Origin: Lachnospiraceae bacterium
Lineage (GTDB): Bacteria > Bacillota > Clostridia > Lachnospirales > Lachnospiraceae
Direction: 5' to 3'
NCBI GenBank assembly: GCA_017618075.1
Contig: JAFZUY010000036.1
Coordinates: forward strand, 1-48,769
DNA: 48,769 nucleotides
Both the position numbers and the translations under genes were made by a program. Under the pieces are notes generated by a model. The model saw only the letters and a list, made by a program, of their open reading frames with translations, was not told the origin of the DNA and searched no databases. Below are positions 1 to 48,769 of the stretch, piece after piece. How positions within the stretch are numbered: the first letter of the stretch is position 1; every line of letters begins with the position of its first letter.

Positions 1-2
1 CA

Positions 3-104
3 GTCGAAGAATATATAGATTATTATAATAACAAAAGAATTCAGGCAAAAACAAAATGGATGCCTCCTGCTGTTTACAGGAAAGCATCCATGTGTTCAAC
101 CTAA
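3..104 (+). pseudogene. IS3-family transposase (OrfB), C-terminal end only
   Basis: The first in-frame stretch encodes about 33 residues ending in a TAA stop, and the gene continues beyond the left edge. The residues EEYIDYYNNKRIQAKTKW followed by MPPAVYR match the conserved end of IS3/IS150-type OrfB integrases (pattern YI.YYN..R.Q..L...P..YR). This is the part just after the last acidic residue of the DDE catalytic core. Only the tail is visible, so it cannot be told whether the transposase is intact. A different-frame reading starting at 56 is an artefact of this gene. Confidence 0.75.
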
Positions 105-141
105 TTCATAAACATGTGTCCAGAATTCTGGGTACATATCA
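3..141 (+). mobile_element. Right end of an IS3-family insertion sequence
   Basis: Downstream of the transposase stop, positions 117-141 read tgtccagaattctgggtaca and end in CA at 140-141. This resembles the terminal inverted repeats of IS3-group elements, which usually run TG...CA. The left end and target duplication lie outside the window, so the exact boundary is inferred. Confidence 0.5.
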
Positions 142-189
142 TTTAATTCCGGCGCCTTTTTTATTGTATTTTCATAGCAGAAGAGTAAT

Positions 190-216
190 AAAAAAACCTT
201 CCTTAACAGAAGGTTT
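190..216 (-). terminator. Rho-independent terminator of rpmF
   Basis: AAACCTTC (194-201) pairs with GAAGGTTT (209-216) across a 7-nt loop. Read on the minus strand the stem is followed by a run of T (190-193 and beyond). It lies 23 nt past the rpmF stop codon. Confidence 0.75.
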
Positions 217-239
217 ATTATCTTTAAATCGAAAGTGAA

Positions 240-425
240 TTATTCTTCGTCTAATTTAATAATCTCTTTCTTGTTGTAGCATCCGCAAGCTTTACATACT
301 CTGTGGGGTACGGTCAAAGCGCCGCACTTGGAACATTTTACTAATGTAGTTGCTCCCATCTTCCAGTTTGCTCTTCTTTTATCTCTATGGCTTTTGGATG
401 ATTTGTTTTTCGGACAAATAGACAT
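240..425 (-). CDS. rpmF: 50S ribosomal protein L32 (bL32)
   Basis: Encodes a 61-residue protein of the normal L32 length, a structural protein of the large ribosomal subunit. The N-terminal SICPKNKSSKSHRDKRR stretch is typical. Two cysteine pairs follow (CSKCG near residues 32-36 and CKACGCY near 44-50), which fit the zinc-binding form of L32. An ACCTCC complement (434-439) gives the ribosome binding site GGAGGT 8 nt before the ATG. In many Firmicutes rpmF follows yceD and points the same way as plsX. Here it stands alone and is divergent from plsX, with its own promoter and terminator. Confidence 0.97.
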   Translation of the reverse strand: MSICPKNKSSKSHRDKRRANWKMGATTLVKCSKCGALTVPHRVCKACGCYNKKEIIKLDEE

Positions 426-473
426 ATCTTTACACCTCCAATTCCCTGTATCTTTTTTATTCGTACGTTAAAG

Positions 474-502
474 AGTATACAGTTTGAAAATAACTTTGTC
501 AA
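474..502 (-). promoter_or_regulatory. Consensus sigma-A promoter of rpmF
   Basis: On the minus strand: TTGACA (complement at 497-502), a 17-nt spacer, then TATACT (complement at 474-479). The -35 box is a perfect match and the -10 box differs by one base. Transcription would begin roughly 40 nt before the rpmF start codon. This is one of the strongest promoters in the window, as expected for a ribosomal protein. Confidence 0.85.
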
Positions 503-528
503 CAAAAAAGTTTATATTAAAGAATTTC

Positions 529-557
529 TTGATTTTTCGCCCGATTTTATGTATATT
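529..557 (+). promoter_or_regulatory. Promoter of the plsX-acpP-rnc-smc-ftsY operon
   Basis: TTGATT (529-534), 17-nt spacer, TATATT (552-557). It faces the plsX start at 605. No FapR-type operator palindrome was recognised between this promoter and the gene. Confidence 0.7.
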
Positions 558-604
558 TAAAGTTGTATTTTTATGGACATCTGCAATATTTTTGAGGTAC
601 AAAA

Positions 605-1627
605 ATGAGTGATTTTGTTAAGGTTGCACTTGATGCTCACGGCGGTGATAATGCTCCCAAGGAAGTAGTTAAAGGAGCAATTAATGCAATTAAAGATAAT
701 CAGAATTTAATAGTTTATCTGGTAGGTGTTGAAGAACTCATAAATAAGGAACTCGAAGGCGTTGAATATGATGCTGAACGTCTTAAAATTGTTAATGCCA
801 CAGAGATTATTGCTATGTCTGAAGCGCCTGTATCCGCTATCAGAAAGAAAAAGAATTCTTCTATAGTAATAGGAATGCAGATGGTTAAGAATAAAGAAGC
901 TGATGCTTTTGTATCCTGCGGAAGTACCGGAGCCGTTTTAGTAGGCGGTCAGGTAATCGTAGGCAGAATCAAGGGCGTTGACAGACCGCCTCTTGCTCCG
1001 CTTATTCCTACCGCAAAAGGATTTGCGCTTCTCATTGACTGTGGCGCCAATGTGGATTCCAAGCCCCTCAATCTTTTGCAGTTTGCAAAAATGGGCAGTA
1101 TATATATGAATAAAATGATGGGAGTTGAAAATCCCAAAGTCGGTATCGTTAATATCGGAGCCGAAGAGGAGAAGGGCAATGCTCTCGTAAAAGATTCATT
1201 CCCTCTGCTTAAAGGCTGTCCCGATATTAATTTTATCGGAAGCGTGGAAGCAAGAGATATTCCAAGTGGTGACGTGGACGTAATTGTCTGCGATGCATTT
1301 GTAGGAAATGTAATCCTTAAATTATATGAAGGTCTTTCCGCGACGCTTATTTCCAAGATAAAAGAATCCATGCTTTCCAACGCAAGAAGCAAGATCGGAG
1401 GTGCACTTGTTAAGCCTGCACTTCGCGGAACGGTTAAGAGTTTTTCTTCGTCCGAATACGGTGGGGCACCTTTACTTGGTCTCAAAGGTCTTGTGGTTAA
1501 AGGACACGGTAATTCAAAAGCTAAAGAAATAAAGAACGCACTCAACCAGTGCATCAGATTTAAACAGAGCGGAATGCTCGAACTAATGAGTGAAAGTTTT
1601 GCCATCACTCAGATCCAGGAGGATTAA
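605..1627 (+). CDS. plsX: Phosphate acyltransferase PlsX
   Basis: A 340-residue protein of normal PlsX length. PlsX converts acyl-ACP to acyl-phosphate, the acyl donor for PlsY in the first step of phospholipid synthesis; it is a peripheral membrane enzyme. The N-terminus VALDAHGGDNAPKEVV and the internal SCGSTGAVLVGG and GFALLIDCGANVDSKP segments are family hallmarks. The Shine-Dalgarno sequence is a modest TGAGGT near 593-598. Its partner acpP follows after 9 nt, so substrate carrier and enzyme are cotranscribed. The usual fabD/fabG genes are not between them. Confidence 0.97.
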   Translation: MSDFVKVALDAHGGDNAPKEVVKGAINAIKDNQNLIVYLVGVEELINKELEGVEYDAERLKIVNATEIIAMSEAPVSAIRKKKNSSIVIGMQMVKNKEADAFVSCGSTGAVLVGGQVIVGRIKGVDRPPLAPLIPTAKGFALLIDCGANVDSKPLNLLQFAKMGSIYMNKMMGVENPKVGIVNIGAEEEKGNALVKDSFPLLKGCPDINFIGSVEARDIPSGDVDVIVCDAFVGNVILKLYEGLSATLISKIKESMLSNARSKIGGALVKPALRGTVKSFSSSEYGGAPLLGLKGLVVKGHGNSKAKEIKNALNQCIRFKQSGMLELMSESFAITQIQED

Positions 1628-1636
1628 TTAAGGAAG

Positions 1637-1873
1637 ATGATATTTGATGTTTTAAGGGATAAGATTGTTGAAATATTAAATGTTGACCCTAAGGAAATAA
1701 CCGAAGAAACTACCTTTATAGGGGATCTCTGTGCCGATTCACTCGATGTTTACCAGATTATTATCGGCGTTGAAGACGCTCTTGATATTTCTCTTGACGG
1801 TGAAGATGTCGAAACCATCTCCAATGTCGGAGAAGCTGTATTATTGATTGAAAAGGTAATGGAACGCAAGTAA
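1637..1873 (+). CDS. acpP: Acyl carrier protein
   Basis: A 78-residue acidic protein with the four-helix ACP pattern. The ADSLD motif supplies Ser35, the site of 4'-phosphopantetheine attachment. ACP carries growing acyl chains in fatty acid synthesis and is the donor for PlsX just upstream. The stop codon overlaps the ATG of rnc by one base (TAATG), which suggests translational coupling. Helix I lacks the usual glutamine-rich look, but overall length and motif fit primary ACP. A specialised ACP is less likely given the plsX-rnc context. Confidence 0.93.
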   Translation: MIFDVLRDKIVEILNVDPKEITEETTFIGDLCADSLDVYQIIIGVEDALDISLDGEDVETISNVGEAVLLIEKVMERK

Positions 1874-2568
1874 TGAATATAGACGAGAGACTTGAGAAAT
1901 TACAGGGACTGATCGGTTTGAAGTTTGCTGATACGGCAAACCTTAAAAGCGCTATTTCCCATTCCTCATTTGTTAATGAATTAAAAGTGAATAAATGGGA
2001 AGATTATGAAAGACTCGAATTCTTAGGCGATGCCGTTCTTGAAATAGTATCTTCAGACTTTCTTTACAGACATCATCCCGATATGCCTGAAGGCGAACTT
2101 TCCAAGCTTCGTGCTTCTTTAGTTTGCGAGCCTTCTTTGGCTTTTACTGCTAAAAGAATGAATCTTTCCGAATACATTCTTTTAGGAAAAGGCGAGGATG
2201 CAAGTGGTGGAAGAAACAGAAATTCCATTCTTTCCGACGTTTTCGAAGCCATTATCGGCGCTGTTTATCTTGAATTCGGATATATGGCAGCAAAAGAATA
2301 TATCGAAAAATTCCTTTTAAACGATATCTCGGAAAACCAGCTTTTTGTTGACTCAAAGAGCCGTATGCAGATTTATGTTCAATCTAAAGACAATATGTCT
2401 CTTGAATACAAAGTTATTGAAGAAACAGGTCCCGACCATGATAAGCATTTTGTGGTAGGTCTCTTTATTAATGATGAAATGATCTGCTCCGGAGAAGGCC
2501 ATAATAAAAAGGAAGCAGAACAGCTCGCTGCCTACAACGGCATAAAAATACTCACAAAGGAAGAATAA
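1873..2568 (+). CDS. rnc: Ribonuclease III
   Basis: A 231-residue double-strand-specific endoribonuclease that processes rRNA precursors and structured mRNAs. The catalytic domain (about 1-150) has the signature ERLEFLGD (46-53) and the second acidic motif SDVFEA (Asp122, Glu125), both metal-binding. The C-terminal domain (about 155-228) is a dsRNA-binding domain ending with a KEAEQLAAYNGIKIL helix. The gene overlaps acpP by one base and sits two bases before smc, so the three form one tightly coupled unit. Confidence 0.97.
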   Translation: MNIDERLEKLQGLIGLKFADTANLKSAISHSSFVNELKVNKWEDYERLEFLGDAVLEIVSSDFLYRHHPDMPEGELSKLRASLVCEPSLAFTAKRMNLSEYILLGKGEDASGGRNRNSILSDVFEAIIGAVYLEFGYMAAKEYIEKFLLNDISENQLFVDSKSRMQIYVQSKDNMSLEYKVIEETGPDHDKHFVVGLFINDEMICSGEGHNKKEAEQLAAYNGIKILTKEE

Positions 2569-2569
2569 A

Positions 2570-5500
2570 ATGTATTTAAAAAGCATTGAAGTCCAGGGCT
2601 TCAAGTCTTTTGCAAATAAAATATCGTTCCAGTTTACAAACGGAATCACCGGAATTGTTGGACCTAACGGTTCAGGTAAAAGTAATGTAGCCGACGCCGT
2701 AAGATGGGTTCTCGGAGAACAGAGAATCAAACAGTTAAGAGGAGCATCCATGCAGGATGTTATTTTTTCGGGTACTCAGTTAAGAAAACCCGTAGGCTCC
2801 GCTTATGTTGCTATTACTCTTGATAATTCGGATCATGCACTGGCAATTGACTTTGACGAAGTTACTGTTGCCAGAAGAATTTACCGTTCAGGCGAGTCCG
2901 AATATCTTATCAACGGTACTGTATGCCGTCTAAAAGATGTAAACGAACTCTTTTATGATACAGGTATCGGCAAAGAAGGTTATTCCATCATCGGTCAGGG
3001 ACAGATTGACAAAATCTTAAGCTCAAAGCCTGAAGATAGAAGAGAACTTTTTGACGAAGCTGCAGGTATCGTTAAATTTAAAAGAAGAAAAGTTGAAACC
3101 TTAAAGAAACTGGAAAACGAAAGAGCAAATCTGCTTCGTGTAACGGATATTCTGTCCGAACTCGACAGACAGATCGGACCTCTCGAAAAGCAATCCCAGA
3201 AAGCAAAAATATATTTATCCAAAAAGGAAGATTTAAAAAAATACGATATCAACGTATTTTTGCTTGATTCTGCCGCAATTGACAAAAAGATTGCAGATTT
3301 AACCGAAAAGGAAGCTATCGCACAGAAAGATTTTGATGAAGCTAATCTTTCGAGTGAAAAGCTTAAGAGAGATTACGAAGAAGTCGAGAATATCTTGGCT
3401 CATCTTGAGGAAGAAATCGATTCCAACCGTCAAAACCTTGCGGAAGCTGATGTTTTAAGAGAAAAACTCGAAGGTGAAACTAAATTACTTGACGAACAGA
3501 TTTCATCGGCTACCGACAATATGGGACATTTGGATTCAAGGTTAAAAGATCTTGAAGGCTTAATTGCGTCCAAAACTGACGAAATCAACAAGGTTGTCGA
3601 ATTAAAATCAGAAATAGACAAAGAAATAAATGATAAAAAAGAGGCTTCAGACAAAGCCAAGGCAGAACTTGATGAAGTTGAAGCTATGATTGAGACTGTA
3701 AGCGCTTATATTGATAAGGGCAATAGTTATATAAGGGAATTATTAAACGAGAGAGCGACCGTTAAGGCTGAAATTTCAGGTATCGAAACCAATATTTCCC
3801 AGAAAAACATCAGACTTTCCGAGATTAACGCAAAACTTCTTACCGCAAAGTCCGTAGAAGCAAAGCACAACGAGGAAGTTAAGAAATTCGAAGAAGAATT
3901 CAACAAAATCACCGAAGAAATCGCTGATTTAAATAAAAAGAGCAAGGAACTTGACGGCGAAACCGCTAAATTCCATGATGAATTATCAAATTGCGACGAT
4001 AAATTAAAGGAAGTTCAGTCAAGATATCATCAGGAAAAGTCCAAACTCGAAGCTGTTACCAATATTTCCGAACGTTACGACGGATTTAACTCATCCATTA
4101 AAAGAGTGATGGAAGAGAAGTCTTCCGACAAGAAGATTATCGGCGTTGTGGCTGATATTATCAAAGTTGAAAAGAAATACGAAACAGCTATCGAAATAGC
4201 ACTCGGCGGCAATATTCAGAACATTGTTACAAAGGATGAAGAATGCGCCAAGAGATTAATTGAAATCTTAAAGAAGGAAAAAGCCGGAAGAGCTACATTC
4301 CTTCCTTTAACCTCCATTACAAATCCCGAGAAGTTTAAACAGCCTGAGTCCCTAAAAGAAAAAGGCGTGCTCGGCAAAGCTGATGAAATTGTTGAAATAG
4401 CCGACGAATACAAAGATGTTGCAAGAACTCTTTTAGGAAGAATTCTTGTTGTAGATACTGTAGGCAATGCTTTAAAGATTGCCAAGAAGTATGAATACGG
4501 CATCAGAATGGTTACGCTTGAAGGCGAAATGTTAATCCCCGGCGGCGGAATCAGCGGCGGTCATTTTAAGAACAACTCGAATCTTTTAGGAAGAAGACGA
4601 GAAATCGAAGAGCTTGAAAAGAACGTAAAGAAGCTTTCCGACGAACAAAATTCTATTTTAGAAGAAATTGAAAATATCAAGGCTCAGAGAAACGAAGTCA
4701 GAGCCGCTATTATCAAGAATAAAGACGATCTGCAGAAGGCGTTCTTAAGACAGAATACCGCCAGAATGAACTGCGACAATGCCAAGGAAAAGATGGGTTC
4801 AACCATGTCTGATTATGATGCTTTAAAAGAAGAAGCAGCCATGATCGGTATAGACCTTGAGTCACTTAATAAGCAGAAAGCAGAAAAAGAATGTCTTTTC
4901 GACGAGTCAATTAAGAACGAGGAAAAAGAAAACAAGACCATCGAAGAAAAGCAGAAAGAACTTGCTTCTTTAAAGACTGACGAAGGCAATAAGTCTAAGA
5001 ACGTAAACGATTCCACTCTGGTAATGGAAAAACTCTATCAGAAACAGGAATTCGAACAGTCCAATTTAAACAGACTTAAAGGCGATTTTGACAAATTAAC
5101 CGCCGAAAAAGAAGAGGTAATCGAAGCAAGAACAAATACCGAAAAGGAAATCGGTATTAAGAAGGAAAATCTTGAAAGCATAAAAGAAACAATCAAGGCA
5201 AGCTTTACCTCGCAGTCCGAATCACAGAAGAAATTAAGCGAAGATACAGCGAGAAAAGAAGAACTTCTTGCTAAGAGAAAGTCTTATTTTGACGAGAAAG
5301 ATGCAATTTCCAATAAGATAAACGAGTTTGACAAGGAACTTTTCAGACTCCGCAGCGCAAAGGAAAAACAGCAGGAAAACCTTGCTAACTTCTCTTCATA
5401 TATATGGCAGGAATACGATATTACTCTTCAGGATGCAAAGTTACTTCGTGACGAGGAACTTACAAATCTTTCCGAAATGAAGAAAATGATTCATTCATTG

Positions 5501-6154
5501 AAGGATGATATCAAAAAGCTTGGCGATGTAAACGTTAATGCTATTGAAGAATATAAAGAAGTATTTGAAAGACATTCGTTCCTTTCCGCTCAGCATGCTG
5601 ATTTACAGCAGGCCGAAAAAGAACTTGTCAAGATAATCGATGAACTCGATGTGGCTATGAGAGTTCAGTTTAAGGAACAGTTCGGACGTATTTCCTCAGA
5701 ATTCGACAAAGTATTCAGAGAACTCTTCGGAGGCGGAAAAGCAGAACTCGAACTGTTGGATGAAGAAGATATTCTCGAGGCAGGTATTAAGATTATTGCT
5801 CAGCCACCGGGAAAGAAACTTCAGAATATGATGCAGTTATCCGGTGGTGAAAAAGCTTTAACAGCGATTTCTCTGCTGTTTGCAATTCAGAATTTAAAAC
5901 CTTCGCCTTTCTGTCTTTTGGACGAAATTGAGGCTGCGCTTGATGAAAGCAATGTCGACAGATTTGCCAAGTATCTCTTAAAGATGACTAAGAATACACA
6001 GTTCATAGTAATTACTCACAGACGAGGAACTATGAAGCAGGCAGACAGACTCTACGGTATCACTATGCAGGAAAAGGGTGTATCAGCACTCGTTTCAGTC
6101 GATCTGGTAGACAAACTGCTTGAAGACGAAGAAAAGAAAAAGGCTAAAAAATAA
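2570..6154 (+). CDS. smc: Chromosome partition protein SMC
   Basis: A 1194-residue condensin ATPase of full family length. The N-terminal head has Walker A GPNGSGKS (residues 31-38). Two long, Glu/Lys-rich coiled coils flank a hinge domain around residues 510-680 (glycines in GGGISGGHF close it). The C-terminal head carries the signature LSGGEKALTA and Walker B FCLLDEIEAALDE. SMC dimerises, traps DNA loops and compacts the chromosome with ScpA/ScpB, which are not in this window. The gene starts 2 nt after rnc and its stop overlaps the ftsY start by one base. Confidence 0.98.
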   Translation: MYLKSIEVQGFKSFANKISFQFTNGITGIVGPNGSGKSNVADAVRWVLGEQRIKQLRGASMQDVIFSGTQLRKPVGSAYVAITLDNSDHALAIDFDEVTVARRIYRSGESEYLINGTVCRLKDVNELFYDTGIGKEGYSIIGQGQIDKILSSKPEDRRELFDEAAGIVKFKRRKVETLKKLENERANLLRVTDILSELDRQIGPLEKQSQKAKIYLSKKEDLKKYDINVFLLDSAAIDKKIADLTEKEAIAQKDFDEANLSSEKLKRDYEEVENILAHLEEEIDSNRQNLAEADVLREKLEGETKLLDEQISSATDNMGHLDSRLKDLEGLIASKTDEINKVVELKSEIDKEINDKKEASDKAKAELDEVEAMIETVSAYIDKGNSYIRELLNERATVKAEISGIETNISQKNIRLSEINAKLLTAKSVEAKHNEEVKKFEEEFNKITEEIADLNKKSKELDGETAKFHDELSNCDDKLKEVQSRYHQEKSKLEAVTNISERYDGFNSSIKRVMEEKSSDKKIIGVVADIIKVEKKYETAIEIALGGNIQNIVTKDEECAKRLIEILKKEKAGRATFLPLTSITNPEKFKQPESLKEKGVLGKADEIVEIADEYKDVARTLLGRILVVDTVGNALKIAKKYEYGIRMVTLEGEMLIPGGGISGGHFKNNSNLLGRRREIEELEKNVKKLSDEQNSILEEIENIKAQRNEVRAAIIKNKDDLQKAFLRQNTARMNCDNAKEKMGSTMSDYDALKEEAAMIGIDLESLNKQKAEKECLFDESIKNEEKENKTIEEKQKELASLKTDEGNKSKNVNDSTLVMEKLYQKQEFEQSNLNRLKGDFDKLTAEKEEVIEARTNTEKEIGIKKENLESIKETIKASFTSQSESQKKLSEDTARKEELLAKRKSYFDEKDAISNKINEFDKELFRLRSAKEKQQENLANFSSYIWQEYDITLQDAKLLRDEELTNLSEMKKMIHSLKDDIKKLGDVNVNAIEEYKEVFERHSFLSAQHADLQQAEKELVKIIDELDVAMRVQFKEQFGRISSEFDKVFRELFGGGKAELELLDEEDILEAGIKIIAQPPGKKLQNMMQLSGGEKALTAISLLFAIQNLKPSPFCLLDEIEAALDESNVDRFAKYLLKMTKNTQFIVITHRRGTMKQADRLYGITMQEKGVSALVSVDLVDKLLEDEEKKKAKK

Positions 6155-7080
6155 TGGAAAAAGAAAAAAGCGGTTTCTTTGCCAAACTGAAAAACGGTTT
6201 AAATAAAACCAGAATCAACCTTTTAGACGGTTTAGACAGCGTTTTCCACGGCTTTTCGGAGATAGACGACGATTTTTACGAGGAACTCGAAGAAGTGCTT
6301 GTAATGGCCGATATCGGCGTTACAACGACTAGCGAGATAATTGATGAGATTAAGACGCTCGTAAAAATCGAACATATTAAGAAGCCCGAAGACTGCAAGG
6401 ATTATATTATAAATCTTTTATCGGACAGACTTAATATCGAAGGTGATCAGTATGCTTTCGAGCATGAAAAGTCAATTATCTTTGTGATTGGTGTAAACGG
6501 TGTAGGAAAAACCACTTCCATAGGAAAGCTTGCTTACAATTTTAAGGAAGATAAGAAAAAGGTTTTGATTGCCGCAGCAGATACTTTTAGAGCCGCAGCT
6601 ACGGAACAGCTTGAAAGCTGGGCTGACAGAGTAGGCGTACCTATGATTGGTGCCAAGGAAGGCACGGATCCTGCAAGCGTTATCTATGATGCACTTCAGT
6701 CCGCAAGAGCCAGAGACGTTGATATTCTTTTATGCGATACGGCAGGAAGACTTCATAATAAAAAGAACCTGATGGAAGAATTAAAGAAGATGAACAGGAT
6801 AATCGACAGGGAATTCCCCGGTATAAACCGTGAAAACCTCCTTGTTCTCGATGCATCCACAGGTCAGAATGCACTTAATCAGGCCAAGGAATTCAAAGAA
6901 GCCTGTGATATTACAGGCATTATCCTTACCAAGATGGACGGAACCGCAAAGGGCGGTATTGCAATTGCCATCTGGAATGAGCTTAAAATACCGGTTAAAT
7001 ACATCGGTGTAGGCGAAGGAATTGAGGATTTGCAGAAATTTGATTCAAAATCCTTCGTAAAAGCTATATTTGAAGAATAA
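6154..7080 (+). CDS. ftsY: Signal recognition particle receptor FtsY
   Basis: A 308-residue SRP GTPase that docks SRP-ribosome complexes at the membrane. It has the N domain (about 10-100) and a G domain with P-loop GVNGVGKT (113-120), DTAGRL and TKMDGTAKGG. The acidic A domain of E. coli FtsY is missing and only a short charged amphipathic N-terminus remains, as is normal for Firmicutes. The one-base overlap with smc and the terminator just downstream make it the last gene of the plsX operon. Its partner Ffh is encoded 450 nt further on. Confidence 0.97.
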   Translation: MEKEKSGFFAKLKNGLNKTRINLLDGLDSVFHGFSEIDDDFYEELEEVLVMADIGVTTTSEIIDEIKTLVKIEHIKKPEDCKDYIINLLSDRLNIEGDQYAFEHEKSIIFVIGVNGVGKTTSIGKLAYNFKEDKKKVLIAAADTFRAAATEQLESWADRVGVPMIGAKEGTDPASVIYDALQSARARDVDILLCDTAGRLHNKKNLMEELKKMNRIIDREFPGINRENLLVLDASTGQNALNQAKEFKEACDITGIILTKMDGTAKGGIAIAIWNELKIPVKYIGVGEGIEDLQKFDSKSFVKAIFEE

Positions 7081-7086
7081 TTTACA

Positions 7087-7128
7087 GGGTGTCAAGTAAA
7101 AAGTCTTGACACCCTTATTATTTTTTGC
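7087..7128 (+). terminator. Strong terminator after ftsY
   Basis: GGGTGTCAAG (7087-7096) pairs perfectly with CTTGACACCC (7105-7114) across an 8-nt loop and is followed by a T-rich tract (ttattatttttt). It closes the plsX-ftsY operon. Confidence 0.9.
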
Positions 7129-7192
7129 TATATTTAACAAGCTGCGGTTATTTTGGCCGCATTGTGTAAAGATTTGATTAAATATAAAGTCT

Positions 7193-7531
7193 ATGGACAG
7201 AATAAAAGAAAGAGCACTCCTATTTGATATATACGGTAATCTCTTAACCGAACATCAGCAAAAGATTTATTCGGATGTTGTTGAAAATGATTTTTCACTC
7301 TCTGAAATCGGTGAAGAGATAGGAATTTCCAGACAGGGTGTGCATGATACTGTAAAAAGAATCGATAAAATCCTTGCGGAATATGAAGAAAAACTTCATT
7401 TTGCCGAAAATTATCAGAAAAATATCGAGACCATAGATAAAATTAAGCACGAAATTGACGTTCTTTCCGAAAAAGGTGCTGATACCGCGAATATCGGAAG
7501 GCTTATTGATAAATTATCTGAGGACCTGTAA
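7193..7531 (+). CDS. ylxM: YlxM-family SRP-associated DNA-binding protein
   Basis: A 112-residue helix-turn-helix protein of the YlxM/p13 family. A sigma-70 region-4-like HTH is seen in SEIGEEIGISRQGVHDTVKR (about residues 44-63), followed by a coiled-coil tail. The family is encoded directly upstream of ffh in many Firmicutes, as here, with its stop overlapping the ffh ATG by one base. In streptococci it is reported to modulate SRP function. No clear Shine-Dalgarno is visible before the ATG (aaagtct only), so initiation may be weak. Confidence 0.88.
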   Translation: MDRIKERALLFDIYGNLLTEHQQKIYSDVVENDFSLSEIGEEIGISRQGVHDTVKRIDKILAEYEEKLHFAENYQKNIETIDKIKHEIDVLSEKGADTANIGRLIDKLSEDL

Positions 7532-8901
7532 TGGCTTTTGAAAATTTAACGGATAAACTTACAAAAGTATTTAAAAATCTTCGTTCTAAGGGACGCCTCA
7601 CCGAAGAAGACGTTAAGGTTGCCCTAAAAGAAGTAAAATTAGCGCTTCTTGAAGCGGACGTTAACTATAAAGTAGTTAAAAACTTTATTAAGTCTGTAGA
7701 AGAAAGAGCTGTCGGCAGCGAAGTTCTCGAAGGCTTAAATCCCGGACAGGCAGTTGTTAAGATTGTAAACGAAGAACTTACCAAGGTTTTAGGAGATGAA
7801 ACCGTAGAACTTAAATTTGAGCCCGGACAGGCAACTACGGTTATTATGCTCTGCGGTTTAAACGGTGCAGGTAAAACAACCACCGCTGCAAAGCTCGCAG
7901 GACAGTTCATTAAAAAAGGCAAGAAACCTTTACTCGTTGCACTTGACGTTTATCGTCCGGCAGCTATCAAACAGTTGCAGGTAAACGGTGAAAAACAGGG
8001 CGTTGACGTATTTTCGATGGGAGATAATGTAAATCCCGTAGAAATCGCTAAAAAGAGCCTTGAATACGCAGCCAAGAACAATGAAAATGTTGTAATCTTC
8101 GATACTGCAGGACGTCTTCAGATTGATGAAGAATTAATGCAGGAGCTTATTAATATAAAGAAGAACGTAACGGTTCACAAGACTATCCTTGTAGTCGATG
8201 CCATGATTGGTCAGGATTCCGTAAATGTGGCTAAAGACTTCAACGAAAAAGTCGGAGTCGACGGTCTGATTCTTTCGAAGATGGACGGCGATACCAGAGG
8301 CGGTGCGGCACTTTCCATCAAAGCAGTTACCGGAGTTCCCATTCTTTATGTCGGTATGGGCGAGAAGTTATCCGATCTCGAACAGTTTTATCCCGACAGA
8401 ATGGCAAACAGAATTCTCGGTATGGGCGATGTCTTAACTCTCATCGATAAAGTAATGGCTGAAAAAGACGAAATCGATGAAGAAAAAGAAAAAGACATGA
8501 TGGGAAGACTCAAGAAAGGTAAATTCGATTTTAACGATTACCTTGAGAGTATGAACCAGATGAAAAAAATGGGTGGCCTTTCATCAATGCTCGGACTTAT
8601 GCCTAATATGGGTATTTCCAAGGATGACCTTGAGGGCGCCGTAGATGAAAAGCAGCTTAAACAGATGGAAGCAATTGTTCTTTCCATGACTAAGAAAGAG
8701 CGTTCAAATCCCAAGATTTTAAATCCCCAGAGAAAGCACAGAATTGCCAAGGGTGCAGGAGTTGATATCTCTGTAGTGAACAGATTTATCAAACAGTTCG
8801 AGCAGACACAGAAACTGATGAAGCAGATGCCTGGCCTTATGGGCGGTAAGAAAAGAGGTCCCTTCGGCGGCTTCGGCGGTTTCCCTAAAATGCCTTTTTA
8901 A
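7531..8901 (+). CDS. ffh: Signal recognition particle protein Ffh
   Basis: A 456-residue SRP54 GTPase that binds signal sequences and the SRP RNA. It has an N domain, a G domain with P-loop GLNGAGKT (109-116), DTAGRL and SKMDGDTRGG. The methionine-rich M domain follows from about residue 300 and includes the RNA-binding RKHRIAKGAGVDISVVN segment. A Gly/Phe/Met-rich tail ends the protein. It pairs with FtsY upstream. The SRP RNA gene is not in the window. Confidence 0.98.
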   Translation: MAFENLTDKLTKVFKNLRSKGRLTEEDVKVALKEVKLALLEADVNYKVVKNFIKSVEERAVGSEVLEGLNPGQAVVKIVNEELTKVLGDETVELKFEPGQATTVIMLCGLNGAGKTTTAAKLAGQFIKKGKKPLLVALDVYRPAAIKQLQVNGEKQGVDVFSMGDNVNPVEIAKKSLEYAAKNNENVVIFDTAGRLQIDEELMQELINIKKNVTVHKTILVVDAMIGQDSVNVAKDFNEKVGVDGLILSKMDGDTRGGAALSIKAVTGVPILYVGMGEKLSDLEQFYPDRMANRILGMGDVLTLIDKVMAEKDEIDEEKEKDMMGRLKKGKFDFNDYLESMNQMKKMGGLSSMLGLMPNMGISKDDLEGAVDEKQLKQMEAIVLSMTKKERSNPKILNPQRKHRIAKGAGVDISVVNRFIKQFEQTQKLMKQMPGLMGGKKRGPFGGFGGFPKMPF

Positions 8902-8971
8902 GTCAACAACTTCTATTTGGAGTTTTGAATAAATAATGATTATATTTTTATATTTTATGGAGGACTAAAAA

Positions 8972-9217
8972 ATGTCAGTTAAAATCAGATTAAGCAGAAT
9001 GGGTTATAAGAGAAATCCTATTTACAGAATCGTTGTTTCAGATTCAAGAACAGCAAGAAACGGTGGATGCATTGAAGAAATCGGTACATATGATCCTAAC
9101 AAGAATCCTTCTGAGTTCAAGGTAAACGAAGAAGCAGCTAAGAAATGGTTAAACAACGGCGCTCAGCCTACAGAAACTGTTGCTAAGATTTTCAAGATTG
9201 CAGGTATCGAAAAATAG
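8972..9217 (+). CDS. rpsP: 30S ribosomal protein S16 (bS16)
   Basis: An 81-residue small-subunit protein of normal length. The start [20 protein letters not shown] and the central [18 protein letters not shown] are diagnostic. A GGAGG at 8959-8963 lies 8 nt before the ATG. It follows ffh by 70 nt and precedes khpA, the usual Firmicutes order. Confidence 0.97.
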
Positions 9218-9243
9218 GAGAATGATTCACAGGAGGCGCATAA

Positions 9244-9471
9244 GTGAAGGAATTAGTTGAAACTATCGCAAAAGCCCTCGTAGATCATCCCGAAGAAGTG
9301 ACTGTAACTGAAAATATTGACGGAAAGAATGTCGAAATTAACCTTCATGTTGCTAGTAGCGATATGGGTAAGGTTATCGGCAAACAGGGCAGAATTGCCA
9401 AAGCAATTAGAGTCGTTGTAAAAGCGGCTTCCGTTAAGGATGATTTGCAGGTCGATGTTAACATCGATTAA
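9244..9471 (+). CDS. khpA: KH-domain RNA-binding protein KhpA (YlqC)
   Basis: A 75-residue single KH-domain protein. The GKQG loop (in VIGKQGRIAKAIRVVV, about residues 45-60) is the RNA-binding GxxG motif. KhpA forms a complex with KhpB (Jag) in Firmicutes and affects cell division and mRNA fate. It starts with GTG, supported by AGGAGG at 9231-9236. Its stop codon lies inside the terminator stem that follows. In most relatives rimM and trmD come next, but here they do not. Confidence 0.92.
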   Translation: MKELVETIAKALVDHPEEVTVTENIDGKNVEINLHVASSDMGKVIGKQGRIAKAIRVVVKAASVKDDLQVDVNID

Positions 9472-9495
9472 TGTTTTATTATGTTAATCGTTTTT
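9465..9495 (+). terminator. Terminator after khpA
   Basis: CGATTAA (9465-9471) pairs with TTAATCG (9484-9490) across a 12-nt loop and is followed by TTTTT (9491-9495). The khpA stop codon forms part of the left arm. It separates the ffh-rpsP-khpA unit from rplS. Confidence 0.6.
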
Positions 9496-9496
9496 G

Positions 9497-9525
9497 TTGA
9501 CTTATTTGAATTAATGTGGTAATTT
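9497..9525 (+). promoter_or_regulatory. Promoter of rplS
   Basis: TTGACT (9497-9502), 17-nt spacer, TAATTT (9520-9525). Transcription would start near 9532 and leave a 5' leader of about 70 nt before the rplS ATG. Confidence 0.7.
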
Positions 9526-9531
9526 ATTATA

Positions 9532-9604
9532 GTTGCGTGTAAAGAGATGGTCCGCTGAGCTTTTTAGACTTAAGAACATCCGATGAAACAAAGGAGATAT
9601 ACAA
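9532..9604 (+). promoter_or_regulatory. rplS 5' leader, possible r-protein autoregulatory element
   Basis: The leader contains GATG (about 9546-9549) and CATC (about 9578-9581) that could close a stem around a 28-nt internal region, ahead of the AGGAGAT ribosome binding site. L19 leaders that mediate autoregulation are known in some Firmicutes. The match here is only positional and the structure is weak, so this is tentative. Confidence 0.25.
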
Positions 9605-9949
9605 ATGAACGAAATTATCAAAGAGATTGAAAATGCTCAGTTAAAAGAGAGCGTACCCGCTTTCGAAGTCGGTGATACCGTAAGAGTACACAACAGAATT
9701 CAGGAAGGTAACAAATCCAGAATCCAGATTTTCGAAGGAACAGTTATTAAGATTCAGGGCGGTTCAAACCGTCAGACATTTACAGTTCGTAAGATTTCTA
9801 ACGGCTGTGGTGTAGAAAAGACTTGGCCCATTCATTCCCCTAACGTTGCAGACGTTGAGGTTGTTCGTAAGGGTAAGATAAGAAGAGCAAAACTTTTCTA
9901 CTTAAGAGACAGAGTTGGAAAGAAAGCGAAAGTAAAAGAGAAAATCTAA
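9605..9949 (+). CDS. rplS: 50S ribosomal protein L19 (bL19)
   Basis: A 114-residue large-subunit protein located at the 30S-50S interface. The segments [34 protein letters not shown] and [19 protein letters not shown] are typical. It has an AGGAGAT ribosome binding site 8 nt upstream and its own promoter. It normally follows trmD; that neighbour is missing here. Confidence 0.97.
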
Positions 9950-9961
9950 TCTTAAAAACGA

Positions 9962-9987
9962 GGCAGGATTTAATTCCTGCCTTTTTT
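9962..9987 (+). terminator. Terminator after rplS
   Basis: GGCAGGA (9962-9968) pairs with TCCTGCC (9975-9981) across a 6-nt loop and is followed by TTTTTT (9982-9987). The next start codon lies only 8 nt beyond, so expression of the downstream lepB-rbgA unit depends on readthrough or on an unseen promoter inside rplS. Confidence 0.88.
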
Positions 9988-9994
9988 AGAAAAT

Positions 9995-10579
9995 ATGAAA
10001 AAACGCCAGGGACTTACATTTGTAAAAAAAGAAAAGAAAATCAAGCCGCATCATTTCACGGGACTTTTTGTTTTGCTGTTCTGGATGGCGGCGGTTTCTT
10101 TTATTGCCTTTGTATTGGTCCTTGTATTCGGAACCAAAACCGCGGTTATCGGCGACGGAATGAATCCTGCACTTTATAATTCAGGCGAAGTTTTGATTAA
10201 CAAGTCTTCATACGTGCTTTTTAAGCCGAGAGTAGGTCAGATAATTGCCTTTTATCCCAACGGCAACAAGAATTCTTATCTTTATCTTAAAAGAGTCGTA
10301 GCCGTCGGCGGAGATGAAGTATTAATAGAAAACGGCCATTTGTATATTAACGGTGAACTTTTTGAAGACGAAGATTTGTACGAACCAATGGAATTTGCCG
10401 GTCTTGCTGAAACTCCTATAGTTCTTGCCAAGGACGAATATTTCGTACTGGGGGACAACAGAAACGATTCCGAAGACTCAAGATACGGAAATATCGGGCC
10501 CGTTCAAAGAGACGATATCATCGGGCGAGTTTGGTTTAGATATAAAGTAGATGATAAAAAAGCAAAGATTATATTTTAG
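9995..10579 (+). CDS. Signal peptidase I paralogue lacking the catalytic serine
   Basis: A 194-residue protein with the S26 signal peptidase fold: a charged cytoplasmic N-terminus, one membrane segment (about residues 22-46), then an extracytoplasmic domain. The box C-like KRVVAVGG segment keeps the general-base lysine (Lys99) and the late box GDNRNDSEDSR is intact. However, the box B motif, GxSMxP in active enzymes, reads GDGMNP with Gly55 where the nucleophilic serine should be. Active cleavage by the Ser-Lys dyad is therefore unlikely. A serine-intact paralogue lies 0.9 kb downstream. In Staphylococcus aureus the inactive SpsA is likewise encoded next to active SpsB. No Shine-Dalgarno is visible before the ATG, which follows the rplS terminator directly. 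Confidence 0.88.
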   Translation: MKKRQGLTFVKKEKKIKPHHFTGLFVLLFWMAAVSFIAFVLVLVFGTKTAVIGDGMNPALYNSGEVLINKSSYVLFKPRVGQIIAFYPNGNKNSYLYLKRVVAVGGDEVLIENGHLYINGELFEDEDLYEPMEFAGLAETPIVLAKDEYFVLGDNRNDSEDSRYGNIGPVQRDDIIGRVWFRYKVDDKKAKIIF

Positions 10580-10582
10580 TTT

Positions 10583-11455
10583 ATGAGCGAAAACAAGAAC
10601 TCTAAAATAAATATAAACTGGTACCCCGGCCATATGACCAAAGCCAGAAGAATGATGGAAGAAAACATCAAACTTGTTGATCTGGTTATTGAAATAATTG
10701 ATGCCAGGGCTCCTAAGGCATCCAGAAATCCGGATATAGACACTCTTGCGAAGAATAAATTCAGACTTGTTTTGATGAACAAGTCCGATATGTCCGATAA
10801 AAGCGACAATGAAAAATGGAAAGTTTATTTTGAAGAAAAAGGCATTAAATGCATACTTATAAATTCCAGGACCGGTCAGGGTGTCAAAACTCTCGATAAT
10901 GTTATAAAAGAAGTATGCAAAGAGAAGATAGAGCGCGACAGAAAAAGAGGTATTCTTAAAAGAAGCATTAAATGTATGGTTGTAGGTATTCCGAATGTCG
11001 GCAAATCAACTTTTATTAATTCTCTTGCGGGAAAAGCCAAAGCACAGACAGGCAATAAACCCGGTGTAACCAAAGGAAAACAGTGGATTTCGGTCAAAAA
11101 TGACTTCGAACTCCTCGATACGCCGGGTATTTTATGGCCAAAATTCGAAGATGAAAAAACGGGAATAATACTTGCCCTTATAGGCTCCGTCAATGATGAC
11201 ATTCTGCCTTTTGAGGAACTTGCATATTCCCTTATTGATATATTAAAATCTAAATATCCGGGAATTCTTAATTCCAAATATGAGATTGATGAGTCCGAAG
11301 ACAGTATAAAAATACTTGAGAGTTATACTGTTAAAAGAAATCTTGTAAAATCCGGCGGAGATGCTGATATTGCAAGAGGCGCCAAGATGTTGATTGATGA
11401 TTTCAGAAGCTGTAAAATAGGCAATCTTACAATTGAAAATATAGAAGAAAACTAA
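10583..11455 (+). CDS. rbgA: Ribosome biogenesis GTPase RbgA (YlqF)
   Basis: A 290-residue circularly permuted GTPase needed for late 50S assembly. It opens with the family signature WYPGHMTKARRMM. The motifs come in permuted order: NKSD (G4), then GIPNVGKST (G1, about residues 134-142), then DTPG (G3). The C-terminal ANTAR-like region is present. It starts 3 nt after the upstream lepB paralogue and is followed by the active lepB 11 nt later, so the three are cotranscribed. The spacing leaves no strong ribosome binding site, consistent with translational coupling. Confidence 0.95.
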   Translation: MSENKNSKININWYPGHMTKARRMMEENIKLVDLVIEIIDARAPKASRNPDIDTLAKNKFRLVLMNKSDMSDKSDNEKWKVYFEEKGIKCILINSRTGQGVKTLDNVIKEVCKEKIERDRKRGILKRSIKCMVVGIPNVGKSTFINSLAGKAKAQTGNKPGVTKGKQWISVKNDFELLDTPGILWPKFEDEKTGIILALIGSVNDDILPFEELAYSLIDILKSKYPGILNSKYEIDESEDSIKILESYTVKRNLVKSGGDADIARGAKMLIDDFRSCKIGNLTIENIEEN

Positions 11456-11466
11456 GGGTAACAATT

Positions 11467-12030
11467 ATGTCTGCTGAAAAAAATAAAAAAATGAATGATA
11501 CTTTAAAAGAGGTATTAAAAACGGTTATATATTTTCTTATTTTGCTTCTCGTTTCTCTTTTTATAGTGACTTTTATCGGTCAGAGAACCGTTGTTGACGG
11601 TAAAAGTATGGAAAACACTCTGTCGGATAAAGATAATCTTATAGTTGATAAGATTTCTTACAGATTTAAAGAGCCCAAGAGATTTGACGTTATTGTATTT
11701 CCTTATCAGAAGAGAAATTATTTTATCAAAAGAATCATCGGCCTTCCCGGAGAGACTGTATACATTGACGAAGAAGGCAATATTTTTATAAATGATGTTT
11801 TACTTACTGAAAACTTCGGCAAAGAAAGAATTAATGATCCGGGTATCGCTTCAAATCCTATTGTTTTAGGAGAAGACGAGTATTTTGTATTAGGCGATAA
11901 CAGAAACGATTCCTTCGATTCGAGATATTATGAAGTAGGAAACATCAAAAAAGAGAATATTATCGGCCGTGCTTGGCTTAGAATATATCCTTTCAACAAA
12001 ATCGGTTTTGTGAAACATTCGGAAGATTAA
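11467..12030 (+). CDS. lepB: Signal peptidase I (catalytically intact)
   Basis: A 187-residue type I signal peptidase that removes signal peptides from secreted proteins at the outer face of the membrane. One N-terminal transmembrane segment (about 18-38) precedes the catalytic domain. The nucleophile motif VDGKSMENTL provides Ser47 and FIKRIIGLPGE provides Lys88. GDNRNDSFDSR completes the fold signature. All features missing from the upstream paralogue are present here. It is two bases from rnhB. Confidence 0.95.
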   Translation: MSAEKNKKMNDTLKEVLKTVIYFLILLLVSLFIVTFIGQRTVVDGKSMENTLSDKDNLIVDKISYRFKEPKRFDVIVFPYQKRNYFIKRIIGLPGETVYIDEEGNIFINDVLLTENFGKERINDPGIASNPIVLGEDEYFVLGDNRNDSFDSRYYEVGNIKKENIIGRAWLRIYPFNKIGFVKHSED

Positions 12031-12031
12031 A

Positions 12032-12670
12032 ATGAGAGAACTTAAGGGCGAAAAGCTTGAAGCCGAGCTTAAAAGAATCGAGGCTATAAAGCAGTATGAA
12101 AAAGAATATGAGCATTTAGGTTACGTATGCGGTATAGATGAGGTGGGAAGAGGTCCTTTTGCGGGTCCTGTTGTTGCCTGTGCTGTTATTTTACCCAAAG
12201 ACTGTAATATTCTTTACATTAACGACTCTAAGAAACTCTCTGAGAAAAGAAGAGAAGAACTCTACGATATCATCATAAAAGAAGCAGTCGCTTACGGTAT
12301 CGGCATAAAAGACAATAACAGAATCGATGAAATAAATATATTACAGGCTACTTACGAAGCAATGAGAGAAGCTATAAGCAATCTCAAGGTTAAGCCTGAT
12401 GTTCTTTTAAATGATGCAGTAACAATTCCAGGAGTGAATATTAAGCAGGTCCCCATCATAAAAGGTGACGCTAAAAGTATCTCTATAGGTGCGGCATCCA
12501 TCGTCGCAAAGGTTACCAGAGACAGAATGATGGCTGAATTTGACGAAAAATATCCCGGCTATGAATTTGCCAAAAATAAAGGCTACGGAACTGCGGCTCA
12601 CATAGAAGGTCTTAAAAAATTCGGTCCCTGTGAGATTCACAGAAGATCCTTTATTCATAATTATATCTAA
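12032..12670 (+). CDS. rnhB: Ribonuclease HII
   Basis: A 212-residue enzyme that cleaves RNA in RNA:DNA hybrids and single ribonucleotides in DNA. The catalytic acids are seen in GIDEVGRGPFAGP (Asp36, Glu37) and in the LLNDAV motif. NDSKKLSEKRRE and KGYGT(A)AH are also family signatures. It starts two bases after lepB, with a purine-rich AAGATTAAA before the ATG rather than a strong Shine-Dalgarno, which again suggests coupling. Confidence 0.96.
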   Translation: MRELKGEKLEAELKRIEAIKQYEKEYEHLGYVCGIDEVGRGPFAGPVVACAVILPKDCNILYINDSKKLSEKRREELYDIIIKEAVAYGIGIKDNNRIDEINILQATYEAMREAISNLKVKPDVLLNDAVTIPGVNIKQVPIIKGDAKSISIGAASIVAKVTRDRMMAEFDEKYPGYEFAKNKGYGTAAHIEGLKKFGPCEIHRRSFIHNYI

Positions 12671-12739
12671 TTTCTTTAAATTTCTTATTTTTCCCGTTTA
12701 TTTCAAATATCTAATGTTTGAGTGTTTTTTTGATGCAAT

Positions 12740-12748
12740 GGGGGTGAT
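12740..12748 (+). promoter_or_regulatory. Strong ribosome binding site that decides the yraN start
   Basis: GGGGGTGAT matches the anti-Shine-Dalgarno complement GGAGGTGAT at eight of nine positions. It lies 7 nt (counted from the G run) before ATA at 12752, and no ATG, GTG or TTG is in frame nearby. Confidence 0.7.
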
Positions 12749-12751
12749 TTT

Positions 12752-13102
12752 ATAAACAAAAGAACTACAGGCGGAGGTTACGAAATAACTGCCTCGGAAT
12801 TCCTTAAAAAGCATGATGTTATTATTTTATATATGAATTTCAGATGTAAAATCGGTGAAATCGATATTATTGGCAAAGATAAGGACACTCTTGTCTTTTA
12901 TGAAGTAAAATACAGAAGTTCCGATTATATGGGCAGTCCGAAAGAGGCGATTAATACTCATAAAATACACAAAATATGCAGAGTGAGTGATTATTACAGA
13001 CTGATAAACAAAATCGACGAGAATACCAAAATACGATTTGATGTTATTTCGATTAAGGGTGAGGAAATAGAATGGATTAAGGATGCCTTTGAGTATATTT
13101 AA
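12752..13102 (+). CDS. yraN: YraN/UPF0102 nuclease-fold protein, apparent ATA start
   Basis: A 116-residue member of the UPF0102 family, which has a restriction-endonuclease-like fold. The core is FRCKIGEIDIIGKD (Glu and Asp of the nuclease-like motif), FYEVKYRSS and a C-terminal RFDVISI..EEIEWIKDAF. The family N-terminus, roughly NKR..G..YE..A..FL, is encoded from 12755 (NKRTTGGGYEITASEFLKKH) in the same frame. The only codon that can start it is ATA at 12752, preceded by a strong GGGGGTGAT. An in-frame TGA lies at 12730-12732. The first ATG (12833) would delete 27 conserved residues. The gene follows rnhB, its common neighbour. Confidence 0.85.
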   Translation: MNKRTTGGGYEITASEFLKKHDVIILYMNFRCKIGEIDIIGKDKDTLVFYEVKYRSSDYMGSPKEAINTHKIHKICRVSDYYRLINKIDENTKIRFDVISIKGEEIEWIKDAFEYI

Positions 13103-13174
13103 ATTTGAGGGTAAAATATACAAATTTTACACACTTTAATCGTATTTTTTGTACAAAACAAATATTTCACGTTG

Positions 13175-13180
13175 TATAAT
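13175..13180 (+). promoter_or_regulatory. Probable -10 box of the EF-G-like gene
   Basis: A perfect TATAAT at 13175-13180 in otherwise non-coding DNA. The -35 region is unclear: TTGTAC at 13149-13154 is 20 nt away. Transcription would start near 13187 and give a leader of about 90 nt. Confidence 0.5.
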
Positions 13181-13209
13181 CTGTCCGTTTTTAGTAAAAT
13201 ATACTGAGT

Positions 13210-13251
13210 GGGGTTAATAGTTTCTAAAGGGGAATTTTTTTATTTAACCCC
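13210..13251 (+). promoter_or_regulatory. Hairpin in the leader of the EF-G-like gene
   Basis: GGGGTTAA (13210-13217) pairs with TTAACCCC (13244-13251) across a 26-nt loop that holds its own GGGG and a T7 run. The true ribosome binding site CGGAGG follows at 13262-13267. The function is unknown; it is not a classical terminator because no U-tract follows the right arm. Confidence 0.45.
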
Positions 13252-13275
13252 AAATAAAAACTCGGAGGTTACAAC

Positions 13276-15366
13276 ATGAACATTTACACTACTGATAAGA
13301 TCAGAAACGTCTGTCTGCTCGGTCACGGAGGCGCAGGAAAGACATCACTTGCTGAAGCTATGGCATATCTTGGAGGACTTACTTCAAGAATGGGAAAAAT
13401 CAGCGATGGCAATACAGTCAGCGACTACGGTAAGGAAGAGATTAAAAGACAGATTTCTATTTATACTTCTCTTATACCGATTGAGTGGAACGGAACAAAG
13501 ATTAACGTTCTTGACACTCCCGGTTTCTTTGATTTCGTAGGTGAAGCTGAAGAAGCGGCATCCGCAGCTGATGCAGCTATTATCGTTGTTTCCGGTAAGG
13601 CCGGTGTTGAAGTCGGCACTGAAAGAGCATGGGAAATCTGCGAAAAATACAAACTTCCCAGAATGTTCTTTGTAACCGATATGGATATCGACAATGCTTC
13701 TTACAGACAGGTTGTTGAAGATTTAACAGCTCTTTACGGAAAGAAGATTGCTCCTTTCCATCTTCCTATCAGAGAGAATGAAAAGTTCACAGGTTACGTT
13801 AATGTAATCACAGAACAAGCTTACAAGTGGGAAGGCAAGGAAGTTAAGGAATGTGATGTTCCCGAAGCTAACAAGGAATATCTTGAGAGCTACAGAGAAA
13901 CTCTTATGGAATCCGTAGCTGAGACAAGCGAAGATCTTATGGAAAGATATTTCGGCGGCGAAACATTTACCGAAAACGAAATCCGTCAGGCTTTAAGAGT
14001 ATCCGTAAATGATTGCAGCATAGTTCCCATTTCAATGGGTTCAAATATCCTTTGCCAGGGTATTTATACATTAATGGATGATATCGTAAAATATCTTCCC
14101 GGTCCTGATTCAAGAACAGTTGCCGGTATCGACTTAAAGACTAACGAAGTATTTGAAGCAAACTATGATTTCTCCAAGACGAAATCGGCTTATATCTTCA
14201 AGACAATTGTCGATCCTTTCATCGGTAAGTATTCACTTATCAAGGTTATGTCAGGTGTTCTTAAGACAGATGACTTAATGTACAACGATGAGAAGCAGGT
14301 TGAAGAGAAAATCGGTAAGATTTATCTTCTTCAGGGCAATAAACCTATCGAAGTTCCCGAACTTCACGCAGGTGATATCGGTGCTCTTGCAAAGATTACA
14401 GCAGCAAGAACAGGCAATACACTTTCAACCAAGTCCCATATCATCAGATTTGGTAAAGCTGAACTTCCCAAGCCTTATACATACAAGAGATATCATGCTG
14501 TTAACAAGGCAGACGTTGACAAGATTGCTCAGTCACTTCAGAAGATTATGCATGAAGATCAGACAATCAAGGCTGTTAACGATTCCGAGAACAAGCAGAT
14601 GCTTATCTACGGTATGGGCGATTTACATATTGATGTTATTCAGTCAAGACTTGAGAACGAATACAAAGTTAAGATTGATTTAACAAAACCGAAGGTAGCT
14701 TTCAGAGAAACAATTAAGAAGAATTCCGACGTTGAATACAAATATAAGAAACAGTCCGGCGGACATGGTCAGTACGGTCACGTAAAGATGCGTTTCTGTG
14801 CATCGGGTGATCTTGAGACTCCTTATGTATTCGAAGAAGAAGTTGTTGGTGGCGCAGTTCCCAAGAACTACTTCCCTGCAGTAGAAAAAGGTTTACAGGA
14901 ATCAGTTCTTAGAGGCCCTCTTGCTGCATATCCCGTAGTAGGTGTTAAGGCTACTCTTTACGATGGTTCTTATCATCCTGTTGACTCTTCGGAAATGGCA
15001 TTTAAGATGGCTACAATCCAGGCCTTCAAGAAAGGCTTTATGGAAGCAGGTCCCATTCTTCTTGAGCCTATCGCTTCACTTAAGGTTACTGTTCCCAATG
15101 ACTTTACAGGTGATGTAATGGGTGACCTTAATAAGAGAAGAGGCCGTGTGCTCGGTATGAATCCCGCAGGAAACGGCAAGACAGTAGTTGAAGCTGATAT
15201 CCCTATGATGAGCTTATACGGATACTGCACAGACCTTCGTTCCATGACAGGCGGACGTGGTGATTTCGAATATGAATTCGCTCGTTACGAACAGGCTCCT
15301 TCAGATATTCAGGAAGCTGAAGTTAAGGAAAGAGCTGACAAGGTTGCTGAAGGCAATGTTGAATAA
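13276..15366 (+). CDS. Elongation factor G-like translational GTPase
   Basis: A 696-residue protein with the whole EF-G domain plan: GTPase domain (about 1-275), domain II, domain III, domain IV (with HGQYGHVK near its start) and domain V. It belongs to the EF-G-like paralogues, shown by a P-loop GHGGAGKTS (16-24) in place of GHVDAGKTT and a switch I RQISI in place of RGITI. The G3 motif DTPGFFDF (80-87) is normal. The G4 motif, NKxD in ordinary EF-G, reads TDMD (134-137), so guanine recognition is altered. The main fusA is probably elsewhere, near tuf and rpsG. Its role may be in translocation, ribosome recycling or ribosome rescue; the sequence alone does not decide this. A hairpin-containing leader precedes it and a strong terminator follows. 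Confidence 0.85.
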   Translation: MNIYTTDKIRNVCLLGHGGAGKTSLAEAMAYLGGLTSRMGKISDGNTVSDYGKEEIKRQISIYTSLIPIEWNGTKINVLDTPGFFDFVGEAEEAASAADAAIIVVSGKAGVEVGTERAWEICEKYKLPRMFFVTDMDIDNASYRQVVEDLTALYGKKIAPFHLPIRENEKFTGYVNVITEQAYKWEGKEVKECDVPEANKEYLESYRETLMESVAETSEDLMERYFGGETFTENEIRQALRVSVNDCSIVPISMGSNILCQGIYTLMDDIVKYLPGPDSRTVAGIDLKTNEVFEANYDFSKTKSAYIFKTIVDPFIGKYSLIKVMSGVLKTDDLMYNDEKQVEEKIGKIYLLQGNKPIEVPELHAGDIGALAKITAARTGNTLSTKSHIIRFGKAELPKPYTYKRYHAVNKADVDKIAQSLQKIMHEDQTIKAVNDSENKQMLIYGMGDLHIDVIQSRLENEYKVKIDLTKPKVAFRETIKKNSDVEYKYKKQSGGHGQYGHVKMRFCASGDLETPYVFEEEVVGGAVPKNYFPAVEKGLQESVLRGPLAAYPVVGVKATLYDGSYHPVDSSEMAFKMATIQAFKKGFMEAGPILLEPIASLKVTVPNDFTGDVMGDLNKRRGRVLGMNPAGNGKTVVEADIPMMSLYGYCTDLRSMTGGRGDFEYEFARYEQAPSDIQEAEVKERADKVAEGNVE

Positions 15367-15404
15367 TGTCTGAAAAATTGTTTTAACAATAAACAATACG
15401 AAAG

Positions 15405-15430
15405 GCCGGAGCTTATTGCTTCGGCTTTTT
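15405..15430 (+). terminator. Terminator after the EF-G-like gene
   Basis: GCCGGAGC (15405-15412) pairs with GCTTCGGC (15418-15425, one G-T pair) across TTATT and is followed by TTTTT. Confidence 0.9.
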
Positions 15431-15432
15431 CA

Positions 15433-15461
15433 TTGACTTTTACGCGTAAAATTACTAAAAT
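15433..15461 (+). promoter_or_regulatory. Promoter of leuS
   Basis: TTGACT (15433-15438), 17-nt spacer, TAAAAT (15456-15461). The transcript leader is only about 30 nt, so there is no room for a T-box riboswitch. Confidence 0.75.
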
Positions 15462-15497
15462 TATTAAGGTTATTTTTATAAAAAACGGAGATTAATT

Positions 15498-17918
15498 ATG
15501 AACAGACCTTACAATCATCATGAAGTTGAGCCTAAGTGGCAGAAATACTGGGAGGATAATGAGACATTTAAAACAGATGTCTGGGATTTTTCAAAGCCTA
15601 AATTTTATGCTCTTGATATGTTTCCATACCCTTCGGGTGTAGGCCTTCATGCAGGTCATCCGGAAGGATATACCGCAACAGATATTTCTTCAAGAATGAA
15701 GAGAATGCAGGGATACAATGTACTTCATCCCATGGGATATGATTCATTCGGTCTTCCCGCAGAACAGTATGCTGTTACAACCGGTAACAATCCTAACGGC
15801 TTTACTCAGGAAAATATAAAGACATTCTCAAAGCAGTTAAAAGAACTCGGCTTTGACTACGACTGGTCTAAGATGATTGCAACAAGCGATCCTTCTTACT
15901 ACAAATGGACTCAGTGGATTTTTAAGAAACTCTATGAAAAAGGTTATGCAAAACTTATAGACATGCCTGTTAACTGGTGTGAGGAACTTGGTACGGTTCT
16001 TTCAAACGACGAAGTTATCGACGGCAAATCGGAGCGTGGCGGTTATCCTGTAGTTCGTAAGAACATGAAACAGTGGGTTATCGATCAGGTTGCTTTTGCT
16101 GATGAATTACTTGAAGGTCTTAATGAAATCGACTGGCCCGAATCCACCAAGGATATGCAGCGTCACTGGATCGGACGTTCCGAAGGCGTGGAAGTTAAAT
16201 TCCAGATTGTAGGAGGCGGAGAGTTCTCCATTTATACAACCTGTATTGAAACGATTTACGGTATTACTTTTATGGTACTTGCTCCGGACGGACAGATCGT
16301 AAAAGATTTAATGCCCAGAATCCAGAATAAAGAAGAGGTTCAGGCTTATATCGACGAAACTTTAAAGAAGAACGATATGGACAGAACCGAACTTAATAAA
16401 ACCAAGTCAGGCTGTGAACTTAAAGGCGTTACATGTATCAATCCCGTAAACGGCAAAGAAGTTCGTATGTTCATCGGTGATTTCGTACTTGCCAACTATG
16501 GTACAGGTGCTGTTATGGCAGTTCCTTCACACGATCAGAGAGACTTTGAATATGCAATTGCTCACAATATCGATATGATTCAGGTTATCGACGGAAGAGA
16601 TGTAAGCGAATGTGCATTTGAAAAATATGATTATCTCGGAAAAGGCTGCAAGCTTATCAATTCTGAAGAATTTACTGGTCTTGTAGTAGAAGATGCTAAA
16701 GAAGCAATTACCCAGAAGCTTGAAAAGATGGGTGTTGCGAAGAGAACAGTAAACTATCACTTCCGTGAGTGGATTTTTGCACGTCAGCGTTACTGGGGCG
16801 AGCCTGTTCCCGTATGGTATGATGAAGACGGAAACATTCATGTGCTTGATGATGACGAGCTTCCTTTGGTACTTCCCGTACTTGACGATTACAAGGGAAA
16901 GAACGGTCAGGCTCCTCTTGAAAATGCCACAGAGTGGAAAGTATATGAAAAAGACGGCGTAAAGGGTAAGAGAGAAACATCTACAATGCCGGGTTCTGCA
17001 GGTTCATCATGGTATTACATGAGATATATCGATCCTCAGAACGACAAGGCTATCGCAGATCCCGAGCTCTTAAAGCACTGGCTTCCGGTTGACCTTTATA
17101 TCGGCGGTCCCGAGCATGCAGTAGGCCATCTGATGTATTCAAGAATTTGGAACAGATTCCTTTACAATGAAGGTATTTCGCCTGTTAAAGAGCCTTTCAA
17201 AAAACTTGTTCATCAGGGTATGATATTAGGTGAAAACGGTATTAAGATGGGTAAGAGATTCCCTGAATTCGTTGTTAACCCTTCGGATATCGTAAGAGAT
17301 TACGGTGCTGATACATTAAGACTCTATGAAATGTTTATGGGACCTCTCGAGGTTTCAAAACCGTGGAGTTCATCAGGTGTTGAAGGTGCAAGAAAATACC
17401 TTAACAGGGTATGGAATTACTTTACAAACGAAGAAAATATAACAGATAATAATGATGACAGACTTACCAAGGTTTACAACCAGACGGTTAAGAAAGTTAC
17501 TTCAGATTTTGAGTCACTTGGCTTTAATACGGCTATTGCTCAGATGATGATATTTATGAACGAAGCTGTAAAAGGTACATGTCCTAAGGAATATGCAGAA
17601 GGCTTTATTAAGATGCTTTCATGTATATGTCCTCATATCGGCGAAGAAATCTGGTCCGAATTAGGTCATGACAAAACTATTGCTTATGAAGCATGGCCCA
17701 AATTTGACGAAGCTGCTCTTAACGAAGATACAATTGAAATCGGCGTACAGGTTAACGGTAAGGTTAAAGGCGTTGTAGAACTTCTCAAGACTGAAGATAA
17801 GGATTCTGCACTTGCCAAGGCTAAAGCTGTTGAAGGTGTAGCAAAGGCTATTGAAGGTAAGACTGTAGTAAAAGAAATTTATGTTCCTGCCAAGATTGTA
17901 AATATTGTTGTAAAATAA
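15498..17918 (+). CDS. leuS: Leucyl-tRNA synthetase
   Basis: An 806-residue class I synthetase that charges tRNA-Leu. The nucleotide-binding HIGH-type motif is within YPSGVGLHAGHPEGY (about residues 45-59). The CP1 editing domain is present, with GTGAVMAVPSHDQRDFEYA containing the conserved editing Asp. The catalytic KMSKS loop reads KMGKR, followed by FPEFVVNPSDIV. The anticodon-binding and C-terminal domains are complete. CGGAG at 15485-15489 is the ribosome binding site. Regulation by a T-box is not seen. Confidence 0.97.
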   Translation: MNRPYNHHEVEPKWQKYWEDNETFKTDVWDFSKPKFYALDMFPYPSGVGLHAGHPEGYTATDISSRMKRMQGYNVLHPMGYDSFGLPAEQYAVTTGNNPNGFTQENIKTFSKQLKELGFDYDWSKMIATSDPSYYKWTQWIFKKLYEKGYAKLIDMPVNWCEELGTVLSNDEVIDGKSERGGYPVVRKNMKQWVIDQVAFADELLEGLNEIDWPESTKDMQRHWIGRSEGVEVKFQIVGGGEFSIYTTCIETIYGITFMVLAPDGQIVKDLMPRIQNKEEVQAYIDETLKKNDMDRTELNKTKSGCELKGVTCINPVNGKEVRMFIGDFVLANYGTGAVMAVPSHDQRDFEYAIAHNIDMIQVIDGRDVSECAFEKYDYLGKGCKLINSEEFTGLVVEDAKEAITQKLEKMGVAKRTVNYHFREWIFARQRYWGEPVPVWYDEDGNIHVLDDDELPLVLPVLDDYKGKNGQAPLENATEWKVYEKDGVKGKRETSTMPGSAGSSWYYMRYIDPQNDKAIADPELLKHWLPVDLYIGGPEHAVGHLMYSRIWNRFLYNEGISPVKEPFKKLVHQGMILGENGIKMGKRFPEFVVNPSDIVRDYGADTLRLYEMFMGPLEVSKPWSSSGVEGARKYLNRVWNYFTNEENITDNNDDRLTKVYNQTVKKVTSDFESLGFNTAIAQMMIFMNEAVKGTCPKEYAEGFIKMLSCICPHIGEEIWSELGHDKTIAYEAWPKFDEAALNEDTIEIGVQVNGKVKGVVELLKTEDKDSALAKAKAVEGVAKAIEGKTVVKEIYVPAKIVNIVVK

Positions 17919-17976
17919 TTTATATCTTGTTTGGATAAATGTAGCGAAAATGTGTAGGTATTGAGGAGGTTAAATT

Positions 17977-18177
17977 ATGTATTATCTTATACCTGTTTTC
18001 TTGGGAATAGTTATTGCAATACTTGGTGTTATTATGGCTCTTTTCCCCAGAATTTCTACTAAAGCAAGCAGAAGAGATGATCCTAACGCTGTAAGAAAGA
18101 CAAGAATTAGTGGTGTAGTAATGATTATTATGGGAATTCTCCTTGCTGTATTAAGATTTATTTTATTAACGCAATAG
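17977..18177 (+). CDS. Small two-helix membrane protein, unknown function
   Basis: A 66-residue protein not recognised. It has two hydrophobic segments (about residues 4-24 and 45-63) separated by a basic loop (TKASRRDDPNAVRKTR) that should face the cytoplasm. A good ribosome binding site, GAGGAGG, lies about 8 nt upstream. It follows leuS by 58 nt in the same direction and is closed by a bidirectional terminator, so it may be cotranscribed with leuS. Confidence 0.7.
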   Translation: MYYLIPVFLGIVIAILGVIMALFPRISTKASRRDDPNAVRKTRISGVVMIIMGILLAVLRFILLTQ

Positions 18178-18186
18178 TAAAAAAAT

Positions 18187-18217
18187 AACTCCCGACTCTT
18201 TTATGAGACGGGAGTTT
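18187..18217. terminator. Bidirectional terminator
   Basis: AACTCCCG-A-CTC (18187-18198) pairs with GAG-A-CGGGAGTT (from 18205), with one A-A mismatch and a 6-nt loop. T-rich tracts follow on both strands. It serves the small membrane protein on the plus strand and the lipoprotein on the minus strand. Confidence 0.85.
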
Positions 18218-18231
18218 ATTTCTTTTATGAT

Positions 18232-19404
18232 TTAATGTTCGTAATTATCTTCCCAGATAATCCAATCGGGAACTACGTAATTCTCTGTATATGAATTTAA
18301 GAGTTCTTCATCGGTCATTCCGAGTTCTTCAAGTCTTTCTGCAACTCTTGCATTTAATCCTTCGAAATCCGTCACAACGAATCCACATTGATCATATATT
18401 TTCATATATTCCGCATCGGGATAAACAACTCCGCCTTGTCTGTCAGTAAAAACAAATACAAACTGGTCTAAGTATTCGTTGTAATAATCGTCGTCGCCGT
18501 CCATTGTATAGTCATATTCCATGAAACTGTATGCATTACATGTGTATTTGCCTGCTGTATCATGAGTTAAAGGATAGTCTTCGGGAAGATCGATGTACGA
18601 AGGAATATAATAACCCGCGATAGTTGCTTCTCCTATTTCCTGTTCGTTTGATAAGCTGTAAATAAATTCATGAACACCGTCTTTATTGCATCTTACGTAA
18701 GAAGCATATCCTCTGTTTGCTCCGCTGCTTCCGTATTGTGTAAATACACCAAATATATTTAACTCTCCCATAGAGCGGTAATATGCATTGTAAGAATCGA
18801 TTATACAAAGATTTCCGTTATAGAATTTGAATATATAGTATTCCTGTAATGTGTCGTAATTTCCGTTATCTATAGCCATATATAAAGCCATTTCGGGATA
18901 TCCGTCATTACCGCAGTCTATGATAGCATAATCGACTTCCTGAACCTTTCTATCGTCCATCCATTCTTCTTCGACTTTGGCGTTAATCTCGTCAATCATC
19001 GAGTCGTATGTGTATGTCTTTTCGAATTCAAGATAGTCTGTATTAAGATACGTCACCATTGCATCGATTTCACCGTTTAAGAATTTTAAATAATCATCTT
19101 CGGTGGCAGAGTAATCTGCAGTAAAACCGTTATTGCCATTATCAACGTAATTATTGTCAGGTTCAATAACGTTGTTGTTATCAGGCTCTATAATATCCGG
19201 TTCAACAGGGCTATCTACCGGTGTAGTAATATCTATATCAATATTGTTTGTAGTAGTGTTGATTTGTGCATTGCTTTCGTTACTGTCTTTTTCATCGGGA
19301 CTAAGAACAGCCTGATGAACGGGTGGAAGTAATGTACAACTTGCTATTAAAGAACCTGATAAAATTGTTACACCAATTAATTCGATTATTTTATTCCTCT
19401 TCAT
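18232..19404 (-). CDS. Putative extracellular lipoprotein, unknown function
   Basis: A 390-residue secreted lipoprotein. A lipobox LIAS-C places the lipidated cysteine at residue 23. A low-complexity linker rich in Asn, Asp, Pro, Thr and Ile (about residues 37-95, with PDNN repeats) lifts a folded, acidic domain from the membrane. That domain has an AIIDCGNDGYPEMALY segment, reminiscent of the D.D.G..E pattern in surface proteins of this bacterial group, and many aromatic residues. AAAGGAATAAATT before the ATG is the ribosome binding site. Ligand and role are unknown. Confidence 0.8.
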   Translation of the reverse strand: MKRNKIIELIGVTILSGSLIASCTLLPPVHQAVLSPDEKDSNESNAQINTTTNNIDIDITTPVDSPVEPDIIEPDNNNVIEPDNNYVDNGNNGFTADYSATEDDYLKFLNGEIDAMVTYLNTDYLEFEKTYTYDSMIDEINAKVEEEWMDDRKVQEVDYAIIDCGNDGYPEMALYMAIDNGNYDTLQEYYIFKFYNGNLCIIDSYNAYYRSMGELNIFGVFTQYGSSGANRGYASYVRCNKDGVHEFIYSLSNEQEIGEATIAGYYIPSYIDLPEDYPLTHDTAGKYTCNAYSFMEYDYTMDGDDDYYNEYLDQFVFVFTDRQGGVVYPDAEYMKIYDQCGFVVTDFEGLNARVAERLEELGMTDEELLNSYTENYVVPDWIIWEDNYEH

Positions 19405-19501
19405 AATTTATTCCTTTCGAATTTCAGATCTATCGAGTTTTCCCCTCTCGACAAATTATTATATCATATTTCACTCTAAAAGTTCCTTTTTTATAGCCAT
19501 A

Positions 19502-19714
19502 AGCCATGTTATACTTGAAGAAGAAACGATAAAGGAACTTTCTAGTCGTGAACTTAAAGAAATAGTTAAAAATCTTGATAATATTGAAAAGAGCAAATTT
19601 ATGACTCCTGCGAAAAACGGTAAGAAAGATAAAGCTATTGAAATCTGCAAAGAAGTGACAGGTTTGGATCAAAATAATGCTGAAAAGATAATCAATTTGA
19701 AGCTTTATTATTAA
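19502..19714 (+). pseudogene. Gene remnant without a start codon
   Basis: The 311-nt gap between the lipoprotein and the acetyltransferase holds a plus-strand open frame that ends at a TAA (19712-19714). The frame is open back to at least 19405, but no ATG, GTG or TTG with a ribosome binding site was found. The encoded residues look protein-like: EEETIKELSSRELKEIVKN, then KDKAIEICKEVTGLDQNN and AEKIINLKLYY. The last part vaguely resembles the L7/L12-type C-terminal helices (IK.VKE.TGL...A..I), but this is not secure. It is probably the 3' piece of a truncated gene. The remaining bases near 19405-19500 are AT-rich and show nothing else. Confidence 0.4.
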
Positions 19715-19757
19715 TATGCGTTTGAGAATGCATGATTATAGGAGGTTAATTAGATAT

Positions 19758-20267
19758 ATGAACAATACATATATAATTAGAGAAGCAGTTCCTGATGATG
19801 CAGAGAATATGATTTCATATCTGAATCAGGTAGGCGGTGAATCGGATAATTTGTTACACGGAGAAAATGAGTTTCATGTTCCGGTTGAAGGTGTAAAACG
19901 AAAACTTGCCATGAGTAATGACTCTGATAATAACATTATTTTGATAGTACTTGATAATGATGAGATTATTGCAAGAGCGGAGTTGGTTGGATATTATCAA
20001 TCAAGAATTCATCATAGAGCTATTTTATCGATTTCTGTCAAGAAGGATTATTGGAATCAGGGAATAGGAACAGAAATGTTAAATAGAATTTTTGAAGAAG
20101 CGAAGAAGATGAATATCAGGGTAATTGAACTTGAAGTAATATCAGACAATCTTAGAGGCATTAATTTGTACCATAAAATGGGATTTGAAGACATTGGAAT
20201 ATATAAAGATTATTTCTATGTTAATGGTATTTATAAGGATGCTTTCGTAATGCAAAAAATCTTATAG
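19758..20267 (+). CDS. GNAT family N-acetyltransferase
   Basis: A 169-residue acetyltransferase. The acetyl-CoA-binding motif A is seen in SVKKDYWNQGIGTEMLNRIFEEA (QGIGT at its core), and the closing motif B is in NLRGINLYHKMGFEDIGI. The region IREAVPDDAENMISYL is the typical N-terminus. The start at 19758 was chosen over an ATG at 19716 because GGAGG (19741-19745) lies between them and the GNAT core begins just after 19758; the spacing of 12 nt is rather long. Substrate unknown: the family acetylates small molecules, antibiotics or protein N-termini. Confidence 0.85.
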   Translation: MNNTYIIREAVPDDAENMISYLNQVGGESDNLLHGENEFHVPVEGVKRKLAMSNDSDNNIILIVLDNDEIIARAELVGYYQSRIHHRAILSISVKKDYWNQGIGTEMLNRIFEEAKKMNIRVIELEVISDNLRGINLYHKMGFEDIGIYKDYFYVNGIYKDAFVMQKIL

Positions 20268-20303
20268 GTATAAAATTTTATTGTGGGCTTTGGAAAATAT
20301 TTT

Positions 20304-20641
20304 ATGAGCAGGACAATAAAGAAGTACAATAACGAATGGCGAGTTCCTAATGATGAAGAAAAAGAACTGGCTTTATATTGGATAAAAAGAAATCGAACTG
20401 GAAACATTATATTGACGCGAAAGTGCAATATGTTGGTCAAAAACGAATGGCAAGGTATGCGTATATGGATGTTGTTGAAGCGTCATATCATACAGGATTC
20501 GGTGCAAAGCCTACAACTTTTTCTGCTTCACGAAAGGTGCAAAAAAAGACGAAGGTTGGAGATGATGGCTATGTTATTCGTTTTTTGAACGGTAACTTAT
20601 GGACGAAAAAATCATTAGTGTTTATTCCAAAAAGCAAATAA
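20304..20641 (+). pseudogene. Frameshifted small protein gene, unknown function
   Basis: Two overlapping frames read like halves of one protein. The first runs from ATG 20304 (MSRTIKKYNNEWRVPNDEE, then KELALYW). The second begins to make sense at 20378 in the -1 frame (DKKKSNWKHYIDAKVQYVGQ, then KRMARYAYMDVVEASYHTGF) and ends at 20641. Joined at the TTATATTGGAT region they give one basic, aromatic-rich protein of about 110 residues. A lost or gained base near 20376-20390, next to an A5 run, would explain the break. No ideal slippery heptamer for programmed frameshifting was seen, and the first frame has no clear ribosome binding site. The domain is not recognised. Confidence 0.5.
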
Positions 20642-20685
20642 ATGTATCAGCAGACTAGATTAGACTTAAACGGAGGTACGAAATT

Positions 20686-20997
20686 ATGTGGGGTTTTATT
20701 GGATGGAGCGTAATTGCTCTTGCGCTTGTAGTTATTGGTATTGTTTCATGGAATTCGAAGAAACCTGCAGGATTTTTCGCAGGGGTAAAACCTGAGGTTA
20801 ATGACATTAAAAAATATAATCATTCTGTAGGATTGATATGGTTTGTTTATGCATTTGTTTTTGAATTATGCGGTTTGCCATTATTGTTTATCAAACAGAA
20901 TTCGTCATTATTCATTGTTATGGTTTTAGGTGTAGTGTTTAGTTCCATTGGCTTGGGTGTAGCATATACTATTATTACAAGCAAATATCAGAAGTGA
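20686..20997 (+). CDS. Three-helix membrane protein, unknown function
   Basis: A 103-residue protein with three hydrophobic segments (about 4-22, 47-69 and 74-96) and a polar loop KKPAGFFAGVKPEVNDIKKYN after the first. This loop pattern is common in small uncharacterised membrane proteins of clostridia, with some likeness to DUF3784-type proteins, but the assignment is not firm. A strong GGAGG (20672-20676) precedes the ATG. It stands in the accessory pocket between the frameshifted gene and the 391-residue protein. Confidence 0.75.
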   Translation: MWGFIGWSVIALALVVIGIVSWNSKKPAGFFAGVKPEVNDIKKYNHSVGLIWFVYAFVFELCGLPLLFIKQNSSLFIVMVLGVVFSSIGLGVAYTIITSKYQK

Positions 20998-21024
20998 TCT
21001 TTTAGGATAAGGGGGATATAAGGT

Positions 21025-22200
21025 ATGTATAAGGATGATGATATTATAGTTGTAGATTTTAAAACTCCTGAAGATGTTCGTGAGTTTATACTTGATGAAG
21101 GAATAATTTATAAAAGTGAAAGACAAGTTGACAGTCTTTATATACCAAATTTTGATTTGTTACTTACTCCGAATATTGAACAGATGTCAAATACCGGTAT
21201 TGGTATCGAGTTTAATATGTACATAAAGAAACTGGATAAATATCTTTATGAATACAGCTCTGGTATGGGAGGGGATATTACTACTGCTGTCGGAATGTCT
21301 ATGTCTTCATTTCTGATTTCTTTCATGAATACATTTGAAATTATGTATAACAAATGTAATCCAATTAACATTACTACCGAATTTGGGGGCAATGAACATA
21401 ATTGGGATGTTTATTTGGGCAACGTTACCGGTATGGGAACCCCGGGAGAGGATGGAAAAGGTTCATCTGCAACGTATTATTGGGACATAATAAAAGATGA
21501 CATTATTAAAAGACTTGGCAATCAAAAAATGGTATACGTAAAAATTTATGCTGCAAGATTACCGGAAAATTCAATAGGCGAAGTCCGATTTGATGATGTT
21601 GCAATACCGGAATTAAGTGAACTGGTAAGAAAACTTGCTGAAAAGTGGAATGTGGAACAATTCGGTTCAGAAAAACAGTTTATTTTTATTGAACAGAATC
21701 CTTCAACGATTACTCCAAGCCAATACGATGGTCCGGAAGGCCGAAAGAAAATGCGCGATTATGTTTTAGAATATCTTAAAATGTTCAAAAATACGACATC
21801 GAAAGAACAGTATTATAATCTCGTAAAAGATTTTGGAGATAAGATTGGCGATAAAGTACTAGCTAATGAATGTTTTGGTTTTCTACCGGAAATTGCAACT
21901 ATTCGCGCACTCGGAGACCAAATTGTTGTATCGGATCAAATACAATTCAGTTTACCCGATAACAAAACCTTAATGACTTATTCTACACAATTATCCGATT
22001 ATCTAATGATGGAGAATTGCCTGATTGACATTATTCGAAGCGGAGAACTTGGTGAAGAAACCAAGAAAGTTTGGGAGGATTTAATCTGTAAAAGTGCGAT
22101 TTATAACGTATTTGTACAAGCTCAGGAGGCTAAAGGTAAGATAACTCCCAAATTGACGACGGTATTGTACAATGTCAATAATGATTTTGTGTTAAGATAG
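21025..22200 (+). CDS. Unrecognised 391-residue cytoplasmic protein
   Basis: No signal peptide, membrane segment or known catalytic motif was found. The N-terminal third has an acidic start (MYKDDDIIVVDFKTPEDVRE), and the middle has glycine-rich segments: YEYSSGMGGDITTAVGMSMS and VYLGNVTGMGTPGEDGKG. A conserved-looking NEHNWDVYLGNV lies between them. The C-terminal third is helical. A GGGGGATATAAGGT stretch before the ATG serves as ribosome binding site. Codon use is more AT-rich than in the housekeeping genes. It may be a toxin-immunity type or otherwise accessory protein, but no function is claimed. Confidence 0.75.
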   Translation: MYKDDDIIVVDFKTPEDVREFILDEGIIYKSERQVDSLYIPNFDLLLTPNIEQMSNTGIGIEFNMYIKKLDKYLYEYSSGMGGDITTAVGMSMSSFLISFMNTFEIMYNKCNPINITTEFGGNEHNWDVYLGNVTGMGTPGEDGKGSSATYYWDIIKDDIIKRLGNQKMVYVKIYAARLPENSIGEVRFDDVAIPELSELVRKLAEKWNVEQFGSEKQFIFIEQNPSTITPSQYDGPEGRKKMRDYVLEYLKMFKNTTSKEQYYNLVKDFGDKIGDKVLANECFGFLPEIATIRALGDQIVVSDQIQFSLPDNKTLMTYSTQLSDYLMMENCLIDIIRSGELGEETKKVWEDLICKSAIYNVFVQAQEAKGKITPKLTTVLYNVNNDFVLR

Positions 22201-22214
22201 ATTTTAAAATATAA

Positions 22215-22967
22215 ATGGCCGAGTTGTTATTTTATAACGAATACGAACAATTTTATAAAATGGCGAATGAATCCAGAGCATTCAGAAGCTTTTGCAAAGA
22301 AGCTTATGGTGAGGATTTCTCACAGGACGGTTTTAGCGATATCAATCAGATAAACAGAATACTTAAATATATTCCTCATAAAAAAGACGTTTCAATACTT
22401 GATGTTGGATGCGGTAACGGAAAGATGCTCGGATACCTGCATGAAAAGACCAATGCTTTTATTTATGGTTTTGATTATTCGAGCAATGCAATTAATGAAG
22501 CAAAGTCTTTATATCCGAACAATTCCGAATTCAAATGTGGATGCATCGGAGAATTAGATTATCCAAAAGAATATTTTGATTTAATTATTTTAATGGATTC
22601 TATATATTTTGCACCTGATTTATCTTCATTCGTTGATCAATTGATGGATTGGCTAAAGCCTGGCGGCAAAATCTTTGTCGCATATCAGGAAGGCGATGTT
22701 ATTCCCAAAACAGAGAATATAAATACTACCATTCTTGGAAAAACATTAAAGGATAAGGGCATTTCTTTTATTATGGAAGATATTACGCGCGAATCATACG
22801 ATATGCTCTTAAAGAAGAGAGAAGTTGCATTAAAATATGAGAAAATGTTTATAGAAGAAGGCAATGAAGAATGGTATAATCTTTTGATTTGGCAGACTGA
22901 TTATGCCAATGTCTCTTTTGAAGAATTCTCCAAGAAGATGGCGAGATATATTTTTATTATTGAATAA
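22215..22967 (+). CDS. Class I SAM-dependent methyltransferase
   Basis: A 250-residue methyltransferase. Motif I is canonical, ILDVGCGNGKMLGYL (about residues 60-74), followed by YGFDYSSNAINEA (motif II) and a motif near YFDLIILMDSIYFAPD. WLKPGGKIFVAY is the usual post-motif segment. It starts 14 nt after the 391-residue gene in the same direction without a good ribosome binding site. The methyl acceptor cannot be told from sequence. Confidence 0.85.
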   Translation: MAELLFYNEYEQFYKMANESRAFRSFCKEAYGEDFSQDGFSDINQINRILKYIPHKKDVSILDVGCGNGKMLGYLHEKTNAFIYGFDYSSNAINEAKSLYPNNSEFKCGCIGELDYPKEYFDLIILMDSIYFAPDLSSFVDQLMDWLKPGGKIFVAYQEGDVIPKTENINTTILGKTLKDKGISFIMEDITRESYDMLLKKREVALKYEKMFIEEGNEEWYNLLIWQTDYANVSFEEFSKKMARYIFIIE

Positions 22968-22984
22968 AGGCGTAAAATTGTCCC

Positions 22985-23013
22985 TTGCAGTATTTTTTAC
23001 TTTAATCTATAAT
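22985..23013 (+). promoter_or_regulatory. Promoter of the Re-citrate synthase/icd operon
   Basis: TTGCAG (22985-22990), 17-nt spacer, perfect TATAAT (23008-23013). Confidence 0.8.
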
Positions 23014-23059
23014 AAAAAAGCTTGTAAAATGGCAAATGTATTGTAAAGAAGGTCTTTTA

Positions 23060-24487
23060 ATGAACAACTTATCGTCTGATGTATACGAAAACTTTCAGAA
23101 TCGTCCGGTTTCTTTGAATCCCAGAAACAATTTACTTGAGATCGAAGAGCATATGTATATTCTTGAGGATGTTGACAAGCCCAACGTTTTCAGAAATATG
23201 TTTCCTTATTCTGAGGTTCCCAAGATTCCTTTTAACGATCGTATTGTGCCTCACAATATGCCCAAGGATATCTGGATTACAGATACAACATTCAGAGACG
23301 GACAGCAGTCAAGAGCTCCTTATTCGACTGAACAGATTGTAACCATATATGATTATCTTCACAGACTCGGCGGCCCGAACGGTATGATTCGTGCCAGCGA
23401 ATTCTTTTTATATTCCAAAAAAGACAGAGATGCCGTTGTTAAATGTATGGAACGCGGATATAAGTTCCCTGAGGTTACAAGCTGGATAAGAGCAAGCGAA
23501 AAAGATTTTCAGCTCGTAAAAGAAATCGGCATGAAAGAAACAGGTATTCTTGTTTCATGTTCCGATTATCATATATTCCTTAAACTTAAGATGACAAGAA
23601 GACAGGCTCTGGATCATTATCTTTCGATAATCCGTCAGTGCCTCGACTGCGGTATTTCTCCGAGATGTCATCTTGAAGATATTACAAGATCTGATATTTA
23701 CGGTTTCGTTGTTCCTTTTGCAATGGAATTAATGAAACTGATGGATGAATATAAAATTCCCATCAAGATTCGTCTTTGCGATACCATGGGTTACGGTGTA
23801 AACTTCCCCGGTGCAGTTATTCCTCGAAGCGTACAGGGTACAATTTATGCACTTCATGTAAATGCAGGTGTGCCTCATGAACTTTTAGAGTGGCACGGAC
23901 ATAATGACTTTTATAAGGCTGTTGTTAACTCCACCACAGCATGGCTTTACGGTTGCTCGGGTGTTAATACATCACTGTTTGGTATCGGTGAGAGAACGGG
24001 TAATACGCCTCTTGAAGCCATGGTATTCGAATATGCTCAGCTTAAAGGCGATTTAAACGGTATGGATACAACCGTTATTACCGAACTTGCAGAGTACTAT
24101 GAAAAGGAAATCGGATATCATATTCCTCCGATGACTCCTTTTGTAGGCAAGAACTTCAATGTAACCCGTGCCGGCATTCATGCTGACGGACTTTTAAAGA
24201 ACGAAGAGATTTACTCAATCTTTGATACAGATAAATTCCTTAACAGACCTGTTATGTGTGCAATTTCGAACACATCGGGCCTTGCAGGTATTGCTCACTG
24301 GATGAATCATCATTATCATTTAAAGGGTGATTCCGAACTTGATAAGAAGGATGATATCGTTGTTAAGTTAAAAGAGTGGGTAGACAAGCAGTACGAAGAA
24401 GGCCGTGTAACGGTACTTACCGATAACGAACTTGAAAACCAGATTAATGTAATCTGCGAAGAATACGGCATGCCTTTGTTTATTTAA
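23060..24487 (+). CDS. Re-citrate synthase candidate (isopropylmalate/homocitrate synthase family)
   Basis: A 475-residue DRE-TIM metallolyase that condenses acetyl-CoA with a 2-oxo acid. The signature [19 protein letters not shown] (from about residue 83) carries the catalytic Arg and metal-binding Asp. [18 protein letters not shown] and [17 protein letters not shown] hold the metal-binding His pair and other family motifs. This subgroup, with an extended N-terminus and [16 protein letters not shown], matches my recollection of Re-citrate synthases of Clostridium kluyveri type, often misannotated as 2-isopropylmalate synthase. The partner icd, 19 nt downstream, supports a role in making 2-oxoglutarate for glutamate. 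Aconitase is not in view. ATG 23060 was chosen because AGAAGG lies 7 nt before it. Confidence 0.8.
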
Positions 24488-24506
24488 TTATTTTATGAGG
24501 TTAGAC

Positions 24507-25715
24507 ATGGAAAAAATTAAAATGATCACTCCGTTAGTCGAAATGGACGGAGATGAAATGACCAGAATACTTTGGAAGATGATCAAAGATGATTTGCTTC
24601 TTCCTTATATCGATTTAAAAACAGAATATTATGATTTGGGTCTTGTTAAAAGAAACGAAACCAACGATCAGGTTACAATTGACTCCGCTAATGCTACCAA
24701 GAAGTATGGTGTAGCAGTTAAATGTGCTACCATTACTCCCAACGCAGCCAGAGTGGAAGAGTATAACTTAAAAGAAATGTGGAAATCTCCCAACGGTACT
24801 ATCCGTGCTATGCTTGACGGTACTGTTTTCAGAGCTCCTATTATCGTTAAAGGTATCGAACCCTGTGTAAAGAACTGGGAAAAGCCCATTACGCTTGCAC
24901 GTCATGCATATGGTGATGTATATAAGAACACAGAAATGAAGATTCCCGGACCCGGAAAGGCAGAGCTTGTATTTACCGATGAAAACGGCAACGAAACACG
25001 TGCCACAATTCATGAATTCAAGGGTCCCGGAATCATTCAGGGAATTCACAATATCGATAAGTCCATCGAATCTTTTGCGAGAGCATGCTTTAACTATGCA
25101 CTTGATACAAAGCAGGAACTCTGGTTTGCAACAAAGGATACGATTTCAAAGAAATACGATCACAATTTCAAAGATATTTTCCAGGAAATCTTTGATAATG
25201 AGTACAAAGAGAAGTTTGATGCTGCAGGCATTACTTACTTTTACACACTTATTGATGATGCTGTTGCACGTGTAATGAAGTCCAAAGGCGGCTTTATCTG
25301 GGCATGCAAGAACTATGACGGCGATGTAATGAGCGATATGGTTTCCTCTGCTTTCGGTTCACTTGCCATGATGACATCCGTACTGGTATCTCCCGACGGA
25401 GTATACGAATACGAAGCTGCACACGGAACAGTTCAGAGACATTATTACAAGCATCTTAAAGGCGAAGAAACATCCACCAACTCTGTTGCTACTATTTTTG
25501 CATGGACCGGTGCTTTAAGAAAAAGAGGCGAGCTTGACAAGAATGAAGACCTTGTAAAATTTGCAAATCTTCTTGAGAAAGCTACAATAGCTACCATTGA
25601 GTCAGGTAAGATGACCAAGGACCTTGCACTTATCACATCACTTAAGGATGTTACGGTTCTTAATTCGGAGGACTTCATAAAAGAAATCAAGAAAACTCTT
25701 GATGAAATGATTTAA
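24507..25715 (+). CDS. icd: NADP-dependent isocitrate dehydrogenase
   Basis: A 402-residue enzyme of the IDH subfamily shared with eukaryotes, not the E. coli-type. The N-terminus [20 protein letters not shown], the substrate-binding [16 protein letters not shown] (with the phosphorylatable-type Ser), the metal-binding [20 protein letters not shown] region with [11 protein letters not shown], and the coenzyme site [10 protein letters not shown] are all present. It converts isocitrate to 2-oxoglutarate and completes the oxidative half-cycle with the upstream synthase. ATG 24507 was chosen over 24495 because GAGG (24497-24500) is its ribosome binding site. Confidence 0.95.
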
Positions 25716-25736
25716 TTATTTGGAAATTTGTTTATA

Positions 25737-25772
25737 AAAGGCCTGGAGATTATGCATCTTCAGGTCTTTTAT
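25737..25772 (+). terminator. Terminator-like hairpin after icd
   Basis: AAAGGCCTGGAGAT (25737-25750) pairs with ATCTTCAGGTCTTT (25756-25769) as a 14-bp stem with two G-U pairs and a 5-nt loop. The U-tract is short, so it may terminate only part of the transcription into the next gene. Confidence 0.6.
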
Positions 25773-25790
25773 GTTTAAAAGGAGTTAATT

Positions 25791-26588
25791 ATGGAAAATT
25801 ATATTAAAGGAAACAAGGAAGCCTGGGAAGAGGCTTTTGATAAAAGAGATGCTTTGTGGGGAGCGGATATTACCGAAAGAATTAATAACGAAGATTATCC
25901 GTTTTTTAACGAAGATACCAAAAATGTTTTAAAAACAATTGACACAGAAGGTAAAGTAATCGGTCAGTTCTGCTGCAATAACGGCAGAGAACTGATGTCT
26001 CTTGTAAAATGCGGTAAAGCAAAGAAGGGTATCGGTTTTGATATAGCTGAAAATCAGGTGGCTTTTGCCAATGAAAAGGCTAAAGAACTTAATTTACCCT
26101 GCGAATTTGTAGCCATAAATATCTATGATATTGATGACACATATAAAGAGGTGTTTGATGTTGTCATTATAACAATCGGTGCACTTTGCTGGTTTGACGA
26201 TCTGGATAAATTCTTTGGAATTATCTCAAAGTGCATGAAACCCGGAGCCGAAATTATCATAAACGAACAGCATCCCTGCACCAATATGCTTGCTTCAGAA
26301 GGCGAAGAGGTATACAGCGCAGATCATAAAAAAGAATGCCATTATTCCTATTTCGAACACGAATGGAAGGGTAACGGCGGAATGTATTACATGACTCAGA
26401 AATGTTATGAATCCAAAACATTTACCGATTACTCACATTCAATGTCACAGATTATTCAGGGAATGTGTAATAACGGAATGGTAATTACCGGATTAAAAGA
26501 GTTTGATTATGATATCGGCGCAGGATTTTCCTCGATAGACGGATGCGAATATCCTTTATCCATGATTTTGCAGGGCAAGAAATTATAA
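25791..26588 (+). CDS. SAM-dependent methyltransferase-like protein
   Basis: A 265-residue protein of the class I methyltransferase fold. Motif I is degenerate (VIGQFCCNNGRELMSL in place of DxGxGxG), but GIGFDIAENQVAFANEKAKE (motif II), VAINIYDIDD (motif III) and the VVIITIGALCWFDDLDKFF segment follow in order. The late FEHEWKGNGGMYYMTQK is typical of a family found in many bacteria as uncharacterised methyltransferases. AAAGGAG lies 8 nt before the ATG. It ends at a bidirectional terminator shared with the ABC-F gene. Confidence 0.82.
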   Translation: MENYIKGNKEAWEEAFDKRDALWGADITERINNEDYPFFNEDTKNVLKTIDTEGKVIGQFCCNNGRELMSLVKCGKAKKGIGFDIAENQVAFANEKAKELNLPCEFVAINIYDIDDTYKEVFDVVIITIGALCWFDDLDKFFGIISKCMKPGAEIIINEQHPCTNMLASEGEEVYSADHKKECHYSYFEHEWKGNGGMYYMTQKCYESKTFTDYSHSMSQIIQGMCNNGMVITGLKEFDYDIGAGFSSIDGCEYPLSMILQGKKL

Positions 26589-26599
26589 TCAATAAAAAT

Positions 26600-26632
26600 C
26601 CCCGAATGTTTGCAATGCATTCGGGGTTTATT
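26600..26632. terminator. Bidirectional terminator
   Basis: CCCCGAATG (26600-26608) pairs with CATTCGGGG (26618-26626) across a 9-nt loop. T-rich tracts follow on the plus strand (TTTATTTTAT) and on the minus strand (complement of AATAAAAAT). It separates the convergent methyltransferase and ABC-F genes. Confidence 0.9.
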
Positions 26633-28594
26633 TTATGAGTTAAGTGTTTCCCATTCATCATATAAGGATGAGAGTTTATCGTTTAATTCAGCCTGTTCTG
26701 AACAAAGCTTGTTAAGTTTCGCCGAATTAACTGCAGTTTCGGGCTTGGCCATTTCTTCATCAATGGCTGATATTCTTGATTCAGTTTTCTCTATTTCAGC
26801 TTCAATCGATTTTATTTTATTTTCAAGCTTTCGTTTTTCGCTCTGGGCCTGTTTCTGTTCTTTCCAGTCAAGTTTTGCAGCAGTGTCGTTTATCGTTGAA
26901 GCAGAAACATTAAATGATGAAATTGAATCAACATCGGAATTGCTGGCGTTATTTGCAGGTCCGTTAATCAGTAAATCTATTTTCTCCAGTTCATCACGTT
27001 TCTCAAGATAATAATCATAATTTCCAAGATAATTAATGAGCTTACCGTTATTAAGCGACAGTATTCTGTCTGCGGTTTTATTCATAAAATATCTGTCATG
27101 AGAGACATATAGACATGTGCCTTCATAATTGTTAAGCGCATCTTCGAGAATTGCCTTTGAAGTCATATCTAAATGGTTTGTAGGCTCATCGAGGATTAGG
27201 AAGTTCGCTTTTGAAAGCATGATTTTAGCAAGAACAACCCTGCATTTTTCTCCACCGCTTAATACGCTTATTTTCTTGAATACATCATCGTCGCTGAACA
27301 GGAATGCACCGAGAGTATTCCTGATTTCTGTCTGCGTCATATTCGGATATGTGTCCGAGATTTCGTCAAACAAAGTCTTGTTATCGTCAATTACGGTTGA
27401 CTGCTGGTCAAAATAACCGATTGTAACATTCGAACCAAACTTTATATCACATGCGGAATCTGAAGGCAGCAAATCGTTTAGAATCTTTAGAATTGTGGTT
27501 TTACCCGAGCCGTTTGCACCGATAATAGCTACATGTTCGCCTTTTTTGATTTCAAAACCTATATCAGTAAAGAGGTTTCTCTCACCAAAAGATTTGGATA
27601 TTCCTTTTACGCTTAAAACATCCTTACCGCTTTCCTTGTCGGGAGATAAGAAAAGTTTCATTTCGTTGTCTGCGCTGACAGGCTTATCGAGAATTTCAAT
27701 TTTATCAAGCATTCGCTGCCTGGAATCGGCTCTTTTTATGCTTTTTTCCCTGTTAAAGGATCTGAGCTTTCTTATAACTTCCATCTGCCTTTTGATTTCA
27801 CGCTGCTGATTTTCGTATGCTGCGGTCAGGCTGTCGAAGTATTGTTCTTTTTTGACAATAAAATCATCATAATTGCCTTCATAAGCAATGATGGAAGAAG
27901 AGAAGATCTCTGCAACTTTATTTGCGATTCTATTAATAAAATATCTGTCGTGCGATACGAAAAGAACCGTGCTTGAAATGCCGGTTAAGTAATTCTCAAG
28001 CCATTCAACGGATTTTATGTCAAGATAGTTGGTAGGTTCATCTAAAAGAATAAGGTCAGGTTTTGTTAAAAGAATTTTACCGAGCATAAGCCTTGTTCTT
28101 TCACCGCCGGATAAAAGATTTATCCGCTTATTCGGATCATCGGCAAAGGAAAGGCCGTTTAAAACTCCGTTTATTTCGGATTTATAAGTATATCCGCCTT
28201 TTTTATCGAAGATTTCGAGCATGGAATGATATCTGTTCATGTAATCATCCATGTCCGATTCTTTTACGGATGACAGATTTTCTTCCATTTCACGTAATTT
28301 TGATTCATATTCGATTAAATCTCTTTTACATTCAAGCAGTTCATCATATAGGGTATTGTCTGACTCGTAATCCTGATTCTGGGCAACATATCCGATTGTA
28401 ATATCTTTTTTAAAGAACAAATCACCGGAATCCTTGGAGTATTCGCCTGTAATGATTTTAAGCAAAGAAGATTTGCCCGTACCGTTATCGCCGATTAGAG
28501 CACATTTATCTCCTTCGTTTAGAAGGAGAGATATATTGTTTAAAATTGTATTTTCACCGAATGAGAGTGAAATATTATTTAAATTAAGTATCAT
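26633..28594 (-). CDS. ABC-F family ATPase (YdiF/Uup-like)
   Basis: A 653-residue soluble protein with two ABC domains and no membrane segments. Domain 1 has Walker A GDNGTGKSS (about 36-44), signature LSGGERTRLML and Walker B LILLDEPTNYLD. Domain 2 has GANGSGKTT, LSGGEKCRVVL and LILDEPTNHLD. The interdomain linker is rich in Arg/Lys (about 245-300). A C-terminal coiled coil follows (about 575-650). ABC-F proteins bind the ribosomal E site and either relieve stalled elongation or protect against antibiotics. The YdiF-like layout suggests a housekeeping role, but antibiotic protection cannot be excluded. AGGAAAA before the ATG is the ribosome binding site. Confidence 0.93.
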   Translation of the reverse strand: MILNLNNISLSFGENTILNNISLLLNEGDKCALIGDNGTGKSSLLKIITGEYSKDSGDLFFKKDITIGYVAQNQDYESDNTLYDELLECKRDLIEYESKLREMEENLSSVKESDMDDYMNRYHSMLEIFDKKGGYTYKSEINGVLNGLSFADDPNKRINLLSGGERTRLMLGKILLTKPDLILLDEPTNYLDIKSVEWLENYLTGISSTVLFVSHDRYFINRIANKVAEIFSSSIIAYEGNYDDFIVKKEQYFDSLTAAYENQQREIKRQMEVIRKLRSFNREKSIKRADSRQRMLDKIEILDKPVSADNEMKLFLSPDKESGKDVLSVKGISKSFGERNLFTDIGFEIKKGEHVAIIGANGSGKTTILKILNDLLPSDSACDIKFGSNVTIGYFDQQSTVIDDNKTLFDEISDTYPNMTQTEIRNTLGAFLFSDDDVFKKISVLSGGEKCRVVLAKIMLSKANFLILDEPTNHLDMTSKAILEDALNNYEGTCLYVSHDRYFMNKTADRILSLNNGKLINYLGNYDYYLEKRDELEKIDLLINGPANNASNSDVDSISSFNVSASTINDTAAKLDWKEQKQAQSEKRKLENKIKSIEAEIEKTESRISAIDEEMAKPETAVNSAKLNKLCSEQAELNDKLSSLYDEWETLNS

Positions 28595-28715
28595 TTTTCC
28601 TGTATCCGTTTAAAATTGCTTAAAAAAGCACTAAAAATGATTTTATCAGCAAATAAAAATATTTACAAACCCTAATAAATGTGTTTTTATATTTTTTGTT
28701 ATATAAATAATGGTA

Positions 28716-28744
28716 TTTGTGTTTTTATTATGATATCATTACTA
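28716..28744 (+). promoter_or_regulatory. Probable promoter of the unknown membrane protein
   Basis: TTGTGT (about 28716-28721), 17-nt spacer, TACTAT (about 28739-28744). The preceding 28595-28715 is very AT-rich with no other signal seen. Confidence 0.5.
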
Positions 28745-28745
28745 T

Positions 28746-28780
28746 ATATGGGTATTTTGGAGGTTTATGACCCATATTTT
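28746..28780 (+). promoter_or_regulatory. 5' leader hairpin with an embedded GGAGG
   Basis: ATATGGGT (28746-28753) pairs perfectly with ACCCATAT (28770-28777) across a 16-nt loop and is followed by TTT. The loop contains GGAGG (28760-28764) and the ATG of a possible 12-codon leader ORF (28767-28805, MTHILWRRTENV). That ORF overlaps the start codon of the membrane protein gene. The hairpin could act as an early attenuator or simply stabilise the 5' end. Confidence 0.4.
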
Positions 28781-28797
28781 ATGGAGGAGAACTGAAA

Positions 28798-30300
28798 ATG
28801 TGTGAAGCGTTATATAAGGAAATTAAGAGTTATAAACGGTTGTTAATCGTTTATGCTTCAATTTTGCTTTTGGTGGCAGTTTTCTGTTCACCGTTTTTTG
28901 GCATTCAGGATTTTGTTGTAAGGGCTTCTGAAGAAGGTACTGTGCCTGTAGGAGAGACCATCAGCACTTTGACTGATTTATTCATGGGCAAGTCCTTAAG
29001 AAATGTTGCCGGAGCTTATGCTTCTGTAGTAGGTGTTTCTGCCGAGCCCTTTACAGCACTTGTTTATTTGGGACTTATTGAGAATATCAACAGACTTTGC
29101 GGAAGTCCGCTTAATATTGTATCAACACCTGCGGGAAATCCGATTGTATTTCTATTGATTGCCATATTCTTTGTAATAAGTAAACTTATGAAATCGTTTG
29201 AAACTACCAAGTTGTTTGGACTTTGTACTTTAGGCGAGCTTGAAAAGTATTTGGGCCTTGTATTTATCCTTGCACTCGGTGTTATGAACGTGGTAGGCCT
29301 GACTGATAAATTTGCCGTTGCGACCGTAAAAGCAGCTGCGGATGCCGGGACCGGCTCTGCCACAAGTGTTGCAATGGGAGTAGTTGCTACATTATTCTCG
29401 GTATTTATGGCACTTGTATCGGTTATCGTTTATCTGGTTGTTAAAACTGTATTTTTCGGACTTGATGCACTTCAGTCATGTTTCTCATTCGTTCCTTTCT
29501 CCGGAGCTTTGTTTGAGATATTCAAGACTGTATTTGTAATAGTAATTCTTTCAATAAACGTATTCTTCCCCTGGATTGGTGTGGCATTGAATATTATCGT
29601 ATTCTTTATCTGCCTCGTTCTTTTCAGATTCTTCTTAAGCGTGGAAGAGTTCTTAAGAAAGATTTACATCAAACCCTTTATTGCAAGACTTCGCGGTTTC
29701 AACGACGAAATTCCTTTTACCTACAAAAAGGTGCCTAAATTTATCAAGAAATACTGTGATGCAGAAAATATTGTGTATGATGTTGCAATTCCCGCATATG
29801 CGTTCAAGCATAAAGAGGCCAATGATTTCCGTATGAAATTCATGGAGAAAATCTGGGTTATTCATACTGAAAACGGTACTATGTTCCTAAAGAAGAAAGG
29901 CTTAAAGAAAATAGAGAAATACGAACTTTTCGGCAAGGAAAAGATGTATTACTTAAGAAAAGACTTCAGATTCCTTGAGATTTTCTCCAATCCCAAAGAT
30001 GAAAAACTTTCAAAGAAAGATCTTCGTGCGGTTATTTCTGTTGAATATGTATTGAGATTTGATGAGTTATGCGATCTTTTAGGATTTTACAATTATCACG
30101 TCGTAAAAGAAAACATCAAGCAGACCAAGAAAGAGCTTAAAGCCGAAAAACGTGAAGCACGTAAAGAGGCTATTAAATTACGAATCAGCACATTTACTGA
30201 CGGAACCGTTGAAAAATTAAAACCTGTGTATGCTAAGGTTACTGCAGCGCTTCCTTTCGGTAAGGATGAAGATGTGGACTATTTTGATTATGATAAATAA
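28798..30300 (+). CDS. Polytopic membrane protein with cytoplasmic tail, unknown function
   Basis: A 500-residue protein not recognised. An N-terminal hydrophobic stretch (about 14-32) is followed by a polar loop, then about five further hydrophobic segments (near 110-130, 145-165, 195-220, 240-262, 264-285). From residue 290 on it is soluble and basic, ending in a Lys/Glu-rich helix (KQTKKELKAEKREARKEAIK) and an acidic tail. The AAAKAAADAGTGSATSV-like small-residue loop around 170-190 lies between helices. GGAGGAG precedes the ATG. It is followed at 22 nt by the DUF1015 gene and may share its transcript. Confidence 0.8.
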   Translation: MCEALYKEIKSYKRLLIVYASILLLVAVFCSPFFGIQDFVVRASEEGTVPVGETISTLTDLFMGKSLRNVAGAYASVVGVSAEPFTALVYLGLIENINRLCGSPLNIVSTPAGNPIVFLLIAIFFVISKLMKSFETTKLFGLCTLGELEKYLGLVFILALGVMNVVGLTDKFAVATVKAAADAGTGSATSVAMGVVATLFSVFMALVSVIVYLVVKTVFFGLDALQSCFSFVPFSGALFEIFKTVFVIVILSINVFFPWIGVALNIIVFFICLVLFRFFLSVEEFLRKIYIKPFIARLRGFNDEIPFTYKKVPKFIKKYCDAENIVYDVAIPAYAFKHKEANDFRMKFMEKIWVIHTENGTMFLKKKGLKKIEKYELFGKEKMYYLRKDFRFLEIFSNPKDEKLSKKDLRAVISVEYVLRFDELCDLLGFYNYHVVKENIKQTKKELKAEKREARKEAIKLRISTFTDGTVEKLKPVYAKVTAALPFGKDEDVDYFDYDK

Positions 30301-30322
30301 TTTAGAAAGATGAGATAAAAAA

Positions 30323-31561
30323 ATGGCTAAAGTAATTCCTTTTAAAGGTATCAGACCCACAGTTGAAAAATGCAGCAAAATCGCTGCGCTTCCTTACGAC
30401 GTTTACAATCGAGAAGAAGCAAAAGAAGTAGTTTTAAAAAATCCCGACTCATTTCTTGCTATAGACAGAGCCGAAACATCATTTCCCGATGATGTTGATA
30501 CTTATGATGAGAGAGTATATCAGAAAGCTCATGATATGCTTTGGGAGAGAATCAAACAGGGTGATTTCGTTGAAGAAGACAAAAGAGTTTACTATATTTA
30601 CGAGCTTATCATGGACGGCCGTTCTCAGACCGGTATTGTAGCATGTGCTTCAATTGATGATTATATCAATAACGTAATTAAGAAACATGAGAATACCAGA
30701 GCAGACAAAGAAGTGGACCGTATCAAGCATGTAAGTGCATGTGAAGCTCAGACGGGACCTATTTTCCTTGCATACAGATCAAACGATGTTATTAACGCAA
30801 TCGTGTCTAAGATTAAAGGTACACCTGCCTTATATGATTTTGTTGCGGAAGACGGCATTACACATAAAGCATGGATTATTTCCGACGAAGCTGATATTGA
30901 AGCTATTGAAAAAGCCTTTGAAGGAATGGATTCAATCTATATTGCTGACGGACATCACAGATGTGCTTCAGCCTGCAAGGTTGGAATGAAAAAGAGAGAA
31001 GAAAATCCTAACTTTACAGGTGATGAAGAATTTAACTACTTCTTATCGGTACTTTTCCCCGATGATCAGCTTATGATCATGGATTACAACAGAGTCGTTA
31101 AAGATTTAAACGGCTTAAACGAAGCAGAATTCGAAGATAAGATTTATAAAGTATTTGATAAGGTTTCTGAAAGCAACGAGCCTATAAAGCCACAGGCTAA
31201 GGGACAGGTTTCGATGCTTTTAGGAGGAAAATGGACTTTGCTTAATGTAAAGGACGAATTTAAGTCAGAAGATCCTATTAAGGGCCTCGATGTATCAATT
31301 CTTCAGAACGAAATTCTCGATCCCGTACTTGGTATCAAGGATCCCAAGACTGATAAAAGAATCGATTTCGTCGGAGGCATCAGAGGTCTTAAGGAACTTG
31401 AAAGAAGATGCAATAAAGACTGCGTGCTTGCATTTGCAATGTATCCGACATCAATAGGCGAACTTTTCAATGTTGCTGATGCACATCTTTTAATGCCGCC
31501 CAAGAGCACATGGTTTGAACCGAAGCTTCGAAGCGGAATGTTTATTCATTGTATAAAATAA
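30323..31561 (+). CDS. DUF1015 family protein
   Basis: A 412-residue soluble protein of the uncharacterised DUF1015 family. It begins with the family signature VIPFKGIRPTVEKCSKIAALPYDV and has the highly conserved YIADGHHRCASA motif (about residues 210-221). The DGHHR motif resembles the DGxHR motif of the ParB/SerK-type nucleotide-binding fold, so ATP or ADP binding is a reasonable but unproven idea. The C-terminal NVADAHLLMPPKSTWFEPKLRSGM is also conserved. In other clostridia such genes lie near serine biosynthesis genes; here the next gene is a branching-enzyme-like pseudoenzyme. Confidence 0.92.
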   Translation: MAKVIPFKGIRPTVEKCSKIAALPYDVYNREEAKEVVLKNPDSFLAIDRAETSFPDDVDTYDERVYQKAHDMLWERIKQGDFVEEDKRVYYIYELIMDGRSQTGIVACASIDDYINNVIKKHENTRADKEVDRIKHVSACEAQTGPIFLAYRSNDVINAIVSKIKGTPALYDFVAEDGITHKAWIISDEADIEAIEKAFEGMDSIYIADGHHRCASACKVGMKKREENPNFTGDEEFNYFLSVLFPDDQLMIMDYNRVVKDLNGLNEAEFEDKIYKVFDKVSESNEPIKPQAKGQVSMLLGGKWTLLNVKDEFKSEDPIKGLDVSILQNEILDPVLGIKDPKTDKRIDFVGGIRGLKELERRCNKDCVLAFAMYPTSIGELFNVADAHLLMPPKSTWFEPKLRSGMFIHCIK

Positions 31562-31620
31562 AAACGGAGCCGGGCACGCTAAGTGAGCCAGGCGCCGATA
31601 AATACCCGGGGGTATATTTT

Positions 31621-33900
31621 ATGGATCAGAAACACTACAATATGATGGATTGGGAAGCCATTGAATCGATAGTTTACGCAGACTGCAACAAGCCCTGCGA
31701 TATACTGTCTGTTTCAAAGAAAGGGAAATCAAAGCTTATACAGGCATTTTATCCTGATGCTGAAAGCGTCACTGCACATTTTGCAGTGAATGGAAAGAAT
31801 AAAAGCCTTAAACTTGAAAAGGTTGATGAAGCAGGCTTCTTTGCTGAGTTTTTTACCTTTGAATATTCATCATATTATTTCAAGGTTGAATACAAAGAAA
31901 ACACTTTGGACAAGGTTTATGATCCTTACAGCTTTAAGATTACTCTTGATTCATCCGTAAAAGATGTAATTAAAGGCAAATCAGTAAAGGCCTACGAATC
32001 ATTCGGCGCTACCAAGAAGAAATATGACGGAATCGAAGGCTACGAGTTCATAGTTTATGCTCCTTCGGCTGATGGCGTTTCTTTAGTCGGAGATTTTAAC
32101 AACTGGAGAGAAAATGCCAACTTAATGCAGGCTGACAATTCAGCTAAAGGCATTTATAAACTCTTTGTTCCCGGCCTTAAGGATTATTCAAATTATAAAT
32201 ATGTGATTAACTGCAAGGGCCGGAAGGTTTTCAAAAACGATCCTTTTGCTCTCGGAATAGACGGTGACAATTCGGTTTGCGTTCCTTTTAGTTTCGCCGA
32301 AAAGGTTCCTAAGAAGAGCAAATGCCCCAAGGATCTTGAACTTCAGATACTTGAAGCAGACTTAAATGCTCTTTACAAAGAATATAAAGATTCCGATAAA
32401 GTATGTAATTATCTTTTAAACCATGCAAAGAAGCTTGATTACACTGCGATATCTTTTATACATTTGTTTAAATCAAACAATCCTAACGATATTTACGAAA
32501 TTCTCAATCCTTATTCGATTGATTTTACGAACGGATTAAACTGCGCAGAATTAAAAGATATTGTAACCAAGTTAAAGAAAGAAGGAATCATATCTTTTAT
32601 CGAACTTCCTTTGGCATATTCATCGGATTGTGAGAGTGGTCTTTTAAAATTTGACGGCACATCGCTTTTTGAAAATGCAGATGACAGACTCGGAAGACAT
32701 AATTTCTATAAAGCAATGCTTTATGATTATACGAATCCTTTTACGAAGTCATATCTTTTATCAAGCATTAATTACTTCTTAAATGAGTATGATTTTAACG
32801 GATTTGTTTGTCCGAACACAGGCGTTATTCTTTATCACGATTACAATAAGAAGGCAGGAGAGTTTATCACCGAAGAATGGGGCAGCACTTTAAATTCTAA
32901 GGGTGTTGAGTTCATAAAAGAAGTAAACAGATTTATCCATAAAGATTTTAAGAATGCCGTATCTATTGCAAGCATTTATGCATATTACAAAAATGTTACC
33001 GGCAAAAATCCCGAATCGCTTTGCTTTGATTTTGTAATGAACGCCGGAACAACTAATGAAGTGCTTGATTTCCTTAAGCTCGATCCTACATTCAGAAGAG
33101 ATAAGCTTGATTCTTTCCTTCTTTATGCGCATTTTACGAAGAAAGATGAAAAGTACATTTATCCGTATTCGTATAAAGAGAATACACAGGATTTTGCATC
33201 GATTTACGACAGAATGCCGGGCGATAAGAATCAGAAGTTCTCAAATCTTAAGATGGCTGTAATCTTTAAGCATCTTTTATACGGAGCACAGCTTACAAAT
33301 CTTGATATTGATGAACTTAAGGGCTGCGATGCAAAGTTAAAAGAAGTATACGAGAAATTCTATGCTGACTTCAGAAGAATCTATACATCTCATAAAATGA
33401 GAATGAGAAACTTCAATGAAGACAAGCCTTTCAGTTATAAATGCATTGATAACCAGGTATTTACGAGAGAGTATTTCGACGGTGACAAAGATTACATTAT
33501 AGTATTCAACTTCTCCAAAGATTCATATCAGAAATACAATATTCCCGTATCGCATGCCGGCGTCTATAAAGAAGTGTTTAATTCTGACAACGTTATTTAC
33601 GGCGGAGAAGGCGTAGAGAATAAAAAGGCTCTTCAGACCACTGAAAACGAGACAGAGGATAATGAGACATTAACAATTAAGCTTCCTGCACTATCTATCA
33701 TGGCTTTCGAATACAGAGAGTTTACCGAAAAGGAACTTGAAGCAATCTTCCTAAAAAAGAAGAAAGCAATGATTAAATTCGTTGACGGTGAAAAGAAAAA
33801 GATTAAGAATAAACTTAACGAAGATATAGAAGTTCTTAAAAAAGACGCAGACAAGCGTATGAAAGAACTTGATGAATTACTCAAACCTTTTGAAAAATAA
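31621..33900 (+). CDS. Glycogen branching enzyme-like protein lacking all catalytic acids
   Basis: A 759-residue protein derived from GlgB. Residues 10-110 match the GlgB N-domain (WEAIESIVYADCNKPCDIL, LIQAFYPDAESVTAHFAVNG). Residues about 140-220 form a CBM48 module (YEFIVYAPSADGVSLVGDFN). A GH13 barrel follows and keeps framework motifs such as MPGDKNQKFSNLK. The catalytic residues are gone: the nucleophile Asp position is Pro398 (NGFVCPN instead of DGLRVDA), the acid/base Glu is Ser451 (IASIYA instead of IAEEST), and the third Asp is Lys519 (YPYSYKE instead of LPLSHDE). A charged coiled-coil tail of about 55 residues (from about 700) is not usual in GlgB. ATG 31621 was chosen because GGGGG (31608-31612) lies 8 nt before it. 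A role in glycogen binding or regulation is inference. Confidence 0.88.
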   Translation: MDQKHYNMMDWEAIESIVYADCNKPCDILSVSKKGKSKLIQAFYPDAESVTAHFAVNGKNKSLKLEKVDEAGFFAEFFTFEYSSYYFKVEYKENTLDKVYDPYSFKITLDSSVKDVIKGKSVKAYESFGATKKKYDGIEGYEFIVYAPSADGVSLVGDFNNWRENANLMQADNSAKGIYKLFVPGLKDYSNYKYVINCKGRKVFKNDPFALGIDGDNSVCVPFSFAEKVPKKSKCPKDLELQILEADLNALYKEYKDSDKVCNYLLNHAKKLDYTAISFIHLFKSNNPNDIYEILNPYSIDFTNGLNCAELKDIVTKLKKEGIISFIELPLAYSSDCESGLLKFDGTSLFENADDRLGRHNFYKAMLYDYTNPFTKSYLLSSINYFLNEYDFNGFVCPNTGVILYHDYNKKAGEFITEEWGSTLNSKGVEFIKEVNRFIHKDFKNAVSIASIYAYYKNVTGKNPESLCFDFVMNAGTTNEVLDFLKLDPTFRRDKLDSFLLYAHFTKKDEKYIYPYSYKENTQDFASIYDRMPGDKNQKFSNLKMAVIFKHLLYGAQLTNLDIDELKGCDAKLKEVYEKFYADFRRIYTSHKMRMRNFNEDKPFSYKCIDNQVFTREYFDGDKDYIIVFNFSKDSYQKYNIPVSHAGVYKEVFNSDNVIYGGEGVENKKALQTTENETEDNETLTIKLPALSIMAFEYREFTEKELEAIFLKKKKAMIKFVDGEKKKIKNKLNEDIEVLKKDADKRMKELDELLKPFEK

Positions 33901-33909
33901 GGATAAATT

Positions 33910-34752
33910 ATGGCTGAATTTTTAAAGACTGCTTTTGGCAGTGCAGTAACTGAAACATTCTGGTTAAAGGTATATTCGCTTGCATGGCGTGTTGTTTTGT
34001 GCGCTGCACTTGCTATTATCACCATTCAGGCGGTTAAAATAATCAAGAAAGCTTTAAAGAAAGCTTTTAAGAAGGTTAAGGTCGATGACGGTATTGCAGG
34101 TTTCCTTACATCCTTAATCTGCGTTGGCATTTACATCGTTGTCGGATTTATAATTGCCCAGAGCATGGGTATTGATGCAGCAAGCATTGTTGCTCTTTTA
34201 GGATCTGCAGGTGTTACCGTAGGTCTTGCTATCCAGGGTTCACTTGCAAATATCGCAGGCGGTGTGCTTATCCTTATATTAAAGCCTTTTAAGGTTGGAG
34301 ATTATATTATTGAGAATTCCCACAGCAACGAAGGTACTGTAATTGAAATAGGCCTTATTTATACCAAATTAAATACGATAGACAACAGAACGGTCATTCT
34401 TCCAAACGGTACTTTGGCTAACTCATCCATAGTTAATGTTACGCAGACACCTTACAGAATGATTGATTTAAAGCTTGATATCGCTTATTCTGCAGACTTA
34501 CAGCTTGCAAAGGATACTATTGCAAAGGTTTTGGAAGAAGATAAAGATGTTTTAAGCGAAAAACCCGTTGTGATCGCTATGGAATCATGGGAAGCAAGTT
34601 CGATTCGTCTTTGTGCAAGATTTTATGTGCTTAACGAGAACTTCCTTGCTACCAGATTCAGAGTCAGAGAAAGCATTAAACTTGCTTTTGATGAAAATAA
34701 TATTGAAATACCATTTACACAGGTTGTTGTGCACAAACCGGACAGAGAGTAA
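33910..34752 (+). CDS. mscS: Small-conductance mechanosensitive channel (MscS family)
   Basis: A 280-residue channel that releases solutes when turgor rises. Three transmembrane helices lie at about 24-44, 65-85 and 92-125. The pore-lining TM3 has the Ala/Gly pattern SIVALLGSAGVTVGLAIQGSLANIAGG, followed by KPFKVGDYI, the start of the beta domain. VILPNGTLANSSIVN and the C-terminal alpha-beta domain complete the MscS core. It begins 10 nt after the GlgB-like gene, with AAGGAT as ribosome binding site. Confidence 0.94.
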   Translation: MAEFLKTAFGSAVTETFWLKVYSLAWRVVLCAALAIITIQAVKIIKKALKKAFKKVKVDDGIAGFLTSLICVGIYIVVGFIIAQSMGIDAASIVALLGSAGVTVGLAIQGSLANIAGGVLILILKPFKVGDYIIENSHSNEGTVIEIGLIYTKLNTIDNRTVILPNGTLANSSIVNVTQTPYRMIDLKLDIAYSADLQLAKDTIAKVLEEDKDVLSEKPVVIAMESWEASSIRLCARFYVLNENFLATRFRVRESIKLAFDENNIEIPFTQVVVHKPDRE

Positions 34753-34778
34753 AATTATTTTTGCTGAATAATTAAGTC

Positions 34779-34807
34779 TTGATTTAACTCGATACAATGT
34801 TTATAAT
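34779..34807 (+). promoter_or_regulatory. Promoter of tRNA-Thr
   Basis: TTGATT (34779-34784), 17-nt spacer, perfect TATAAT (34802-34807). Transcription would start about 15 nt before the mature tRNA. Confidence 0.85.
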
Positions 34808-34829
34808 ATAAAAATGTTTTACATTGTAC

Positions 34830-34902
34830 GCCGGAATAGCTCAGTCGGTAGAGCACTTCACTCGTAATGAAGGGGTCGTCAGTTCAAGTCTGATTTCCGG
34901 CT
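34830..34902 (+). tRNA. tRNA-Thr (anticodon CGT)
   Basis: A 73-nt cloverleaf. Acceptor GCCGGAA pairs with TTCCGGC. The D arm is GCTC-AGTCGGTA-GAGC, the anticodon arm is CTTCA-CTCGTAA-TGAAG with anticodon CGT, and the T arm is GTCAG-TTCAAGT-CTGAT with one G-U pair. The anticodon reads ACG (threonine). The discriminator base is T as for Thr, and the 3' CCA is not encoded. Promoter and terminator of its own make it a single-gene unit. Confidence 0.96.
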
Positions 34903-34910
34903 TTTAGTGG

Positions 34911-34939
34911 AAATGGAAACAATTCTGTTTCCATTTTTT
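34911..34939 (+). terminator. Terminator after tRNA-Thr
   Basis: AAATGGAAACA (34911-34921) pairs perfectly with TGTTTCCATTT (34926-34936) across a 4-nt loop; the T6 run ends at 34939. Confidence 0.9.
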
Positions 34940-34966
34940 GCAAATTTATGAGAATAGGAGAATATC

Positions 34967-36334
34967 ATGGCAATTCTTTGGGGCGGAAGATTCACAAAAG
35001 ATAACGATAAAGAAATGTTTGATTTTAACGAATCGCTTTCTTTTGATAAGAGGCTGTATAAAGTTGATATTACAGGCTCTTTAGCTCATGCCGAAATGCT
35101 CGGAAAACAGGGCATTATCTCCATTGAAGAAGCCGAAGATATCACTAAAGGACTTAAATCTATTTTAGGAGATATAGAATCAGACAGTTTAAAAATCAAT
35201 TCTGCTGCTGAAGACATTCATTCGTTTGTGGAAGCCGAACTTATCAAAAGAATCGGCGATACAGGCAAGAAGCTTCACACAGGCAGAAGCCGTAACGACC
35301 AGGTGGCTCTTGATATGAAGCTTTATACAAGAGAGCAAATCGATTCTATCACCCTTCTTCTAAAAGATTTTATAGATGTAATCATTTATAAGATGGAAGA
35401 AAATACTGATACTTATATGCCCGCTTTCACACATCTTCAGAAAGCTCAGCCTACAAATCTTGCTCATTATCTCGGAGCATATGTAGAAATGTTTTTAAGA
35501 GACAAAGACAGATTAAAAGATATAAGAAAGAGAATGAATTTATCACCACTCGGTGCCGGAGCTTTATGCGGAACCACATATGATCTTGACAGAGATTTCG
35601 TGGCAGAAAAACTTGGCTTTGATACAGCCACTTTTAACAGCATGGATTCGGTTTCCGACAGGGATTACTTAATCGAGACTCTGAGTGCTATAAGCATTAT
35701 AATGATGCATTTATCAAGATTTTCCGAAGAAATAATCATCTGGAATTCTAACGAATACAGATTTGTTGAAATCGATGATGCTTATTCGACAGGATCTTCT
35801 ATTATGCCTCAGAAGAAAAATCCCGATGTGGCTGAACTTGTAAGAGGAAAGACCGGCCGAACTTACGGAGCGCTTATTTCCTTACTTACAACCATGAAAG
35901 GCCTGCCTCTTGCATATAACAAAGATATGCAGGAAGACAAAGAGGTTGCATTCGATGCGATGGATACCGTTTCAAAGTGCATCAGTATCTTTACAAAAAT
36001 GCTTTATACTCTTAAGTTTAACAATGATGTACTTGCAGAAAGCGCAATGAAGGGTTATACTAACGCAACCGATGCTGCAGATTACCTCGTAAAAAAGGGA
36101 ATGCCTTTCAGGGATGCTCATTCGGTAATCGGAAGACTTGTTCTTTTATGTCTTGAAAAAGACTGTGCAATCGAGGATTTAAGCGTAAGCAAATTAAAGG
36201 AACTTTCAGAGCTTTTTGATGAGGATGTTTACGATGCGATTTCTTTAAAGACATGCGTCGAGAGAAGAATGACCAAAGGCGCACCCGGTGAAATCAAAAA
36301 AGCAATTGAACATTATAAAGATTTAAATAAATAA
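34967..36334 (+). CDS. argH: Argininosuccinate lyase
   Basis: A 455-residue lyase that splits argininosuccinate into arginine and fumarate, the last step of arginine synthesis. The start LWGGRFTKDNDKEMFDFNESL, the HTGRSRNDQVALDMKLY segment (about 105-120) and the fumarase-family signature GSSIMPQKKNPDVAELVRGK (catalytic Ser, flexible loop) are all conserved. AGGAG lies 8 nt before the ATG. The usual partner argG is not adjacent. It sits 15 nt ahead of an asd transcript region. Confidence 0.97.
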   Translation: MAILWGGRFTKDNDKEMFDFNESLSFDKRLYKVDITGSLAHAEMLGKQGIISIEEAEDITKGLKSILGDIESDSLKINSAAEDIHSFVEAELIKRIGDTGKKLHTGRSRNDQVALDMKLYTREQIDSITLLLKDFIDVIIYKMEENTDTYMPAFTHLQKAQPTNLAHYLGAYVEMFLRDKDRLKDIRKRMNLSPLGAGALCGTTYDLDRDFVAEKLGFDTATFNSMDSVSDRDYLIETLSAISIIMMHLSRFSEEIIIWNSNEYRFVEIDDAYSTGSSIMPQKKNPDVAELVRGKTGRTYGALISLLTTMKGLPLAYNKDMQEDKEVAFDAMDTVSKCISIFTKMLYTLKFNNDVLAESAMKGYTNATDAADYLVKKGMPFRDAHSVIGRLVLLCLEKDCAIEDLSVSKLKELSELFDEDVYDAISLKTCVERRMTKGAPGEIKKAIEHYKDLNK

Positions 36335-36364
36335 AACGGTTAATCCGTTATGGAGGATAAAATA

Positions 36365-37450
36365 ATGAGTGACAAATTACGTGTTGGTATTTTAGGCGGT
36401 ACGGGTATGGTAGGCCAGAGATTTATTTCTCTTCTTGAGAATCATCCCTGGTTTGAGGTGGTTTTAATAGCAGCTTCACCCAGATCAAAGGGTAAAAGAT
36501 ACGAAGAAGCTGTAGGTGACAGATGGAAAATGAGTACGCCCATGCCTGAAGCCGTTAAAGATATGATTGTTTACGATGTCAACGAAGTAGAAGAGATTTC
36601 AAGCAAGGTTGATTTCTGTTTCTCCGCAGTTGATATGACGAAGGACGAAATCAGAGCAATCGAGGAAGCATATGCTAAGGCTGAAACGCCAGTAGTTTCT
36701 AATAACTCAGCTCACAGATGGACGAAGGACGTACCCATGGTAGTTCCCGAAATCAACCCCGAGCATATGAAGGTTATTGAAGAACAGAAGAAGAGATTAG
36801 GTACAAAGAGAGGCTTTATCGCTGTTAAGCCTAACTGCTCAATTCAGTCATATGCACCTGTTCTTACGGCTTGGAAAGAGTTTGAGCCCTACGAGGTAAT
36901 CGTTAGTACATATCAGGCAATTTCCGGTGCCGGCAAGACGTTTAAAGACTGGCCTGAGATGGTAGAGAATATTATTCCTTACATCGGAGGCGAGGAAGAA
37001 AAGTCCGAAAAAGAGCCTTTAAGAATCTGGGGTAAAGTCGAAAACGGCGAAATCGTTCCCGCAGACAACATCAAGATTACGAGCCAGTGTATCAGAGTAC
37101 CTGTTTTAAACGGACATACGGCTTCCGTATTCGTTAAGTTTAAAAAGCAGCCTACGAAAGAACAGCTCATCCAGAAACTTTGGGACTTCAAGGGTCTTCC
37201 TCAGGAACTCAACCTTCCTTCAGCTCCCAAGCAGTTTATTCAGTATCTCGAAGAAGACAACAGACCTCAGGTAGCACTTGATGTTGACTACGAAAAAGGC
37301 ATGGGTATCAGTGTAGGACGTATCAGAGAAGACAGTATTTATGACTGGAAATTCGTAGGTCTTTCACACAATACGGTCAGAGGTGCTGCAGGTGGAGCAA
37401 TCCTTTGCGCAGAACTTCTTAAAGCTCAGGGCTATATCAGCGCTAAATAA
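36365..37450 (+). CDS. asd: Aspartate-semialdehyde dehydrogenase
   Basis: A 361-residue enzyme that reduces aspartyl phosphate to aspartate semialdehyde, the branch point for lysine, threonine and methionine. It is of the archaeal/fungal-type subgroup. The NADP-binding VGILGGTGMVGQRF (about 5-18), the active-site Cys in VKPNCSIQS (about 155-163) and the substrate-binding SGAGKTFKDWPE are present. ATG 36365 was chosen because GGAGG (36352-36356) precedes it. No lysine riboswitch or other leader lies between argH and this gene, so it may be read with argH. Confidence 0.96.
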   Translation: MSDKLRVGILGGTGMVGQRFISLLENHPWFEVVLIAASPRSKGKRYEEAVGDRWKMSTPMPEAVKDMIVYDVNEVEEISSKVDFCFSAVDMTKDEIRAIEEAYAKAETPVVSNNSAHRWTKDVPMVVPEINPEHMKVIEEQKKRLGTKRGFIAVKPNCSIQSYAPVLTAWKEFEPYEVIVSTYQAISGAGKTFKDWPEMVENIIPYIGGEEEKSEKEPLRIWGKVENGEIVPADNIKITSQCIRVPVLNGHTASVFVKFKKQPTKEQLIQKLWDFKGLPQELNLPSAPKQFIQYLEEDNRPQVALDVDYEKGMGISVGRIREDSIYDWKFVGLSHNTVRGAAGGAILCAELLKAQGYISAK

Positions 37451-37466
37451 TTTATTGTAAAATAAT

Positions 37467-37496
37467 TGTCCGAAGTGCTTTATTGCGCTTCGGACA
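37467..37496. terminator. Hairpin after asd without a U-tract
   Basis: TGTCCGAAG (37467-37475) pairs with CTTCGGACA (37488-37496), extended by a GC pair toward the loop. The plus strand lacks a T-run after it, so it is a weak terminator or an mRNA-stabilising stem. Its right arm overlaps the -35 box of the next promoter. Confidence 0.5.
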
Positions 37497-37510
37497 GTGA
37501 ATTGTATATA
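37483..37510 (+). promoter_or_regulatory. Possible promoter of the ATPase gene
   Basis: TTGCGC (37483-37488), 16-nt spacer, TATATA (37505-37510). The transcript would start only a few bases before the ribosome binding site AGGGG (37511-37515). Confidence 0.4.
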
Positions 37511-37522
37511 AGGGGTTAATTG

Positions 37523-38884
37523 ATGATTATCGGTCGAAGCAGTGAAATCGAGTATTTAAATAAGATATTTAATTCTTCCGACGGTTCTTTAGTCACTTTA
37601 TACGGACGTGCAGGAGTCGGAACGTCAAGTGTATGGCATGAATTTGTCAAAGACAAAAAATATGTATACATTAAATGCCCCAAAGCTTCCAGCAAACAGA
37701 TAAGTTTTCTTATTTCCGGAGATCTTACTCTTAAAGGTTTCGAATTCAGCGATGAATTCCCTTCTTTTGATGTTATTCTTGAAAACGTTTCCAATAAATA
37801 CAAATCAGATAAGTTTGTACTTGTAATCGATGATTTCGAAAACTGTTTTAAAGCTGACGATTTGTATATCGAAACTTTATTTTCCTTTGTAAAAATACAT
37901 TCTGACAAGCTTTTATGCCTTCTTGTTTCACACGACACAAGATATGTTGAGAATACATTTGTATCCAAAATCGGCAAAAATGCACTTTCTATCAACGGAT
38001 TTTTAAAGGTACAGCCTGTATCATTTATTGATCTTGTGATGTTTTACAATACGCAGGATACGTCAAAATGCATGGACTTTTATGCTCTTTTAGGAGGAAA
38101 TATTGCATTTTACAATTATTTTGATATTGAAAAGACCCTAAAAGAAAACATCATCAAGACATTTCTTAAGTCTGATTCCGTATTCAGAAGAGCCGGAAAT
38201 GACGTAGTGCTTGAATATTTAAGAGAAGTAAACGTATACGGTACGATTCTTTATTGTCTTGCAAACGGTCACAATAAATTAAACGATATTTATCTGCATA
38301 CAGGCTTTTCAAGAGCTAAAATAAGCGTTTATTTAAAGAATCTTATGAGTCTTGATACCGTTGAAAAGGTTTCTAGCTTTGATACACCGGGTAATGAAAA
38401 TACGATGAAGGGCGTTTACCGTATTTCCAATCCGATAGTTAATTTCTGGTATAAATTCATTTATCCTCATGAGTCTTATCTTGAACTTATGACTCCCGAG
38501 AGATTTTATGATACTTTTATAAACGACAACATTCCTGACTTCCTAAAAGAAGCCCTTCCTTTGATTTGCAAGGAATATCTGACATTACTTAACAAAAAGC
38601 ACGGTCTGCCCATTAAGATTACCAAATCGGGCGAATGGGTTGGAAAGGCCGGCACAATTCATTTCATCGGTAAAGACGAGCACAGAAACATTCTGGCTGC
38701 ATACTGTGCGCTTGGTTCAGATCCGATGAATTACTCGGAATTCGAATGGTTTGACTATTGTCTTAAAGAAGCCAAAATCAAGGCTGATTATATCTATCTT
38801 TTCTCCAAGAACGGTTTCGATGAAGATTTAAACGAAATGATCTGGGACAGAGAAGTTACATATGTCGACATTCGTAATCTTTAA
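37523..38884 (+). CDS. DUF234-type AAA-like ATPase with a degenerate Walker A
   Basis: A 453-residue protein of the archaeal/clostridial ATPase family with a C-terminal DUF234 nuclease-like domain. The start IIGRSSEIEYLNKIF matches FIGRE.EL..L. The P-loop, normally YGRRRVGKT, is YGRAGVGTSS (27-36), with Thr34 in place of the ATP-binding lysine. A Walker B-like FVLVIDDFENCF follows (about 94-105). A winged-helix region is near NDIYLHTGFSRAKISVYLKNL (about 253-273), then NPIVNFWYKFIYP, a DUF234 hallmark. The AAG-to-ACG change is a single base. ATG 37523 follows AGGGG at 7 nt; TTG at 37520 is an alternative. Confidence 0.85.
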   Translation: MIIGRSSEIEYLNKIFNSSDGSLVTLYGRAGVGTSSVWHEFVKDKKYVYIKCPKASSKQISFLISGDLTLKGFEFSDEFPSFDVILENVSNKYKSDKFVLVIDDFENCFKADDLYIETLFSFVKIHSDKLLCLLVSHDTRYVENTFVSKIGKNALSINGFLKVQPVSFIDLVMFYNTQDTSKCMDFYALLGGNIAFYNYFDIEKTLKENIIKTFLKSDSVFRRAGNDVVLEYLREVNVYGTILYCLANGHNKLNDIYLHTGFSRAKISVYLKNLMSLDTVEKVSSFDTPGNENTMKGVYRISNPIVNFWYKFIYPHESYLELMTPERFYDTFINDNIPDFLKEALPLICKEYLTLLNKKHGLPIKITKSGEWVGKAGTIHFIGKDEHRNILAAYCALGSDPMNYSEFEWFDYCLKEAKIKADYIYLFSKNGFDEDLNEMIWDREVTYVDIRNL

Positions 38885-38919
38885 TTCTTAAACTAATCCA
38901 CTATTTATAAAGGAGTTTT

Positions 38920-40992
38920 ATGGCAAAAGCAGTTTATATTGCCGAAAAACCGTCTGTAGCCAAGGAATTTGCCAAGGCTTTAAAAGAAAGTTTTAAAACG
39001 GGCGACGGTTATCTTGAAAGTGATAATTCTATTGTTACATGGTGCGTCGGACATCTTGTAAATATGAGTTATCCTGAAGAATATGATGCAGCTTTAAAGA
39101 AATGGTCTTTTGATACAATTCCTTTTATTCCCGAATCTTACAAATATCAGGTTATTTCTTCGGTTTCCAAACAGTTTAATACGGTTAAAAAGCTTTTAAC
39201 TCGCGACGATGTTGAAAGAATATATGTCTGCACCGACTCGGGACGAGAAGGTGAATATATTTATCGTTTAGTCGAACAGGAAGCGCATGTCACAGGCAAA
39301 GAAAGACGTCGTGTGTGGATTGATTCACAGACTGAAGAAGAAATACAGCGCGGTATTCGTGAAGCAAAGGATTTAAGCGAATACGACAATCTTTCGGCTG
39401 CTGCATATCTTCGTGCAAAAGAAGATTACCTCATGGGTATCAATTTTTCGCGTGCAATGACGCTTAAATACGGCTATGGAATGAAGAATTTCCTTAAGGC
39501 TGATAAATGTGTTATCAGTGTAGGCCGTGTAATGACCTGCGTTCTCGGAATGGTTGTAACCAGAGAGCGTGAGATTAGAGATTTCGTCAAAACTCCGTTC
39601 TACAGGGTTCTTGCATCGCTTGATCTTGGCGGAACCGTATATGATGGTGAATTCAGAGCCGTAGAAGGCAGTAAATACTTTGAATCGCCTCTTTTATACA
39701 AAGAAAACGGTTTTAAAAAAGAAGAAGATGCTCTTAAATTGATTGAAGAAGTCAAGGCCGGAGACGACGAATTCTTCAATGTATTTTCAATTGAGAAAAA
39801 GACAGAGAAAAGAAATCCGCCTCTTTTATACAATCTTGCCGATTTGCAGAATGACTGTTCCAAGTATTTTAAGATAAATCCCGACCAGACTTTGAAATAT
39901 GTGCAGGATTTGTATGAGAAAAAACTTGTTACTTATCCGAGAACCGACGCAAGAGTACTTTCAACGGCTGTTTCAAAGGAAATATACAAGAATTTAAACG
40001 GACTTAAGGTTCATCCTTTGTATAACGAAATCGTAAACGGAATATTCGAGTCCGGAAGCTATAAGAAGATTGGATATACCAAATATACGAATGATAAGCA
40101 GATTACAGACCACTATGCGATAATCCCTACAGGCCAGGGCTTTGATAACTTAAAAACCCTTGATAAAACGGGGCTTCATATTTATGAGATTATCTGCAGA
40201 AGATTCTTGGGCATTTTCCTTCCGCCCGCGGTTTATGAAAAGGTAAGCCTTGTAACCGAGAGGAACGGAGAGAAGTTTTTCTCTTCTTTTAAGGTGTTAA
40301 AAGAAGAAGGGTTTCTTAAATCGACTACATTCTCTTTTATCAAGAAAAAAGAGGAAAAAGCAGGCGAAGAAACTAAAGAATCAGCCGATAATGACAAGGA
40401 TGTTACCGAAGATACCGAAAAAGGCGATAAAAAGAGTGATGAGAACGAAGATGTTAAATGCTCCGAAGAGACTCTTGAGTTCTTATCCAAGCTCAAAAAG
40501 GGCGAGAAAATTCCTTTTAAAGACCTTTACGTTAAAGAAGGCGAGACTTCTCCTCCTAAAAGATACAATTCCGGTAGTATGATTCTTGCAATGGAAAGTG
40601 CCGGCCAGCAGATTGAAGACGAGGAGTTAAGAGCACAGCTTAAAGGCTCGGGCATCGGCACTTCGGCAACAAGAGCGGGAATACTTACAAAGCTTTTCAA
40701 TAACGGATATCTAAAATTAAATAAGAAAACGCAGATTATCACGCCGACACTTCTTGGCGAAATGATAAATGATGCGGTTCTTTTATCAATTCCGTCTCTT
40801 TTATACCCGAAGTTAACTGCAAGTTGGGAAAAAGGCCTGACTATGGTTGCTAACGGTGAAGTAGGCGAAAAAGAGTATATGGACAAGCTGACCAAATACG
40901 TAACCGACTACACCAATGAAGTTAAGACCAAGGATTACAGCGACAAACTGAACAACAGATATAAGTATATAGCGCAGTTTTACAGGAAATAG
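38920..40992 (+). CDS. topB: DNA topoisomerase III (type IA)
   Basis: A 690-residue enzyme that relaxes and decatenates DNA through a single-strand break. The Toprim domain starts with YIAEKPSVAKEFAKAL and has the metal-binding TDSGREGEYIYRLV. The active-site Tyr339 lies in VTYPRTDARVL. A highly charged insert of about 45 residues (about 475-520, with KGDKKSDENEDVK) interrupts the C-terminal half and is of low complexity. GSGIGTSATRAGILTKL is conserved. No C-terminal zinc fingers are present, as in the Bacillus TopB group. AAGGAG lies 7 nt upstream. Confidence 0.94.
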   Translation: MAKAVYIAEKPSVAKEFAKALKESFKTGDGYLESDNSIVTWCVGHLVNMSYPEEYDAALKKWSFDTIPFIPESYKYQVISSVSKQFNTVKKLLTRDDVERIYVCTDSGREGEYIYRLVEQEAHVTGKERRRVWIDSQTEEEIQRGIREAKDLSEYDNLSAAAYLRAKEDYLMGINFSRAMTLKYGYGMKNFLKADKCVISVGRVMTCVLGMVVTREREIRDFVKTPFYRVLASLDLGGTVYDGEFRAVEGSKYFESPLLYKENGFKKEEDALKLIEEVKAGDDEFFNVFSIEKKTEKRNPPLLYNLADLQNDCSKYFKINPDQTLKYVQDLYEKKLVTYPRTDARVLSTAVSKEIYKNLNGLKVHPLYNEIVNGIFESGSYKKIGYTKYTNDKQITDHYAIIPTGQGFDNLKTLDKTGLHIYEIICRRFLGIFLPPAVYEKVSLVTERNGEKFFSSFKVLKEEGFLKSTTFSFIKKKEEKAGEETKESADNDKDVTEDTEKGDKKSDENEDVKCSEETLEFLSKLKKGEKIPFKDLYVKEGETSPPKRYNSGSMILAMESAGQQIEDEELRAQLKGSGIGTSATRAGILTKLFNNGYLKLNKKTQIITPTLLGEMINDAVLLSIPSLLYPKLTASWEKGLTMVANGEVGEKEYMDKLTKYVTDYTNEVKTKDYSDKLNNRYKYIAQFYRK

Positions 40993-41066
40993 TTTACATA
41001 ATCTTGTTAAGGACAAAATCTTTAGAAATCACAATATTTTTTGTTTAAAAATGCAAAATGTGATGA

Positions 41067-41072
41067 TATAAT
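41067..41072 (+). promoter_or_regulatory. Possible -10 box of the hexapeptide transferase gene
   Basis: Perfect TATAAT at 41067-41072. A TTGTTT at 41041-41046 is 20 nt away, so the -35 box is uncertain. Confidence 0.4.
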
Positions 41073-41109
41073 AAATTGCTGTGAATTATTTAACAAACGG
41101 AGAGCAGAT

Positions 41110-41781
41110 ATGAAAAAAGTTAAAATTTCTGAACTTTACGATTTAAATGAGACCAGAGCAAAGTCTCTTCTTGAAAGCAAAACATATCCTTGGGAAGTTC
41201 TTCCACTTATCAAAGATTTTATTCTTGAATTAGGCGCCACCTTAAGCGAAGATGAATTCGAAAAGAAGGGCGAGGATGTCTGGATTCACAAAACAGCTAA
41301 GATTTATCCTACAGCCAATATATACGGTCCCTGCATTATCGATGCAGAAACCGAAGTTCGTCCCGGAGCTTTTATCAGAGGAAATGCTTTGGTTGGCAAG
41401 AAATGTGTTGTAGGAAACTCAACAGAACTTAAGAACGTTATTTTATTTAACAATGTTCAGGTTCCTCATTACAACTATGTAGGCGATTCCGTACTCGGAT
41501 TTAAAGCACATATGGGCGCTGGCTCAATCACATCAAACGTTAAGAGCGACAAAACACTTGTTGTTGTTAAAGGTGAAGAGAATTACGAGACAGGCCTTAA
41601 GAAATTCGGAGCTATGCTTGGCGACAGAGTAGAAGTAGGATGTAATTCCGTTCTTAATCCCGGAACAGTCATAGGCAGGGATTCAAATGTATATCCTACA
41701 AGCTGTGTCAGAGGAGTTATTCCCGAGAAGTCCATTTATAAGGACAAAGACAACATAGTTTCCAAAATAAGTGATATTTAA
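41110..41781 (+). CDS. Left-handed beta-helix (hexapeptide repeat) acyltransferase/GlmU-like protein
   Basis: A 223-residue protein. The N-terminal 70 residues are helical (ISELYDLNETRAKSLLESK), followed by repeated hexapeptide turns: VWIHKTAKIYPTANIYGPCI, AETEVRPGAFIRGNALVGKK and CVVGNSTELKNVILFNNVQ. The pattern resembles the acetyltransferase half of GlmU-type UDP-GlcNAc pyrophosphorylases, but no uridylyltransferase domain is present. HYNYVGDSVLGFKAHMGAGS holds the GlmU-like active-site region (HxNY). It is probably a sugar-nucleotide N- or O-acyltransferase; the substrate is unknown. ATG 41110 with CGGAGA upstream was preferred over an earlier in-frame ATG at 41041. Confidence 0.85.
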   Translation: MKKVKISELYDLNETRAKSLLESKTYPWEVLPLIKDFILELGATLSEDEFEKKGEDVWIHKTAKIYPTANIYGPCIIDAETEVRPGAFIRGNALVGKKCVVGNSTELKNVILFNNVQVPHYNYVGDSVLGFKAHMGAGSITSNVKSDKTLVVVKGEENYETGLKKFGAMLGDRVEVGCNSVLNPGTVIGRDSNVYPTSCVRGVIPEKSIYKDKDNIVSKISDI

Positions 41782-41822
41782 TTATTTAAATATATATTTA
41801 ATTCTTGAAAGGAGAAATTCAC

Positions 41823-42515
41823 ATGATTTATTCAAAAGAAGTTGAAGAAATGTGTACCGTTGCTCAGGGCGTGAATCACGGTTGTGCTCCCATACCCGAA
41901 GAAGCAAAATGGGTAAAAGCCAAAGAAGTGAAAGACATTTCCGGCTTAACACATGGTATCGGCTGGTGTGCTCCTCAGCAGGGTGCATGTAAACTTACTC
42001 TTAACGTTAAGGAAGGTATTATCCAGGAAGCATTGGTTGAGACAATAGGTTGTTCAGGTATGACTCACTCAGCAGCTATGGCAGCTGAAATCCTTCCAGG
42101 AAGAACAGTACTTGAAGCTTTAAATACAGACCTTGTTTGTGATGCTATCAACACAGCAATGAGAGAACTTTTCTTACAGATCGTTTACGGCAGATCACAG
42201 TCCGCTTTCTCAGAAGACGGTCTTCCTATCGGTGCAGGTCTTGAAGACCTTGGTAAGGGACTTCGTTCTCAGGTTGGTACAATGTACGGTACTCTTAAGA
42301 AAGGCCCTCGTTACCTTGAAATGGCAGAAGGCTATGTAACAGGTATCGCACTTGATGCAGACGATCAGATTATCGGTTACAAGTTTGTTAACTTCGGTAA
42401 GATGACAGACTTTATGAAAAAAGGCGACGATGCAGCTACAGCATATGAAAAAGCAAGCGGACAGTACGGACGTGTTGCAGATGCTGTTAAGATCATCGAT
42501 CCCAGAAAAGAATAA
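41823..42515 (+). CDS. NifU-like iron-sulfur cluster scaffold protein
   Basis: A 230-residue protein of the IscU/NifU-like group. Conserved cysteines lie in GIGWCAPQQGACKLTLNV (about residues 46-63) and ETIGCSGMTHSAAMAAEIL (about 76-94), the latter like the cysteine site of scaffold proteins. A third NifU-type cysteine is not obvious. It is encoded immediately upstream of the GGGtGRT protein, 18 nt apart, an arrangement common in Lachnospiraceae and other clostridia. AAGGAG lies 8 nt before ATG 41823. Start codon TTG 41805 upstream was rejected. Confidence 0.85.
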   Translation: MIYSKEVEEMCTVAQGVNHGCAPIPEEAKWVKAKEVKDISGLTHGIGWCAPQQGACKLTLNVKEGIIQEALVETIGCSGMTHSAAMAAEILPGRTVLEALNTDLVCDAINTAMRELFLQIVYGRSQSAFSEDGLPIGAGLEDLGKGLRSQVGTMYGTLKKGPRYLEMAEGYVTGIALDADDQIIGYKFVNFGKMTDFMKKGDDAATAYEKASGQYGRVADAVKIIDPRKE

Positions 42516-42533
42516 TTTAAGGAGGAAAAAGAA

Positions 42534-43544
42534 ATGGCTTTATTTGAATCATATGAAAGACGTATCCCTCAGATCGAAAAAGTTCTTGCAAGCTATGGAA
42601 TTTCTTCCCTTGAAGAAGCTGAAAAGATCACAAAGGACGCAGGTCTTGATGTTTACCACATGGTAGAAAAAATTCAGCCTATTTGCTTCGAAAATGCAAA
42701 ATGGGCTTACACAGTAGGCGCAGCAATCGCTATTAAGAAGAATGCTCGTCGCGCTGCTGACGCTGCTGCAGCAATCGGTGAAGGTTTACAGGCTTTCTGT
42801 ATTCCCGGCTCAGTAGCAGATACACGTAAGGTTGGTCTCGGACACGGTAACTTAGGAAAGATGTTACTTGAAGAAGAGACAGAGTGCTTCGCTTTCCTTG
42901 CAGGCCACGAATCATTCGCAGCTGCTGAAGGTGCTATCGGTATCGCAGAGAAGGCTAACAAAGTTCGTCAGAAACCTCTTCGTGTTATCCTTAACGGTCT
43001 TGGAAAAGACGCAGCTCAGATCATTTCAAGAATTAACGGATTTACTTTTGTTGAAACAGAGTATGATCCTTATACAAACACCGTAAAAGAAGTAAACAGA
43101 ATCGCTTACTCAGAAGGTCTTCGTGCTAAGGTTAACTGCTATGGTGCAAACGATGTTTGCGAAGGCGTTGCAATCATGCACAAGGAAGGCGTTGACGTTT
43201 CCATTACAGGTAACTCAACCAACCCTACAAGATTCCAGCATCCTGTTGCAGGTACATATAAGAAAGAGTGTATAGAGCAGGGTAAGAAGTACTTCTCGGT
43301 TGCTTCAGGCGGCGGTACAGGACGTACACTTCATCCCGATAACATGGCTGCAGGTCCTGCTTCATACGGTATGACAGATACAATGGGACGTATGCATTCA
43401 GACGCTCAGTTCGCCGGTTCATCTTCGGTTCCCGCTCACGTTGAGATGATGGGTCTTATCGGTGCAGGTAACAATCCTATGGTTGGTATGACAGTTGCAG
43501 TAGCAGTTGCTGTTCAGGAAGCTGCTGATGCAGGTAAGTTTTAA
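42534..43544 (+). CDS. GGGtGRT protein, function unknown
   Basis: A 336-residue soluble protein. The name-giving motif GGGTGRT lies near residue 260 (SVASGGGTGRTLHPDNMAAG). Other glycine-rich and conserved stretches are KVGLGHGNLGKMLLEEE and SGGGTGRTLHP. The family is conserved in anaerobic Firmicutes and always appears with a NifU-like scaffold, which suggests an Fe-S or redox-linked role. It has no recognised catalytic fold. Codon use (GCA, GGT, AAG, CTT rich) suggests high expression, as for a core metabolic protein. AGGAGG precedes the ATG. Confidence 0.88.
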   Translation: MALFESYERRIPQIEKVLASYGISSLEEAEKITKDAGLDVYHMVEKIQPICFENAKWAYTVGAAIAIKKNARRAADAAAAIGEGLQAFCIPGSVADTRKVGLGHGNLGKMLLEEETECFAFLAGHESFAAAEGAIGIAEKANKVRQKPLRVILNGLGKDAAQIISRINGFTFVETEYDPYTNTVKEVNRIAYSEGLRAKVNCYGANDVCEGVAIMHKEGVDVSITGNSTNPTRFQHPVAGTYKKECIEQGKKYFSVASGGGTGRTLHPDNMAAGPASYGMTDTMGRMHSDAQFAGSSSVPAHVEMMGLIGAGNNPMVGMTVAVAVAVQEAADAGKF

Positions 43545-43551
43545 TTAGAAT

Positions 43552-43576
43552 ATTAACTTTTTGTTAATTATTTTAA
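43552..43576 (+). terminator. Weak terminator after the GGGtGRT gene
   Basis: ATTAAC (43552-43557) pairs with GTTAAT (43563-43568) across TTTTT and is followed by TATTTT. The stem is short and AT-rich. Confidence 0.35.
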
Positions 43577-43584
43577 TAAACGTA

Positions 43585-43613
43585 TTGACTTATAAATATA
43601 TACAAGGTATAGT
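43585..43613 (+). promoter_or_regulatory. Promoter of the tandem small membrane proteins
   Basis: TTGACT (43585-43590), 17-nt spacer, TATAGT (43608-43613). Confidence 0.8.
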
Positions 43614-43678
43614 ATTTATAGTTGTTAAACACCACAAGTAAAAATTTTATTTTTATAGTTTAAAAGGAGAAAACAAGT

Positions 43679-43924
43679 ATGAACAAGAAGGTGACAAGTA
43701 TTTTCGCTAATTTAGGTATTATTTTCTGGCTTATCGGCTTTTTAGCAGGCGATAAGGAAGGTGCTAAGCAGTATCTTAACCAGGGTCTTATTCCTTCAAT
43801 CTTAATTTGCATTCCCGTAGTTAACATCGTAGGTATCGTATTCTGCGTATGGGGACTTATCTATGCAATTCAGGATAACGAGACACCCCTTCCTTTATTC
43901 GGCGGAATCCAGGTTATCAAATAA
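43679..43924 (+). CDS. Small DUF4870-like membrane protein
   Basis: An 81-residue protein with two hydrophobic segments (about 8-23 and 38-62). The pattern SIFANLGIIFWLIGFLAGDK, followed by an asparagine/glutamine QYLNQGL and a second helix, is like the DUF4870/YtpI-type small membrane proteins. The C-terminus PLFGGIQVIK is similar to the next gene's PLIGKIKIIK. AAAGGAG lies 9 nt upstream. Function unknown. Confidence 0.75.
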   Translation: MNKKVTSIFANLGIIFWLIGFLAGDKEGAKQYLNQGLIPSILICIPVVNIVGIVFCVWGLIYAIQDNETPLPLFGGIQVIK

Positions 43925-43952
43925 TTTTGTTATTCAATAATTATTCAAATAA

Positions 43953-43986
43953 TAGAAGCATTAAGCCCCTGGGTTTAATGCTTCTA
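43953..43986 (+). terminator. Strong intergenic hairpin between the two paralogues
   Basis: TAGAAGCATTAA (43953-43964) pairs with TTAATGCTTCTA (43975-43986), extended by G-U and C-G pairs toward a tiny loop. Because no U-run follows, it may act as an mRNA-processing or stability element instead of a full terminator. Confidence 0.55.
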
Positions 43987-44017
43987 ATTATGTAAAAATA
44001 TAAGAGGAGGTTATATT

Positions 44018-44308
44018 ATGGATTCGAAAACAACATCGATTGTTACTTATCTTACCTTAATCGGATGGATTATTTCTATGGCTGCAGGTACTAAGGATGA
44101 GTATTCAGCTCAGCATATGAACAACATGCTCGTAAATATGCTTTTCTGCCTTCCTGTTATTTTAGGATGGGTTCCTATTTTAGGATGGATTTTAGATTTA
44201 TGGGTATTATTCGTTGGCGTATGTACAATTATCGGATTTATTCATGCATGCATGGGCAAGCCTTTCGAAACACCTTTAATCGGTAAGATTAAGATTATCA
44301 AAGCTTAA
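44018..44308 (+). CDS. Small DUF4870-like membrane protein (paralogue)
   Basis: A 96-residue protein with hydrophobic segments at about 7-24, 38-55 and 58-80. SIVTYLTLIGWIISMAAGTKDE parallels SIFANLGIIFWLIGFLAGDK of the upstream protein, and the C-termini match. The conserved polar QHMNNMLV corresponds to QYLNQGL. The two genes thus arose by tandem duplication. AGGAGG precedes the ATG. Function unknown. Confidence 0.75.
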   Translation: MDSKTTSIVTYLTLIGWIISMAAGTKDEYSAQHMNNMLVNMLFCLPVILGWVPILGWILDLWVLFVGVCTIIGFIHACMGKPFETPLIGKIKIIKA

Positions 44309-44319
44309 TTATAAAAAAT

Positions 44320-44348
44320 ATCCCGGCTCGAAAGAGTCGGGATTTTTT
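44320..44348. terminator. Bidirectional terminator
   Basis: ATCCCGGCTC (44320-44329) and GAGTCGGGAT (44334-44343) form a 10-bp stem closed by a GAAA tetraloop. TTTTTT follows on the plus strand and, read on the minus strand, TATTTTTTAT follows. It serves the small membrane gene and the convergent lipoprotein gene. Confidence 0.95.
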
Positions 44349-44358
44349 ATTTGCTAAA

Positions 44359-44796
44359 TTATTTTTTCTGAAGCACATCGCCCATGTAATTTATACATTT
44401 TATTGCTTCGCCGTAATTTGAAACGCCTGCATTAAACATATCTTCATTATATTCTTCATCCAGTGCGTAATGGAAGCAGGTAGAAGAGTTCGCGATATAT
44501 GTTGAGGCCTTTTCGGAAAGCATTTTACAGTCTTTAAATTCCTTTGGAGGTTCCACCTTTGAAAAGTCATCGAATGCTACCTTTAAATCATCCAGAGAAT
44601 CGTATAATTCCTGCCTGTAGTCTTCATTTTCAATATCAATTGTATCTATTATCGCTCCGGTTGTAACTATCTGTTCATAGAGCTTTTCTACTTCTTTATG
44701 ATACTCATCGTATTTGTTCGTCTTCGAAGAGCATGCACACAGGCACATAATGCCAAGTGCGGCACAAATAGCGAGAGCATATTTCTTAATTTTCAT
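44359..44796 (-). CDS. Small lipoprotein, unknown function
   Basis: A 145-residue secreted protein. The signal peptide ends in lipobox LCAC with Cys22. The mature part is acidic and helical (YHKEVEKLYEQIVTTGAIID), resembling four-helix-bundle extracellular proteins, with isolated cysteines. GGAGGAATAT precedes the ATG on the minus strand. A promoter candidate lies at 44839-44867. Role unknown. Confidence 0.75.
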   Translation of the reverse strand: MKIKKYALAICAALGIMCLCACSSKTNKYDEYHKEVEKLYEQIVTTGAIIDTIDIENEDYRQELYDSLDDLKVAFDDFSKVEPPKEFKDCKMLSEKASTYIANSSTCFHYALDEEYNEDMFNAGVSNYGEAIKCINYMGDVLQKK

Positions 44797-44838
44797 ATAT
44801 TCCTCCGATTCACATTACATAGTAATGATACCTTGATA

Positions 44839-44867
44839 AAAATACCATATTTTGTGTTTTTTTGCAA
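44839..44867 (-). promoter_or_regulatory. Possible promoter of the lipoprotein gene
   Basis: On the minus strand: TTGCAA (44862-44867), 17-nt spacer, TATTTT (complement 44839-44844). Confidence 0.4.
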
Positions 44868-44877
44868 CAAACAATTA

Positions 44878-44906
44878 TTGAATAGGTAATTGTTTTATGA
44901 TAGTAT
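44878..44906 (+). promoter_or_regulatory. Promoter of ilvB-ilvN
   Basis: TTGAAT (44878-44883), 17-nt spacer, TAGTAT (44901-44906). The leader is about 40 nt, too short for a T-box or a branched-chain attenuator, so feedback may be mainly through IlvN. Confidence 0.6.
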
Positions 44907-44951
44907 TAAATAGGTGTTTTATATATTAATTATGTATTTTCGGAGGTATTT

Positions 44952-46577
44952 ATGAACGGCGCAAGCCTTCTTGTAAAATCGCTCGAATGTGAAAACGTAG
45001 ATGTTCTTTTCGGATATCCCGGTGTTTCTATTTGCCCGTTTTTCGATAAATTAACCGAATCAAAGATTCATCCCGTACTTGTAAGACATGAAGTTAATGC
45101 TGCACACGAGGCTAACGGATATTACAGAAGTTCCGGAAAACCCGGTGTATGCGTATCAAGTTCCGGTCCCGGAGCAACCAATCTTATTACAGGTATTGCT
45201 ACAGCTTTTGCCGACAGTATTCCCTTAATCGTTATTACGGGACAGGTTAAGAGCGAGCATATCGGTTCTGATTTGTTCCAGGAAGCTGACATTGTCGGTG
45301 CCTGCGAATCATTCGTAAAATATTCATATCTCGTAAAAAATGCTTCTCTTATTCCCAAAACCGTAAAAGAAGCTTTTCATATAGCAACGACAGGTCGTAA
45401 AGGTCCTGTTTTAATTGATATTCCCGTAGACGTTCTTTTAGAAGAAGGCCTTGATTTTAATTATCCCGAAACAGTTAATTTAAGAACATATAAGCCTACG
45501 GTAAAAGGTCATGCTGTTCAGATAAAGAAGATTATCAATGAACTTTCGAAAGCCGAGAGACCTATTATTATGGTCGGAGGCGGTGTGAAGCTTTCCGGTG
45601 CAAAAGAAGAAGTTCTTGCATTTTCAAAGAAGCATAATATTCCTTTTGTATCGACTTTAATGGGCCTTGGTATCGGTTATGAGGACAATCCTTTATATAT
45701 CGGCATGGTTGGCAATAACGGCTCTAAATACGCAAATAAAGCTATCAACGACGCAGACTGCCTGATTGTTGCAGGCGCGAGAGTAGCCGACAGAGCTGTA
45801 AAGCAGCCTGATCTTATTACAAAAGATAAAACACTTATTCATATAGATGTCGATCCTGCTGAAATAGGCAAGAATGCAGGTCCGAACATTCCTGTAGTTG
45901 GTGATTTAAAAGAAGTATTTGATGAACTAAACTGTTTTGAAGAAAAGTTTGATTTTTCAGACTGGGTTCAAAGAATCAATACATATAAACAAACCAGGGT
46001 AGGAAACAAGGAGACAACAAATCTTTATGTTGATCCCAAAGAGTTTGTATATGAGCTTTCAAGCCGTCTTAAAAAAGAATCAATTTTAGTTACCGATGTA
46101 GGCCAGAATCAGATTTATGCATGCTCCAATTTCGTATCACAGGGCGCTGATTTTATAACATCAGGCGGCTTCGGCTGCATGGGATTTTCACTTCCTGCGT
46201 CTATTGGTGCCAAGATAGGTAATCCCGAAAGAAGAGTCATTTCTTTAAACGGCGACGGAGCCTTGCAGATGTCTATGTGCGAGCTTTCGACATTAAAGCA
46301 GGAAAATCTGGATATTAAGATAGTTGTATTTAATAACAAATCTCTTGGAATGATAAAAGAGTACCAGCACCTTAAATACAACAACAATTACACTTTTAAC
46401 GAGCTTAACGGCCTTCCGCATTTTGACAAGATTGCAGAAGCTTATGATATTGAATATAAAGAGTGTCATTCCAATGACGAAATGGAAGAATGCATTGAAT
46501 GGCTTTTAAATTCCAAAGACACATGCATTCTTGAACTTAATGTAGACAGAGATGCATTTACATGCATGAATATGTAG
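44952..46577 (+). CDS. ilvB: Acetolactate synthase, large subunit
   Basis: A 541-residue thiamine-diphosphate enzyme that condenses pyruvate (or pyruvate and 2-oxobutyrate) in valine, leucine and isoleucine synthesis. FGYPGVSICPFFDKL and RHEVNAAHEANGYYR (catalytic Glu) open the N-terminal domain. The middle FAD/Rossmann-like domain follows. The ThDP motif lies in GDGALQMSMCELSTLKQE to FNN (GDG...NN). The CGGAGG ribosome binding site precedes the ATG. The gene is 25 nt from ilvN, and together they form the holoenzyme. Confidence 0.95.
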   Translation: MNGASLLVKSLECENVDVLFGYPGVSICPFFDKLTESKIHPVLVRHEVNAAHEANGYYRSSGKPGVCVSSSGPGATNLITGIATAFADSIPLIVITGQVKSEHIGSDLFQEADIVGACESFVKYSYLVKNASLIPKTVKEAFHIATTGRKGPVLIDIPVDVLLEEGLDFNYPETVNLRTYKPTVKGHAVQIKKIINELSKAERPIIMVGGGVKLSGAKEEVLAFSKKHNIPFVSTLMGLGIGYEDNPLYIGMVGNNGSKYANKAINDADCLIVAGARVADRAVKQPDLITKDKTLIHIDVDPAEIGKNAGPNIPVVGDLKEVFDELNCFEEKFDFSDWVQRINTYKQTRVGNKETTNLYVDPKEFVYELSSRLKKESILVTDVGQNQIYACSNFVSQGADFITSGGFGCMGFSLPASIGAKIGNPERRVISLNGDGALQMSMCELSTLKQENLDIKIVVFNNKSLGMIKEYQHLKYNNNYTFNELNGLPHFDKIAEAYDIEYKECHSNDEMEECIEWLLNSKDTCILELNVDRDAFTCMNM

Positions 46578-46602
46578 TTTAGATTTCGGAGTAGATTTTC
46601 GT

Positions 46603-47079
46603 ATGAAAAGGATTTTTTCCGTTTCCGTTGAAAACAGATTTGGTGTTTTAAGCAAGGTTTCTTCTTTGTTTGCAAGAAGAGGCTATAATATCGAGAGCCT
46701 TACGGTGGGCGAAACTCATGATCCCACAATTTCAAATATGACCATTGTTTCAAGCGGTTCGCCTCATGATTTAGAGCAGATTGAAAAGCAATTAAATAAA
46801 AAACTTGATGTCATTAAGGTTCGTACATTTAAAGAAGAAGACTCTGTATCCAGAGAACTTATTCTGGTTAAGATTAAATATACCGCGTCAAACAGAAGTG
46901 AAATCATTGAAATATGTCAGATTACAAAGGCTGAAATCGTTGATACTACCGACAGCAACATGATACTTCTTTTATGCGATACTCCCGATCACGTGGATAA
47001 ATTCATTGATATGCTCAAAAAATTCAGCATAATTGAACTTTCACGTACAGGTACGCTTGCTATGAAAAAGTGCAAGTAA
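46603..47079 (+). CDS. ilvN: Acetolactate synthase, small regulatory subunit
   Basis: A 158-residue subunit with an N-terminal ACT domain (SVSVENRFGVLSKVSSLFAR, then RGYNIESLTVGETHD) that binds valine for feedback inhibition, and a C-terminal ALS_ss domain from about residue 80. It activates the large subunit. Its start lies 25 nt after ilvB; the ribosome binding site is a CGGAG at 46587-46591. Confidence 0.95.
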   Translation: MKRIFSVSVENRFGVLSKVSSLFARRGYNIESLTVGETHDPTISNMTIVSSGSPHDLEQIEKQLNKKLDVIKVRTFKEEDSVSRELILVKIKYTASNRSEIIEICQITKAEIVDTTDSNMILLLCDTPDHVDKFIDMLKKFSIIELSRTGTLAMKKCK

Positions 47080-47083
47080 AACT

Positions 47084-47437
47084 ATGAAGAAGCACGATAT
47101 TATTCTTTTGGCGGTAATTGTAATAGTTTTGCTGCCAATAGCAATCTTTCTTTTGAATACAGGCAAAGGTGCAACAGCCGTTGTAAAATCCGACGGAAAA
47201 GTGATTGATACTTTAAGTCTTAATAAAAACGGTACTTACACTTATAAAAATGATAATGGTTACAATATTGTTGAAGTCACAGACGGTAAAGTAAGAGTAA
47301 TAGAAGCTGACTGTCCCAATCAGGACTGCGTAAATAAAGGTTATATTAAGAGAAACAACGAATCGGTTATTTGTCTTCCTCACAAATTTGAAGTAACAAT
47401 CAAATCCAAGGATAACGAATACGATGTTATTCAGTAA
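47084..47437 (+). CDS. NusG domain II-containing membrane-anchored protein
   Basis: A 117-residue protein with one N-terminal transmembrane segment (about 7-24) and an external NusG_II beta-domain. The conserved core is EADCPNQDCVNKGYIKRN followed by VICLPHKFEV, with three cysteines. In clostridia this family is often encoded next to a Gx transporter family protein and FAD:protein FMN transferase (ApbE), suggesting a role near flavin-linked membrane proteins. The first neighbour is present here, ApbE is not. It follows ilvN by 4 nt. Confidence 0.85.
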   Translation: MKKHDIILLAVIVIVLLPIAIFLLNTGKGATAVVKSDGKVIDTLSLNKNGTYTYKNDNGYNIVEVTDGKVRVIEADCPNQDCVNKGYIKRNNESVICLPHKFEVTIKSKDNEYDVIQ

Positions 47438-47441
47438 ATAA

Positions 47442-47945
47442 ATGAAAAAAACTACCAAGATAACGTTTTTGGGATTGTTTACGGCAGTAGCTTTAGTTCT
47501 TTCTTTCCTGGAAACACTTATTCCGAATATGGTTCCAATTCCCGGATTTAAACTCGGGCTTGCAAACTTTGCAGTGCTTTTAGCTCTTTATTTATTCGGG
47601 TTTAAAGAAGCGGTACTGGTAGATTTATGCAGAATTATACTTGCAGCGCTTTTATTCGGTTCATTCTTTTCATTCTGGTATGCTTTATTGGGAGCCGCGT
47701 TTGCTCTTTTAATAGAACTTATCATAAAAAAGACCGATAAGTTTTCACCAATAGGAGTATCCGTGTTCGGAGCGATATTCCATAATTTAGGACAGTTTTT
47801 GGTGGCTGTAATACTTATTAAATCCCTTGGAATTTTATATTATCTGCCTTTCACTTTGCTTTTCTGCGTACTTTCTGGTGCATTAAACGGATATCTTATA
47901 CTTATCCTGAAAGACAGGCTTAAATTCCTAAAGAAAAATGACTGA
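47442..47945 (+). CDS. Gx transporter family (heptaprenyl diphosphate synthase component I-like) membrane protein
   Basis: A 167-residue polytopic membrane protein with about five hydrophobic helices. The N-terminal ITFLGLFTAVALVLSFLE, then LIPNMVPIPGFKLGLANFAV and FHNLGQFLVAVILI, are typical of this family (old name HepA/hepT component I). The PGFKLGLAN motif is the hallmark. Members are thought to be ECF-type substrate-binding proteins for an unknown small molecule; the heptaprenyl synthase name is probably historical. It starts 4 nt after the NusG-domain gene, indicating cotranscription. Confidence 0.85.
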   Translation: MKKTTKITFLGLFTAVALVLSFLETLIPNMVPIPGFKLGLANFAVLLALYLFGFKEAVLVDLCRIILAALLFGSFFSFWYALLGAAFALLIELIIKKTDKFSPIGVSVFGAIFHNLGQFLVAVILIKSLGILYYLPFTLLFCVLSGALNGYLILILKDRLKFLKKND

Positions 47946-47950
47946 TAAAA

Positions 47951-48451
47951 ATGAAAAAGATATATTTAACACTTTGTTTTATACTAATTTTCATCTGCTC
48001 GGCGTGCGCTTCCGCATCTGAGTTTACAGAGTTTGTTCCTATAGAAACATTGGAAGAAGATAAGATTTATTATTTCGACAATGCTTTTTATACTTTTGAA
48101 TTTCCGGGCAAGGCTGTAAATGGGTTTTATGAGGAAAAATTTATTAGAGAAAACGATTACATTCCATTTGAAGGAATGTTTATCGGAGCGCCTGTAACAG
48201 GTAAAATGCATTTTGACGAGTCGAAGGACGATCCTGTAATTGAATATATAACATTTGTTGTATATGAAGACGATTTATCACAGGATGACTGCCAGTCGTA
48301 TTTATATAATACTTACGGAGCTCTTATAGCAGAGGGAGCAGAAGACGATACAGACGGACAGATTTATTGGAGAAGATATTTTACCGGCAGCAAACTCCTG
48401 AAATATTCTAAAAAAGCAAAAGATGATTTTTATACAATAACCGTTGAATAA
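47951..48451 (+). CDS. Putative lipoprotein, unknown function
   Basis: A 166-residue secreted protein. The hydrophobic signal (about 4-16) is followed by ICSAC with Cys19 as probable lipidation site, although the -3 residue is Cys and so the lipobox is not ideal. The mature part is acidic and beta-rich (YYFDNAFYTFEFPGKAVNGF). No family was recognised. It starts 5 nt after the Gx transporter gene and continues the operon. Confidence 0.7.
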   Translation: MKKIYLTLCFILIFICSACASASEFTEFVPIETLEEDKIYYFDNAFYTFEFPGKAVNGFYEEKFIRENDYIPFEGMFIGAPVTGKMHFDESKDDPVIEYITFVVYEDDLSQDDCQSYLYNTYGALIAEGAEDDTDGQIYWRRYFTGSKLLKYSKKAKDDFYTITVE

Positions 48452-48489
48452 ATATGAATTTAAATATTTGATATTAAAGGAAACTAATA

Positions 48490-48769
48490 TTGGATAATAA
48501 TTTTTTAGATAATGAATTGCCAAAAGAAAACAGAAACAAAAAAGAAATGATCGGAAGGATTTTATCTTTATATCCGATATTGGTAAATATTCTTGCGGTT
48601 GCCGCTCTGCCGTGCTCATTGTTTTTTGCGGCAAAATTTAACTGTAATGTATCATTTTTGACAGTTTTGTTTTTTGTGTATATATGTCCTGTTGCGGCTT
48701 TTATTTTTTCCTTGATAGTTCGAAAACTTTATTTTGATTATTTTACTCCATTATGGATTGCAGGTCATA
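48490..48769 (+). CDS. Membrane protein, 3' end cut by window
   Basis: An open frame from TTG 48490 runs to the last base and is incomplete. TTG is supported by AAAGG (48476-48480), 9 nt upstream. The N-terminus is polar (DNNFLDNELPKENRNKKEMI), followed by two hydrophobic segments (about 28-48 and 55-78), then RKLYFDYFTPLWIAGH. The family is not recognised. It would continue the ilvB-to-lipoprotein operon. Confidence 0.6.
   Translation, partial: MDNNFLDNELPKENRNKKEMIGRILSLYPILVNILAVAALPCSLFFAAKFNCNVSFLTVLFFVYICPVAAFIFSLIVRKLYFDYFTPLWIAGH

Follow-up and report, generated by a model that had tools for sequence, protein, structure and literature searches.

A probable pseudo-branching enzyme at a conserved DUF1015-GlgB-MscS locus of Lachnospiraceae

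The window, a 48,769-nucleotide stretch from the genome of a rumen Lachnospiraceae bacterium (contig JAFZUY010000036.1), contains at 31621 to 33900 of the forward strand a gene for a homolog of the branching enzyme GlgB. The frame runs from an ATG at 31621 to a stop at 33900 and has no stop inside its 759 codons; its coordinates, frame, and length were given correctly in an earlier sequence-only reading of this DNA. A TTG at 31549 is a possible earlier start that would add 24 codons, but the alignment of orthologues begins at the ATG. The gene lies between two conserved neighbors on the same strand, a DUF1015 gene (30323 to 31561, identified by Pfam and the neighbor survey) and a gene for an MscS-type channel (33910 to 34752) that begins 9 bases past the GlgB stop. 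Upstream of DUF1015, positions 28798 to 30300 encode a 500-residue protein with many hydrophobic stretches and no Pfam or NCBIfam match; seven long loci (L032, L034, L036–L038, L040, and L041) have relatives with 49–97% identity to it on the upstream side of DUF1015. A near-identical (98%) locus is present in Lachnospiraceae bacterium G41, and several of ten further records carry the names of samples from the rumen or abomasum of water buffalo or yak.

The protein has the domain order of GlgB. An N-terminal stretch (residues 1–30, 31621 to 31710) runs into a GlgB_N domain (PF22019, residues 11–103, 31651 to 31929), followed by a CBM48 (PF02922, residues 128–210, 32002 to 32250), a GH13-type barrel region with approximate boundaries (residues 263–600, 32407 to 33420), an Alpha-amylase C-terminal all-beta domain (PF02806, residues 613–698, 33457 to 33714), and a charged tail predicted to be helical (residues 701–759, 33721 to 33897). 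The three Pfam domains score above their curated cut-offs and the barrel is covered by NCBIfam models and solved branching enzymes, so the framework of GlgB_N, CBM48, and barrel described from the sequence alone is confirmed. The NCBIfam branching-enzyme models span about residues 110–700 with E about 2e-80, yet remain far under their curated cut-offs: the best three models reach 273 of 741, 271 of 577, and 245 of 464 bits required for a GlgB equivalog. Solved branching enzymes align to residues 265–694 and are the closest solved structures. GlgB itself (5gqu from Cyanothece and 1m7x from E. coli), which we take to belong to GH13 subfamily 9 (GH13_9), shares the domain order and aligns over nearly the full length. 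Two AlphaFold runs, one with 11 sequences and one with 13, reached mean pLDDT values of 47.9 and 58.5 and pTM values of 0.30 and 0.34, with most former active-site loops below pLDDT 50, so the pocket is not readable from the models. In a Foldseek search with the low-confidence model, the 50 matches listed were branching enzymes, but with TM about 0.25; the sequence outranks this result as evidence.

The window protein departs from GlgB in its active site, where none of the three catalytic acids remains and only one of five further shell residues is kept. Alignment to the intact GlgB of the same genome places P398 (32812 to 32814) at the nucleophile Asp, S451 (32971 to 32973) at the acid/base Glu, and K519 (33175 to 33177) at the stabilizing Asp, the same three replacements that the sequence-only reading had named. 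We take these positions to be D405, E458, and D526 of E. coli GlgB. In the catalytic shell, D335 is E328, H340 is Y333, R403 is V396, and H525 is Y518; Y300 is retained as Y292. Misalignment of the catalytic motifs is ruled out: all 174 intact proteins of our survey keep Y300, D335, H340, and R403 and 171 of them keep H525, and the triad-less proteins are degraded at these five shell positions too. A frameshift or annotation artefact is ruled out by the open frame, the 27 aligned orthologues, and the dN/dS values given below. Judged from sequence, the window protein is very probably a real and selected pseudo-branching enzyme that has lost branching activity.

The gene is present in 28 of the 31 genomes of the genus, and the three genomes without it (G017, G019, and G030) are all 70–76% complete. 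One genus copy is a fragment (L019/L042, residues 503–759, 257 residues) that was left unclassified. All 27 classifiable orthologues are triad-less, with all three acids gone in 25 and two gone in 2, and the nucleophile is absent from every one. In the subclade of the window gene (13 members), position 398 is Pro in 12 and otherwise Ser, position 451 is Ser in all 13, and position 519 is Lys in 12 and otherwise Tyr. Between the window gene and its five nearest relatives dN/dS is 0.042–0.064 (Nei-Gojobori, own script); these are the five least saturated of 12 pairs, five others being saturated and two more having dS above 2. Every domain is constrained in the pairs with L006 and L007, where no domain has dS above 1.5. 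The short active GlgB has dN/dS of 0.024–0.036 against the same five genomes. As expected of a pseudoenzyme, essential residues are replaced, the replacement is fixed among orthologues, and purifying selection is seen in five pairs. The claim of a pseudoenzyme under selection thus holds up, as does the fixation of the substitutions that the sequence-only reading had proposed to check. It had also named acid-retaining orthologues beside a decaying copy as an observation that would overturn it; none was found in the genus. The counterparts at this position in other genera often keep the acids, but the window gene shows no decay.

An active GlgB elsewhere in the genome had been proposed as a further check, and the window genome encodes one other GlgB, a short enzyme at G000:C53 with Asp, Glu, and Asp in place. 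Among the 76 genomes with a triad-less copy (28 of the genus and 48 outside it), 74 hold an intact Asp-Glu-Asp GlgB, which was read from partial frames in G028, G040, and G204. In G010, the residues of the intact GlgB are split over two frames at one locus. The sole triad-less genome in which no intact GlgB was found is G429 (L132, with Ala, Glu, and Ala at the triad positions; 370 contigs, 93% complete), where the search at E below 1e-60 returned none and a weaker second match is present. The intact copy is mostly of the short type, with another long copy in G255 and G397. In G019 and G030, the intact enzyme alone was found. All 31 genus genomes have a match to glgA (29 above the cut-off) and 30 of them one to glgC (27 above the cut-off), so glycogen is probably made. 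In the window genome, glgA and glgC are on contigs C14 and C43, apart from the pseudoenzyme locus. Two or three glgB homologs are reported for Dorea and Blautia (PMC10395257).

Lachnospiraceae have a second, long GlgB, and by its genomic position the window gene corresponds to this copy. A DUF1015 gene of the same orientation immediately precedes it at 26 of 27 genus loci, 29 of 48 other triad-less loci, and 62 of 174 intact loci. The corresponding numbers for MscS directly downstream are 17 of 27, 29 of 48, and 127 of 174, and one or the other adjoins the gene in 27 of 27, 40 of 48, and 138 of 174. MscS could be placed for 45 triad-less and 127 intact copies, and its start falls within 30 nucleotides of the GlgB stop in 35 and 84 of these, respectively. 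Flanks were about 1.5–1.7 kb at most loci, so absent neighbors include contig ends, and the Fisher tests used to compare neighbor and tail frequencies ignore shared ancestry. The neighbors had been identified correctly from the sequence alone, but they are not unrelated to the gene as had been supposed: throughout the family both often flank the long GlgB, whether or not it has the triad. Because the same locus holds an enzyme with all acids in other genera, the triad was lost in place. A lineage-private duplicate is ruled out by the gene string shared with intact copies. In one other genus the string is serC-serA-DUF1015-GlgB-MscS, around an intact enzyme. At that locus (L049:1410-5042), serC and serA are immediately upstream of DUF1015, a context for a serine-related role of DUF1015. 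DUF1015 weakly resembles ParB-family proteins, and it might, as a guess from context, be linked to free serine kinases such as SerK (PMC12704722 and PMC5120207).

The family-wide survey drew on 397 Lachnospiraceae genomes, relatives of the window gene, and two further sets, giving 256 loci and 249 distinct proteins, with duplicate loci between collections (L032–L042) excluded from the counts. From the 397-genome search we took the matches listed, with E down to about 2.5e-192, and 54 genomes with weaker best matches were searched again; at least nine were omitted (best E 1e-163 to 1e-155, for example G140, G231, G346, and G426). Weaker matches were counted as short GlgBs, with the triad checked in the genus and in genomes with a triad-less copy, and second long copies were counted among the matches listed. 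Open frames of at least 300 residues were used, so badly broken copies elsewhere would be missed. The 249 proteins comprise 174 intact and 75 triad-less ones. Outside the genus, 48 of 220 long GlgBs examined (from 206 genomes) lack one to three acids, one protein per genome; besides genus members, the 220 exclude the short reference enzyme and a single protein from the order level. One acid is gone in 14, two in 22, and three in 12, the nucleophile is gone in 37, and the 48 copies are spread over 42 genera by genus code. In other families of the order there was no loss among 33 proteins from 32 genomes (the best match of each, one in two pieces); all covered residues were intact, all seven in 30 of the proteins, and L056 is also intact. 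Scans of viral contigs for more alignment sequences yielded two contigs. In a viral contig (L361:2995-3981), a glgB-like frame ends after 328 residues and is flanked by two near-identical frames in opposite orientation, which are presumably methylase-like.

The long second GlgB of Lachnospiraceae appears to have become triad-less several times in related genera. A FastTree phylogeny of the 249 proteins requires 9 changes of state, and a slower tree of 96 proteins, chosen by hand to include all 48 non-genus losses, 9 of 27 genus proteins, and 39 of 174 intact proteins, requires 13; triad columns were omitted from both. In the slower tree, supported losses are those of L206/L217 beside intact L076 (100/98), L132 beside L109 (100/100), L135 within L105/L106 (100/100), and L176 with L181/L089 (100/82), together with at least one in a clade of L045, L139, L092, and others (97/93) beside intact L154/L030 (100/100). 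This suggests at least five well-placed losses beyond the window lineage, and at least six in total if regain is excluded. Support is weak for the deeper branches near the window lineage, long triad-less branches may attract one another, and the large mixed cluster adds no settled count. Three proteins (L103, L131, and L137, from G109, G304, and G424) keep the triad and have lost the shell His H525, the only shell residue changed among the intact proteins. L103 and L137 form an intact group within the mixed triad-less cluster and L131 lies beside triad-less copies; all three are possible half-way forms.

The C-terminal tail had been described as an added coiled coil. Residues 703–753 are predicted to form one long helix, but the heptad moment exceeded that of shuffled sequence at p<0.05 in none of nine homologs, the window protein included. 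Charged tails of at least 30 residues were counted in 119 of the 172 long GlgBs that are intact and in 34 of the 48 triad-less proteins from other genera, which rules out the tail as a novel addition; neither "coiled coil" nor "added" is supported. The tail is older than, or independent of, the loss of the triad. In the genus, K, R, E, and D make up a median of 52% of it. Starch-related PTST proteins combine a CBM48 with a helical part, in which they resemble the window protein, and are not known to have an amylase barrel; the tail of the window protein shows no heptad signal. PTST proteins are treated in PMC4339375.

Conservation within the protein has shifted away from the barrel. When the window subclade is compared with the other half of the genus, mean identity is 59% over residues 1–30 (the best-conserved segment), 37% in GlgB_N, 39% in CBM48, 28% in the barrel, 31% in the C-terminal sheet, and 40% in the tail. 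The same segments show 47, 36, 63, 69, 49, and 25% among intact enzymes and 51, 35, 50, 42, 43, and 22% among triad-less proteins of other genera (400 sampled pairs each). Because the compared sets are of different ages, the evidence lies in how the domains rank and not in the levels. In the genus, the barrel has been released from constraint and the N-terminal stretch and tail have not; in the triad-less copies of other genera, the barrel is released too and the tail has no special conservation. The conserved CBM48 Trp, W162 (32104 to 32106), is Trp in 62 and Phe or Tyr in 13 of the 75 triad-less proteins. It is Trp in all 13 members of the window subclade and Phe or Tyr in 10 of the 14 other genus proteins.

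We put about even confidence in the explanation that we consider best, which is that the protein is a non-catalytic adaptor that binds alpha-glucan. From sequence, we infer a protein that would lack activity, bind glucan, and bind a partner. The long second GlgB would have lost branching in place, since the genome's short GlgB is intact and can carry all branching, and the pseudoenzyme would have kept its fold to serve a role other than catalysis. GlgB_N and CBM48 would hold glycogen. A partner may be bound by the conserved N-terminal stretch together with the reshaped face of the barrel and the charged tail helix; it could be the active GlgB, a different enzyme of glycogen metabolism, or a protein encoded by one of the neighboring genes. 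The observations behind this adaptor are the lost acids, their fixation, purifying selection, the backup enzyme, the kept neighbors, and the shift of constraint from the barrel. The Trp kept in CBM48 by 62 of 75 triad-less proteins and the glgA and glgC matches also favor it. Against it, that Trp is Phe or Tyr in most of the rest of the genus (10 of 14), the named neighbors include no glycogen gene, and the serC-serA string does not suggest glycogen. The tail is only 22% identical among triad-less copies of other genera, so contact through the tail, if any, would be a matter of the genus.

The nearest precedent is MKIP1, a plant class III branching enzyme that PMC13172542 describes as having no activity, a role in plastid splicing, and function without its CBM tryptophans. 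By the same source, it resembles the window protein in that a branching-enzyme body has had its catalytic residues exchanged in all orthologues, is about 30% identical to active paralogues that the organism also encodes, and has an extra part rich in Lys and Glu. MKIP1 has lost two Asp and keeps the Glu, whereas the window protein has lost all three acids. MKIP1 carries a stretch of about 150 residues after the CBM; the window protein has about 50 residues from the CBM48 match to the start of the barrel, with no such stretch seen, and carries a C-terminal charged helix instead. Since MKIP1 works without the tryptophans, the kept CBM48 need not imply glucan binding. The plant protein ISA2 (PMC12510319) is a non-catalytic GH13 protein with a glucan role and resembles the window protein as a relative of a glucan enzyme that has no functional catalytic site and is kept beside an active paralogue; it differs in being related to debranching enzymes and in being bound by ISA1. 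In bacteria, the chlamydial GlgA-GlgB fusion has a branching domain that is reported to be inactive (PMC11046441). Those chlamydial genomes have lost glgC and glgP, and the window protein is free-standing in a genome with glgA, glgC, and an intact GlgB. Among the literature matches listed, from a search with most subscription journals and bioRxiv outside it, there was no report of triad-less GlgBs in Lachnospiraceae.

A serious rival, though less likely than the adaptor, is that the cleft was rebuilt to take a new ligand or even to catalyze a different reaction. Among 8 non-redundant members of the window subclade, entropy is 0.50 in the GH13 loops against 0.81 in the rest of the barrel, a contrast matched by 0.3% of circular shifts and 0.5% of random segments (Y300 loop omitted). 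Intact enzymes have a similar pattern (0.52 against 1.03, matched by 1.2% of shifts), and there is no such contrast in the rest of the genus (1.45 against 1.39) or in other triad-less copies (2.25 against 1.83). Eight new loop residues (E328, S335, E338, S339, N399, S451, Y453, and N521) are invariant in all 13 members and K519 in 12, while S517 and E520 of the same loops are common to intact enzymes. Mere erosion does not predict loops that are conserved again with new residues, and the cleft of this subclade looks rebuilt, not only eroded. That signal comes from 8 non-redundant sequences, 13 in total, and packing may hold the loops; K519 is Tyr in L013 and the models show no pocket. The conserved loops do suggest that the cleft itself does something, which an adaptor acting purely through its CBM would not need. 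A speculation we rate slightly lower still is that the dead cleft became a new polar site, with the protein serving as a sensor or other enzyme together with the channel and DUF1015, and that the second GlgB would be drawn repeatedly into such a role once redundant.

A second serious rival, which we rate as equally less likely, is that the protein has moved away from glucans as MKIP1 did and would act as the scaffold of a different complex, perhaps one with the MscS channel or the DUF1015 protein. The conserved gene string and the short distance from the GlgB stop to MscS (within 30 nucleotides in 35 of 45 triad-less against 84 of 127 intact cases) are consistent with it, as is the finding that, outside the genus, DUF1015 adjoins triad-less copies more often (29 of 48) than intact ones (62 of 174). 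MKIP1, with its Lys- and Glu-rich region, is a precedent (PMC13172542). However, an identical string surrounds intact enzymes, so pseudoenzyme status is not required for it, and gene adjacency is not interaction. MscS adjacency is also no commoner in triad-less loci (29 of 48, and 17 of 27 in the genus, against 127 of 174), in counts uncorrected for shared ancestry.

That the gene is decaying toward loss is very improbable: it does diverge faster than the active GlgB (identity within the genus falls to about 30%, against 78–100% for full active copies) and constraint on its barrel is relaxed, but dN/dS is near 0.05, none of the 28 genus copies has an internal stop, 28 of 31 genomes carry it, and median length is 774 residues in triad-less and 790 in intact proteins (among open frames of at least 300 residues). 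Equally improbable is that an aberrant triad still supports branching or some other reaction on glucans. The alpha-amylase BmaN1 is active with His for the third Asp (PMC5347038), but it retains the nucleophile and acid/base, whereas the window protein has neither of these and has also lost the shell Arg and both His. The 14 of 48 non-genus copies that lack one acid only could be active.

Domain matches alone would label the triad-less proteins as branching enzymes. Lachnospiraceae are a large family of the gut and rumen, and about one-fifth of their long GlgBs examined in other genera (48 of 220) lack catalytic acids and so may be unable to branch; counts of glycogen pathways in gut genomes are affected by this. 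The pseudo-branching enzyme offers a bacterial counterpart to the plant protein MKIP1 described recently (PMC13172542). Repeated loss of the same acids in place, at a conserved locus where the gene is kept, is a natural experiment on the other roles of a branching enzyme, and as read from these sequences it points to a non-catalytic job for the long second GlgB.
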